DNA of 64,000 nucleotides from Cliona cf. orientalis (lineage: Eukaryota; Porifera; Demospongiae; Clionaida; Clionaidae): the NCBI GenBank assembly GCA_963930775.1, contig OZ005701.1, positions 5,959,669-6,023,668 of the forward strand. Direction: 5' to 3'. Shown in pieces: positions 1 through 64,000 of the stretch. The notes under the pieces were generated by a model. It saw only the letters and a list, made by a program, of their open reading frames with translations, was not told the origin of the DNA and did no database searches. Position numbers and translations under genes: made by a program. Position 1 is the first letter of the stretch, and each line of letters begins with the position of its first letter.

Positions 1-3000
1 ACTATAGCTAAGCCTACAGGTCACAATAATTTCCAAATGTACAAGTGTTGTATACACATTCAAGTGAGGTCTCCATACTTCCTTTATGAAACAAGTAACA
101 TGTCGATACTTAAGTTCAAATATAATAATGTACAACACATAAACACATGCACATACATTATATATTATTATGCACACATGTGCATGTGCACATACATGCA
201 CATGCACGGACACAATCATAATATTATTATACACACATGCATGTACTCAAAATTATGTGGGATCACACTATCTATAGTGGAGAGTAAAGGGACTGCACAG
301 TGGGCCATATCATGCTCTCTTTCCTCTCTCCTTCCTAGTGGAAAATAAGCCATACTATTTCTTGGAATTGGGGTGATAATTGCATTCATAGCTGCTCTGG
401 AGGCATTCTATCAGCTCTACCCACACACCAAATGTCCCCTGCAACATCTAATACCTACATACATGCATCAATAATAGGTATAATTTACTGAATCGGACAT
501 GCTGTATAAAAAACACTATAAAATTAATTTTCCAGTAAGGGACTTATGCATAACAATAATATTATTATTGCTATAGAGAAATATCCCTGATTTCATAAGA
601 ATTAATGAAGACTTCTACAAAATCCATACTGCATGTACCGTACTCATGTTCCAGTTATGTCATTATTATAGAATGGTTTGTACATACTTGAATGCACAGA
701 CTCAGTACCATCTCATCCTAGGGCATGATATTGGAGAAGCGTCTGCATAGCTGTAAATCATTACTTGAGGAAAGAGTTACGTACATGGGTGGAAGGGTAT
801 GACAATGGGGTGTTTGCAATGAGCCACTTTTCTCAGAAGTGTTGTGGTTAATTGCATGGTTTGTTGATGCATAGATTAATCTACGGTTGATGGAGTGGGG
901 GTATAGCATGCATGCATGGTTTCCAGTCAGTGGACAGAAAGCCTCACTCATACTATAATATAATATTGCTAAAATTTTTATATAGTTTATCAATATACCA
1001 GCATCTACATGGATACAGGTGCAAAAATGCAAACTGATATCAGACCAAGATCTTTCTGCTCAATTACATCAGTGGTCTCCCAGGAGCAATTCCCTTTGAT
1101 CTTCAAAGTAGGTGGAGTGCAAAAATTAAGCTTTGATCTGGTTCAATGTTACCTAATGTATGTATCTCCTTCCACAACACACCCTCCCAACATGCCTTAA
1201 GAAAACTCTGGGGAGGGGAGGAGGGGATAATATCAATGATAAGAATCTAGCGTTATTATCAGGTTTTGCCCCATGTAAGGAGAGATGTCTATTACATGGA
1301 TGAAAGGCTTGGGTAGGGAACATTAATATTTTTTTCAGAGAGCTGTGAATTAAAGCCGACCGTCCACGAGAAAACCATGCATAATGCGCTGATATCCATC
1401 TGAGATACAAGCCAAAATAGTCGCTTTCACTTTTTTGTATAGATCGATAGAGGAATCATTCCTCTACACAAAAATCTGCTTCGTAGCTTCTAGAACGCTA
1501 TGCTTACCAAGTTATGGCTCGAAGAACTCACTATGTCTTGATGAATCAGACTGAGAGCACAAAATGCTGATTATTAGGGATGCATAACATCCTACTTTGG
1601 TATAGGACAAACCACACCAAGGGTTTTGGTATACAGTGTTTGTGGTTTTGGCCTTTATCCTGTATCTTGTGTTCCAAGTCAGCTGCAAATTACAGTATCT
1701 ATGTAGTCTTACTAGCTGCAATGATGTTTGCTTAAAATAATACATAAACATCATCCGAATTTATTGTACCCACATACATGGTGTTAATTAACTTCAAGTA
1801 CCTAATTATCCATCAGGTATGCACTTATTTGGAGTGCATTATCTTAGTGGTCAGTGGGACTGGGGTGTTCGGCTCTTCTATGACCACATGGGCTATCCCT
1901 TGCAACCACTATGGGTGATAAGTCCACTAAAACAATCAACGTTACTGACACCAAATGTGTTTTTTTTTACTTCCAAGGGAGGGAGGAGGGATATTAGGTG
2001 TAAACAAGGTTAAGGGTTAGGTGTGTCCCAGCCAACCAATAGAATAACTACAGTGGAACCTCTCTATCAAGATTCTCCAAAGCAAGGACAATGCCTGTTG
2101 TCCCAGATATAGTACATAGGAAAGTGTAAAGGATACCTCTTCAATCAGGGATATTCCATGTGGTCCCAGTGGTGTCCCTAATAGAGAGTAAACATTTGCA
2201 CTCACTCACCTGAGGCGCAAAGAACTAGATGGAAGAAGAATGCCAACCAAGACAGCAGGGTAAACATTCTTAGGAGCCAGCTGGATGAGTGGGTAGTGGT
2301 CTCTTTGTACAGCAACACTTCTTATCAAAACTTCAACTAGAAACTAGGTGTTCTTGTCCACACACACTCCAGTGGAGGTTGCAATCACGTTTGGCCTGGA
2401 TCTACAAGTAGTAAAATCAATGGACAGCTGTAGCTACCTCTACAGATTTATGTACCTTTGTAATTTGAGGCATTAGCACTAACTTAGTCTTAATAAAATA
2501 ATTATGTGCTAAGGCAACCGAGTTTGTGTAGTTTTCCAATATTATTATACTAAAAAAAAACAAACATTCACCTTATTGCAACCAGATATAGCATCGACCA
2601 CACATCAGACATCAAAATGATTACTAGATCATGTACTCTGGAGTAGATTAACTGACCTTTTTAATGGGTAATTAATTTCTGTGATGACTAAGATCAACAA
2701 ATCTTAAACTATTGAAAGGCTAGCTTGTGTATTAAAATTCTAGTTTATTTTTAAATTTCACGCGTTGCAGCCACGATATATATTACTACTACATTGATAT
2801 GAAACCTCATCTGCTACATTTATGTGTACTACTGGGATTTGCCAGGGTGCCAAATCGACAGTGACCTTTTCTGGCATCTGATGAAAGCCAGCGTCCCGGA
2901 GTTTAGCCGGCTGTGCGGGACATATGCAACTGCACTTCTCATGCAAACGATCAGATACTGTGCATCTCGTGTCTCTCAGCAGGAATGGCTCTCGAAGCGG

Positions 3001-3574
3001 CACGTTTCTCGCTCCTGCATGCCACATGCCAATCGATGCCAATTGCACATTGTCTTATTATTTATCACACATGTTTAATATATATGCATGATGCATAATT
3101 GATGTTTTGACGCAGATTGCCCTCACCTCTGGCTCACCTTTGCCGTGGTGCCTTGCACAGCAGCTTCGATCAGCACAAAAATGACTGAATTATACCACGA
3201 ATTTGGTTGATATACAGCAATTTAAACTTGACGTCATAGAACCTAGCAGCTTCTGCGGTAAAGGTCGCTACAGCCCATGCGCACGCACATTGATGGATGC
3301 TGCAAGTGTCGGGATATACCGGTAATATTACATTGTTGTGCAAATCTCGCACTAAGCCGCAAAATATTAAACGTAGTTTTATTTTTCTTTGCTACATTAA
3401 TTTTTTGAACACGAATAATAATAATTATCCTTGCATTTTCAACATACAAGATCAATTCCTAAGTTAAAACTTAAAATCAAGCAAAATTTAAATTAAAAAG
3501 TCTGGATAGTTCCAACTTTTGAAATCTCCAAGGGAAGGGATATGGACGGTCAGTTAAGCTCCAAGGCCCAGCAA
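1..3574. other. Intergenic, no gene recognised
   Basis: I see no supported coding region here. Short open frames on both strands have no recognisable domain, no sensible splice signals and no compositional bias. The stretch is AT-rich with many small self-complementary runs (AATAATATTATT type) and alternating CA/TG segments near 120-240. A relic transposon end lies near 2049. The region 2758-3350 is somewhat more GC-rich and could hold an exon of an unrecognised gene, but nothing in it is convincing. Confidence 0.5.
2049..2195. mobile_element. Possible relic of a TA-flanked DNA transposon
   Basis: The left edge reads TACAGTGGAACCTCTC, typical of short non-autonomous Tc1/mariner-like elements in animals. 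The right edge (GTCCCTAATAGAGAG) reads back as an imperfect inverted copy. The element at 30192-30368 has a related terminus. Decayed; boundaries are approximate. Confidence 0.35.
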
Positions 3575-4584
3575 TCACTGCACAACCGAGAGAAGATCTT
3601 CAACGATGTAATCTTGAAAGGTTCCTGGAACGATTCCTGCTCCTTGGCTGCTGTGGTAGGCAGATGTCCAGCACTTGGAGTCCCTATGAAAGTTCTGCTT
3701 GGTGAACTTCCATAGCTCTTGCTCTTCGACTGGCACTGGGGGGCGACCAGGCATGCGAAGAACACGAGCATCTTCATCAATCCTCACTCCATCACGAAAG
3801 AACTGGCCTGCAAGAAAGAATAGTATCCCAAATTTAATTAACATGCTCAATTGAAATTAATAATAATATTATGCGAATGCAAAAAAGCAACTTGATGATT
3901 CCTTCCAATTTCTTAAATTTCTTCTACTGACCAACAATTCCTTCCGATTTCTTAGAGGTCGCTCTGATGCTATGCCAGTAGAGATCGAGATGGTTGCTCT
4001 TCGTGAATTTGATGGTAAAGTCAAGTCCAATGTCGACAAACTCCACACGCACACGAGGGAATCTTGGGGTGTGATTGGATGGAACTTCCAGCTTGGTGAG
4101 TTTACCCTCGTGGAAGGACAGCTTCTTGATGGTCTTTGCTTCAAATCCCACCCGCTCTCCGATCTGAACCAAGTGATCAGCTGCTGTGAACTGGAGCGTC
4201 GTGATCTTCTTGCCATCACGGCGGCGAACGACGATTCCAATTGAGCCGAGCCAAGTGTTGTGGTAATCATTATCATCGGGAATAATGAGAGCATTCATCT
4301 GAAGCTGGTCGTTACTGAAGAGGTTGAAAACAGTGTTCGTTTGACCCTGGAAGGTGTAGCAGAGAATAGCTCCTCCAGACAACCTGATGGCAAAGTGTGG
4401 GTCAGAGCCAATGCAAGCCTCCTGGTCATTGTCTGCAGTCCACAAAGTATATGTACCACAAAATAATCATGATTTCTACACAACCATGGTGGACCCCTCT
4501 TAACGGCAGCCACTGATAAGCAACTACACCATCTATAATGGCCACTTATGTAGCTATCTTGGTCCCAATTGCATTGCTAGATAT

Positions 4585-4618
<34 letters not shown>

Positions 4619-5785
4619 TGGTCAAACTTCTTCCCACAATTGGAGGTATTCCACTATATTATAGGTATTCTTACAGCATAGAAACAGCAACTGCCATGGC
4701 GGGTACACTGGTGGGTTTACTGGCTCCTCTCCCACACCAAAGGTCAACAGGTCCATAGGTTCAGGTGGACTGCCAAGAGCGGCAGATGTTTCATTGAAAC
4801 AGAGAGGGAAACGATCCCTAGGACATTCAGAGCATGGCTCTCCAGCCCAGTAGGGATAATAATTGCCGAGGTCAGCATCTCCTGGGAACCCAGCACCGTA
4901 GACACAGACAAGCATAAATAGACGGTCGATGATCTGGCTGCCTTGTCCGTTGGCACTTTCAGGCTTAGGGTCAGGGTCTCCTTCATCTAGGTCGTCGTAG
5001 ATCTCTTCAGGGTGACAGACGGAGAGGGCACAGCCAACTTCACATGCCCTGGCCCAAACCATCTGCAAGGGAGAGAAAAAGAAGTTATTTAGGTCAGCCT
5101 ATATTGCAAAGGAGAGAAACAAGTGAGAATGCTACAGGTTATAATCATGCAACAGGGAAAGTTGCATAATAAGATACCTAGACCTAATTCTAAGCCTATG
5201 CAAGGGAGATAAACAGTTACAGACCAATTGTAAATCTAGGCCTATGCACTGGAGCTTTGTGAACTCACATTGAGGTAGTGTTCACAGGTGGAGTCTCCAT
5301 AACACTCTCGCTTATGGTAGTTGTAGTTGGCATGCTCCAGGTACCAGTAAGTGACCATTGAGCCCAGGTTGTTGGTAGGGTAGTAGATGTGGTTCTCTCT
5401 AGCGTAGTGCTGTCTGTAGGGGATGGGGGGCAAGCCTGTGTACTGAAAGTTGCACTGACAGGCATTCACTGCAGCAATCTCAGCCAATTCATCGCTCCAG
5501 ACCTGCAAACAATGCAATATTACAAGAATATGTGTAGCTACAGACATTCCAAAGTTCATCCAATCATAAGAGATCGATGATTAAGTGGTGAAATAGTAGC
5601 TATATGTATACCATTTGTCTCATGTTCGCTGCTCGGGGGTGGACATTCGATCGGATAGCATTGTGATAGAACATTAGCTCATCGATGTCATCATCATCGA
5701 GATCCATGCAGACAGTCTGGACCAGTGGTGGAATGAATAGGCACACACCAGTAGCCATAGTCAGTAGTAGGTGGAGAGAATGCAT
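3575..5785 (-). CDS. Secreted CAP-domain protein with ITIH C-terminal domain
   Basis: Five exons are supported by splice sites: 5785-5612, 5502-5269, 5062-4675, 4432-3932 and 3807-3575, encoding 509 residues. The ATG at 5785 opens a hydrophobic signal peptide; a longer in-frame reading upstream begins only with GTG. Exons 1-3 form a CAP (SCP/Tpx-1/PR-1) domain: YHNAIRSNVHP, NMRQMVWSDELAEIAA, MVWARACEVGCA, LVCVYGAGFPG and a cysteine-rich PYWAGEPCSECP segment. Exons 4-5 match the C-terminal domain of inter-alpha-trypsin inhibitor heavy chains (ITI_HC_C): GSDPHFAIRL at its start, later VGQFFRDG, an HRDSKCW segment and a DYIVEDL end. In vertebrate heavy chains the Asp-Pro bond of the DPH motif is cleaved and the Asp is esterified to chondroitin sulfate, then hyaluronan; the motif is kept here. 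The protein is probably extracellular, and matrix linkage is inferred. Divergent from ZNF830, with a TATA box on its own strand. Confidence 0.88.
4585..4617 (+). repeat. (G)33 homopolymer in CAP-ITIH intron 3
   Basis: This is an uninterrupted run of 33 G on the plus strand, C on the transcribed RNA. It can form G-quadruplex on the plus strand. It lies 58 bp downstream of the exon 3 donor. The length may be unstable or misassembled. Confidence 0.95.
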
Positions 5786-5970
5786 TTTGATCGAGAGCAA
5801 GTTGCTTGAAGCTGCTGATCTGATTCTGAATGGAGAAGCAAGGACTGGCACTGAGCTGCTGGTGAAGAGAGAGAGAGGAAGGGAATGAGGACCGGGGGGA
5901 ACTCTTCCTTGGCTATGGCTGAGTCCTGGAACCTGCCAAAGACCGTGCCCTTTCTCTCATCCAGGCTCTG

Positions 5971-5978
5971 CTTTTATA
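5971..5978 (-). promoter_or_regulatory. TATA box of the CAP-ITIH gene
   Basis: Read on the minus strand the sequence is GGGTATAAAAGCAG, a strong TATA consensus. It lies 186 bp upstream of the chosen ATG, so initiation would fall near 5945 with a 5' leader of about 160 nt. It sits in the 558-bp spacer shared with the divergent ZNF830 gene, which shows no comparable TATA on its side. A TATA promoter fits a tissue-restricted secreted protein (inference). Confidence 0.6.
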
Positions 5979-6343
5979 CCCATAGCTCTAGCCTCTCAGC
6001 CCTAGCTGTGATAGCCTCTGCCCTGGACTGCTTCACCATGGGATCCTGTAACAAGGAGACATTTACTCATCATGTTAGCAAATTAGAGCAATAATAAAGA
6101 GCAATATTGAACCAAAGGAGTTTATTATTTAGGAGCAATTACTGAAAATGGTTGTTTTTGTGCCAGCTTAAATTAATAAGCTGAACTATAAGCGTCTCGT
6201 TGTGGTGTCAGTGGATATAGAATAGTTTCGAGACAAACTAGATGGACTTCCGGCTAAGTAGTGGGTGGGGCTAGGCTGCCAGCTAGCTATGTCGACCATT
6301 ACCAAGTTTGGTTGCATATTTTCCAAATAAAGCGCATCTAGCC

Positions 6344-9300
6344 ATGGCCTCTGTGAAGCAGCAGCATTATAGGCGGTTAATGAAGGAGCAGAAGACCAAA
6401 GCTTCTTCAAAATCTACGCATAAAGTAGATCATCCTCTGGCTAAGTAAGATCAATAGAAATATCAGCTTGATAGCATGTGAACACAGGTCCTTTGGGTAC
6501 GAAGCTATTAATTCAAAATGTTCCTCAAAATTTATGATTGTGTATCGAACCATAGTTGATACATATGCATATGTCATGTGGTACAATGTACTGTAGGTAC
6601 AATTCCCTTGATCAGCTGAGTTGTCTGGTGTGTGGCATGGTCATAAAGAGCGATATTCTCTGGGCCAGTCACTTGGCCAGTCGGAAACACAAGGATGCCG
6701 TGGCCCTTCTCAAGAACAAGAAGTCTTCTCTTCCTCATCCCTCTGTCTCCAGCACTCAGGGACCAGCAGCTCCGAAAGAGGAGAATGGGGAGGGGTTTGT
6801 GAAACCATCAGCTCCGCCTACTGCTAAGAGAAAACATCAAGAGGTACACGTGTCCTCTTTTATGATGTACAAGTGACCTGTACACATATATATGTAATAT
6901 TAGTAGGGCAGTGTAAAACATCAAGGGGAGCCTTTGCTCAGTGTATAGGTATATGTAGTACTGCATTCATACCAGAAAATCACGCAAAGTAATTATTTTT
7001 TATTGTAGCTTGTATAATGCCACGCTCTGTCCCGATCCCCAAGTCACACTGGTTGGCAGACTCACTCGCGTCCGCGAGTGGTCGCAGGACCCTGGACGGG
7101 CCCCACCTGTTTCGACTGCTCCCTGCCTGCGCTCTCTTACAGTAGTTATACATGTAGGTATTAAACAAGGGGAAATACTAGGGAGAACTGAACAATACAC
7201 ACATGCATGCACACACTATTTATACGGTCCATGACGTAATACAGGAAGTAATCAATTACACAGTATTTCCTGTTCGTTACACTTGCATTCTATTAGAAAA
7301 AATCTGGTACATGTGTATATAGAGGGGAAATTCAGATACATATACATGTAGCTGCGATTGACCGTGAACACCAAATGTGCATGTATTTGTGTGGTTTGTA
7401 AATCTTTTGTACCACAAGCCAGTGTCAGGTCCCCCACCAATACATATATAATATTATATCATGTACATGTAGCTGCAATTCTGTATTAGTGTTATTGCAT
7501 GTACATGTTGTACATGTATTCAGCTGGAGGAGGACACACCCCCCTTACCGAAAAAGCCAAGGCCAGACCAACCTTCCAACAATACTTCTACCCCTTCCAC
7601 CAAGAATTCAAAAACTGCTGACTCATCATACATATCCACCTCCGCAAAGAAATCCAAGCACAAAAAATCCAAGAAGAAATCCAGCCAGGCAACCAGTGCG
7701 ACTGCCAGCTCAGCACTTCCTTCGGACTTCTTTGACTCTGGTGTCTCCAAGACGTTTCGCGGCCATGGAGAAGAGGTCTACTATGAGAGTAGCTCAGAAA
7801 GCGAGGGAGAAGGAGAGAGGGAGACTGTTGGTGCTGGTGGTAGCGGTGGTGGTGGTGATAGAGGACAAGCAGCCAGTGCTCCACCACCTGGGGTGCCTCC
7901 AGGTTAGCTACTGTACAATATTCAGTGCTGCCAAACACTTGGCCTAATTACACATGTACATATACATGTAGTATTAACTTTCCCGTAAAGTTATTTGCCA
8001 GTGTTTTCCTTCTACAGGATTTCTTAAACTATACATCAAAGCTACCTGCATTACAATTCTTCATGTACATTTCTACGAGATTACCACTGTTATTCCGAGA
8101 CTACATGTATATAGGTTTCTTTGACAGAGGCTCCTCCTACAAAGCAGTAGCTACCCCCCAGCCCAAGAAGACCGACTCCACCACGTGAGTAAATTACATG
8201 TAGCTTGATGAGCACTAATGACTAGAGACAAGCACAATATGCTGGCATTGCTTTGGGCATAATAGGTGGTTTTGTTATGCCAGCATAATGCTGGCATAAT
8301 AGGATTAACATATGAGGTAGTCAGGTATGACAGTATTATTCTGAGTAGTGTGGCTGTAGCTTGTCTTTTCTGAGTAGCTATTTAAAGTAAGCTGTCATAA
8401 AATGCAAGTTTCCGAACGAATTAATATAAAAATTGAGAGCATAATAGGAACAAAACAATGGGCATAATTGGCTTAATGTTGGGAATTAGAGCATAGCACA
8501 ATAGGAACCTTAAAAAGCATAATGTGCGTGTCCCTACTAATGACCCATGCAAGTGATTAACTTTACCATTCCCTGCATACCTGTAATACAGCAGCACTTA
8601 ACATCAAGATCTTCCTGTACATGTAGATATGAGTTACAGCTTGTATGATTTATCCAGAGTGCTTGTATAGTCGAATGAATGACTCAGTTTCATGGTTCAC
8701 ACTAACAATAAAATCTCCATATCGGGATGTCACTGCCAAGCTCCTGCTACACTTGCTCACTCTTATCACAATAATAATTTATTATACACTATTTTTAATT
8801 TTTCTCACAGGGAGAGCTCACATGGAAAGGGTAAAAAGGGCCCAAAGGGTTCCTCCCTGCCTGAGGGGTTCTTTGACGATCCTAAGCTGGACGCCAAGGC
8901 CAGGAAGGTCGAGTACAAGGACCCAATGACAGAAGAGTGGGACAAGTTTCAAAAGACTATACAAAAGGAGGATGATGTAAGTGATCACTAGCCGTGGCCA
9001 TGGCCTGCTGTCTTGTCCCCTCTCCCCCCTCCTCAAAAAATCCTGCCCTAGCTGGGCCGACCAGCCCCAGACCCTTTCTCACACCTTTCAGTATTGTAAT
9101 AATTGAAAATAGGCTAACCATAATATTATGCCATGTCGAACAGCTGCAAAACAGTGCCGTGGCATGCTCTACATGTACATGTACACATGTACATGTAGGT
9201 ACTTTTTAACTGGGTGCAAGTGACATGATCGATGGTGTTTGGATGCATACAAGTACAACATGTACAGTATAGTGTAAAATTGTAATTATGGCATATAATA

Positions 9301-9870
9301 TTATTACCGGTATTAAATTTTGTAGTAGTATTGTTGTGCTATGAAGTTTAATGTTTGTGTTGTAGTTCTTGTTAAGGCAATGTGTTGCGTGGCTGCTGCA
9401 GGTTTCTGAAGCTCTTCAACTGGAAGAAGATGAAGAGGCAAACGAGGAGAGAGAGCTAACTGAAGTCAACGAGCAAGTGTAAGTCCATGGCCACACACAA
9501 TAAACCCTCTCTGTCTTCTCTGAGCCCCCCCTCCCTCCGATTCCATCTCTCTCCCTCCCTCCTACCCCCCCCCCCTCACTCCCACCTTCCTTCCTGTTTC
9601 TCTTACCCACTTAATATTCACCAATCATAAAGTACATGTACTTGTCATTATTATCATTATTGTTTGTGTGTTTACCGCTACTTCAGATCGTGGTTTACTA
9701 AAGCTGAAGAGTTGCGTCAGAGACAGGAGAAGCTAGTGGAAAACAGAGCACAAATAGCCAAACCAACCAATCTGCAACAATCCACCGAACAACAGAATTC
9801 CTCCACAGAGAGCGACGATGAGAAATTAGACTTTGACTCGCTACTCAATTGGAGAGCAAAAGTATCATAG
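6344..9870 (+). CDS. ZNF830: ZNF830 (CCDC16) zinc-finger protein
   Basis: Seven exons give 402 residues: 6344-6444, 6597-6843, 7524-7902, 8130-8184, 8811-8976, 9402-9478 and 9687-9870. The N-terminus has the family RRLMKEQ segment and, across the first junction, LAKYNSLDQLSC. This is followed by one C2H2 finger (CLVCGMVIKSDILWASHLASRKH). Exon 3 is lysine/serine-rich and ends with LPSDFF and an acidic and Gly tract. Exon 5 carries the signature LPEGFFDDPKLDAKARKV and EEWDKFQKTI. Exons 6-7 form an acidic coiled coil ending in DSLLNWRAK. Vertebrate ZNF830 is nuclear, associates with spliceosomal complexes and is needed for genome stability and early development. Length is close to the vertebrate protein. 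The exon 4 acceptor must be the second of two AGs at 8126-8129; the first leads to an in-frame stop. Confidence 0.93.
8223..8536. mobile_element. hAT-like MITE with 8-bp target duplication
   Basis: Imperfect terminal inverted repeats start TAGAGACAAGCACAATATGC and end GCATAATGTGCGTGTCCCTA. The direct repeat CTAATGAC flanks both sides (8215-8222 and 8537-8544). Eight-base duplications and TAG termini are typical of hAT elements. The interior is made of GCATAAT-rich repeats with no coding capacity. It lies within ZNF830 intron 4. A fragment near 41985-42010 shares the interior motif. Confidence 0.8.
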
Positions 9871-10086
9871 GCTCATGCAAAATGAATAGTATTCATTGTT
9901 AAATACACACCATATGTATACTGTACAACACCTTCATAAGATAATTTAGAAAATGGAGTCAACCACAACCATAGAGAATAATACATAGCACAATAGTATT
10001 AGTATAAATGTACACACAGACATAAACACAACATTGTAGTCGAAATGACCAAACACAGTAATAATAATAAACGTGTACTACATGTA

Positions 10087-13000
10087 TTAGTCGATAATTA
10101 GTGATCCTTTTAGTACCTTATTAACAAGTCCATTATTAGTGCAGCCTCCCATGATCAGTAGTTCTCCCGTGGGCAGCGAAGCAGTGGCACACATTGTGCA
10201 CGCGGTTGGCAACTCACCAACTCGGCGCCAGACCTCGGTGATGGGGCTATACACGTACATGGAGGTGACACACGACGTGGCGCCCAGGGACTCACTTTGT
10301 CCCCCGACCGCTATTAGACACCCGCCGATGGATGCAGTTGATGTGAAAAAGTGAGGTACGTCTTCTAGAGTCTTCCAGAGTTCAACAGGTTTAGATTTTG
10401 GCTTTGGTCTGGCGTCGCCAGGCTGCTGGTATCTCAGTAGACCGAGAACAGACGCGTACGTTACCGTGCGTGTGTACCCATGGGGGCTGTTGTTCTTGTA
10501 GCCGCCCACCATGTACACCGTGTTGCCGATGATAGTGAAGGTGGAGATGGCCCGGGGGAATGGGAGGGAGCAACTGGTCTGCCAAAACCCGGTCTTTTGG
10601 ATGTAGATTTCGACGCACGTCAGCGGATTGAAGTGCTTATCGAAACCGCCACAGGCTAAAATGGCCACCGGTGATTTCCAACTGATGGCGGTGAGAGAGG
10701 AACGTGGCGTAGAGAGAGGGGGGACGGCATGGGGGACAATCCACTCGTCATTTTCCTCGTCATACATATAACAGTTGGGGGTGACCCGGCTGGCCTTCGG
10801 TCGACCACCGACCAGAATGATCTTACCCCCAAGTTGACCGAGCCCGTACTTAACGACAGGGGCATAGGGGAAGGGGGTGGTCCACTTGTCCTCGGTGATG
10901 CTGTATCGATAGACGGAGCGCTCGACGTGTTCGTCTGCCGTACGGGAGCCTCCAAAGCCACCCCCTGCGTAGAGATAGCTGCCAATGATTGTGGAATTGA
11001 TGTAGAACATCGGTGCTGGAAGACTATCGACTTCTTTGAATCTGAGGCTAGATCCTGGTGAAAAGATATGAACCTGCATTGTTGTGTGTTATCAGGAGGA
11101 GAGTGGGAATGAACAGAAAGGAAAATGAGAGAGAGAGAGAGACGGGGGGAGAGAGAAAATAAGGAGAGAACAGAAGGGAAACAGGAGAGGGAACAGCAAT
11201 TCATCATAGACTATATACCAAGTAAAAAGTATGCTTGCATTAGTGCAGTACGCAAACAACTCGCATGCTCCAGCGGTACTGTAACAATGTCATTGTTTGT
11301 TGCTTTTTAGAAGCTACAGGCCAGAAGCCTTGTACATAAATTGACATTCCATCAACCTTACATGTACATGTATACCTTATCAACACCATGATATACTACA
11401 AGATTTACACTAGGAGGGAAGAGATAAAGGGCCTTTCTTGCTAGCTACAGTATAATTTACGTGTAACTTAACTCACCAGACTAACTCACACTAATGCACT
11501 ATCTGGAAACAATTACATGTATGGCATTATTATATTATTTTCTTAAATTTCATAGGAGTGACCCTGTAACATGTATGTGTATGCATTTTGCTGTTTGATC
11601 CCCCCCCCCCCCCATGGCTTCCCTAGGGTTTTTTTCAGCAGCTAATTTAGATAATCACACAGCACATGCAGATATGAATGAGAAAAAGGATGTGGTCTAC
11701 TACAGTTTGGCTCGATCAGACATGTCTCTATCCATATACATCCAGCTCAAAGATTTCAGGGAAAATTAATTATTATTAAATATTGAGACAATCCACTGCT
11801 GTGGGTAAGATTCACTGTACAAAAATGAAATCCAACGCTTACCTGATTTCCGGCCACAGGTTGGTTTGCTGTAGCTAGTGTCTGCCTGAGCTGTTCCCTC
11901 AGGCTCTCGATAGTGCTCGCCCTTGAAGCAAGCATCACGTCTTTCGACTCTAGCTCTCTCGATTTCGTCTCCAACTGATGCTGGTATTTTCTCTCCAGAT
12001 TCCGCAGCGTCAGAGCGTGCGTCTCCTCTAGGGCTGCCGAGTGTGTTTCTCGACGCTGCCGAGAGTCTAGTCTCAGTGACTCCAGTTCGGCCTCCAAGGC
12101 TGATTTCTCTGAATTGTGTCGTCGTAGGGTTGAGTCCAAACTGGATCGATGCTCCTCCTCTAGAACCGACTTCTCGGCTCTTAGTCTCTGCTTGAGCGCA
12201 TCTACTTCTTCCTGATGTTGAGTTTCGACCTCGTGTAGCTCTATGTCCTTCAGTGAGAGCATCTTTTGTAGATGTTCGATTTCAACACTCTGGTCAGAGA
12301 GAGAAGCCTGCAGCAGCTCAGCTTCCTTGGAGTAAGTAAAGCTGGCAGACATGGACTTAGTCTGAAATGAGTCTAGGCGGCTTGACATATCCTCATTTTC
12401 TTCAATTAAGCTAAGATTCTGTGCCTTTAAGCTCGCAACTTCTTCATGTAAATGTTTGCCTTCGGTTTCTATCGTGTTGATCCACGTCAGCATTTCTATT
12501 TTGTTTGTGAAAGACGTCATATTTTCTTCCGTTATTTCACTCACTCGTTGAAGCACGTCTGCAGAGGTTGGACGATGTTTGGAGCCATTGCTGACACAGC
12601 GCTTTATCAGTGGCAAGAGGGGGTGGTCTTCTTTAATCATCTTGATGCTTTCTTTTCGACGGTCAAACTCAGAGATAGCAGTGAGATCATCCGGATCATC
12701 GGGGTTGTTGGCTTGAGTGGCCTCGCTGGGTATCGGCCACTTCCCACTGAGCACGTGGATCATCATCACACCATAGGAGAAGATATCAACCTAATGGCAG
12801 TGTGAATATAGATGTTAGAGCCTCTGTCTTCTTCCCTCCCCCCCTCAAGCTTTTCTTCCTAGCTTGGACCATGTTAATAAGATACTATATTACCATGATT
12901 CTTTAATAATATTATTAGTACTAACAATTAGTGATAGTAGCAGTATATAGGCCAAATTTGCAAAATCAGCTATTGTGGTACTCATCATCCCACCCCCACC

Positions 13001-13538
13001 CCCCAGAGTACAATATTATAGTAACATCTGACTAGTATAAGGTAATATGCTCCAACATGAATGAGAGCTACATGTATTAGCTACTAATGTGTACTACATA
13101 CATGTGTACCTCACCATACTCGTACTCACATCCAAAACGAGTGTATATACATGAGCATGTATGCATACATGTATTAAACATAATATTATAGTGATTCCGG
13201 ATGATCGACCTGTGGCAATAAAAGCATAACTTGGCAATGGATTTAGCTATGAATAGCAAATAAAAACAATGAGTTAGCTGAGTGAATGGCCTTTCTCCTG
13301 AGCTTTGAATCAAGTGAATCAGTTAACCATAATTATTACGATTTTGATTTTATCTCTATGGAATTTGTATGCCAAAATCGATTTTAGTGCGCAACTTGAA
13401 CAAGCTTTGTACTTTCAACAGGAAACACCCAATGCTGAATAGGCCTCGTCAGCTATCGATACCTTAACCGTATGAATTGCTATTGCCGCCGCTTTGCGAT
13501 ATCGAGCCGAAATCGGGCGTCCGGAATTGCTAATTAAT

Positions 13539-13588
<50 letters not shown>

Positions 13589-14201
13589 TGGTATTGTATT
13601 TAGGGCGAGCCACTTGTGTCTCTGGTGGCATGTAACTCATAGTTCCAGGTAGCTTGGTCATAGTAGCAGCGAACTGCGCTCTATTTGCCTGAAGGATCTT
13701 GGCCACGCCCAGATCAGAGATCTTGGCCTTCATGTCGCTGGTCAACAGCACGTTGTTGGCCGAGAGATCGCGATGGATGATTGGATCGGGTCGATCGTGA
13801 AGAAAGTGCAGGCCCAAGATGACGTCCCTGAGCACCGAGTAGCAAGTCTCCTCGGGCATAACGCCATATTTATCGATGCACTCCGCGAGAGTTGCTGGCA
13901 AAAACTCCATCACCAAAACGGGCGCGTTCGTGGTCTCGTCGATATACACACCCAGGAACTGGACGATGTGCGGGTGTCGAAGTTGGCTCAGTAGCCTGCA
14001 TTCTTCCTCGAAGTTCTTGACATAGCCTTCAACTCGGTCTTCAAAGAAGACGCTATGGATCTTCTTGGCGGCGCAGCGCAGCCCCTTGTAGTTGACCTCC
14101 ACGACAGATGCGTAGGATCCTCGGCCGAGCTCTTTCTGTGTCTCACAGGCTGAGGTGAGCAGGTACTGCTCGAGCATGGTTTGAACACTACGCCCAGCCA
14201 T
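10087..14201 (-). CDS. Protein kinase-coiled-coil-kelch repeat protein
   Basis: Three phase-0 exons (14201-13587, 12790-11843, 11073-10087) encode 849 residues. Residues 1 to about 290 are a TK/TKL-like kinase: glycine loop G26RGSYASV33, K46, HRD at 143-145 (HRDLSANN), D163-L-G in place of DFG, and MPPE; the C-lobe crosses into exon 2 (DIFSYGV). From about 300 to 520 is a heptad-rich coiled coil dense in Glu, Leu, Arg and Gln. Exon 3 is almost entirely kelch repeats (YAGGGFGG, ILVGG, YMVGG, IAVGG, LIMGG), predicting a beta-propeller. Catalytic residues are present, so it is probably active. I infer a cytoplasmic scaffold kinase; the substrate is unknown. A paralogue lies at 30871-33464. The start codon is 255 bp from the divergent oxidase gene. 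Confidence 0.9.
13540..13586 (-). repeat. (GT)n microsatellite forming the 5' splice site of kinase-kelch exon 1
   Basis: On the plus strand this is about 23 CA units. On the gene's strand it is (GT)n starting immediately after the last exon 1 codon (AAG|GTGTGT...). The only in-frame donor that joins exon 1 to the C-lobe exon at 12790 in phase 0 is the first GT of this run. Confidence 0.85.
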
Positions 14202-14456
14202 TTGGAAGCCTAGCCTATGTTAAAGTAAAATTTTATGGGGCGTGTCTATAATTTGCATTGTTCTTTCCCTCGGATTGTGGGGTGTGGCTTGCGAGACTAG
14301 TCCGCCCCCCGTATTATCGTAGTATCCCTTAAAGCGCCCACTCCTGTGTAAGGGCCCATATACCGCATTGGCCATGGGCCGCTACACTGTAACAGCTCCT
14401 ATAGGCCTATGAATAAGCGCCCATGCGGGAATATGACATGGTAATGGTCGTCACCT
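14202..14456. promoter_or_regulatory. Shared upstream spacer of kinase-kelch and lactone oxidase genes
   Basis: The spacer is 255 bp between divergent start codons, with GC-richer patches and no clear TATA box. It is probably a bidirectional promoter; this is inferred only from geometry. Confidence 0.4.
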
Positions 14457-17400
14457 ATGGACAGGCTGTGGCTATTGAGTAGCTGGTTGTTCCTGCTGGC
14501 CTGGTTCCTCAGTGCGTGCATACCTCCAAGGAGGCCTCCCATTGTCAACTATGGTAAGCTGCAATGCTATACAGTTCATATCATGTCCTGATGTATATTA
14601 AAGTTTGTAGCCACATGAGCCACACCCCTTGATACACTAGCCATTGAGATGACCCGTGAGTGCTACACATACTAGGATTAGAGTTAATTAGGACCTTAGG
14701 CTATGGAGACATGCTACAACTTTCTAAGCATCACTCAAATTAAATTCTAATATCCTGTTGATCTTCCACCTAGTACATGTACATGTATTTGCAAACATGT
14801 CGGACTGTAAGGCTGTTCTATATATGCCCTGGTTATTTTCTACAGATACCACTGTGTTCTTTTCCAGTGATGTGCGTCTCAATCCCAGTGGTCCCCTCTA
14901 CCTGCTTCCCACCGAGACCCACCCTGATGGGCTCTATGCCGCCACCAACCTCCTGCAGCCAAGCTCTATGGAGGAGATGGTCTGGATCATCAAGTCAGTA
15001 GCCGCTACACACACCGCGGGGAAGGACGGGGGTGGGGGTGGGGGTGGTCGGAGGATCAGGGTCGTGGGATCTGGTCACAGCTGGTCAAAGGTTGCCAAAT
15101 CGGATGATATCCAACTCAGTCTGGAAAACTATAAGGTATACTAATATCCGTGTATACTGTAATTATTATGCACGTGTGATCAAGACTGCAAGTTAGTTAA
15201 TACTGTTCCGTATAGTGTACTGCAAGCTGTGTTGGATTAGCTTAAAATGTTGATAACTGTAGGGAAAAAGGGTATGATTCGTAATCATTGTACATTTAAG
15301 GGGGCTTGTCCAAAGTCCTTGTGGAAAAATTAATGTCGTTATGACGTTGGGGGGAGGGGGTCTTGGTCCATGACGTTTTACAACCACATTGTCAGCAGAT
15401 TTTAGCTTTAGTTGTGATTATGCATTCTTGTGTTTGAACAAGTCTAGACACACCTCCAGCAGTATCAAAATTTGCATTTTTGTGACAGCTGTATCAAGCA
15501 CTAAGTAGCTAAAAGTGTGCACGTAGCTACAGGCAAGCAAGAAACTGTTAAAGAAGCGCAGGTATATAGCTAGCACTATAGAATACAAGTGAATACTGAA
15601 TGTGTAGGCTAAATGGAGCAGAATCAGAGTTTCAGTATTGAATCTATACTGAAATGCTGTGACGTTAAGAGAGGGGGGGGGGGAGGGGGGTAAAATGTTG
15701 ACATCATAATGGCGTTAATTTTTTCACAAGGACTTTGGACAAGGCCCCTAAGGTAGTATTATGTATACTGCAGAGCATAACCCACATTAAGCCCAGGCTA
15801 TCATGTGCACAAGGATACATGAATCATAATATTTATATTATACAGTGTCAGATGGTGTTAGCTGTGACCAATAGCGATTTTATTATGCGCTCTTGCTAGC
15901 TACCATGGATGCCTTTCGGCGTGTTGTCAAGACTACATGCACTCATGGTATCAGAATTTATATACTAGAGCACTACTGATCCATATACTGTGCTTATGCT
16001 AATTAGCACAAGAAAATTCACAATGTATGTTTTACATTGTATATCTTAATGGAGCGTCTGACGACCTTTACCAGAAAATCATGTGAAAGAATAAACATGG
16101 CATCTACATAGTATGATATTATGTACATCCTTATGTCAGGGTATTGTGAGTATGGATCGGGAGAAGCTGGAGGTGACAGTTCGTGCTGGGACCACACTGA
16201 GTGAGCTCAACGCTCTACTTGAGGAGAATGGTCTGGCGATGAGGATCCTAGGTTCCATTTCTGATCAGACTGTGGGAGGGGCTATATCAACTGGTAAGTA
16301 TTATGCATGCAGTTCTCAATTTCAGTTATATATTTCGTACAAAAAATGTATGACATTGTGTACTGTTAACATGCTATGGGGTCATTTAATATGAAAATTT
16401 GTCATACGAAAGTTTTATGTGTATAGTAGTGACGATATTTCCAGACCTACCACATTTACACAAAATGTGATGAATTGAGGATTATTATTTTGTCGCACAT
16501 TATACTTGCAGGCACCCATGGCAGTGGTGTTACATTCAACAACATAGCAGCCATGGTGACCAGACTGAAGCTGATCAACGGGGAGGGGGAGATATTAACA
16601 CTCTCACCACAAGAAAACAAAGACATCTTCAAAGCAGCTCAGGTAATCATTATCTCTAGGCCCAGAGTATAGCTTTTCAAGACTGAAACTTGGACACCGT
16701 ACTGGGTTGAATAATTATAGAGTATACTGTATATAATATAGTCGGAAAATTTTGAGGGAGAAAAGATTTGCTGATTTGTAGGAAGTGAGCATTTCATAGC
16801 GGGTAGCTCTCAAACTGCAATTGAGGTTACCTACATCAAATTTTTTTTGCTACATGGTACTACATAGTGGGGAGTTTGGCATTTGCAGTAACAATGAAAC
16901 AAGCAATGATAATTTCCGGATCTACGGTAATAATGATCAATTTAGTGATTTCCTGTTCATGTATAATAATAATATTATACAGGTTAGCATGGGTCTCCTT
17001 GGTGTGATTACCGAGGTGACACTGCAGTGTGAGCCAGCATTCAACCTTCGAGAAGTCAGATACATTGTTCCCCTCCACGAGTGCCTGGACAACCTCGACA
17101 CCATAGTTCATAGTGGACAACATGTCAAGTATTGGATTGACTTACACTCAGAGCAGTGTGCTGTCCATGTCGCTAACAGAACTAGCGAGCCTCCCAGGGA
17201 CAATCCTAACAGGTTCATCCTCAATTTCCAGGTGAATGCATCCATGGGGTCAGAGGGCCCTACTGACCCTTGCATTACCGTATACTAGCCGGAAATATTG
17301 GCGGGAATTAAATTTGGTGGTTGAGCCCAAAATCGCTATAGGAAAAATATTGGCGGATTTAAATTTGGTGGTTCGGTACGGGATAGCCATACGAGTAGGA

Positions 17401-18378
17401 AATTTTGGCGGATTTTAATTTGGCGGTTGTAATATGGACCGCCAAACCGCCAAATTAAATTCCCCGCCAAATTTTCCGGCTATATACGGTACATGTATTT
17501 TCATTGTACGGTGTAGTGTAATTGCTACGATTGGCTATTACATGCTGGAATATAATATTCCTTTCCCCATTTCTTCTAGAATCATTTCCTTGAAATGATA
17601 ATTGGGATTTGCTCATGGTTTCCGAGCACCATTCCAGGAATGATGAACTTTATCTTCAATGTTTTACCGGATGCCCTCCCTCCATACGACCGTGTTGACA
17701 AGAGCTACAGAGTGTTCAATATCCCCCACTACTTTGCCGTTCATAATGAAGGAGAGGTGGTAGTGGACGTAAAGGACTGTGCAGCTGCCATCAGGGAGCT
17801 GAAGAGATTCGTCTTTGAAGAAAATATTCCTCTAAATTACATCACTGAGGTAACCTGATAGTATGAATTAATGATTTGTGATGTAGTACAGTATGCTGCA
17901 GCTATCAATAAGTAATAATTATACACACTCCAGCCTATTGTTATGGTCCGTATAATGGACAGGGTATAATAACCGAGGCCTTCTATAGGGTCTTGACCAA
18001 GTCTGGCTCAAGTGAATTAAGTACGGCCTATAGCTGTGAACTTAAGCTTTTGAATCTGAGTTTCTGTCAAACATGCAGATTCGTTTTGTCAAAGCTGATG
18101 ACGTTTGGTTGAGTGCCAACTACCATCGAGACAGCTGTCACCTCACTCTCTGCATACACAACCCGCCAAGGGAGATCAGGGAACACTACTTCTTTGGCTT
18201 CTACAGAGCTCTCCATCGCTATGAACCTCGCATGCACTGGGGCAAAGAATTTAGTTTTACTCTACAAGATATGCAGTCTATGTACCCAAAATTGAAGGAA
18301 TTTCTATCCGTTAGGAAGAGAATGGACCCAAATGGGATATTTCTCAATGAACAGCTAGCAAAAACCTTGGAACTATAA
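14457..18378 (+). CDS. FAD-linked sugar-1,4-lactone oxidase (GULO/ALO family)
   Basis: Seven exons (14457-14553, 14846-15135, 16140-16293, 16512-16642, 16983-17231, 17580-17849, 18079-18378) encode 496 residues. The N-terminus is a hydrophobic signal or anchor segment. Next comes the FAD_binding_4 domain with RVVGSGHSWSKVA, whose His corresponds to the covalent flavin attachment site of GULO. It continues through SISDQTVGGAISTGTHGSG and MGLLGVITEVTL. The C-terminal half is the ALO domain, ending with the family motif HWGKEF and a DPNGIFLNEQL segment. Enzymes of this family oxidise gulono-, galactono- or arabinono-1,4-lactone in the last step of ascorbate or erythroascorbate synthesis, usually in the ER or mitochondrial membrane. 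The sponge substrate cannot be read from sequence. A Gly-rich loop in exon 2 is unusual. Introns carry at least two MITEs. Confidence 0.92.
15297..15752. mobile_element. MITE with GGGGCTTGTCC termini
   Basis: Left terminus GGGGCTTGTCCAAAGTCCTT and right terminus AAGGACTTTGGACAAGGCCC form inverted repeats of about 40 bp with few mismatches. The interior is non-coding and has a G-rich stretch. It lies within intron 2 of the lactone oxidase gene. Target duplication is unclear, so the ends are good to a few bases. Confidence 0.7.
17276..17491. mobile_element. TACCGTA-terminus MITE, copy 1
   Basis: Ends are TACCGTATACTAGCCGGAAA and TTTTCCGGCTATATACGGTA, about 20 bp of inverted repeat. The interior repeats GCCAAATT/AATTTGGCGG units. 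It lies in an intron of the lactone oxidase gene. The terminal TA pairs suggest TA target duplication. Confidence 0.75.
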
Positions 18379-19009
18379 TCAGCTAGGAAAAGGTACAATT
18401 GTATTAGAATTTTGAGCCTTCTAAAATTAATAATAATAGTACGTACTCAGACGCTCTTTGCCCCATGTCATGCTGTGTGTGAACGTTAACTGCTTATGCA
18501 TGAATGCACACCACAATAAGTATCATGCCTAGTATTTGAATGTATACCATCCACAACCAGTGCACAAGTAGTGCCAACTACACAGATAGTCACAACCACA
18601 GCTGACGTGCCTGTAGAACAAACTACAACAGATAGTGAAGATACAGTGACCACTACTGGAATGGCAGATGATGAGATAACTACTCAGGGAAGTGGTCCAG
18701 TAGGGGTCACTGGAGGTGGAGGGGGAGGAGCTATGACTGACATAGTAGCAAATGCCATAATAGCTGGTGATATCGGTATATTAGAGCAATAGTAATAGTA
18801 TTATAATTATTGAGCGGGTATGCAATACTATGAAAATAGGCAACTATAATGTACAATACATAACTACTGTTTCAAATGCACACATGCATATGAACTTCAT
18901 GTGCATACAGTATAAAATCTACTTATGAAATTTGAAAAGGAAGCCTCATGTCATAATCATAGTAAGTTGATAACAGCTGCATGGGGTTTGAAAATTCTTC
19001 ATGGACCTG
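18379..19009. other. Intergenic; Thr-rich open frame of unknown status
   Basis: A Thr/Val-rich frame follows an AG at about 18560 and runs to a stop at 18792, ending in a Gly run and a mildly hydrophobic tail. It resembles a mucin-like stalk, but no partner exon with compatible phase was found. It could be an alternative 3' exon or chance. The rest shows nothing. Confidence 0.35.
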
Positions 19010-22000
19010 TTAACTTGTGTATTCCAATGTATAATCAGATTCATCCAGTTCTATGATAGTTACCGGTACTAATGGTCTTTGTACAGTTTCATTATTTCTT
19101 TTAAAATTTAATTTGCTTTTCATACTGTGGAAAATCTCTCTGGGTAATTCTTTGTATTTGCTAAAGTCTCGTTTAAACAGTGATGTGCGGCGAAAGATAT
19201 GATACAAAACTATGCAAACAAAAATTACAAACGCAATGCCAACTGAAGTATAGGCAAGTTTATCCTGTCTTTCTTTAGTCTCCCGTACGTGGTAGGTGGC
19301 AGCGGCAAATATGCATAAGTTGAGGATGAAACTAGCTTCTAGTATGTCATTGTAAATCTCCACATACAATCGAGTTTGTAGCCATGCTAGAGCCATGAGA
19401 CCAACACTGACTGAGATTATGGTAAGGAGGTTGATAGTAGCATTGCCAAGGGTGTTGAAGGCGAATATCAGAAACATAATACAACGAACCAGTAATAAAA
19501 ATCCAGTCCAGTAGCGACTTTCTTTCTTGAATGGGCCATGATATGTGTCCATGAAGGGCTTAAGTTTATTGATCCAAGAGAATACCTTGCTGTCAGAGTA
19601 AGCTTGTAGCCAGTGACCAGTAAGTAAGAGAATGGTGTACGGAAGAAAGAGAAAGAGGAGGGAAGAGATAGCAAATACTCCCAATAGAATATGGTCAACC
19701 CGTTGAAGATAAGGCACACTGCCATCGTAGAGCCAGACATATTGATAGGAGCCATCATCATGCAGGATACTGTAGAGTTGTTCGAGATAAAGCAGCAATG
19801 ATTGTACGAAGGATCTTTGAGTACGATAGAAGAAAGAGAGTGGCAAGAACGCTAACTGGATTGTCTCCAAGCAATTTGGATATTCTTAGAGAATAGTGGC
19901 TCAGAAATATGATGAATCCAATAAGGAACCACACATAGAAAGGAAATACAAACTGCAGCCATATAAAGGCATAGGCGTTCATTCCGTCATAGAAACAGGT
20001 CTCTATTCCTAGGTCAAGGTTCAACCAGGCTATAAAGACTGTCAAGACGTTGGTATCTCCAGGAGGGAAGAAGATATCTCGATTCGCCTGAATAACATTG
20101 GCATAAAATACTAAGCCGTTGATTGTTCCATATGCTACAGTTAGCTGAAGCAACAGAAGGAATACTACCAAGGTGATACCAGCTAGAGCAAGCGCAGGAA
20201 TCAGAGAAAGATACACATTACTGCAAGGGAGGCAGTGCAAACTGCCGAGGGCAAAGCTGAAGTTATCACGACATGAACCACATAGGATTCCAGAGTGGTT
20301 ATGGTTACACTGAATATCAGAATTCTTAAGATTTACCTCAACAGCTGTTTCTACACAAAAGTCAAATGGGCATCTAGAATTATGAAGCAGAAGTCCTTGA
20401 TAAGAAGAATTATCGTAAATTGCCATCATCCAAAAATTGTTTTCTTCACGTCTTATTGTTCTGGTGTCTACATTACAACTTGCACTGAATGGATTAAGTC
20501 TTCTATCGCACTTGCATTCCGTGTCAACGAGTATAAATCCGTCTGGGCATGGGAGGAAGGTAATATTCACTTCACGTCGAGCAATTCCAGTATCTCGACA
20601 CGGACCATCAGGGAATAGAATCATAGTGATGAAGTTCTCTGCACTAAAGAGTCTGTAGGATATATTGGTACATGTATTTCCTGTATCTTGAACTCTTTGA
20701 AGCCGGTTGAGTGTAGTGCTAGAACTGTTCCCGAAATCCGCTTTAATCGTATGATGGTACCGTGAAATTTACTTGTCCAACTGTAACAGCTGACAATGTG
20801 AAGATCTCTCCTCGCACTATATTATTAACGCTAATATTCATTTCACAGTCAGGTACTCTATTACCATCACAGAAGCACACTCGGAAAGGTTCAGAGGAGA
20901 TTGCTGATGGTATATTATTATCGATTGTAGAGATCTGGAGAAGGGTTTGTAATGCACTTTCCTTGTACTCTCTTCCTATCTTGTTTCCACAGTTGTCTTG
21001 AAATCCACCTCCAAGATAGAGACGACAGTTATCAAGTGAGCCTCCAAAGATTACAGCTCCAGATTTACCGGCATAATTGTCCTGGAAGATCAAACTGATA
21101 TTTGAAGTAGAGTGATTGAAGGGGAAATCAGTATCTAGTTCAATAAAGCAGTCATCTTGCCGTTTGCATATTTCCATTACTGTTGTGTTTGGCTGGAAAC
21201 ACAGTGAAAGAATAGTAGTATCGGATACACCGCATTGGTTGATGGAAATCTTATCAGCAAAGTAGATGGCACCACCATTTCTTTTGGCACTATTTTGTGA
21301 ATATACGGTTTGAGAATACTTGTGTAGAATTAGCTTAGAACTTCCAGTAAGTGACATAGCACCCCCTACTGCAGCAAAGTTATTTTGAAACATAGTTAGG
21401 TCACCTTTTAAACTCCATATGCTATCGATGCTATAGATAGCACCACCTTGTATTGTTGCCATATTGCTCTCAAACATTACATACGCATGTGTGTCAAACT
21501 CGATTTTGGAAGATAGTCCGTATACTGCACCTCCACGATGACCAGTGTTATTGAAAAGAGTGAGAGTACCTAAGACTGTTACATTTACAAACGTAGTAGA
21601 AAATGCTCCACCTAAGGTGCCAGCCGTATTGTTAATGAGGTAATTTTGTCCAGTGAAGAATATCTTTGACATAAGAGAGGCACTTATTCCGCCACCCACT
21701 TTTTCAGCTACATTGTGTTCAATATAATTGTCACCCAATAATTTTAGAACAGTATTCACTTGAAGGTCTATAGCTCCACCGAAGCCTAAAACTCTGTTCT
21801 TCACAAACGTTGAGCCTTGGATGGACACACGACTATTAAATGCACTGTGCAATGCCCCTCCTGCAACTAATGCATATAGTTATTCTCAAATTTTGCACCA
21901 GATAAAGTCATCTGACTACCTACTGTCAAGTAAATTCCTCCACCTCGTTCTGCTGAGTTATTAATGAATAACATTTTTCCATTGCACATAACTTTACAGA

Positions 22001-22997
22001 AAGTGGATACACCAAATGCACCTCCAGTTGATGTGTTGTTTTGAAAAATCATCTGTCCTTGTATGTGTGCATTGGATATCCTCATAAAAACGGCTCCCCC
22101 AAATATTTCTGCGGAATTTTTTATGAAATATAAGTTTCCATCACTTTCCAGTGAAAGGACACAGTTGTTTAGTAAGCTAATTGCTCCTCCATTTCCATAT
22201 TTTGCTTTGTTGTGCAGAAAATACGCTGTACCACCGATTTTTAATTCTGTATTAGAAGTTAGGAATATGGCACCGCCAGATATCCTTGCATAGTTACCCT
22301 CAAAAAGATTCTTTCCAGAAAGACTGATGGTGCTATGATCAGATGAATAGAATGCTCCTCCACCATACTGATAAGCCAAATTGTAACTGAAAATATTGCT
22401 ACCTGATAATTTTATTGTAGAATTTATCACACTCAGGGCAGAACCACCCAGGCTTTTTGTATTTCTTGTCTTAATATTTATGATTTTAATGTAGCTACTC
22501 CAGCAACGGAAAGCCGTTGAAAAATAATCGTTCTTGCTACCAGTTATTGCTAAATTTAGTAGTGTAGCTGAAGTATTCCGAAAATCTATTGAAAAAAAAA
22601 TCATTTTATCAAATTTCAACCGTGATCCACTGAGGGTAATGGATAAATTACTTAAAACGATGTTATTGCTCCAAATGAAAGTCAAGTTTGAGCCAGGAGT
22701 GAAAATGATTTGAGCAGAATTTTCCAAACCTTCACCTTGAAAGATAATATCTGTAACATTACTCAATTTCAGGTTACCATCATAGTAATGTTCTCCTGGT
22801 AGAAATACAAATGTTGCATCGGAAACAATATACATTTCAGAAGCTTTAGTATACGTTTCGAAGGTCATACATGAAACACTAGGACAAGTGACATTTTCAT
22901 ATGGCTTGACGTAGTTCACTTTCAATGATGCATGGGTGCAACGCATAACATGAGTAGAGAGTGCTATCAGTATTGTCATCCAAGTATACAATTTCAT
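19010..22997 (-). pseudogene. Beta-helix multi-pass membrane protein, three frameshifts
   Basis: The gene is intronless. A signal peptide (ATG at 22997) precedes about 600 residues of beta-helix repeats of the FxxNxA...GGA(I/L) type, resembling polymorphic outer-membrane-protein and right-handed helix repeats. A cysteine-rich segment (CNHNHSGILCGSC) and six or more hydrophobic helices follow, including SYSKILRTIIAALS and DGSYQYVWLYDG. Similar proteins are common in sponges and cnidarians; their role is unknown. The reading frame breaks three times: a 2-nt shift near 21880 (TA duplication in AACTATATGCA), a 1-nt shift near 20755, and a 1-nt shift near 19765. Protein similarity continues straight across each break, and no nonsense codons occur elsewhere. 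It is therefore a young pseudogene or carries sequence errors; neighbouring genes show no such errors. Function of an intact paralogue would be cell-surface. Confidence 0.8.
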
Positions 22998-23728
22998 TGC
23001 TTACAACAGGAAGGTAGCTGTATAGTATAAAAATATTAATAGTATATATAGCTGCTACATTTTCGATCATGGCAGCTGTGAGAAATTAAAGGAGACCAAT
23101 AAATTTTGGGACTTTGAGTCTGTAGTATTATAATAATATGATTCTTTAAATGCTTAGCCTGGCAAAACATAAAATGTTGTCCTATAATATTATGATAATA
23201 TTAACTTCAATAATAATATTATTGTGACGGCAGCCTATTCCTTATTATAGCCTGCAGAGAGCCATGTTAGCTGTTCATCTGTAAACTGTATACATGTATA
23301 GGATAATTTCACAGTTTTTTTTGTCGCCCCTTGCATGCCGCACTGAGCTATTTTTCATCTGATCTGATGTGTCATTGGTAATGTGTAATACACAAAACAT
23401 CCAAACCTTCGATATATTGAAACTGTTTACACCCATGCATGCAAAGCTTAAACTAGCACTAGCTAGATATATAACTGATTTGGAGTGAGTACCATGCATG
23501 TAATAATATATATAGGAGTTGTTTATAAACAGTTGCATGCAGTGCTTCTAGATCTGTGCAAAGTTGCTAGCCTTGTCCCAGGCTCCCCGATCTTTTCCAG
23601 TTCAATGCATGCACGCAAAATTGGAGCTAGCTATATAACAATATTATTATGAGTCTATAGAGAAACTCAATAATTGAGTTTGTACATGCACATACAAAGT
23701 TGTAGCTACACATGATAATACAAAGTTG

Positions 23729-23987
23729 TACTGTCACGATAAATTTGGACCCCACTTTTTTGTTCCCCCCGGTCCACATCATATTATTTTGAAATATTTG
23801 GACCCCCCGGCCCTTATATTTCTGAAATAATATTATAATATGGACCCCATGCATATTATCAGAGATTCAGAAGGGTCAGGGGCTACATGTGGTCTGGGTA
23901 CATTCAGTCAAATGGTTAGCAGGGTTAGTCTTTAGGGTCTGCATGGGTTCCGAATATTTCGGGGGTCCAAATATCACATGACAGTAC
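23729..23987. mobile_element. TA-flanked MITE
   Basis: Terminal inverted repeats of about 26 bp: left GTACTGTCACGATAAATTTG, right CAAATATCACATGACAGTAC, each adjoining GGACCCC/GGGGTCC. Internal copies of the GGACCCC motif are spaced through the element. TA pairs at both ends suggest TA duplication. Confidence 0.7.
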
Positions 23988-23998
23988 ACATGAATTCG

Positions 23999-24041
23999 AA
24001 CACTTTAAATTTGCTGCAATTTGCAGCAAATTTAAAGTGTT
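23999..24041. repeat. 43-bp perfect palindrome
   Basis: Two 21-nt arms are exactly complementary around a single central T. Weaker outer complementarity (GTACACAT ... ATGTGTAC) extends it to about 70 bp. It sits between two MITEs and may be the end of one or a fold-back relic. Confidence 0.85.
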
Positions 24042-24069
24042 TATGTGTACAATACACCGTAGTTATATG

Positions 24070-24735
24070 TACAGTGCTACAGAGCAAGAGAGCTAAACTT
24101 TTCAATTTGTACTTTATTATGTCTAAGCCAAAACTTATAGTAATTGGATACTAATTGACAACAGATTCTTAAATAGTTAGTCCTTGTTGAGCTTCAGTGA
24201 GTGGGAGGAGTTCCCATGTGGTTTTAATAAGGAGGCGTGGCTATATTTCTATACCGATGTGCTGAGAAAATGTTTGGGATCAGTTTAGACAAACCGCTTT
24301 GCATTAAGAATGCCGACTTGACACAGTGGTAGGTACAGTAACTGCAAGGGAAGAACTTAGTCCTGAGCTAGAGCTATGAACTCCAAGAAACTTGCAAAAT
24401 TTTAAGCGAAAACAGTCAAAAAAGTGTTTGGGATAAGAATCACTACTTTCACTTCCTGTTAAGAGTCCATATTTTAGGTATATGTAGAGACTGTAGTGAT
24501 ATACTATGGTACCAGATAAGAAGTCCATATGAGCTTGCATTCTCGAGATATTCGCAGTTGAAGTCAATTAGCAAGATTTTTGCTGAAAAGCTAGCTGCAC
24601 TTGTATGGTTTCTATATTGAACTCTATGGGGAAAATTGTGAAAAAATTTTTGGGCCTCAACTGACTTTTTATTGCTAAAATAGCAACTTTTGTGATAATA
24701 AAAAAAGTTTTGCTCTCTTGCTCTGTAGCACTGTA
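24070..24735. mobile_element. Tc1/mariner-like non-autonomous element, TA duplication
   Basis: The ends are TACAGTGCTACAGAGCAAGA and TCTTGCTCTGTAGCACTGTA. The 32-bp inverted repeats differ by one base. CAGTG termini next to TA are typical of Tc1/mariner. The interior is AT-rich with no transposase frame. Confidence 0.78.
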
Positions 24736-25131
24736 AGATTGTAACTAGCACTGGTGAAAGTGCACCCCTGACGACTTTCATCACTAGCTACTTGCATGCA
24801 GTCTATCTAGTTTTATGCACTATGCTATTCTCTTGCCTGAACCAAAAATTTAATAGCCATTTTATGATAAACATGATACATACATATATACAGCCCTGAC
24901 AATATTGGTTTATTTGATCATGATTTGTGCACTCATCATTATCATGCATCCACGAGCTAATAACGTGACGTACTGTAGCTACATAGCTACTTACAAATTT
25001 TGAATCAAAAATGCTATCCTGGCATCGGAGCTGACTGAGTATTCAGGACTGAATCAGGATCTCCAGTGAACGATTCCGAGTGCTCCAGCAGCAGTCTGTA
25101 GGATCGTGCTAAACTGCTAAACTCTGCATTA

Positions 25132-26712
25132 TTGGGGCGAGCCTGAGCGAGCCCCACATGAACGGTACAGCTATGCGCGAATTTTATATTATTGGGGCGA
25201 GCCTGAGCGAGCCCCACATAAACGGTACAGCTGTGCGCGAATTATATATTATCATATATTATGGTACGTCCGTCACGCGAAATTATATACCCAGCGATGC
25301 TCTATAAACATAAACGCAGAATATTCTATTGCGCATTCTCATGCCTGGGCTACGCGCCGTATATACGCAGTTCTAATTTAGCGAATTACAAATTTACACT
25401 CGTGCCTGTAGTCTCGTCCCCAGACCCCACCCCCAAAAGGAGGAAAGGGTCTGGTACACATCGAGCGCTTTTTGGGTCTTGCTGACTTGGCATGTCTGAA
25501 TTCTGTCGCACCAATCAGATTCACGCCATGTGGCTTGCATGTGATTATCGTGTGACCCCGCGCGCTAGCCGCCTATTGCTGCACGTGAGAGCCGCTGATG
25601 CGTTGCCATGCCTATACGATGCGTTGTCATGACGATCACATGATCTGCTGCATCCTGTGCGCCCCAAAAAGCGCTCGATGTGTACCAGACCCTTTCCTCC
25701 TTTTGGGGGTGGGGTCTGGGGACGAGACTATCGTGCCTGCTGTATTGATCAAGTAAGCTAAGCTACCATTGGTATCAAGCTATACCGTACCGCGCCGGAC
25801 TTCAAAGGAGGAGAGAGCGAGACAGAGCTCGTCGTCAGCTCAACAGCGCAAGGACCAGCTAAGAACGCGATAAAGATAGACGTGCTGCTAACTGACTCTG
25901 ACAAATTATTCACTGAGGCAGGCCATGCAGGCTAAAACTTTTGACTGTTGGCAGACACTATGTCGAGGGAACTAGCTATCATGCAGCGCGCGCTGTATAG
26001 GCCTACATAGCACTATGAGACCGTCTCTCATTAATTGTATGCTTGGATATGTGTCAGTGGTCTTTATGACCTATTGTGCTAATAATGGCTTTGTTGAAGT
26101 TTTTGAGTCTCAGCTACTGACAGAGACTTTTAGAGGCTCAGCTCAGGCTCGCCCCAAACAGGCCCTGCATGTCACTAGTATATTATTATTATTATGGTAC
26201 GTCCGTCACGCGAAATTATATTCCCAGTGATGCTCTACGGACACAAACGCGAAATATTCTATTGCGCATTCTCGTGCCTGGGACACAGGCCGTATATACG
26301 CCGTTCTGATTTAGCGAATTGCAAATTTACACTCGAGTCATTGCGTACAGAAGCAAGCAGAAGGCTCCAAAGGAGGAGACTCTGAGCGAGATAGAGCCTG
26401 TCGTCAGCTCAATAGCGCAAGGACCAGCTAAGAACACGATAAAGATAGACTAGACGTGCTGCTGAGGCTCACAGATGACTCTGATAACAGAGACAATAGT
26501 AAAAGTATTGACTGTCGGGCACTGAAGGATGGAGGGGACTATCATGCAGCTGTAGACCTACAGGCCTACACGGCACTATAAGACTGTCTGTCATTGTTTG
26601 CTTTGATCTGTATCAGTGGTCTTCAAGAGCTATCGTGCTATGGCTTTATTAAAGTTTTTGAGTCACAGCTACTGACAGAGACTTTCAGAGGCTCAGCTCA
26701 GGCTCGCCCCAA
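25132..26712. repeat. Two tandem copies of an interspersed repeat with GGGGCGAGCC termini
   Basis: Left edges TTGGGGCGAGCCTGAGC occur at 25132 and 25192 as a 60-bp tandem repeat. Inverted right edges GCTCAGGCTCGCCCCAA occur at 26141-26157 and 26696-26712. The bodies, starting at about 25258 and 26191 (GGTACGTCCGTCACGCGAAA), are similar along their length, giving parallel short frames. Copy 1 is enlarged by a nested element at 25409-25730; copy 2 lacks the left terminus. No coding function. Confidence 0.7.
25409..25730. mobile_element. Mutator-like element with 68-bp TIRs and 9-bp duplication
   Basis: Perfect or near-perfect 68-bp inverted repeats begin TAGTCTCGTCCCCAGACCCC. The direct repeat TCGTGCCTG flanks both sides (25400-25408 and 25731-25739). 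Long TIRs with a 9-bp duplication are diagnostic of the MULE group. It is inserted in copy 1 of the surrounding repeat; copy 2 has no insertion there. Confidence 0.85.
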
Positions 26713-27563
26713 ACAGGCCATGCATGTCACTAGTAATATGAACACCATTGGTGCCAAACGCTCGGCGGTAGAGCATCTCCATGATCTGGTGCATGGTTTC
26801 CATATACAAACATAATAGGAGGTACCCTAGGAAAATTATTCAATTGTTTATTTGGAACCATCACCCTGCATACATTGTGAAAAGTTTTAGTTTGAATTAA
26901 GTATCTGGCGCTTATATTCCCTTGTCATGTGAAGTGATTGTCCAATGAGAAAGCATGCATGTAATTTCTGCAAAGCAACAAGGTTTTCCCAAGGGCTTGT
27001 AAGCCTTTGGTGTTCCCAATCAGGAGTGCAGCAAGCAGTGCCGGCTGTGGCTGCAGCCAGCTGGCTGTGTGCACACATACATATCAAACCAACCACATCC
27101 ACACTACAGACCTGGTTTACAGCAGTGGTTGTAGCTACATGTAGCTTATAGCTAGCTGTTTACGCATACAAACCACACTACAGACTTGGTTACGTAAGCT
27201 CTTGGCAAATGGAGCTAAATTTAACCTAGTGCTATTAATAGACTAACGCATATGCGCTAGGGCTATACAAGTAGTATACGAAGTGGACTTAGCTATAGTT
27301 TACGACACTGGGAACTGAAAAATGGCTGACTTTGGTATGCTAAAACGAAGAATAAGCTATAACTCGTGAGAGAAAGCTTTTTAACGAAATCCCTTAGTTG
27401 AAAACCTTTGGAGTTCGGCGCAAAATTGGCTGGTACGTTCAATTTTATTCATAAATACCTTACGCACGCCGTAGAGTGGTAACAGACAGTACTGTAACGC
27501 TCGTGCGCATGCGCCGAGCGTTAAATATAGAAAAAGCACACTGGACGCCTCGCGTCACCACAT

Positions 27564-27623
27564 TACATGTATGCACACGTATACGTACGTATGTACGCGC
27601 ACGCGCACGCGTACGTACACGTA
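27564..27623. promoter_or_regulatory. 60-bp alternating purine-pyrimidine tract upstream of SKP1
   Basis: Every base alternates purine/pyrimidine for 60 nt, including CGCGCACGCGCACGCG, the pattern most prone to left-handed Z-DNA. It ends 91 bp before the SKP1 start codon, near the expected promoter. Confidence 0.75.
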
Positions 27624-27714
27624 GGCATTCGCTGCGCCGCCTCCGTATCCGTGGTGCGCACTAATTAAAGCCACTGACTAATCACCCAACCAACATAAAA
27701 TTTTATTTGTGAAG

Positions 27715-30496
27715 ATGCCAGTTATCAAGCTACAGAGCAGTGACGGGGAGATATTCGAGGTGGAGGTGGACATAGCTAAGGCCTCAAACACAATAAAGAC
27801 CATGATAGAAGGTAAGCTTACAGATTTACGTTCGTAAAGCCCTGAAGCCTATTTTTGCCGCCCCTATTGTACCTATACTCGAACACCCTTTACTAGTTGA
27901 ACTCTCTACTTACCGAGTTTCATAAATAGTTGTTTTTAGTAGAGTATGACTTTACTTTAAAATTATACATAAATGGGCAGACCTTGGTATGGATGAAGAT
28001 GATGATGACCCTGTGCCACTACCAAACGTGAATGGAGCCATCATGAGAAAGGTGAGTGTTCTGCAGCTAATGGGAGAGAGGAAAAAAAAAGACCACTGTT
28101 GTGCCTGCGTAGTGTCCAGAGGGTCCTAGTCCTTATGGACTACACACCATTTGCCATTTTTACCGCGTGTGTGTAGTGAGTGCCACCAGCTAGCCAGTAT
28201 GTGAGTGAAAGGCTCACCCCTTGACGATTTACATGTATATCACCCTTGTACATGTACAACACGTGTATGGAAGGTACATTGTATGTGTAGGTAATAGTCG
28301 AGTACCACCAGCTAACGCATTCACTCCAACATGTAGTGAAAGGCTCACCCCCTTGATTTACATGTACACTGTATATCACCCTTGTACAACGTGTGTATGT
28401 AATGTACATTGTATGTGTAGGTAATAGAGTGGGCTACGCACCACAAGGATGATCCACCACCCCCAGAAGATGATGAGAACAAGGAAAAGAGGACAGATGA
28501 CATTGAGCCTTGGGACCAAGAGTTCCTCAAAGTAGACCAGGGAACCTTGTTTGAACTCATACTGGTGAGTGTGGTTCTCTCTCTCACTCTCCCTCCATCA
28601 CAACCTTTGCGTACCGTAAATCTGGAAAATTTTGTTGTTGAAATATTTTCGTAGTCCCTGTCGACTACGAAATTAAATATCACGAAATATTTTCTACGTT
28701 GAAATTTTAAAGCAGCGAAATATTAGAGCGTATGCGCATGCGCGAACGTACATACGTACAGCTACAGCTAGCAGTGCAGTACGGGGCGGTCCGCGTGTTC
28801 AAGAGTCGATCAACCTTGCTGCCTACCTATCTCAGTTTTGTTGTCGACGGCTGCTCACTAGATTGTAGGCCTTTTCGTGATCTTCTTCGCAAGTAAAAGC
28901 ATTGCTAATAAAATTTCGATGTAAAATTATTTTCGTAGGCTGAGTCGTCCTACGAAAAATTTTAAACACGAAATTTTTTATTACGAAAGTTTTATTACAC
29001 GAAAATTTCCAGATTTACGGTATTCACAGTGTATGCTCATTTGCCCCTTGTACATTTATATTCAATTTACAGGCGGCAAACTACTTGGACATCAAAGGAC
29101 TTCTGGATGTCACTTGTAAAACTGTTGCAAACATGATAAAAGGTCAGAGATAATGGTTACTGTTAATTTTTGTCAGAGTTGAGTGAACTTACATGTGTAG
29201 CCCTGTGTAATTATGTTCAAGTTGATAGGGGTACATGAAACACTAATTTTCTTCTTTGAGATGGTCAAAAGAAAACTCCGCCCAGACCATATACTCCTAT
29301 TATGCTTTCTTGAGATTGAATTACTTGTTTTGTGTCCATATCTGCTCTGTGTGCTCTACAGGTAAGCAACCTGAGGAAATCAGAAAGACATTCAATATCA
29401 AGAACGACTTCACTCCTGAGGAGGAGGAACAGGTAAGCAAGTGTGGGGATAATGCATTATGGTCTCGGTAATCCATACTTGAACACCAAAACTTTTAATG
29501 GTAATAAACACATTGGAGGGTGCTAATTATAATGCTAGCTACCAGTATCAACCACACCTACATGTACGTGTAGCTATGTCATCAAGCATACAAAGGGTTA
29601 ATTTTATACCGTGACTTTTGTAGCTTTAGATCTCCAGGCTCCTTTCCCACTGTCTTAGCAGCTCACTTCAGTGAGACATGAATAGCATTTCTATTGGTGT
29701 GCATATGTATACCGTAGTGTCCCTGGTAAGTGCCCATGGATGCTTGAACATACATCACAATTTTGGCTAGCATGGTCACTTACCGGGATATAATTTCCAT
29801 ACGTTTGTATCTATAGAAGCCGCTACATTGACTCCTTGAAATGCGGTACATGGGGAATGGGCACTTGCCTGGGATACAATGGTAGTATCGATAATGGCAG
29901 TCTAAAATGTGATGACACCAGTCACTGGTGTGGTGGCCATGTGCTGGTATTGTGTGTTGGCTATATACATGGCGTTATGTGCACATGCATTAACAATGAA
30001 GTCAGCTGGTTATGGTACATACCAGTGTTCTCCCTAGTATACCTAAAGGCATGTCGGCCCAACAAGCCTTCAGTACAGAGTTTCTTTGATGTAGGAATAG
30101 GGATAATTCACATGCTTTGATGTGACCACGGGCTCCACCCAAAGTATGCCCTCCTGTCATTCCTTGAATTTAGCTTGGGGAGAACACTGCATACAGTTGA
30201 ACGGATCCTCCTCCAAGAAGGGGCCACTGTTTGAAATCCCAAAAACTACCATTGCCTATAGTTTCTATTTATTGAGAACCTTCGAGAAGAGGACAACCTC
30301 TCTATAAGGGACAAAACAGCTGAATTTATATTGTTCCAAAGTGTCCTTTGTTTGGAGGTTCGACTGTAATGGAATCAGATGGGAATTTAACATCAAAACA
30401 TGCCGGGTTTTACTGTTACACATAGTAATTATAATTATCAATGTATCATTGCTGCTGCAGATCCGTAAGGAAAATGAATGGTGTGAAGAGAAGTGA
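27715..30496 (+). CDS. SKP1: SKP1, SCF ubiquitin ligase adaptor
   Basis: Six exons (27715-27811, 27981-28051, 28421-28564, 29073-29142, 29362-29432, 30461-30496) encode 162 residues against 163 in human. The N-terminal BTB/POZ-like fold is recognisable from [21 protein letters not shown] and [17 protein letters not shown]. The C-terminal F-box-binding part includes [41 protein letters not shown] and [18 protein letters not shown], ending in ENEWCEEK. Near-identity to vertebrate SKP1 is visible. SKP1 bridges CUL1 to F-box proteins in SCF E3 ligases in cytoplasm and nucleus. Intron 3 contains a 411-bp MITE, and a further MITE lies in intron 5. A purine-pyrimidine tract precedes the start. Confidence 0.98.
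28612..29022. mobile_element. TACCGTA-terminus MITE, copy 2
   Basis: Ends TACCGTAAATCTGGAAAATT and AATTTCCAGATTTACGGTA are inverted repeats. The interior has subterminal GAAAT/ATTTC repeats and a TGCGCATGCGCG motif (28733-28744) that fits the NRF1 consensus. It lies in SKP1 intron 3. Confidence 0.8.
30192..30368. mobile_element. TA-flanked MITE with TACAGTTGAAC termini
   Basis: Left TACAGTTGAACGGATCCTCC pairs with right GGAGGTTCGACTGTA, with mismatches. The interior holds AACCTCTCTATAAGGGACA, a motif common in animal Tc1/mariner MITEs. It lies in SKP1 intron 5. Confidence 0.6.
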
Positions 30497-30694
30497 CCGG
30501 CTGGACCACTGATGCCACACTATACTCTAGTACACTATACACACAACTATGGTAACACGATGCATACCGGGTATTGAGTTTACATAACTGTAATATTATT
30601 ATTGACTGCTAATGTATAAGCACCGCAAGTGTATTTTATTTCTAATATTCATTATTGTAAAATGAACAGTAGATGACAAGAGAGATCATGGGCC

Positions 30695-30700
30695 AATAAA
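30695..30700 (+). terminator. Candidate SKP1 polyadenylation signal
   Basis: AATAAA lies 199 bp after the SKP1 stop codon and runs into an A-rich tract. It is the only canonical hexamer before the convergent kinase-kelch gene ends at 30871. Confidence 0.5.
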
Positions 30701-30870
30701 AAAAAGCACATGTAGGACATGAGGTGTATCATCTAGAAATGTCATCTTCAATATACCCAAGCCCTCATGCAATTGAGACTATATGATTGCATTAATTGTA
30801 CATTGACAGTAGTCCTAATGAAACTGAGTACAAGGAGTAATAAACTAGAATTAATGGGCGATGATGTCCA

Positions 30871-33464
30871 CTATTTCTGAAATGTCCCAATGTAAGCCGA
30901 GTTTAGCGGTGACTCGAACCGTCCACCTCCAGCCACAAACAGCTCCCCCGACGGCAGCACACAGCATGAGCACCCCACGCACGCCTCGGGTAGCTCACCA
31001 CCTTCAATCTTCATCCACCCACCAGTCACATGACTGTAAGCGTGAATCTCCCTAGATACCCTTGCTCTGTCATACTCCCCCAGCAGAGATAGTTGCAGCC
31101 CTGTGTGTCCACCGATAGCCAAAAGTGGCACATTGGAACTGTCCATGGTACAAGTGTTTGTAGCAGCGTTGCCGTGGTGAGTGTTACCATCGCCATGGTT
31201 ACTGGCCATGGCGTAGTATGGAATGGATGAAGTAAAGTATGGGCATAGGGGCAACACATTCCAACAATAGGGGGGTGTAGTGTGACTTGTAGTGGCTGCT
31301 GATGTTGGTGAAGGTTGGCAAGCTTTGGATATGAGACTAGGTAGTGATGCCCAGACAACAGATTTCATGAAATCAAATCGATTTCTTCCTCCAAGCAGGT
31401 AGAGTGTGTCTCCAATCACCGACGCTTGCATGGCGTGGCACTCAAATGGTAAAGGGTCGCCACTATACCATGTAGAAGTTGCTGAGTCCAGAATTTCCAC
31501 AGTGGACAACGAAGGTACTTCAATTTGATGACTGATTAGACTAGGGTCCTCGGGAACATGTTGACGGCCGCCGGCTACAACCAGGTAGCCTTTGTAACCA
31601 ACTGATGAAACAGCATACCGCACGGCAGGAATACAAGGATAGGGATGGGTCCATTTCATAGAGTTTGGATCCCAGATGCTAATCTTGTTTGATACGTCTT
31701 GCGAAAATATTCCTGATACTTCAAACCCTCCTACAAGGATTAAGTTGTCATTGAGAACTGTCATGCTGAAGTGTTTCTGTGGAGGCCTGCAGGGTAGCTC
31801 ATGCCATTGATCCTGGTCGATTGAGTACTCGAATATTGTTCTTTCTGAACCAGCAACGTAGACACTGCCCTGGAGGACAACAGATTGAGCACACTCCAGT
31901 CGTTTGGGCATTCTCCTGACTCCCCTCCATGAGATAGAACAAATGGTGTTCTGCACAGTAAACATGATGAAGGTAAAAATTAATGTTACGCAAGTGCTGA
32001 TGATTGTGCCATCATAATACATGTAAGCATTAAACCATTGTATGTATCTGTGTAGCCATAGGTGTCTAAGCTTGTGTACATGCATGTACTTGGTGTGTAT
32101 AGGCAAGACTTGGACAAACTGAGTTTGATACCGAACAAAAAAGGGCATGTGTGCTCATGTACATGTACTAGGATGTTGACATTAATGGGGGTGCATAAAG
32201 TACATACATGTATATTATATACATGGTTGAGTGTACCCCAATATTAAGCCATCCATGACCCACTTTCATCATCAGGCTACCCTAACTTTGCAAAATACAA
32301 AATATACACACATACATAATGTACCTGCTGAACTGGAGAGGTATTTGAACTTGAACTGTATCTCAGTTGCACTAGTGGACTTTGTGTGTACTGTCTAAGT
32401 GGTTTGTGTTCAGAGTAAGTAGCAGTAGCACTCTGATCCTCGTCCCTTTGCTGCCTGTCGGCCAAATCTCTGTAGATGTTCAGCTCTCTCCACTGTACCC
32501 TTCGACCTTCAGCCTCGCACGCTAAAATATCCTTAATCATGTCCATTTTACTGCAGTCCCAAAGCCTGTAAGGAACAAGGACAATACTGGAAAGAACAGA
32601 GATTATATCGATAGCTGAAGGACGCACAGTGGGGATATTCTGTAGGCACTGCTTTGCTAATGAGATAAAATGATGTTTCTCATCACCCAATTCCCTCACC
32701 AGTTGATTGAACGATTCGACTCGACGATCAATTTCTGAGCGTGGACACAATTTTTTGGTTTTTACGTCCACGTATGTAGCATTCTTCAAATTCGGAAACT
32801 CCTGCGTCAGAGTGAATAAAATAAGATTACCAAATGAGAATACATCCAGGGAGGTATTGTATTTTGGGTGATCTTCCGTTGCTTCTGGTGGCATGTAGAC
32901 AATGTTTCCAGGTCCTTTGCTCATTGTCGCTGCTAGCTGACCTGGTGTGAGATTGACGATTCGAGCCACGCCCAGATCACCGATCTTGGCCGTTAAGGCA
33001 GAATTGAGTAACACGTTTCTTGCAGTGAGGTCACGGTGGATTATGGCAGCTGGAGCCTGTCCGTGAAGGTAGACCAGACCGTTGGCAATATCTACGAGAA
33101 TGGATTTCTTTATGCTCAAAGGTATATCGGTGATTGTTTCCAAGAGTTTGTGGAGGTCACAGTCTAGTTTCTCCATCACCAGGGCTGGTATACCGGCTGC
33201 GTCGGGTAAATAGCAGATTCCTAGGAACTGCACGATGTGTGGATGGCGTAGGGTGCTCATTAGTTTACACTCCTTCACGAATTTGGTTGTGAGGTCCGTC
33301 GCCTCCTCCGTGCGCAGTAACTCATCGTGGATTCTCTTGGCTGCGCACACGGCACCCGGTATGTTGACCTCCTCGACTCTCCCGAAGGCTCCTCTACCGA
33401 CCAATCGACCAGTTGGAACAAGCCCTCGCACTAGAAATGTTTCCAATCCCTCCCTGTGCTCCAT
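30871..33464 (-). CDS. Protein kinase-kelch repeat protein, second copy
   Basis: Two phase-0 exons (33464-32325 and 31950-30871) encode 739 residues. Starting at ATG 33464 puts HRD at 143-145 and DLG at 163-165, the same positions as the paralogue at 10087-14201; the longer frame upstream begins only with TTG. The kinase has G23RGAFGRV30, K43, HRDLTARN, DLG and MPPEA, so catalytic residues are intact. After the kinase comes a low-complexity linker, not the long coiled coil of the paralogue. Exon 2 is a kelch propeller (LILVGG, LVVAGG, LYLLGG, LLAIGG, LFVAGG) interrupted by a Ser/Thr/His-rich insertion of about 60 residues before the last blades. I infer a signalling scaffold kinase of unknown substrate. 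Divergent from METTL13. Confidence 0.9.
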
Positions 33465-33577
33465 TTCGTTTTCTTGTGGGGGCGGATTGACGGGTAAGGG
33501 GTCGTCACTACACCCATGATTGTCGGTAAAGGTCGTCAACCAATTGTACACGTGTAGCAAGGAACAGGGTATCGGAG
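33465..33577. promoter_or_regulatory. 113-bp bidirectional promoter, kinase-kelch / METTL13
   Basis: Only 113 bp separate the two divergent ATGs. The spacer contains CCAAT (33540-33544) and an E-box CACGTG in TACACGTGTAG near 33549. There is no TATA box. Both 5' leaders must be short or overlap the other gene. Confidence 0.6.
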
Positions 33578-34768
33578 ATGAGTCTTCTTCCCCGCACCCA
33601 CAGCGAGTTCCAGGCGAAGGAGTACTGGGACAGCTTCTTCTCGAAGAGGAGCAAGGCCTTTGAGTGGTATGGGGAGTATACTGACCTTTGCCACATCCTG
33701 CACAAGTACCTCAAACCGAGCAGTCGTGTTCTTGTGGTGGGGTGCGGCAATTCCAAGCTGAGCGAGGAGCTCTATGATGCAGGATTTCAGACCATCGACA
33801 ATATAGATATATCGGACATTGTGATCCGGCAGATGTCGGCAAAAAATAAGCAAAAGCGACCCGGAATGACCTTTACCAAGATGGACATTCTACACATGAC
33901 TTACACTGATGCTCAGTTTGACTGTGTACTCGATAAGGGGACGCTTGATGCTATTTTTAGTAACACGGACGACAAAACTGTGCAGAGTGTGGACCAGATG
34001 TTTGCCGAGATTGAGAGAGTTCTAAAAATAGCCGGTCGCTACCTGTGCATTTCGCTGGCCCAGGATCACATCTTGAAGAAATTACTGGAAAAGTTTGAAG
34101 TGGGGTGGTTGGTTAGGGTGCACAAGGTGTTGCTAGGAGACGATGAAAGTGGGAGTGGCATGGGCGGGGCACTTCCTGTGTTTGTGTTTGTTCTGACGAA
34201 GATGGTACGAGTTGAAGGCAGAGCTCCAATGAAGGTATAATAATTATACACATGTATGTACAATCACATGTATACTGAGATAATTAGGGTGTAAAAGTAC
34301 ATGTGCATTTTTTGTATTACGGAGTGCCCATGGGTGCTATACCCGGGACACTATGGTACATGCATTTTTACTGCATGTACATGTATGTTATCAAGCATAT
34401 TATGAATACTGTCTTGAAATGGGATCATTGCTACAAAACTTTGATTTGTCATTTCATAACACGGAAATCTTAATGTGAACAATACAGTACTGCATAAGCA
34501 TTTCTGCCACCATAATAATATTATCATATGATGATGGTTGTGATTTTTTGTGCAGGTGTATGAACATGTGGACGAGGCAGGCAACTGTGTGAGGTGTGAG
34601 AGAATACAAGGCATCTCTGAATTTGTTCAGAACCACCAGCAGTATGCCATGGTCAAGCATCATCTCAACAGGTTGACACAATGAACACACTTTGTTGATG
34701 TTATTGTTCACACAGACTGTGATTTTAGCTCCTTTTCTCCCCCCCCCCCCTCCCCCTCTCTCTCTCCC

Positions 34769-34804
<36 letters not shown>

Positions 34805-37800
34805 CCTCTCTCTCTCTTTTTGCTCTCTTTCCCCTTTCTCCCTCGCTCTCCTCCTCCCCTCCCCTGTCCTCCCCACTTGCCACTCTCCCAGCCTTCATGT
34901 TGGTGAAGACCCTGTTCAGATGGATCTTTGGTCATCCTCTGTTTCCAGTGAGCCGAGGTACACCCTCTCTGTTGTTGACCTGCACAAGAGGAAGGGAAAG
35001 AACGGACCATTTGCTATCTTTATTGTTCCTCAAGGAAGGTATGGTGCATACATGTACATGTTCCATTCACAAAAATTAATATTGAGTAGCTGGAAATTTC
35101 TGTCCACACAGTATATTTGTCCATCACCAGAAGCAGTACCATTAATTGTGTAACAAGTCGATTCATGCCTTAATGAATAGTAATTATGCTATAGCCAGAT
35201 CCTTTGTGTGTACCTCTGTCACGATCACTCTTTTATGGAGGTAGTAATAATTGCTTGCTTAGTGGTGATGCAATGATCCAGTGAATTTAAGTTGCTAGAG
35301 CATTAATACATGTGCGTATGTGTAATTTTTGAGGATTTAGTGCAGTACTGATACTACATGTATGACTTTCCGGCAGTACATGTACATGTATAGGTTACAT
35401 CACGAGGTGGAGGTCTCTACGGGATTTGCACACCGAGGGCCGGAGGTCCGAGGCTGTGTAAATCGCGTAGAGACCGAACCGAGTGATGTAACCGACTTGT
35501 ACCATGGCGTGGTCCTGACAACGTATCTACGGCCTAGCAACTACAGCACAGGCCATAAAAGGCTCGAGCGCGTACCTAGCAACAGTTCAAACCATCGTTG
35601 TCGATCGAGTCGACGCTGGACATCGATGCATTATGATAGTGAGCCAACGCCGTTTTCTGTCCAACTCGAGCTTCTTCCTTGACATTCAGAACCACAATAC
35701 TATCGTCGCTGCGTACAAAGGCTGGCCATGTCATTGCTGTCTTGATTTCAACTCGAGGTAGTCAGAGTGCAGCTCAGTTTTTACTACTGCTGACTTGGCA
35801 ATCATTCGCTCCACCCATTCAATTAACGCAGTAAGACCTGCCCACTAATCATCTGCATGGAGTACTCGGCATAGCACTAGAGCTCTGTACTTTATAACAA
35901 AAGATGCTGTAACTACCCTAGCAGGCATGATCATGTAAAATTTCATAGCCTCAGAGGTAGGTATCTATCTAGATAGACACCTCCTAGGAGGTGTCTATTT
36001 TATTTAGACACCTCCTATAAATCAATCTGATTGGTCAGAATGTCACAACCATGGTACAAGTATATGTACATGCATAATCACTAGTACCTGTATGCCTTTG
36101 AGGGGATACTATACATGTTTACTTATTAGTCATGTACTTTCGTTGCTTTAGGGAGACAGAGTGGTTATTCTCCTCAGACCCTGGCCGGAGGCAACTTGCT
36201 GAGTCAGCAGGTTTTGAGCATCTTGTGGTGGTGACCCTCCATCGAGGCCACGCCTACTCCAGCCTGGACGCCGTCAAGGAAGAGGTGGCAGGAAAGGCAG
36301 TGGAGCTCATTCAGCAGGGGCTGCCTCACGGAAAACAGGTGATTAGTATTACATAATAGTTAGATACTGTTTAGGAGGTTTCTATGTGATTTAGAAGACC
36401 GAAGGGCTCTGTGTAGAATCCCGAGCAAAGAGAGGATTCTGCTGGGCCCTGAGAGCTTCTAAATCACGTAGAAACTGAGTAAATAATGTTTAACAACTTT
36501 AGATCCTAGCCCATTGGCTTGACATATAAACTACTGCCTAGCAACAATCCTAACCATAGGCAATGATTTTTTACAGGTTTATATGAAAGATTTACAGGTT
36601 TATATATTATGAGCTTTTTACAGGTTTATATGTAAATAGATACCTGCTCCTAACCAATCAGATAACAGTATTTGTTACAACTAGGATCTAAATTTACATA
36701 TTATCATAGAGTCGGTAGACTCTATAAGTAGGGATGGCACGGATATTCCATATATATAATACATTACAAAAATCCAAATATCTCAAAACAGGTAACTTTG
36801 TGAACTTTCTAAGTGTCAAAATCAGAATCTACAGCAAATTATCTATCTAACAAGACCAAGATCATCCATCAACTCAATTGTATATGCCAGAACCAGATGT
36901 TCAAAAAAATAGCCATTTCTCATTCTTTCTTTCTTTCTTTCTTTCTTTCTGTTTTCCTGGGCTAACTCAAGACTACCATGACCGCTCACCTTAGTTCAAG
37001 TATAAATCCACTCCATTATGGAGCGCGCATGTCTGTGGCAAGCTCGTTTTGTGTTATCAGGATAGCGATTTAATTGTGGGTGTGTACAGCGCGCGTTTTG
37101 CGAGTGGGTGTGTCCAATTAGCCATTTTGTCATATAATGCGCATGCTCATTTGGTGTTGCCATGGTGAAGTCATGTGACCGATGTAAGTGGCGCGCGTGC
37201 GCCGGCGCAGCCAGGATCGATCTATATCTAGGACCTGCTCGCCGATCGAGCACGAGCGCTCAGCTGATCAGCTCAGTGAACTGTCGATCATAGTGGCTAC
37301 TTACCAACAGTAAGCTTACTGACCTATAAAATATGCTTCTGAAACGGAATGGTTTCGTCGCTACTTAGTTCTAAACAGCCTTTCAAGTTTGTCCGGCGGC
37401 CGGGTCGAGTTAGCCAGCTTCAGAATCGAGATAACGAGGGGCGTGGCTTCATTCGCAGGTCAACTAGTTACCTGAGCAGTCTCGAGAACCCCACTGAATA
37501 GTGTGTGATGCAAAAGAAGACGCCCTAGCAAGCTATCAAAGACTGCCTGGGATTTGCACTTACAGCAGGAGTATTCAAGTTTGAACTCACGGTGTGTTGA
37601 AACGTGGCAATGAATAGGCAAACTGGTCGCCATGGTATATGCCCAGACTCTGTCCCCACGATATTAGTCAGCTAGGTGGCATTGATGAAAATTAATAACT
37701 ATCAGGCCCTGAGGGCACTAAAAAAAAAAGAACAGTAACAAGTAAAAACAATTGAATAAAATTGAAGGATGAAGTAGGGATGGCAGTGCCAAAAAGTACA

Positions 37801-40800
37801 CAAACAAGCCATGATTCGTAGGGATAACGTATCACATCCACTATGCATCCCTACGCTTGCTTTTTGAGTAGCCGTGCACACACTGGCATAATTATTATAT
37901 ATGGGGCACATGCATACAGGAATGGAAAATCAATACTGTATACCCAGGAATCAATATCAATAGTAGTGACACTTTAAATTACATGCTGAATCAGATGTGT
38001 ATGAGAAAAGCAAGCGTAGGGATGTATAGTGGATGTGATACGTTATCCCTACGAATCATGGCTTGTTTGTGTACTTTTTGGCACTGCCATCCCTACTTCA
38101 TCCTTCAATTTTATTCAATTGTTTTTATACTTGTAATATTATAATGATGTTTTTCCCACAACAGATGCTACACAATTTGTACGTGTACAAAACGTGCACG
38201 TGCTGCTGCATGCAGCAGCTGTTCAAATGTAATTCATGCTGGGGAGTTTCAGAGGGGGTGGGTATTTACTGGGTTTGTGACGTACTATGCCATTGATCCT
38301 GGGTTTGTGACGTATTCTGCTCTTTTTCTGAGCTATGAATACATTATTCGTAGGCAAATTCATTGCAAAAAGACATTAATGTGATTAGAGTGAATATCAT
38401 GAATTTTAATATGACAAGTGTATTATGTCATGTTTAATTTTATGCTGATGTTACATGATAATATTATGCTCAAGTGCCATTACGCTACAAGCTGCCTTAG
38501 ACTAAACCACTTTGGAATCGTGTTTACACAATGCTTAGAGCGGTAAACTGTTCCTTTCCATACAGTATCCAGTATTGACCCTTGGAGATGGGTTGGGCTC
38601 CAGGGTGGTTCTTTATCAGGGAAGCTCCACCCACAGTGGGGGCTATGTGGTGGAGGAGTGTGACAGTGGTGAGGGTGGGGAGGGAGTGAGGCTGAGGAGA
38701 CTCGTCTTTCTCATCAGTCAACACCTAGCACAAACTGAGGTTCATATGGTACCAGGTAAATTGTAATTTCACAGTGTTGTATAATGATACATACACATAT
38801 TATTATAGGCGTGCAAACCATAATAATAATATTACTCTTATAAAGGTATTCGTAGCAATATTTCCCAAGTTTTGGGGACTACGTGCTGTATTTATCATTA
38901 TTTTGACTTTTTGTGTACATAGCTACATTGCATACAACATTGCATGTATATGTTTTAAACCTGTGCCTTGTATGCATTATAATTATGTTTACTCGGGAAG
39001 ATTTGTCAATATTATAATAATGTATTCCCCTCTACTTGTGTACCTGCATGTAATTCATACACACAGCTAAAAGTTCCAAAACATCAAAAAAGTCAAAGAA
39101 GAAACAAACAGCCCACCACACAGCCGTACTCACTCCAGACCACACCCACCTGACCTTTGGACACCACAAGGCCATTATCGCTGCATTGGCACTGCTGCCA
39201 CAACTACAAGTCACTGGTGCTCCCTGTGACCAATCACAAGCTGCAGAGGGAGTCGGAGGAGGTTTTCAGAGTGTGGCAAGAGCTGGGACAGTGGGAGAAG
39301 GTATCAGTGCAGAGATGAAGCTATTGGTGGTTGGGCTGGGTGGTGGAGCACTACCAATGTTTATCAACAAGTGTATTCCCAATGTAAGCTGTTGTGGCTT
39401 GTGTCTGTGCCTATCATATGTATTATTAGCTCTCATGCACATGTACGTACTTTGTTAGTTCCTAACACGTATCTGTATTGTTGTACATAACATTGGATAT
39501 GTACATGTATGTGGCTGTGCTGTGTGTGCAGTGAAATTTTATACCCCTAGCCTTGCAAGTCCTAGCCACATTTTAACTTGGATCTAGACAGAACGTACAG
39601 TGTGCATATGGCTGAAAATTATAAAAGTCCCCCAATTACATGTAATAAGTCCAGCTACATGTACATGTACCTACATGTATGATATTGTGCCTTTGCATTG
39701 TTCGACCAATGTGATAATGATCGCTTTATCTATTGTATGCAATCATTAACACATGACAGAAAGTTACTATTTTGCCCATCAGAACGAGTAGTGGAATTGG
39801 TACACTTTTTTCTAGGTAAATGTTTCTGGGTAACTACATGTACATACTTTCAAAAATCAATGCGCATAGCTATTGAAAAGTAATGGCATGGAACAGAGCA
39901 TATAGTGAACATAATTCCTCCCTATTCACGGTATATCACACCATCCCTTATAGTGTTTCATTGATGTTGTTGAGTTGGATGGTGAGATGTTGGTGGTGGC
40001 TGAGAAGTGGTTTGGCTTCCACAGAGGAGAGAGACTCACTGTGCAGATCGCTGATGGGATCAGATTCATTAGCGAGTGTGTTTCAGCAAAGAAACATGGT
40101 AAGGCCATTATTATCACATGCACATTGCAAGTATACATACATGTATACTCTGTCAGTACAAGAATTTAACAGAGGGAATAATAATGAGTACTGGTTTAAT
40201 TATTGCAACTGTAAAGTAGCCAAGACCGCCCTTTACCTATATTCTGGAAGATTCAATCGAGCATACGCATTTTGGCATTCTGTTTGAGCAGATGGCTTAA
40301 TTAACTGTCCAAAAAAGTCGTTAGCTTGCTTGTAGCTCCCCTCACAAGATTTGAGAACGTGAGAAGTCAAAATTAGAATCTACTACCTCTGTAATGACCA
40401 CTCGGACAATGTCTTCTCACGAATCAAGCTGCTGCAGGCCACTGGATATAAATTTGTAAGTCCAAGAGTGTCCAAGAGTGGCTTAGGTACTCTTGGTAAG
40501 TCCCATTTACCGTAAATCGTGAATATTTCGTGTCTATAATATTTCATGCGATAATTTTTCATGTTAAATAATTTTCGGACAAACGACCCTGTACCGCATT
40601 AAATATTGCGCATGTATTTTCGTGCGTTTAATTTTCGCACAAGCCAATCTGTCCGAAAATATTTTAACAACGAAATATTCGCGATTTACGGTATTGCTTG
40701 GTTTTGTACAAACTGTCTAAGAAGCTAGTGTTCATGCCTGTAGCTAGTGCCAAGGATGGCGCTCACAGAGATAACCGTGTTGTAGCTTGTAATGCTCGAC

Positions 40801-41534
40801 GGCCAGAAATATAGCCTCTTGTGTCGTGGGGTCAAATCACTTCCGCTGACCCTCCGTGATGGATGGATGGACAGACGGACACACAACTACAGTTTTGATA
40901 TATTATATAAACTTTTATATTGCACATTTTCTCAATAATGGATGGGACTCACCTTTACTAGGTCTGTATGATGCTATAATTTTGGATGTGGACTCTAAGG
41001 ATGTCAGTACTGGTGTGAGCAGTCCTCCTCGAGCATTTGTTGACGAGCAATTCCTCACTGATACAAGACTACTGCTGAAGGAATCAGGTAAATTGACATG
41101 CCTGTATCAGTTTTCCATACCCTTGGATCTCCCCCTCCCCAACCCCACTATAATAATAATTATTATCATAGTATCATTGTGAGTTTGTCCCTTTGTGGAT
41201 ACATGCAGGTCTTTTCCTTACAAATGTTGCCTCTCGAAACAAGGAACTGAGAACTGAGACTCTATGCTCAATATCCTGTATCTACCCTCGATTAATTTCG
41301 ATTCCCATTCCAGAGGACATCAATGAATTGGTGGTGGGACTGCCTACTGGTACGAGTGTTTCTGCTTCTCTGTCGGCAACTTTTGAGTTCGATACCATAG
41401 AAGTAAATAGTGCTTTAGCTAACCTAGCTGCAGTGGTATCCAAGAATTCCAGTGGTAATTTTGAGGTAGAAAGTATTCTTAAAGAGTGGACAAATTTGTT
41501 GTCGTCTTCTAGGATTATACATGAACATATGTAA
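33578..41534 (+). CDS. METTL13: METTL13 / eEF1AKNMT dual methyltransferase
   Basis: Nine exons (33578-34234, 34556-34671, 34892-35038, 36152-36338, 38566-38755, 39067-39383, 39954-40098, 40962-41087, 41209-41534) encode 736 residues; human has 699. The N-terminal methyltransferase shows EYWDSFFSKRSKAFEWYG, SAM motif I VLVVGCGNSKLSEELY and LDKGTLDAIF. The linker has PRYTLSVVD and FAIFIVPQGRETEWLF. The C-terminal methyltransferase shows LLVVGLGGGALPMFI, DVVELDGEMLVVAEKWFGF and DAIILDVDSKD. The human enzyme methylates eEF1A at Lys55 (N-terminal domain) and at its alpha-amino group (C-terminal domain). All motifs are kept, so this copy looks functional. Introns are enlarged by repeats. A dead partial duplicate follows. 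Confidence 0.95.
34741..34819 (+). repeat. C/T-rich simple repeat in METTL13 intron 2
   Basis: This is a (C)n then (TC)n low-complexity tract directly upstream of the exon 3 acceptor, acting as an extreme polypyrimidine tract. The antisense GA-rich open frames are artefacts of it. Confidence 0.9.
35393..35493. repeat. Imperfect fold-back repeat, GGTTACATCAC arms
   Basis: GGTTACATCACGAGG... pairs with ...CCGAGTGATGTAACC across about 40 bp per arm, with mismatches, in METTL13 intron 3. The corresponding intron of the duplicate lacks the stretch from about 35392 to 36050. A related fold-back occurs at 36378-36475. Confidence 0.6.
35973..35998. repeat. 26-bp perfect palindrome
   Basis: ATAGACACCTCCT followed directly by its reverse complement, with no loop. 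A partial third arm (TAGACACCTCCTA) follows at about 36005. Within the insertion in METTL13 intron 3. Confidence 0.85.
36378..36475. repeat. Fold-back repeat, GTTTCTATGTGATTTAGAAG arms
   Basis: Arms GTTTCTATGTGATTTAGAAG and CTTCTAAATCACGTAGAAAC enclose a central stem-like segment. Same design as 35393-35493 (arms ending in ...TCTA(C/T)G(T/C)GATTT...), so probably the same family. METTL13 intron 4. Confidence 0.6.
37738..38134. mobile_element. Fold-back element with TIRs of about 125 bp
   Basis: 37738-37863 and 38006-38134 are near-perfect inverted copies (for example GCAAGCGTAGGGATG against CATCCCTACGCTTGC), separated by about 140 bp. No coding content. It lies in METTL13 intron 4, which is about 1.8 kb longer than the matching intron of the duplicate. 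Confidence 0.8.
40508..40693. mobile_element. TACCGTA-terminus MITE, copy 3
   Basis: Ends TACCGTAAATCGTGAATATT and AATATTCGCGATTTACGGTA are inverted repeats with few mismatches. Internal ATTTCG/CGAAAT units resemble those of the SKP1 intron copy. METTL13 intron 7. Confidence 0.8.
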
Positions 41535-42397
41535 TCTTCTGTAGTATAATGTTATTCGTAGTTATAACTTTAGTGATTGTGGTTTGAGTATGTCACAGAG
41601 TGAGGGGGAGGAGCATTCAAATGTCCTCTCACTCTGCATCAAATTCACACCCTGAAAAACCATACATCATGATCTGTGGAGATACTCAGAATACGTATTG
41701 TTAGAGGCAGTTGTAATGTACTCCTGTTAGAGATCTATTACACGAACAAATTTATTTTTTACGTGTTTTTTCTCTGTGAATTAATGTATATCGCTGTCAT
41801 CATCACATCATACCTTTTACTTTGACTTTGTCAAGTGTCTTTTGGGTACATGCCAAATTATTACATCCTAATTACATCCTAAGTCAGAAGTAATGTAATG
41901 TAATTCAACTCAGCCCCAGTACATGCTACCGACATAGATTCAAAGACCAGCAGATAGAGCATGAAAAAAAATTACATTAGCATTGAGCATAATGCTAGCA
42001 TAATAGGCTCAGATTTATCCATTTGAAGGTGTGGTTAAGGAAATTGGGGTGTGGTTTGATCTTGACCACATGATTTGATAAAAATATCTTCTAGTATATA
42101 AATATTATTGTACCTCTGGCATGATCACTCTTTTACTGAATTATGCAATGATCCAATGAATATAAATCACTAGCTATGAATTTACGTTGCTAACTAGAGC
42201 AATGACATTGTGCACGCGCATATCTACGGTATGTATGTAATTCTTGAGGTTTTAGTGCAATACCGATACTATAACTTTCCAATTCCGGCATAACTACAGT
42301 GTACATATGCATGTGCATATAAATGCGCAATTACTAGTACCTGTACGCCCTTATAATTGAGGAGTATGATACTGGTCATGTACTTTAATTGCTGCAC
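41535..42397. other. Spacer between METTL13 and its partial duplicate
   Basis: No coding sequence. From about 42110 the sequence matches METTL13 intron 3 (GATCACTCTTTTA..., compare about 35220), marking the left edge of the duplication. A fragment near 41985-42010 resembles the hAT-like MITE interior of ZNF830 intron 4. Confidence 0.6.
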
Positions 42398-45300
42398 GGA
42401 GACAGAGTGGTTGTTCTCCTCGGACCCTGGCTGGAGGCAACTTGCCGAATCAGCATGTTTTGAGCGTCTTGTGGTGGTGACCCTCCATCGAGGCCATGCC
42501 TACTCCAGCCTGGACGCTGTCAAGGAGGAGGTCGCAGGGAAGGCAGTGGAGCTCATTCAGCAGGGGCTGCCTCATGGAAAACAGGTGATTTACATGCAAC
42601 AAACTGTATACATTTATACATGTACAACACATATGCAGCTATTGGGGGTGGTGGGTGTTGACTGGGTATGTAGGAGTGGTGATCGAGCCCTACTTTGTCC
42701 TGCATGACTCCTGAGTTATGAACAGGCACAACAATTTTATGTCATGTGTGCACTAACTGCTGAGATTCATAGTGTATTCCTATCAGTCGACTCTAGTGAA
42801 TACTGGTATCCAAGAAATTTAATTTCATTAGTAACTCATTACTATGTATGGTTTATGACATTATAATTATGTGATTATAATATAGTTTCATACTACATGA
42901 ATAATGCTATGATTGTACTTGCATAGATATAACATAGATACATGTACACTCTTACATGTGTTACATGTATGCTCCTTTTCCATGCAGCATCCAGTGTTGA
43001 CCCTAGGAGATGGATTGGGTTCTAGGGTGGTGCTTCATGAAGGAAGCTTCGCCCACAGTGGGGAGTATGTGGTGGAGGATCCGGAGTGTGATGGTGGTGA
43101 CGGTGGTGAGAGTGGGGAGGGTGTGAGGCTGAGGAGGGTCGTCTTTCTCACCACTCAACACCTGAAGTCCACATGGTGCCAGGTACATGTATAATTTTTA
43201 TGTACATACAATGTATACATGCATTAATCTTATAGAAGGGATCGACAATGTACTCAGTCTACATGTGTATATAAGTATGGTCAAACTAATGATAAACACC
43301 GGCATAGTCCCAAGAATTTGGGAAAGCACAATGTTGTGTATACATGTAATTATTATACTTTCTAGCTCTTGCACTTGGATGTATTGAACCTGCCTCACTG
43401 TTTTGGAAATAAACACGTACAATGTAAACGCATTTTCTTCTACTTGTGTACCTGCATGTAATTCACACACAGCTAAGAGTTCCAAAACATTGAAGAAGTC
43501 AAACCTTGAAGAACCAAACAGCCCACCATACAGGTGTGCTCACTCCAGACCACACCCACCTGACCTTTGAACACCACAAGGTCATTGTCACTGCGTTGGC
43601 ACTGCTGCCACAACTGCAAACCTGCTCTACCTGTACCCAAGAGTATATACTCTTGCTGTACCCAAAAGCACTGACAACCAATCAAAAATCAGTGATGGGA
43701 GTGGGAGAAGCTTGTAAGAGTGCGTCCAAAGCTGGAGGAATGCCAGAAGGTGTTGATCCTCAGCAGATGAAGCTGTTGCTGGTTGGGTTGGTTGGTGGTG
43801 CACTCCCAATGTTTATCAACAAGTGCATTTCCAAATAACATAAGCTGTTGTGGTTTTACATGTACGTGTATATCTGTGTGCATATCACATGTGACACTCA
43901 GTATATTGTCATAACATACTGAGGTACGTGGCAAAGAGATTTTTAATGGAATAGAGTGTGTACATGTATAGTGTGCATACATATAATTCCTCCCTGTTGT
44001 ATCACACCACTCCTTATAGTATTTCATTGATGTTGTTGAGTTGGATGGGGAGATGTTGGTGGTGGCTGAAAAGTGGTTTGGCTTCCACAAAGGAGAGAGA
44101 CTCACTGTGCAGATCGCTGATGGAGTCAGATTCATTAGCGAGTGTGCTTCAGCAAAGAAACAAAGTACACATACACCACCTCAATATTGGATGGTATTTT
44201 CCTATTAATAGCCAGTGATACCAGGGATGTCCAGAATTGCCAAAGAATGTCCCAAGATGTCCTGGTTCCCTAACCCTAACCCTAACCCCATCTCCATACC
44301 CCCATCCCATATAACCCCAGGACACCCCAAAAAACATATCGCACAATAATATTGTACGGTATTCCTTGACAATAATTCTTTACAATGCTATACAGTACAT
44401 ATTGCAAATAGAGTCTTCACGGAGTTTGACTACACACAATTTTTATGTACTGCATGTTTTCCATATCCATGGCATGAGCCATTTAGATAGGTAGGGAGAA
44501 TTCCCATGGAACAAGTACAGACTCCTAATTCTTAAGGCTAAGTATATACCTGAATTTGCTGAATTGTAGATTTGCCTGAGCAGATATTGGGATGAAAGGT
44601 TTCCCTGGTGATTAGCTGTGGAGGATTAATCTATGAACACATTACCGTATAGTGGGAAACATTAGAGGGACAGATCAGTAAGAAGTGAACATTTCATAGG
44701 GAAACTTTGATGGAAATCAATAATAAATTATTATTATTATATAGGTACCTGAATTTCATGGATAAAACTTTCACGGGTGCATGGCTCTCAATCCACAAAA
44801 CTCATGATAATTAGTTTTCTCCCTCCCACTATCATGGTCTATTGTAAGTTGATCCTCAGATACACGCAGGTGTCTATGGCAATCCAAACGTGACAAAATT
44901 ACCAAATTCAAACTCAAATGTGCAAAATGCAAACTCAAAGGTGTAAAAGGTCAAAACTGCACAAACTCAAGGGTACAAAAGATCAAAACTGCAAATTCAA
45001 GGGTGCAAAAGGTCAAAACTGTAAACTCAAGGGTGCAAAAGTACAGAGGTCATGGATCCTGCAAATTTCAATATTGCTGTGTTCCACCAGTCCATTCCAG
45101 AATAGAGGTACGTACATCCACAGCTTTTGCACCCTTGAGTTTGCAGGTTTGACCTTTTGCACCCTTCCACATGCAACGCTGTACTTTTGCACCCTCAAAT
45201 TTGCAGCATTGACCTTTTGCACCCTTCCATGTGCAAACTTTATACTTTTACACCCTTGCGCTTGAATTTTGATAATTTTGTCACGTTTGGATTGCCATAG

Positions 45301-45576
45301 GTGTCTTCCTAACAAATGGCTATCCCCGATTATAGTTTCAATTCCCATTCCAGAGGACATCAACGAATAATAATCATTATTGATCGTGGGTAGGGCTAAT
45401 CGTGGGATTCTACTTCTCAGTCGGAAATTTGATAGCATAGAAGTAAAGAGTGCTCTAGGTAACCTAGCTGCAGTTCTATCCAAGAATTAAGTATTCCGGT
45501 GGTAAATTTGATATAGAAAGTCTCCTTAAAGAATGGACAAACTTATTGTCACGTTCTAGGCTTGTAGCTATGTGAA
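42398..45576 (+). pseudogene. Partial tandem duplicate of METTL13 (exons 4-7 and 9)
   Basis: Copies of METTL13 exon 4 (42398-42585), 5 (42988-43182), 6 (43473 to about 43838), 7 (44020 to about 44163) and 9 (about 44868-45576) lie in order on the same strand. Multiple lesions show it is dead. The exon 4 acceptor AG is AC. A 4-bp insertion (CCTT) shifts the frame early in exon 6. The donors after exons 6 and 7 are destroyed. Exon 8, carrying the last methyltransferase motif, is missing. Exon 9 is interrupted by a transposon and has several stops. The N-terminal methyltransferase exons were not copied. Frames in exons 4, 5 and 7 are still open, so the duplication is moderately recent. Confidence 0.9.
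44876..45298. mobile_element. hAT-like MITE inserted in METTL13 pseudogene exon 9
   Basis: Termini ATGGCAATCCAAACGTGACA and TGTCACGTTTGGATTGCCAT are perfect inverted repeats. The direct repeat AGGTGTCT (44868-44875 and 45299-45306) flanks both ends. The interior is a set of about 30-bp units (CTCAAGGGTGCAAAAGGTCA) running one way in the left half and inverted in the right half. The intact METTL13 gene has the uninterrupted target at its exon 9 acceptor. Confidence 0.9.
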
Positions 45577-47667
45577 CATTGGCAAACCCATGGCAATGGA
45601 TCACTATAATTATAGCAATAATTTTCGTGTACTAACTGCTGTCAGCGCATTTAGAACAAATTCTGTTCTGGATTTGGAGGGGGGAAGGGGTGTTAGCAAG
45701 AGTAAATTTTTACTCTTAGTGTTAGCTACAGCATAATAATAATGAATCAGTATTACCCGTTTTATGAGCCCTTGATTATAGTCATGAGGCTGCAATCCAC
45801 TCCTAGCTATAATAATATTATACCTATATACTAGTAATATATACTAGGTGTTTTCTACCTGAAAAGAAAGTATAGCTTTCTGCTATCTGTACTATAATAT
45901 CCTTTGCTATATACCAAGAAGCAAGAAAATTTTTAATAGTATTATTATTATTAATAGAGGGAAAATACCTAGCTAGGTGTGTACAAGTATAAAAATATTA
46001 AGCAGCTGCAGGTGGTACTTTAAATTTTATTTGTGTACAACACTCTGCAACCATGCATTCAGTTACCACTGTCAACAGTAATTGTTGTTTGTGGAGGATG
46101 CCAACGGCTTATCTTGGAGTTGCAGGGTGCAACTGCTGGTCCAGAGTTGCTATAGCTATAGGTGCTATATATGATTATGGGACACAAAATTAATGTTATT
46201 GGTCTAACTTGGCCGCGAACTTTGGCGATGTATGCATATTATTCTTTGATATGCATCATAATTCTGTTTATGAATAATTATAATAATTATTATTCTATTT
46301 ATGAATATTATTATTATTCTATTATAATCATGGAGTGTACCTTATACCCTGATGGTGCCATAAAGCGTATTAGCCTACAGTATGACTTAAATTCGAGTAA
46401 TGATTATTGTTTTTTGACATCAGATTCTGTGCCGAGTAACTCAATTAGTGTGCATGCTCAGCTGATAATCATAGAATGCCACACTATGATTGTGATCACT
46501 GCATGCTATAGCTAATATTAGCGTGTCCAAAGAATTTCGAAAAATTCTGAAAAATGGTACAAGGATGCTACAGGCATGAAGAGCAACCTTAGAGCAGCCG
46601 AACAATATGCATATTATTGCTGGGGATTTACTCCGCAGTGCTCAAATTAATGGTCAGACATCAGACATTTTCCGGTCAATTTTTAACTATGTCAGACCAT
46701 TATCAACTTAGGCTGACATAATGTCCTGTCAAATTAACTCTCACCCAATTGTATGCCTGCACTGCACTATACTGGACTCTAGTACAGTCAGCTGATTGTA
46801 TGTATATGGCATGCAGACAATTGCCACGTGTACAGTATTTGTGAGGTTTCAAGGCACCTGATTGTATGCATGCAGACTACTGCCAAGTGTACAGTATTTA
46901 TGAGGTTTGTTTGTATGCATGCACTAGCTGTAGACTATTGCCATTTGTACAGTACTGCAGTAGTATTGATATGTATAGAAAGAGAAGTTCTGAAGAGACA
47001 GACGCTGGTACTTCCAGCACTAGTGAGGACTTTGATAAGCCACCCTGGAAAAAGTGACTGTCAGTTAGTCTGATCATGGATGTCAGACCATTTTTGATAT
47101 GGAAAGACATTGTGTCCTTGCACTTTCAAAAATTACTTGGAGCACTGACTCCGTTTTCTTGGTTCTATAACCTTTTGAAGTTACTCACTACAGTAACTGT
47201 CTCTCTTTTTGCTCCTTGGCAGAAACTACAGAGATAAGTGCCAGAAGAATTATGTATTGATGTTCCTTACTATCAAATCCAGAAAGTACAGCAAAAGAGC
47301 TACCAATTGACGTGCGAAGCATGGAAAACGGTCGAGAATTGGCTTGTGGGCGTGAAAATTTGTAATGTCACTTTATGGTGCCGCGTTTAGATAGACTATA
47401 ACGCGTAAAAACAAGCGACGAATTTTTGCGAGTTATAATTATCCTTTGGACTCGCTACTAATATACGATGCATCTCATTTCAGACTAGCCTCTCATATCC
47501 ACCCCATGCCAGAGGCATGCATGAGACTGGTATTCATGATTATGTTATGATTATTTAAACACTGGACAGCTATATAACATCGATCTGCACATAATAATTA
47601 TTTCTAGCTAGCTATAGAGTAAGAGCAACTGATACTTGTGTTTCTAATACCACGGTGCTCGGTAAAA
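45577..47667. other. Intergenic, no gene recognised
   Basis: AT-rich, with many TATTATTATT runs. A short frame at about 46970-47057 (YRKRSSEETDAGTSSTSED...) has coding-like composition but no partner exon or family. A motif with CAGACNACTGCCAAGTGTACAG repeats occurs three times around 46815-46960. Nothing else is supported. Confidence 0.5.
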
Positions 47668-50600
47668 ATGAAGAAAATGGCTGGTGTACTGTGCAAGATG
47701 GCCCTGTTGATGTCTACATCTTTCATTTCTGGTAAGCATTTATGTGTACCGTTTCAAGATGATGTCACTGATGATATGGGTTAATGTTGAAGAGATAATA
47801 GTGGCATATCGCATCTGAGCGACTACAACGAAAATCGGTGAAGGCTAGCTAGGTGCATGATATTCTGGACTCCATGCAAGCCGCCGGGGCTGGTACCGTC
47901 CAGACTATTCTCAGTGCAGCTGCATGCACGGCACGCGTACGCATGCGCATGGGGAAGTGGTGAACTAGTGTGCCACGGTTTGCCAGCCTTTAGCTAAATA
48001 ATCACCGTCATGCATACCGTATTCGCTTGATCAGACGCCGCTCTCGATTAGTCGCCGCTCTCGAATAGTCGCCGCACCTCCGGAAGTGCTGAACGAAATA
48101 GTCGCCGCTCTCGAATAGTAGCCGCGCCACGCCTACTATTCGAGAATACCAGCACGTGGACATGCCTCGCGACTCGTTTTCAATGGCAGGCACACGATAA
48201 ACAGTCTAGAACAAGTTCTAACTTTCTTCTACATCAGCAACGGGGCCAGAATCTCCTAGATCAGTGGTATCAATCGACTGTTTCTCAAAGGATTGTCTCT
48301 CTGGCATTAATAAACGCCGCTCTCGAATAGTCGCCGCTCTCGAATAAACGCCGCACAAACTCGGGCGATGAAATAAATAGTAGCCGCGGCGTCTGATCGA
48401 GCGAATACGGTAATAATAATATAGGAAAAATTCAAGTCACACCGTAGTGAGCTCGAGATCCGCAGGGACTATACATTATCTTTCTGAATAAAGAGGATTC
48501 AATATCTATACATGTAACCATCCGCTGAGCGACTCGTTTGGCGAGGCCCACGAGCGTCATATGGCACTTCCAAACGAAAAATTAGCGTCGCGTTGTGACA
48601 TGTCCCCCCAAAAGACTGTATACTATGCCGGATACTATAGTCTATAGTAGAGTATACAAGGTCTCGACCGTAAATTTGGAACCGTAAATTTGGAACCGGA
48701 AGTACCCATATGTAGGTAATGGTCGTTCGCGCGGGGTAATGCTCTAGCTCTGAGCTCTCTAATAGTAATAATGTTAAGGTACCATTTAATTGCGTGGGCG
48801 TGAGCGTCAGGAATGGCTAATTCAATTAGCGAATCGTGAAGGGGCGTGGCCGAAGAGGCCATACGAGTGCTTTTGGTCGAAGGTGGGCGTGTCCAGAATC
48901 GGCCAGGGATGATTATGCGCGTGTAATTAGCGACCGGAAGTGGCCCCTGAAGAAAAGGCCGGTAATTGCCCACATCAAAGCAAGATCAAAGCATTCTTGC
49001 TTAACTATTAACCGCAACGACAAAAAAAAAAAAAAAAAAAAAAAAAAAGCCTTATTAGGCCTAATTAAGCATGTGGGCGTGTTCCTGGCACTGTGTGGAG
49101 TGCGTGCGTGTGCGTTAATGCAGGTTTTATTGCTTCCGATTGGGCGTGGCTTCACGGGCCAGTGCTTGGATATCGGCGCCTGGGACTTGGCCTCGGCGAT
49201 AGGTGGGCGTGTCCCGGAAGCGGCGGTGACCTTTGAACCCCGCGAGGAGGCTTTGGGGGCGTGGCAGGAGGTCAAAGGTGAGGCCATGTCAGTTAATGAG
49301 GCACTGTACGCCGGTGCGATCGAGGGGCCCGTACGGCTGGACGGAAGCTGACGATGGTTTGAAGCGGATGTGGTTGCGATGACGTGTTGTTACTCCGCCC
49401 ACACAGGAAATGAGGTGAGCTCTTGTGTGGGCGGTGTGGCAGAACGGCGTCCAAGTGTTTGTGTGTGTTTTGGCCTTGAGGAAGCTGTGTGTTTTAATTG
49501 GGATTGATTGTGGGCTTCCGGTGGACATCCGGTGGTTAGTAGGCATTTGATTGAGAATGGTGGTCCTTGGGGAACAGGGTGGGGCTGTTTTGGGCGTGGC
49601 CTGGCCCCTCCCTTCCGGCTCGGCTTCCGGTCCATGGAGGATATTAAATGAACACTTCCGGCTCTAGCAGCCACACCCCTGAGACCTGTGCAATTAAAAG
49701 GGCGTGGTTACACACCATGCACCTCACTAATGACTTTGATGTGGTTTAGGTGTCATATCCCCCACCTCACGCCCACGCAATTTAATGGTACCTTAACTGC
49801 AATCAATTTAGCTTCAGGTGAAGTACGTGAGTTAATTTCTCCTCTCTCCTCAACTGGACGGAATCATGTCTGTGCCAACGAACCACTAATTTACTCGTGT
49901 GAGATACATGGAGAATACCTGCAGTGGATGCTGGACCATACACCTTCCCTTCGCGCGATCTTGCATGGAGGTCTAAAAGTAGATACTGTACAGATGATTT
50001 CAAATCAGACCATAAAAGCTATACTTACAATGAACGAAGAGCTTAATAATGTGACAGCAGGAGAGTCAAAACGGCTTCGTTCGGCTCTACTCATAGATAC
50101 TTCTCAAATTGCCGGTTTACACAACATCTCCTGTTCCTCCAATGAAGGAGATGTGCGAGAACAAAGCTTCCAAGTTGCAGGTGAAAATAATTATACTGTA
50201 TACATTGATGTATAATATATTAAAATTTAATATTGTCCATAATTATTATACATGTACAGAAATCCCAACCAAGCCCATAATTCTCAAGCATACTCTACCA
50301 TACTCTCAAGTGCTTTCCATTGAATGGGGTGCACCAAATAACAGAGATAGATTTGATCTTGATCACTACAGTGTTCAGGTACTCATAATAATGCCTGAAT
50401 CTGTTGAGGAACCCTATAATATGTATTATTTCAATGGAACAACTCGTGAACCAAGGTATTTTGTTGATCTTCGGCCGTTTGCATCAGGAAGTAGCATTAC
50501 AATACATAGTGCAAATATCACAGCTGTAAGCAAGTGCAGACAACACAGTCCTGTAGCAACAGCACTGCTTATGTCAAACATCAAAATTCCCTCGCTAGAT

Positions 50601-50964
50601 TCTATAGATCACCCATCCATCTCTTCAGCATCTACACCCTTTGATGGATACTGTGAGTGATCATTATTGATAATTTTATAGCTTGATAATATATTATTAT
50701 AATTAATAATATGCAAATTATTCATAGTTATTGTATTATTGTATGTGTGATCCCTGCATATGACATTAATAAGTATGATAGGAAACATACATAGTGAGAG
50801 TGCAAGGGAGTGTGCATGTGACTCTTGATCTGTTAATTATTGTAATGTCATGCATCATACTAAAAGAATATTACTACTATTTTGCAGCTGTTACAAAGTA
50901 TCTTTGTATGATGATGATGGCCATCAAAATGATCACTCTTGCTCTGAACTATAATAGTTCATAA
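47668..50964 (+). CDS. Ig-FN3 surface protein with short hydrophobic tail (receptor C)
   Basis: Four exons, all joined in phase 1: 47668-47731 (signal peptide MAGVLCKMALLMSTSFIS), 49818-50180, 50260-50652 and 50888-50964, 298 residues in total. Exon 2 is one Ig-like domain: Cys in HVCANEPLIYSCEI, LQWML in the position of the core Trp, and the far Cys in HNISCSS. Exon 3 is a fibronectin III-like domain (EIPTKPIIL, LSIEWGAPNN, DHYSVQVL, ITAVSKCRQ). The last exon is a 25-residue tail with a Met-rich hydrophobic run containing one Lys. It could be a GPI signal or a weak anchor; there is no cytoplasmic tail. Closest relative in the window is receptor D (60357-61295). Intron 1 is 2.1 kb and mostly transposons. 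Ligand unknown; a recognition or co-receptor role is inferred. Confidence 0.75.
48015..48412. mobile_element. TACCGTA-terminus MITE, copy 4
   Basis: Ends TACCGTATTCGCTTGATCAG and CTGATCGAGCGAATACGGTA are 25-bp inverted repeats with one mismatch. The interior repeats the unit CTCGAATAGTCGCCG many times in both orientations. Intron 1 of receptor C. Confidence 0.85.
48774..49796. mobile_element. 1-kb TTAA-flanked GC-rich element
   Basis: Termini TTAAGGTACCATTTAATTGC and GCAATTTAATGGTACCTTAA, about 30 bp of inverted repeat, with TTAA at both edges as in piggyBac-type insertion. The interior is far more GC-rich than its surroundings and is full of GGGCGTG motifs plus an (A)27 tract at 49022-49048. 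Long open frames (for example 48836-49351) come from base composition and match no transposase I know. It ends 21 bp before exon 2 of receptor C. Confidence 0.7.
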
Positions 50965-51691
50965 TATAATATTATTATTATTGTTATGTTATTGTATGTT
51001 ATTGTTACACATGTCTATAATAATGTCTTCTTTATAAGACTAAGACTCAGTATCCATGGATGGATTATTTTGTTCCGTAACTACCGGTCCCTTTCTGTGT
51101 CAATGTAAACCTCCTTTATATGCATCAATATTACGTAATCTTATGACATTGTGATAATACCCCCCTCGATAATTATTATGTGACTCGATAATTAATATAA
51201 GATGCATGGTGATACTATATGCAGGCTGAAAAGGGAATGTGGAAAAGAACCGTTGGGAAGCCACAGGGAATCGAACCCAGGTCGGTGGCTTGAGCTGCCA
51301 TGCATATCTGCCAATCAAATCGTACCTGCATGTAGCAGCTATACTATATTATTATTATTATTATTCAGAAATAGAATCACACGGTGATAACCAAACTTTC
51401 TCAATAAAATTTAAATAATATGCATTCTGCACAGAATAATATAATTTGACATCCTGCATGGGCAATCAATGGCATTGATTGGTATATGTTATGAAAATGT
51501 AGGTTACCATAACTTGATTTAATACAACAATAATTGTCCCAAAATCAGCTATATACAGTGTAGCTATAGTCAGAGATATTTGCATATATACATGTGCAGC
51601 TACAACTTGAAGCATTATATAAAATTATAAGCTACTGCATACTATAAGACTGATAGGCTCAAGCATTAATCTGAGTGATATAGTATCAAAA
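50965..51691. other. Spacer between receptors C and A; possible tRNA-derived repeat
   Basis: AT-rich. On the minus strand at about 51215-51320 there is CTGGGTTCGATTCCC, a good polymerase III B box, preceded by GGCAGCTCA. It does not fold as an intact tRNA, so it is probably a SINE head. No gene otherwise. Confidence 0.45.
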
Positions 51692-53346
51692 ATGAAAGTG
51701 GTCTCTGCATTCTTGGCCTTTGCTATGCTTGTTTTTTCAGGTATGTTATAGAAAAGTTAAACCATGGCTCTGCACATATTATAATTCAAAGGCTATATAT
51801 ATACTGCATGCCAGTATAATAATAATATTATGTGAAAAATATTATCTGATTTATTATGCTTCCCTACAATCATGCATGCCTTTAGGTTGCAGCAGTTCAT
51901 CATTGACACCAACTGGTGTGCTGTACTTATGCCTGGAAGAGCCAATAGAGATTACATGTGAATCTACTGGATTGCTAATGGACTGGATGATTGTATTCAG
52001 CTCACTATCCCACTCCGATATAATACAGACTTACATAGCAGCCGATCCAGAGGGACTTATTCATACAGTGGCCAGCAATGGACTCGACATGGTATTCAAC
52101 CTGACGGTGAACAGACCATCACAATTTGAGTCGATGCTGACTGTGACTTGGAGAGGTGATACTGCAGTCTCCAATTCCACAGTGCAATGTGGACAAGAAT
52201 CCAACAGCAAGGCAGTGATTGTCGTTCAAGGTAAGTCTCCTATATATTGCATCTAATCTACACACCAAAATTATTACTAACTAGTTTTAATTGAATATAC
52301 TTGACATTAATACTCATGCAGACCCACCTGCTTCACCAATAATCTTGAACCATTCCTTGATGGCTACCAATGGCAGTAAGAATGGCACTGTTGTTACGCT
52401 AGAATGGCTCCCTGCTGCTAGTGATGCTACATTGGTTAGTGATTTGACATACACGGTTGTGGCTTTTCCTTCGGTGGTCTCACTAACGTCCATGTTGACA
52501 ACATCAAACACATCCATTCAACTATTCATCCTTTACAATCAGGAATACAACATCACAGTAGTGGCTAGCAACTGTGTTGGAAACAGTACACCAGCTAAAA
52601 CTACCCTCACAGTCGGTAATTATACTAACTTAGTTGATCTTGCAATTGTCAATAAATTCTTGGTAACAAGAATGCGATTATCTCTCTATGATCACCTACT
52701 ACTAGGGTACTGTGCTCGTCCAATTACTGGACCCAATGTGGCTATAATGGAGAACAGTATCAGTGGATTAGAAGGATCAATGATCACCTACTACTGCCAG
52801 TGGATGCCAAATGAACATATGGTGGCCACCTGTTTGAGCAATGGAAGTTGGAGTCCTGATCCACGAGACATGGAGTGTCCCAGCCATACTATCACACACT
52901 ATTACAATACTACTACTACTACTACTACTACTGTCTATTCTGAAACTGAGCAAGGTAACTAGATTATTATTATTATTATCCTTACAGATGTCAATTCATG
53001 TATAGAAATTGTCATGCATGCACTCACTAACAGGTATTTTGAATGGATATTATCCTTATGTGTATATAATGGTTACACTATAGGTACAGGAAATGAATCG
53101 GAATCAGATCCACTGAATCTAGTCCTGGTTATTTCAGTATCATTTGCAACCTGTTCATTCCTCATCCTACTGTGTGGTCTTCTTCTAGGTGTTTTCATTT
53201 CTAGATGCTATTGGAAACATGCATTATTGAAGAATAAAACAAAATCACCTCCTGCACCTATTTATGAAGAAGTAACCTGCAATGAGCTGAATTCTTTCAA
53301 ACTTGAAGACAATGTGGCATATGGTCCAATTCCATACTGCATATAA
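51692..53346 (+). CDS. Ig-FN3-sushi transmembrane receptor, short tyrosine tail (receptor A)
   Basis: Five exons in phase 1 (51692-51740, 51886-52230, 52322-52615, 52706-52954, 53084-53346) encode 399 residues. Exon 1 is a signal peptide. Exon 2 is an Ig-like domain (ITCESTGLLMDWM ... STVQCGQES). Exon 3 is a fibronectin III-like domain (DPPASPIIL, VTLEWLPAAS, YNITVVASN). Exon 4 is a sushi/CCP module (YCARP ... YYCQWMP ... ATCLSNGSWSPDPRDMEC) followed by a Thr-rich stalk. Exon 5 is a stalk, one TM helix (about 325-349) and a 50-residue tail. The tail has Y373EEV and Y392GPI; VAYGPI fits the ITIM pattern, and the second pair is spaced wider than a classic ITAM. The extracellular exons are almost identical to receptor B next door. 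A perfect 31-bp hairpin follows the stop codon. Ligand and function unknown. Confidence 0.85.
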
Positions 53347-53892
53347 AGTTACATTGCCACTTCAAGTTGCCGCATTATTATGCGCTGATGGAATAGAATT
53401 ATATCATCATTCCCTGTTGTATTATATATACAACAGGGAATGATGATATAATTCTATTACAGTTACAGGCAGTATCACACTGATTATATTGTGACCATAG
53501 CTGACATGATATAGTTCAAGTTCAGGCTCATACATATCGGATTCTGTGTTGATAGCAGTAAAATAATTATTTAATGTAAATTCATTTTGGGACAATTTTG
53601 TATATAAAAATAATCACGGTATCCTGTACACTACTGTCACAGCACACATCGATGCAATCACAATTGGATATCCAATACCATGGGGAAAAGTTACATGTAT
53701 TTGTTATTTAAGTCCCAAGGATGTTTGCTTGGTGAATGACAGTTTGACGTAATTGTGGCTTCATTGTTATCGATAGCAATGTACACAAGTTATAAACAGC
53801 TGCAGCATAATACTTAACGGCAGCTATATCCTATATAATAAGTAAGACTGACAGGCTCAAGCATTCTATGTTCTGAGTGACACAGCATCAAA
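53347..53892. other. Spacer between receptors A and B
   Basis: Contains the 3' hairpin of receptor A and, from about 53820, promoter-proximal sequence similar to that before receptor A (GACAGGCTCAAGCATT). No other feature seen. Confidence 0.6.
53392..53458 (+). repeat. Perfect 31-bp inverted repeat downstream of receptor A stop
   Basis: Arms 53392-53422 and 53428-53458 are exactly complementary around a 5-nt loop (TATAT). It starts 46 bp after the receptor A stop codon, so it would be a long hairpin in the 3' untranslated RNA if transcribed. No match to it was seen elsewhere in the window. Confidence 0.9.
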
Positions 53893-55297
53893 ATGAAAGA
53901 AGAGGTGGTCACTGCATTCTTGACCTTTGCTATACTAGTTTCAGGTATGTGTTAAAGTATGTACCATTGATATGAAGCTCGGGCCCCAGCCTGTACAAAG
54001 TGTACAGTATATGTTTTACATAATCATGCATAAGCTGCAGCACTTATACAAGAGTCCCAAGATTATTATAATTAAAATCATAGGATTTGAGTGCATGGAG
54101 ATCAAACCAACACACTCACATCTCCTCTACTAGTTGAGCTACGAAGCCCCTAGTATGTGGTGGGGAGAAAGGGCATAGCTTTCAAATGCTTAGTTCTTGC
54201 ATGGTACACATTAGTCCTAATAATATAAGGAACATGTAGTACACACCTCTTTTATAATAAATAATTATCACTCAGGTTGCAGCAGTTCATCATTGACACC
54301 AACTGGTGTGCTGTACTTATGCCTGGAAGAGCCAATAGAGATTACATGTGAATCTACTGGATTGCTAATGGACTGGATGATTGTATTCAGCTCACTATCC
54401 CACTCCGATATAATACAGACTTACATAGCAGCCGATCCAGAGGGACTTATTCATACAGTGGCCAGCAATGGACTCGACATGGTATTCAACCTGACGGTGA
54501 ACAGACCATCACAATTTGAGTCGATGCTGACTGTGACTTGGAGAGGTGATACTGCAGTCACCAATTCCACAGTGCAATGTGGACAAGAATCCAACAGCAA
54601 GGCAGTGATTGTCGTTCAAGGTAAGTCTCCTATATATTGCATCTAATCTACACACCAAAATTATTACTAACTAGTTTTAATTGAATATACTTGACATTAA
54701 TACTCATGCAGACCCACCTGCTTCACCAATAATCTTGAACCATTCCTTGATGGCTACCAATGGCAGTAAGAATGGCACTGTTGTTACGCTAGAATGGCTC
54801 CCTGCTGCTAGTGATGCTACATTGGTTAGTGACTTGACATACACGGTTGTGGCTTTTCCTTCGGTGGTCTCACTAACGTCCATGTTGACAACATCAAACA
54901 CATCCATTCAACTATTCATCCTTTACAATCAGGAATACAACATCACAGTAGTGGCTAGCAACTGTGTTGGAAACAGTACACCAGCTAAAACTACCCTCAC
55001 AGTCGGTAATTATACTAACTTAGTTGATCTTGCAATTGTCAATAAATTCTTGGTAACAAGAATGCGATTATCTCTCTATGATCACCTACTACTAGGGTAC
55101 TGTGCTCGTCCGATTACTGGACCCAATGTGGCTATAATGGAGAACGGTATCAGTGGATTAGAAGGATCAATGATCACCTACTACTGCCAGTGGATGCCAA
55201 ATGAACATATGGTGGCCACCTGTTTGAGCAATGGAAGTTGGAGTCCTGATCCACGAGACATGGAGTGTCCCAGCCATACTATCACACACTATTACAA

Positions 55298-55334
<37 letters not shown>

Positions 55335-57397
55335 GTCTATTCTGAAACTGAGCAAGGTAACTAGATTATTATTATTATTATCCTTACAGATGTCAATTCA
55401 TGTATAGAAATTGTCATGCATGCACTCACTAACATATTTTGAATGGATATTATCCTTATGTGTATGTAATGGTTACACTATAGGTACTGGTTCCAATAAT
55501 GTTATTGTGCCAGCCACACTTAGTCTAGTGGTAGTTGCTATCTCTACTGGCATATCAGTCTTCATTTTTATTACTCTATACGTCACCCATTGGAGAGGTG
55601 AGGATCACGATCATACACATGCAATGTCATGCATACAACTTTTATGAACTACGAATAATCACTAGTGTGCAAAGGGAAAATGGTCACTGACTCTCCTTTA
55701 CGATTATCTGAGGGAAGCAATCAGGAAATGCATGACATCATTACCATACAGGAGGAAGGGATATACAGCTTACTGCAAGCAGAAGATAAAGATCAGGTGC
55801 ATAACCAGGGACTGTACCAAGGGGTAGATATAGGGTGGCTAGCCACCCCCTTCACTAGTTCTTATTATTTATGCAACGTAGTACAGGAGACGTCCACCAT
55901 TATTAATCAGCCATCCCCCGCTTGCATCAGCATGGTTTACTATGGGTAACCACCCCATCAGCAACCTTCCATGCAAATAATATTATTATCTGGATCAGCA
56001 CCTGATAACCTATTGTATCTGGTATTACCTAATTAAATTTTAGTATTATGTTTCTCGTTTACAGCTGAGTGATTATGAAAAAAAGCCAACACAGGGAGAG
56101 TTAGTTTATGCCGATATTGGTAACTCTGCCTCCATACATATTCAAAGTGCTGCTCCTGCCTCTATGCCATACTCCAGCTTATCCTTGCAGTTAGATGATA
56201 GCCAAGTTCAGTATGCCGATATAAAACCTCATCAGTCCACTACCAACACCAGTGTTATGGAAGTGAACGATGGTATGTACCATGAATTAAAAATCTGATC
56301 AATGCCGGGGGGTGGGGGGTGGGGGGTGGGGGAGGGGGGGAGGATGAGGGGGATATGCTCGTGAATAAGTGAATGTCAGATATAGCTATCTACATGCATG
56401 TACTATCAAAGCATGACTAGTTATTCTCCATAAATTTGAAAGTGTATGCATTGTGCAATAAGCTAGCTTGACCTTGTATGAGATCATGGAAAGCCATTAC
56501 AATCACCATAATCATTACCCTATTACTCGTGTGTAATAATTATATTATGCACACATACTCCTGACATGACATATTGTATATACACACATACAATGTCATG
56601 CAATAAAGTAAGCACCCAAGCAAACACAACATCACCAATGTTGTATGACGATTCCCTGGATCTCGATACACTACTCATTCAGCTCCGATCGGAAGTGACT
56701 CTCAAATGGCGAGAGTTTGGTCTGGCTGTTGGACTGGCGGAGGACCATCTCGATAAGTATTCTACGTACCCGCCAGAAGAATGCATTGTGGAAGTGCTGG
56801 ATGTGTGGCTTAGAAACTACAACTGTGGCAACACTGATGTCGGTATGATCAGGAAACCAACATGGATGGATGTGGCTAGAGCTTTGAGAGAGATTGAGTT
56901 GCATCAGTTGGCAAACAAAATATTGAGCCTGTACAAAGATGGTAAATTTTTTGTAGAATCAAGATTGTGCATGTTAATAATAATGCCGTAATTATGATTA
57001 CAGGTGAACGTGAGTCTGACATCATGAATGCAGTACCCAAGCAGCATAATTGTAAGTAAATTAACCTAGTCTAATAGCTAACATTATTGTAATAATTATA
57101 TAACTCATGATCATTCAGATATCCCTCTTACTGATGATGAGCTTCCTCCTCCACTGCCTTCCAAGATGACTGATTTTGACGAGGAGATGGAACTACCCCC
57201 AGAGCAGGAAGAGCTGGGAACTGAAGAGACTCCACCTCCCCTACCCCCACCTTACAACGAAACTAGCTTGAAGCAAACGTGAGTTCACCCTTCATGATCA
57301 CCAATAATACACAATACCAATCAAGTCGTGCTGAAATTTTTGCAGATTTTGCTCCTCAGTACCACCTATCCCACCCAAGAACAACTTACAGATATAA
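53893..57397 (+). CDS. Ig-FN3-sushi receptor with ITAM/ITIM-like motifs and Death domain (receptor B)
   Basis: Eleven exons (53893-53944, 54276-54620, 54712-55005, 55096-55356, 55484-55597, 55666-55796, 56065-56272, 56609-56941, 57004-57051, 57119-57278, 57346-57397) encode 665 residues. Signal peptide, Ig-like domain (18-132), FN3-like (133-230), sushi plus Thr stalk (231-317) and a TM helix (about 326-348). The cytoplasmic part has Y389SLL, Y414ADI, Y435SSL and Y449ADI. LVYADI and VQYADI fit the ITIM pattern; Y435 and Y449 have ITAM spacing (10 residues between motifs). Residues about 486-577 form a Death domain (LDTLLIQLR ... LKWREFGLAVGL ... VLDVWLRNY ... PTWMDVARALREIELHQLANKI). The C-terminus has PPLPSK and PPIPPK (SH3 type) and PPPY (WW type). 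Tyrosine signalling plus Death-domain recruitment in one immune-like receptor is inferred. The exon 8 acceptor (AAAG) is weak. Confidence 0.82.
54051..54215 (-). repeat. tRNA-derived SINE, copy 1
   Basis: Read on the minus strand: GGCTTCGTAGCTCAACTAGT (A-box-like), then TTGGTTTGATCTCC (B-box-like), then a tail containing AATCTTGGGACT. Order and tail match the copy at 58519-58705. Receptor B intron 1. Confidence 0.65.
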
Positions 57398-57951
57398 CTA
57401 ACTCTGTTTCAGTGTAGCGAACAAGATTGAATTGAGTAAACATTATATATAGTACTAATACGGCAAAATTTAACTAGCTATAGCTACAGTATAAACTGTA
57501 TTATACATCACTCGTGTACCGTCCAGAATTTCTCAGTGTGTGAATTTTCATCAAATTTGCAATAATGCTTTACTATCAGATTCAACACATGTTAAAAGTA
57601 GCTCTAATGATAGTATGCAGAAGATTTAAAGCAAAAACACAGCATAATATTATATTATTATACTCTCTGTCTCTCATAAAGCATCAAAAATGAAAAAAGT
57701 ATGGAAGCCGAGAAGGGCAATTTCGTTCGATTTCGCAACCCGCGCGCATCCCGCATCCCTCATCCCCAGTGAACTACCTAGCAGGATGCGGAGACAAGTT
57801 ATACTGTAACAGTGATACTCGCTACCTTACTACCCACCTGATCACTGCCAATAACACACTAAGTAATACACTTTAACTCCACTGCTGCTACATCTGACCA
57901 GCAATCACTTGAATATTGGAGTCACTAATTGGAAGGGAGTGTATGGAGTAG

Positions 57952-58336
57952 GGGGAAGCATTGGACCAAAACTAAGATTTCCTTAATATATTGCGCTTGC
58001 CAAAACATGAGTCAGACCATTCCTGTATAGGAAAGATCTGACTCGTGTTTTGAAACGTCTGATTCATGTTTTGGTAAGCTCAACATAAATTCTGCCCTAT
58101 CCTTAATAAACATGTGTTACAGTATAGCTATGTTTATCAGAGGACAGGGCAGAATTTATATACATGTTTATCAGAGGATAGGGAGTTTATATAATATACA
58201 CAATGTTGATTGTCATGTTTGTCAGAGGATAGGGAATTTATACAGTGTCACATGTTTGTCAGAGGATAGGGCAGAATATTTGCAAAATAAGTGCATGAAT
58301 ATGTAGGAAATTTTGCCCTATCCTACATGTATGATT
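57952..58336. repeat. Interspersed repeat with internal TTTGTCAGAGGATAGGG units
   Basis: The unit CATGTTT(A/G)TCAGAGGATAGGG occurs four times between 58125 and 58275. Outer parts (GGACCAAAACTAAGATTTCC and CAAAACATGAG) reappear inverted at 63076-63218 in a shorter copy. Non-coding. Confidence 0.7.
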
Positions 58337-58518
58337 GTCTAGTGAAGGGAGTGTGGTGGGGGGGGGGGGGGGACCTTGCATCAGAAGATTGGGTGACAGT
58401 CTGAGAGTACCACATTTTATGTTTATTAACAATTAAGTATATATTCCCAGCATAACTTTTGTGGCTGTCTTGTGTAGCTACCCATTTAATAATAAAATTA
58501 CTTATGTATAGGCAGTAG

Positions 58519-58705
58519 GACTTGTATACAAGTCCCAAGATTTTCCATCATGATGGCAAAAAAATCTCAGAACTTGAGTGGAAATCGAACCCACATCTCC
58601 AATGTGATGCTCTACCAGTTGTCAATGAGCTACCAAGCCACTGGGAACAAGGTTAAGATGGTGGGGAGGAAGGGTATACTAAGCTAGTTCTTGATGCCCA
58701 TTATA
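58519..58705 (-). repeat. tRNA-derived SINE, copy 2
   Basis: On the minus strand: GGTAGCTCATTGACAACTGGTAGAGC (A-box region with an insertion), then GTGGGTTCGATTTCCAC (T arm and B box), then a tail with AATCTTGGGACTTG. Part of a tRNA fold is still drawable, but the D arm is disrupted, so it is not a functional tRNA. Same family as 54051-54215. Confidence 0.7.
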
Positions 58706-59285
58706 ATAATAATATTATTATGATCTTTGATGAGTTCGGCCTGTTGACTAGAGCATCTAGTCGAGTGCCACAGGTGACAAGATTGTCACCCAGGGGCGTT
58801 CCATAGAAAAGTTTAATATACTATTATTATGTGTATCATACACATTCATTGCAGCCTTGCATGCAGCCTTTTCGAAACATCAAGAATCACTAAGTATGGA
58901 AATTTGAAACAATCATGGGATTGACCTCTTCTGGTTATGAATCTTGTCAGTAAAATAAATTAATTTTATTATGATTGTTGTTGTACGTAATGGCTATAAT
59001 TATCCCCCGTGGGTCTGTACCCATTTAGTAACTATTATGATAATCAACTATACTACACTCCCACAGGTTAAGCATAATCATAGCCAATTTTTTAAATTCC
59101 GAAATCTCAGGTAAATACCCTGGGGGTTCCCCCCATGCCTGTGAATATGAATTTGAATCATGGGATTGTATGGTGCACTTATCATGGCATATACCTATAC
59201 CCCTGCATGTGGTTCTTAAGTTTTACCTTGAAATTAATCTATAGCCTTTTTAGTTATCTGAGTCCATTTCTACTTGTACAAATAG

Positions 59286-59835
59286 CTGTTTGTGATGGTT
59301 CCATTGAGGAGCTGACTTTCGTGAGTGATTGGATTTCTGACACATGTTCAACGACCGAAGACTCCACTATTACCATTCACTGCAGTGATGGTGGATCCTC
59401 TAACTTCACACTAGAGTCAGTCTGTAGCAGTGAAGGAGAATGGAAAAAAGAATCTACTCCAGTGACTCAAGCTCAATGGCCTTCAAGTTATCAATGGATC
59501 TATAGTAATGAATTAATGCACTTAACTTGTGAATTTTAATAGGGAGTACTAGTACGACCACATTTTCACAGAATTCAGTCTCTTCCTTCCCTCCAATTTA
59601 CACACTGCCAATTGCTTCGGGCTTCAGTTTTGCATTTGGGCTTCTCTTGGGCATGATACTCACTGCGTGCATTGTGAAACTGAGGATGAAGGCATCATCT
59701 CTTACTAATCAAGATCAGAAACAGGTGTCTATGGCCCAGGTACCAGTTTATGAGGAATTAGCAGGTGATCAGGAGCATACTTCTCCCGGTTGCAAAGTTG
59801 TGAGCAATGTAGCATACGGCCCTGTGTGCAATTAA
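59286..59835 (+). pseudogene. Truncated receptor: sushi module plus TM and tyrosine tail (cassette E)
   Basis: Exon 59286 to about 59486 reads VCDGSIEELTF ... DTCSTTEDSTITIHCSDGG ... VCSSEGEWKK, a sushi-like module with four Cys. The second exon, 59543-59835, encodes a Ser/Thr stalk, one TM helix (FSFAFGLLLGMILTACIV) and a tail with VYEEL and a VAYGPV near the C-terminus. The tail closely parallels receptor A (IYEEV, VAYGPI). Both acceptors are phase 1, but the intervening intron would be only about 56 bp with a weak donor (GTTATC). No signal peptide, Ig or FN3 exons were found between receptor B and here. It is either a decayed third receptor or an alternative 3' cassette for an upstream gene. 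Confidence 0.6.
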
Positions 59836-60356
59836 ATAGAACTATAAACCGCTCTTATAAGATACGCTGATTTTTAACACTAAGTCTTGATTAGTTACCA
59901 CTATTGCTGCATATACAGTGCATAATATCATTGTATACATGTATGTTTGTGCCTTATTCATGACATAATAATAATAATAATATTCATTCCTGTAGTCATA
60001 AAAATAAACTGGTATGCAGTTACATCAGCTCTAATTTCTATAAATAACAACATGCAACGTGTACTGTGTATATAAAAGATCACTTAATCTCCATATTAGA
60101 CTAAAGTGAATAGTTATTAAAGAGCCATGACTACAAACTGTTGCAAGGTAAACAATATTAATATAGGAACCAAACTAGCATGATTAAAATAATAATATTA
60201 TTATATTATGCATTATTCACACAATCCAGAACCTCGTGTATACACTTATTGGAGCATGTATAATAATATCATGCATGCCACAGTTAGGTGAGTTAATTTT
60301 ATGGGACGAGTGAGGATGCATACATCGTGACAATGTTGTTGTTTTGTTTTTTTTAG
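59836..60356. other. Spacer, no gene recognised
   Basis: AT-rich. The ATG at 60127 followed by a possible donor gives only seven residues, no signal peptide and the wrong phase for the next Ig exon. Confidence 0.5.
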
Positions 60357-61295
60357 TTTCCAGTGAAGTACGGAGCTTCCATTCATCACTTGCCACAGCT
60401 GGAAGAAGACATCCTTGTAGAGATGAACTGTTGATCTTCACCTGTGAAGTGACTGGGTCTCGTCTTGATTGGAGAGTGGATTCAAATTCAGTCCATCGAG
60501 TTCGCTACTTTGGCACAGATAGAGTTGATGACGTACGCACAGTTAATGGAGTAAGCATCAAATTTCGTACTATCCTGACTGGTAATGAAGAGGTCACTAG
60601 AACTACAGGATCAAGCAGACAGCTTACTTCAACTCTAATTGCAGAACTCTCTCAATCATCAGTAATCCAACACAATATCTCCTGCTCCTCACACACACAG
60701 ACACAGGTCCTCCAAGTCCAGGTTGCAGGTAACTTAGTAATTAAATTAAAATTTAAACATTGATAGCCATTTTGATTATGAGCATAATAATAATAAGCCA
60801 TTGGCGATCATTTTCCATGCAGAAAGACCAAGACGACCACAAAATTTCACGGTCGTTATGCATCCAGACGAACATTCACTTGCATTACAATGGGATGCTC
60901 CTGCCAACATTGATAACTTTGATATAGAATACTACACAATCCAAGTGCTCTCATCTGTAGAATCTGATGGTAAAGAATACGAACTTAATGTAACTGGCTC
61001 AGAACTAGAGTACCCCTTTGGAGTGATAATGAATTCGAACACTTCGTCAGCCCAGTATGAATCGAGTAATTATAACTTGACGGTGTCAGCTGTTAGCAAA
61101 TGCTCCCAGCAAGGTCCAGAAGCATCTGCAGCTGCAACAATTACTCTTCCTATGTATACACCAAAAGTCAACACTAATAGTTCTATAGCTGCAGATTGCA
61201 TCTCTGACTCTAGCTCTGCTATCACATTTAACTCTAATTGTGATGCACTGTATGTTATTGCTCTATCGATAGCTACTCTTATGATAATAATATGA
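60357..61295 (+). CDS. Ig-FN3 protein with hydrophobic C-terminus (receptor D, 5' end missing)
   Basis: Two exons are clear: 60357-60728 and 60823-61295. The first is an Ig-like domain (SSEVRSFHSS, CRDELLIFTCEVTGSRLDWRV, far Cys in HNISCSSH) and is the sister of receptor C exon 2 (shared EVR.., HNISCSS). The second is FN3-like (RPRRPQNFTV, LALQWDAPANIDNFDIEYYTIQVL, LTVSAVSKCSQQ) and continues without an intron into a Ser/Asn-rich spacer with two Cys and a hydrophobic end (YVIALSIATLMIII). The end is typical of a GPI signal. The Ig acceptor is phase 1, so a phase-1 leader exon is expected, but I found none downstream of receptor B. It may lie further off, or the gene may be broken. Confidence 0.7.
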
Positions 61296-61739
61296 CTACC
61301 AATTATTACTATTCATAATGATAATTCTTTGAGCGGAGCAGGTCCTGGAGCAGAGTAAGTCTAGAGCTGATCATGTAGTCATCTTGGTCACGCTTAACTA
61401 TTGTATGGTGCATGAGATGTGTGGCACCCCAATAAGGTCAAGCAACTACGTACTATACTTAGAACATTGTATGATACATACATGCTAGCTTGTTGGCCGT
61501 CACTTAGCAACCAAAAGTTTTTAGGCAAATTATAGGCTACTAGAAAGTATATGTATGCATGCATGTGTGTTGGGCTTCACCAATAGCCAGCAACCAATTG
61601 AAAATTTTTATAGAAGTTTCCCGATACCAACCTGTGTGGGTATACAGTAACTTATACCCTTACTTTTACTTTGAAGCTAGTTAGTTAGTAAGGAAGTCCT
61701 TGGAAAGTCACAGCGTAGAGCTAGCTCTGATGAAGTCTT
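61296..61739. other. Spacer, no gene recognised
   Basis: Intergenic sequence between receptor D and the TPMT-like pseudogene; no repeats or exons stand out. Confidence 0.5.
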
Positions 61740-62309
61740 AATCAACAGCACTACCTTCCACAAGTAGCGGCTGAAAGTCCACACGGGAAAAGTTGAGTCT
61801 TCTTTTAGATCACAGAGTTCGGTAGTCTTCTTGACATCATACTCCTGTCAATTGTGAGGGTTTGAAATGCTCTCTGTATAGAGAATGGTCAATTCCTCTT
61901 CTGTAACTGTGAATGGTATCATTGGGTGTTCAGAGTGCTCATAATCAAAAAATGAGAGAACAATCCTGCCACCTGGCTTTGTTACAGTAAAAGAATTCAT
62001 CAGTTCAGCATACATGGTTCTCTTGATATCGGTGAAGTCGAAAGACCCTATAGATCCGTGGTCAAAGATACAATCAAAACCACCTAGATTATCCTACACG
62101 AAACGGTCCGACACCACATATACAGTATATGGTTATATAGATTTATCGTGTGCAGTACACGTATACACAGGCATCTCAATTCCTTCAATCCTGCACAATT
62201 TTTCACTATTATATGCTAAACCATTCTTCACGAAAAACTGCTTGATGGCCAACTCAGATCATTCAATACCAACGACATGATGTCCTCTCTCGGCAAACCA
62301 CAGCATGAT
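61740..62309 (-). pseudogene. TPMT-like S-methyltransferase pseudogene fragment
   Basis: After a CAG acceptor the minus strand reads IMLWFAERGHHVVGIE then a stop, SELAIKQFFVKNGLAY ..., later FDCIFDHGSIGSFDFTDIKRTMYAELMNSF, GGRIVLSFFDYEHSEHPM and, after a frameshift near 61875, DVKKTTELCDLKED. The order matches the thiopurine S-methyltransferase family (WFADRGH, VVGVEISE, IWDRGA, DRK). There are at least three in-frame stops (TGA in the GIE-SEL motif, TAA, TAG) plus the frameshift. The first exons are not seen. Live relatives methylate small S-, N- or Se-containing molecules; this copy cannot. Confidence 0.8.
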
Positions 62310-62515
62310 CTGTACGGTGGCCGAGAAGGGCCATTCCAAACTTCCAATTTCTCAATTTCCATTTCTGAATTGATCATTTCTAACTTTGCATTTCTAAAGT
62401 TTAGCTTCGAATGGGCTGGTAACACAGCAGTATTACAAGTTGAGACATCCATTCCAAATTTACCTCACAGTTAGCTCAGCAGCTTTAAGTTAGTGAGTGA
62501 ATGTTGAATGACATT

Positions 62516-63630
62516 TGGTAGTCTCTATTCAGTGGACTGGACGACTGGACTGGACTACTGGACTCACCTTTTACCCCAAAATACCAACTTCAATTGGCAT
62601 TTTTCAGATTTTGATTGCCCTAAAATGCAGTTATGACCCTATAATTATGTCAATGCATGCATGTACCTGTACATGCAATGGGCTTTTTAGTTATAATATA
62701 TTATTGGATCATCAATTTCAGTCAGCTTGGCGCTAGCCTAGCATAGTCTATCTAATTCGAACAAGTGAATTCTTCATGGCTCTCCCTCTTAATAGCATTT
62801 TATTGAATTGCTCCTATAATTTTGTCATTTCACTTTTATAGCTAGCTACCTCACACTATACAGCTGTTGTCCACATCCGAGTATCTAGCTAGATTAGATA
62901 TAATGAGTGATTGTGTCTTATTCAACATGTTACTAAAGGCATAATATTATGCTAGTATTCTTCCATGGCCTTTGGGAAAAACGTAACATGGGGGAGGGAG
63001 GCATTGTGACTTAATCTGTGGCTGCAATCTTATGTAGCACTAGATGATAATAATGGATTTCATGCATATAGGAAGTGTGTAGGATAGGGCAAAATTTTCT
63101 ACACATTTCATTTATTTTACAAAAATTCTGCCCTATCCTGTGACAAACAGGTGTAGGAAAGCTCATGTTTTAGTAAGCACGACATAAGGAAATCTTAGTT
63201 TTTTGGTCCGGTGCTATAGGCACTCCAGTAGAGCTAGCTAACTAGCGTGAATTCTCTGTATGAAACCCATCTTTGCTGAGAGGATCACGAATTATTCGCG
63301 GAACACTATCCCGTAACGTTAAGACTGGATTTGTCACAATAATGGCAAATATCCACAGCATAGTGGCTGAAGTTTGGTGTTTAATCTCATGCAGACCATT
63401 ACGCCAAACCCGAACCCAAACCCTTCTACTATATACGTTCACTCAGGCATACATGTAGGCATAGGCACCTGCAGCTGAGGCTACCACGGTACTAAAATAG
63501 GTCAGGCTCAACACAATATTAAGTAGCACTTGCCCCACCAAGCTATAGGAGGCTAAATGCCTATTTTGGGGGTCAAAGGCTAGTCCAGTATTCCAGTCCA
63601 GTAGTCCAGTCCAGTGAATAGAGACTACCA
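62516..63630. repeat. Inverted repeat pair of about 68 bp, 1.1 kb apart
   Basis: TGGTAGTCTCTATTCAGTGG at 62516 and the complementary CCAGTGAATAGAGACTACCA ending at 63630 head two arms rich in TGGACTGGACTACTGGACT units. They may be the termini of a 1.1-kb element; no target duplication was identified. Confidence 0.55.
63076..63218. repeat. Inverted partial copy of the 57.95-kb repeat
   Basis: Contains AGGATAGGGCAAAATTTT, TTCTGCCCTATCCTG, CTCATGTTTTAGTAAGC and GGAAATCTTAG...GGTCC, the reverse complement of segments at 57978-58330. It lacks most of the internal tandem units. Confidence 0.7.
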
Positions 63631-64000
63631 TGACGTTTTGCATCCAAAAAATTAACTGCAACTTCAATTGTCGGGCACATTTCCAAGAAAAGCACATGAT
63701 GGCCATAAGTTCCCTGCCTCCAATTAGTCTTACATCACGAGCATGTGCATATAAGCCCGCCCCCTTTGTTCTGCTGGCTGCCACTGCTATGCATGTAATG
63801 CCAGCATAGAAAGCAAGGAGGTATCCTTTCTGAAGTAGCTACACTTTATACATCATTAATTTTGTATGGCCACGATCGTGCTGAATGAGGTTCCATGGCA
63901 TGGCACATTTGCTGTATAATTGCAACACTGTTGACATAATAACCTGATCGTTTACGTTACAGCCATGTGAAAATTTACATCTGATAAGTACATTTGTTAT

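What the first reader, a model, noticed from the sequence alone, without database searches (positions are those of the whole stretch)
51692..57397. Paired receptors: the same ectodomain on two unrelated signalling tails
Seen: receptors A and B are adjacent, same strand, with Ig-FN3-sushi ectodomains differing by about two residues plus four extra Thr codons, yet with unrelated TM and cytoplasmic exons. A has a 50-residue tail with two Tyr motifs; B has a 310-residue tail with four Tyr motifs and a Death domain. Known: mammalian KIR, SIRP and LILR families, and invertebrate allorecognition genes such as Hydractinia Alr, use Ig ectodomains with ITAM/ITIM-type tails. Inference: these could read the same ligand with opposite or graded outputs, perhaps in self/non-self or microbial recognition.
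Basis: partly seen in the sequence, partly recalled or inferred. Interest (0 to 1): 0.92.

Follow-up and report, generated by a model that had tools for sequence, protein, structure and literature searches.

The report
Paired receptors sharing one outer part
Two neighbouring genes in what is probably a sponge genome encode receptors with practically the same outside part but quite different inside signalling tails, and the same pattern recurs in relatives nearby, which suggests that one binding surface is wired to two outputs.

Summary
Genes A (399 aa) and B (661 aa) lie in tandem; their ectodomains differ by two residues plus four Thr codons, while TM and tail exons are unrelated. Beyond the finding: a 1.2-kb block, introns included, is 99.5% identical and starts at the Ig-exon acceptor, while the 5' flank and signal exon are about 10% diverged. 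So A and B are older paralogues whose ectodomain was recently homogenised, most simply by gene conversion. The design recurs: among 13 modelled relatives ectodomains do not group by tail type (AU p 1.2e-6); in 6 of 6 cross-type pairs DNA similarity stays within the Ig-to-sushi exons, in 4 of 4 same-type pairs it runs on into both ends. B's tail has two ITIM-consensus tyrosines (also in F, I and one distant gene; not seen in M) and a Death domain; 112 further Death-exon matches lie genome-wide. A's tail has two YxxPhi sites, no strict ITAM. Best reading: a non-vertebrate paired-receptor system resembling Siglec-11/16. Opposite outputs, ligand, expression and allorecognition are untested; the Ig fold was not confirmed, the species not verified.

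The parts
51692..53346 (+). Gene A, short-tail receptor, 399 aa, 5 exons: 51692-51740, 51886-52230, 52322-52615, 52706-52954, 53084-53346
   Evidence: open frame, GT-AG introns
53893..57397 (+). Gene B, Death-tail receptor, 661 aa, 11 exons: 53893-53944, 54276-54620, 54712-55005, 55096-55356, 55484-55597, 55666-55796, 56065-56272, 56621-56941, 57004-57051, 57119-57278, 57346-57397
51884..53090 (+). homogenised block, copy in A (Ig acceptor to the first bases of the TM exon)
   Evidence: 6 mismatches in 1205 aligned positions
54274..55490 (+). homogenised block, copy in B
51645..51746 (+). 5' flank and signal exon of A, diverged from B 53843-53950 (10 of 97 aligned positions differ, plus gaps)
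   Evidence: Fisher p 1.8e-8 against the block
53084..53346 (+). A: TM and short tail with PIYEEV and NVAYGPI
55484..55597 (+). B: TM exon, unrelated to A's beyond the first bases
56065..56272 (+). B: exon with LVYADI and VQYADI (ITIM consensus) and YSSL
56621..56941 (+). B: Death-domain exon
   Evidence: (a paralogue passes the Pfam cut-off)
57004..57397 (+). B: proline-rich C-terminal exons
59533..59835 (+). partial gene C: A-type TM and tail (VPVYEEL...NVAYGPV); no Ig-FN3 match found just upstream
60314..61292 (+). third kind of member: Ig-like and FN3 exons ending in a hydrophobic C-terminus with no cytoplasmic tail

Best explanation
A and B are paired receptors: one ligand-binding ectodomain presented on two different signalling tails. 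They are old, adjacent paralogues, each with its own 5' end and tail. Their ectodomain exons are kept alike by exchange between the two gene types, most simply gene conversion (shown: the sequence pattern; inferred: that conversion is the mechanism). Inferred working: a ligand crosslinks both. A's short tail offers two phospho-tyrosine sites, the first of pYEEV type. B's tail offers two ITIM-type sites that could recruit an SH2-SH2 phosphatase (such gene layouts are in this genome) and a Death domain that could nucleate an adaptor assembly. Tyrosine phosphorylation of B may choose between a phosphatase (brake) and a Death-domain output, while A gives the other arm. Identical ectodomains would keep both outputs tied to one ligand, or stop a microbe from binding only one of them.
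For: Block identity with diverged flank (Fisher 1.8e-8); A/B ectodomain dS 0.010, against 0.22-0.49 in the five other ectodomain comparisons used (a sixth, K/M, dropped for frame trouble). Tail type not one group on the ectodomain tree of 13 genes (4 changes, 0% of bootstrap trees with one; AU p 1.2e-6). Cross-type DNA similarity confined to the Ig-to-sushi exons in 6 of 6 pairs of D, E, H, F, I, against similarity from upstream through the tail in 4 of 4 same-type pairs. Both YxxPhi sites present in 10 of 10 short tails tested (8 of this genome, 2 homologues). Two ITIM-consensus sites in 4 of 5 Death tails tested (B, F, I, L049 gene; not M). Death fold. SH2-SH2-phosphatase order at two loci. 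Ig, short-tail and Death exon matches all on JGI contigs of the same length, 6801 bp.
Against: No expression, ligand, phosphorylation or polymorphism data. Per tail, ITIM matches are only modestly above shuffles (B P 0.037, A P 0.155; L049 exon P 0.023). Death tail M lacks the ITIM pair in the pieces read and P's tail was not resolved. No short tail is a strict ITAM. E versus H short tail shows omega 1.02, that is no sign of constraint there (H looks broken), and the B/F tail omega of 0.15 rests on saturated dS. D and H look broken, and K's tail match holds a stop. On the tree F and I sit together inside the D,E,H group, so that group alone needs only one tail change. Away from the two C13 clusters no short tails were found with two single-sequence queries, so most Death-tail genes have no detected partner.
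Confidence: 0.6

Rival explanations
1. Neutral concerted evolution: tandem paralogues exchange ectodomain DNA by chance, the near-identity only reflects a very recent conversion, and no functional pairing exists.
For: dS 0.010 says the A/B event is very recent; gene conversion is common in tandem arrays (general knowledge). Ectodomain omega 0.26-0.38 in five comparisons shows purifying selection but nothing about pairing.
Against: The pattern recurs across cluster members; the A/B breakpoints fall at the ectodomain limits; the two tail types stay distinct and keep their tyrosine sites.
Confidence: 0.2
2. Not opposite signals: the short tail's YxxPhi sites are AP-2 type endocytic signals (recalled motif), so A is a scavenging or decoy partner that limits ligand for B.
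For: All 10 short tails tested have YxxPhi twice and none a strict ITAM; a third, tail-less member type sits beside them.
Against: The first site reads PxYxE in 7 of the 8 tails of this genome, which looks like an SH2 ligand (recalled).
Confidence: 0.13
3. One unit with alternative tails: junctions up to the TM exon are phase 1, so read-through transcripts could splice A's ectodomain to B's (or gene C's) tail, and the second ectodomain copy is partly redundant.
For: Phases are compatible; partial gene C has a tail but no ectodomain match just upstream.
Against: Both A and B have their own start codon, signal exon and similar 5' flank.
Confidence: 0.05
4. Assembly artefact: the second ectodomain copy was created in assembling the genome.
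For: Near-identical sequence in tandem.
Against: Flanks, intron 1, signal exons and tails all differ. Both Ig exons are in an 8.9-Mb contig, and a protein cluster of two members on one 95,599-base contig matches them. The homologous parts apparently share one contig elsewhere.
Confidence: 0.02

Closest known systems
[quoted passage not shown]
   Same: Adjacent Ig-type receptor genes; extracellular region homogenised by gene conversion over about 2-3 kb; tails differ (PMC5701461, passages seen).
   Different: Siglecs lie head-to-head about 9 kb apart and Siglec-16 signals through an ITAM adaptor; here genes are head-to-tail about 0.5 kb apart, one tail bears a Death domain, and the ectodomain is Ig-like plus FN3 plus sushi.
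Botryllus fester / fester co-receptor (FcoR) loci
   Same: Invertebrate Ig and sushi receptors in linked pairs with ITIM or hemITAM tails (PMC12065747, passages seen).
   Different: There uncle fester derives from a duplication of the 3' exons of fester with an unrelated N-terminal half, the mirror image of this case; no Death domain was mentioned in the passages seen. Homology not tested.
Hydractinia Alr proteins
   Same: Candidate allorecognition genes with ITIM/ITAM motifs (as cited in PMC12065747; the primary papers were not read).
   Different: No FN3-sushi-Death architecture known to me (recalled); homology not tested.
Fas/CD95 tyrosine switch
   Same: A Death-domain receptor whose output is set by Src-family kinases and SHP-1 acting on its tyrosines (PMC4778973, passages seen).
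   Different: In Fas the tyrosines lie inside the Death domain; here they are in a separate exon before it. The ectodomain is of another kind.
Sponge Ig-TIR receptors and Ig plus CARD genes
   Same: Sponge Ig receptors with an intracellular TIR domain, and a gene with Ig domains and a CARD that changes expression after microbial signals (PMC6208332, passages seen).
   Different: TIR or CARD instead of ITIM-type tyrosines and Death; no paired tails described in those passages.

Membership tests
Paired receptors (as defined in PMC5701461) | Strongly homologous extracellular domains | tested here: met
   2 residues and 4 Thr codons differ
Paired receptors (as defined in PMC5701461) | Different cytoplasmic signalling regions | tested here: met
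Paired receptors (as defined in PMC5701461) | Opposite roles in signalling | tested here: inconclusive
   B: 2 ITIM-consensus sites; A: no strict ITAM, one site fits the ITIM consensus
Paired receptors (as defined in PMC5701461) | Overlapping expression | not testable with these tools
   no RNA data
Paired receptors (as defined in PMC5701461) | Ectodomain homogenised by conversion (seen in Siglec-11/16; not strictly defining) | tested here: met
   (pattern; mechanism inferred)
ITIM receptor | [SILV]xYxx[ILV] in the cytoplasmic tail (consensus recalled) | tested here: met
   B LVYADI and VQYADI; also F, I and L049 gene; not in M as read; P's tail unresolved
ITIM receptor | Phosphorylation and SH2-phosphatase binding | not testable with these tools
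   SH2-SH2-phosphatase gene order is present in the genome
ITAM receptor (gene A) | Yxx[IL]x6-8Yxx[IL] (consensus recalled) | tested here: not met
   0 of 10 short tails tested; J, K, N have the spacing but end in V
Death-domain protein (gene B) | Death fold | tested here: met
TNF-receptor-type death receptor | Cysteine-rich TNFR repeats outside | tested here: not met
   no TNFR match in Pfam scans of A and B; sub-cut-off fn3 and Sushi matches in paralogues
Ig superfamily | Ig fold in the first domain | tested here: inconclusive
   no Pfam match; invariant Cys/Trp/Cys in the 10 aligned exons; model pLDDT 48
Sponge Ig-TIR receptor | Cytoplasmic TIR domain | tested here: not met
   Pfam scans of A and B list no TIR
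Hydractinia Alr / Botryllus fester-FcoR | Sequence homology | not tested
   no such sequences were compared

The most novel reading that the evidence does not exclude
An early-branching animal runs a large receptor repertoire (over 100 Death-tail exons) in which a single tail combines ITIM-type tyrosines with a Death domain as a one-molecule switch, and in at least two clusters short-tail partners are kept on the same ectodomain by repeated gene conversion. Paired-receptor logic would then have arisen outside vertebrates and tied recognition directly to a death or inflammatory assembly.
Probability: 0.35. Interest if true: 0.9.

Novelty: new variant of a known kind. Interest (0 to 1): 0.75.

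Why it matters
Paired receptors with conversion-homogenised ectodomains are described from vertebrates (PMC5701461), and a 2025 review places ITIM/ITAM allorecognition signalling 'from cnidarians to mammals' (PMC12065747). A sponge case would push this logic to another early animal branch and, in these tails, join it to a Death domain. It makes a concrete question testable: do two tails on one ectodomain read the same ligand in sponge immunity or tissue compatibility? The listings I saw of my searches (only the top 15-20 titles where more matched) showed no such sponge family; that library is only part of the literature.

Tried and rejected
Rejected: an assembly copy (differing flanks, signal exons and tails); a simple view that tail types are two clades (AU p 1.2e-6); ITAM membership of the short tail (0 of 10 strict); TNFR-type death receptor.

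Led nowhere: PDB sequence search with the Ig-exon profile gave no credible match (best an antibody light chain at E 0.29), and the Death profile gave only weak RIPK1 and TRADD matches among unrelated ones. The Ig structure model was too poor to search with. Scans of genome contigs and viral contigs found no relative. The K/M dN/dS value is not used because the K frame held 8 stops in that script. The C11 ectodomain relatives were only screened by tblastn.
Full report
WHAT IS THERE. The window lies at C13:5959669-6023668 of a 216.8-Mb genome in 149 contigs. Gene A (51692-53346) has five exons and 399 residues; gene B (53893-57397) has eleven exons and 661 residues; their introns are all GT-AG. 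Both read signal exon, Ig-like exon, FN3 exon, sushi exon with a Thr stalk, then TM. The junctions up to the TM exon are phase 1.

THE SHARED BLOCK. A 51884-53090 and B 54274-55490 align with 1199 matches, 6 mismatches and two gaps (the 12-bp Thr repeat and 2 bp in an intron), introns included. The left edge is the AG of the Ig-exon acceptor; the right edge is a few bases into the TM exon. Intron 1 and the rest of the TM and tail exons do not align (best local matches 14 and 12 bp). The 5' flank plus signal exon do align, but with 10 mismatches in 97 positions (Fisher p 1.8e-8 against the block). In the ectodomain dS is 0.010 with 2 synonymous and 2 non-synonymous changes over 279 codons. So A and B are older paralogues whose ectodomain was recently overwritten. 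Gene conversion is the simplest mechanism; unequal exchange is not excluded.

IT RECURS. The search of the own genome with the ectodomain gave 78 matches at E <= 1e-3, the best ones in C13:6.01-6.12 Mb, others on C13:7.2 Mb, C11, C2 and elsewhere. I fetched C13:6023000-6132999 and 7214000-7243999, and two C11 stretches. On C13 they hold short-tail relatives (D, E, H; J, K, N, O; partial C in the window) and Death-tail relatives (F, I; M, P). A tree of Ig plus FN3 for 13 genes (8 short, 5 Death) needs 4 changes of tail type, all forced by well-supported branches; 0% of bootstrap trees make a tail type one group, and holding the Death rows together is rejected (AU p 1.2e-6). A+B, K+M (85% identical) and D,E,H+F,I each mix the two tails; within the last group F and I sit together (97/99), so it needs only one change of its own. 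Each of the five Death-tail genes has a short-tail gene as the nearest A/B-type relative upstream on the same strand. In three of five (A-B, K-M, O-P) I found no other family exon between; E-F and H-I have an exon of the third kind between, and H-I also an extra short-tail copy. I did not annotate unrelated genes in between.

THE SANDWICH. Among D, E, H, F and I, 4 of 4 same-type pairs are similar from upstream of the Ig exon through the tail, and 6 of 6 cross-type pairs are similar only within the Ig-to-sushi exons (blastn stretches of at least 60 bp). Each type therefore keeps its own 5' end and tail and shares the middle. K adds a case of mosaic origin: its ectodomain is 82% identical in DNA to M's, its tail 79% and 90% identical to those of N and J, and a remnant of an M-like TM region lies between. 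K's tail match holds a stop, D has a stop in the sushi exon and stops in its tail match, and H a frame break in FN3, so some members look broken.

THE TAILS. I tested 10 short tails: 8 of this genome (A, C, E, H, J, K, N, O) and two homologues from other assemblies (P0031, P0032). All 10 have two YxxPhi sites, the first behind P and one hydrophobic residue; in the 8 the spacer varies from 7 to 22 residues, none is a strict ITAM, J, K and N have ITAM-like spacing but end in V, and the second site fits the ITIM consensus in A, C and O. B's tail has LVYADI and VQYADI, conserved in F and I (LVYADV, [VI]QYADL) and, in a more distant gene on C2 (L049), as VVYAVL and VEYAKI; M has only YTLL in the piece tested, so 4 of 5 Death tails tested carry the pair; P's tail was not resolved. 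Alone, B's two matches are only mildly improbable (P 0.037 by shuffling; A 0.155); conservation is the better argument. Between B and F tails omega is 0.15 but dS is saturated; F/I tails give 0.42, and the E/H short tails 1.02, no sign of constraint in that pair.

ECTODOMAIN IDENTITY. Pfam fn3 (20.0 bits in M; cut-off 25) and Sushi (18.0 bits in E; cut-off 20.7) support these domains weakly in paralogues. The first domain has conserved Cys/Trp/Cys, but no Pfam match, and its model is poor (pLDDT 48): Ig-like, not proven Ig.

OTHER SAMPLES. Homologues of the Ig exon (9), the Death exon (20) and the short tail (3), each list including one entry of the window's own, were found among 5.8 billion proteins. 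P0024 (Ig, 85%), P0032 (sushi plus short tail, 73%) and P0006 (Death, 82%) all come from a JGI contig 6801 bp long, which by size could just hold an A-B pair. I could not fetch it.

HOW IT PROBABLY WORKS. Shown: one ectodomain, two tail types, recurrent sharing. Inferred: shared ligand, kinase and phosphatase wiring, and a Death-domain assembly. The genome has SH2-SH2-phosphatase match order at C8:9936138-9938107 (+) and C4:7510920-7513694 (-), so ITIM-type effectors are plausible. Fas shows that tyrosine phosphorylation can flip a Death receptor between outputs (PMC4778973, passages). Siglec-11/16 shows that conversion can keep two receptors on similar ligands (PMC5701461, passages).

PRINT CHECK. 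The listings of searches showed no sponge paired-receptor or ITIM-plus-Death family; of these, 19, 47 and 64 matched more papers (278, 25, 589) than the 20, 20 and 15 listed. A review reports ITIM/ITAM allorecognition signalling from cnidarians to mammals (PMC12065747, passages); in sponges, Ig-TIR receptors and an Ig plus CARD gene are reported (PMC6208332, passages), and a review ties sponge Ig proteins mainly to adhesion (PMC11999971, passages).

VERDICT. A real, recurrent and informative case: a new variant of the paired-receptor kind. Direction of signalling, ligand and biological role remain open.

Noticed in passing
G000 C2:11.0-13.9 Mb, C3:4.2-4.4, C10:7.58-7.63, C1:3.3-4.5 Mb: Over 100 relatives of B's Death-domain exon are clustered genome-wide; the one such gene read (L049, C2) has Ig-like, FN3, sushi, TM, two ITIM-consensus sites and Death.
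   Followed up: partly
window 60314-61292; also near 74282, 68988 (-), 145208 and 157127 in coordinates continued past the window: A third kind of member with Ig-like and FN3 exons; the window copy ends in a hydrophobic stretch with no cytoplasmic tail (GPI-like or tail-less), perhaps a decoy form. The ends of the other copies were not resolved.
   Followed up: partly
window 59533-59835: A-type TM and tail exon (gene C) without an Ig-FN3 match just upstream; remnant, or an alternative 3' end.
   Followed up: no
window 48774-49803: 1-kb element with an inverted 97.9% copy at C13:6051427-6052456.
   Followed up: no
C13:6062409-6071235 (downstream of the window): About 8.8-kb tandem array of roughly 190-bp units (judged from the offsets).
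   Followed up: no
window 61628-62313: DNA with an 86.6% copy at C13:6109167-6109838; reads by eye like a minus-strand small-molecule methyltransferase, not tested.
   Followed up: no
window 48035-48387: Repeats rich in CGCCGCTCTCGAATAGT.
   Followed up: no
C4:7445030-7513694: Cluster of SH2 and tyrosine-phosphatase matches, suggesting several SHP-like genes.
   Followed up: no
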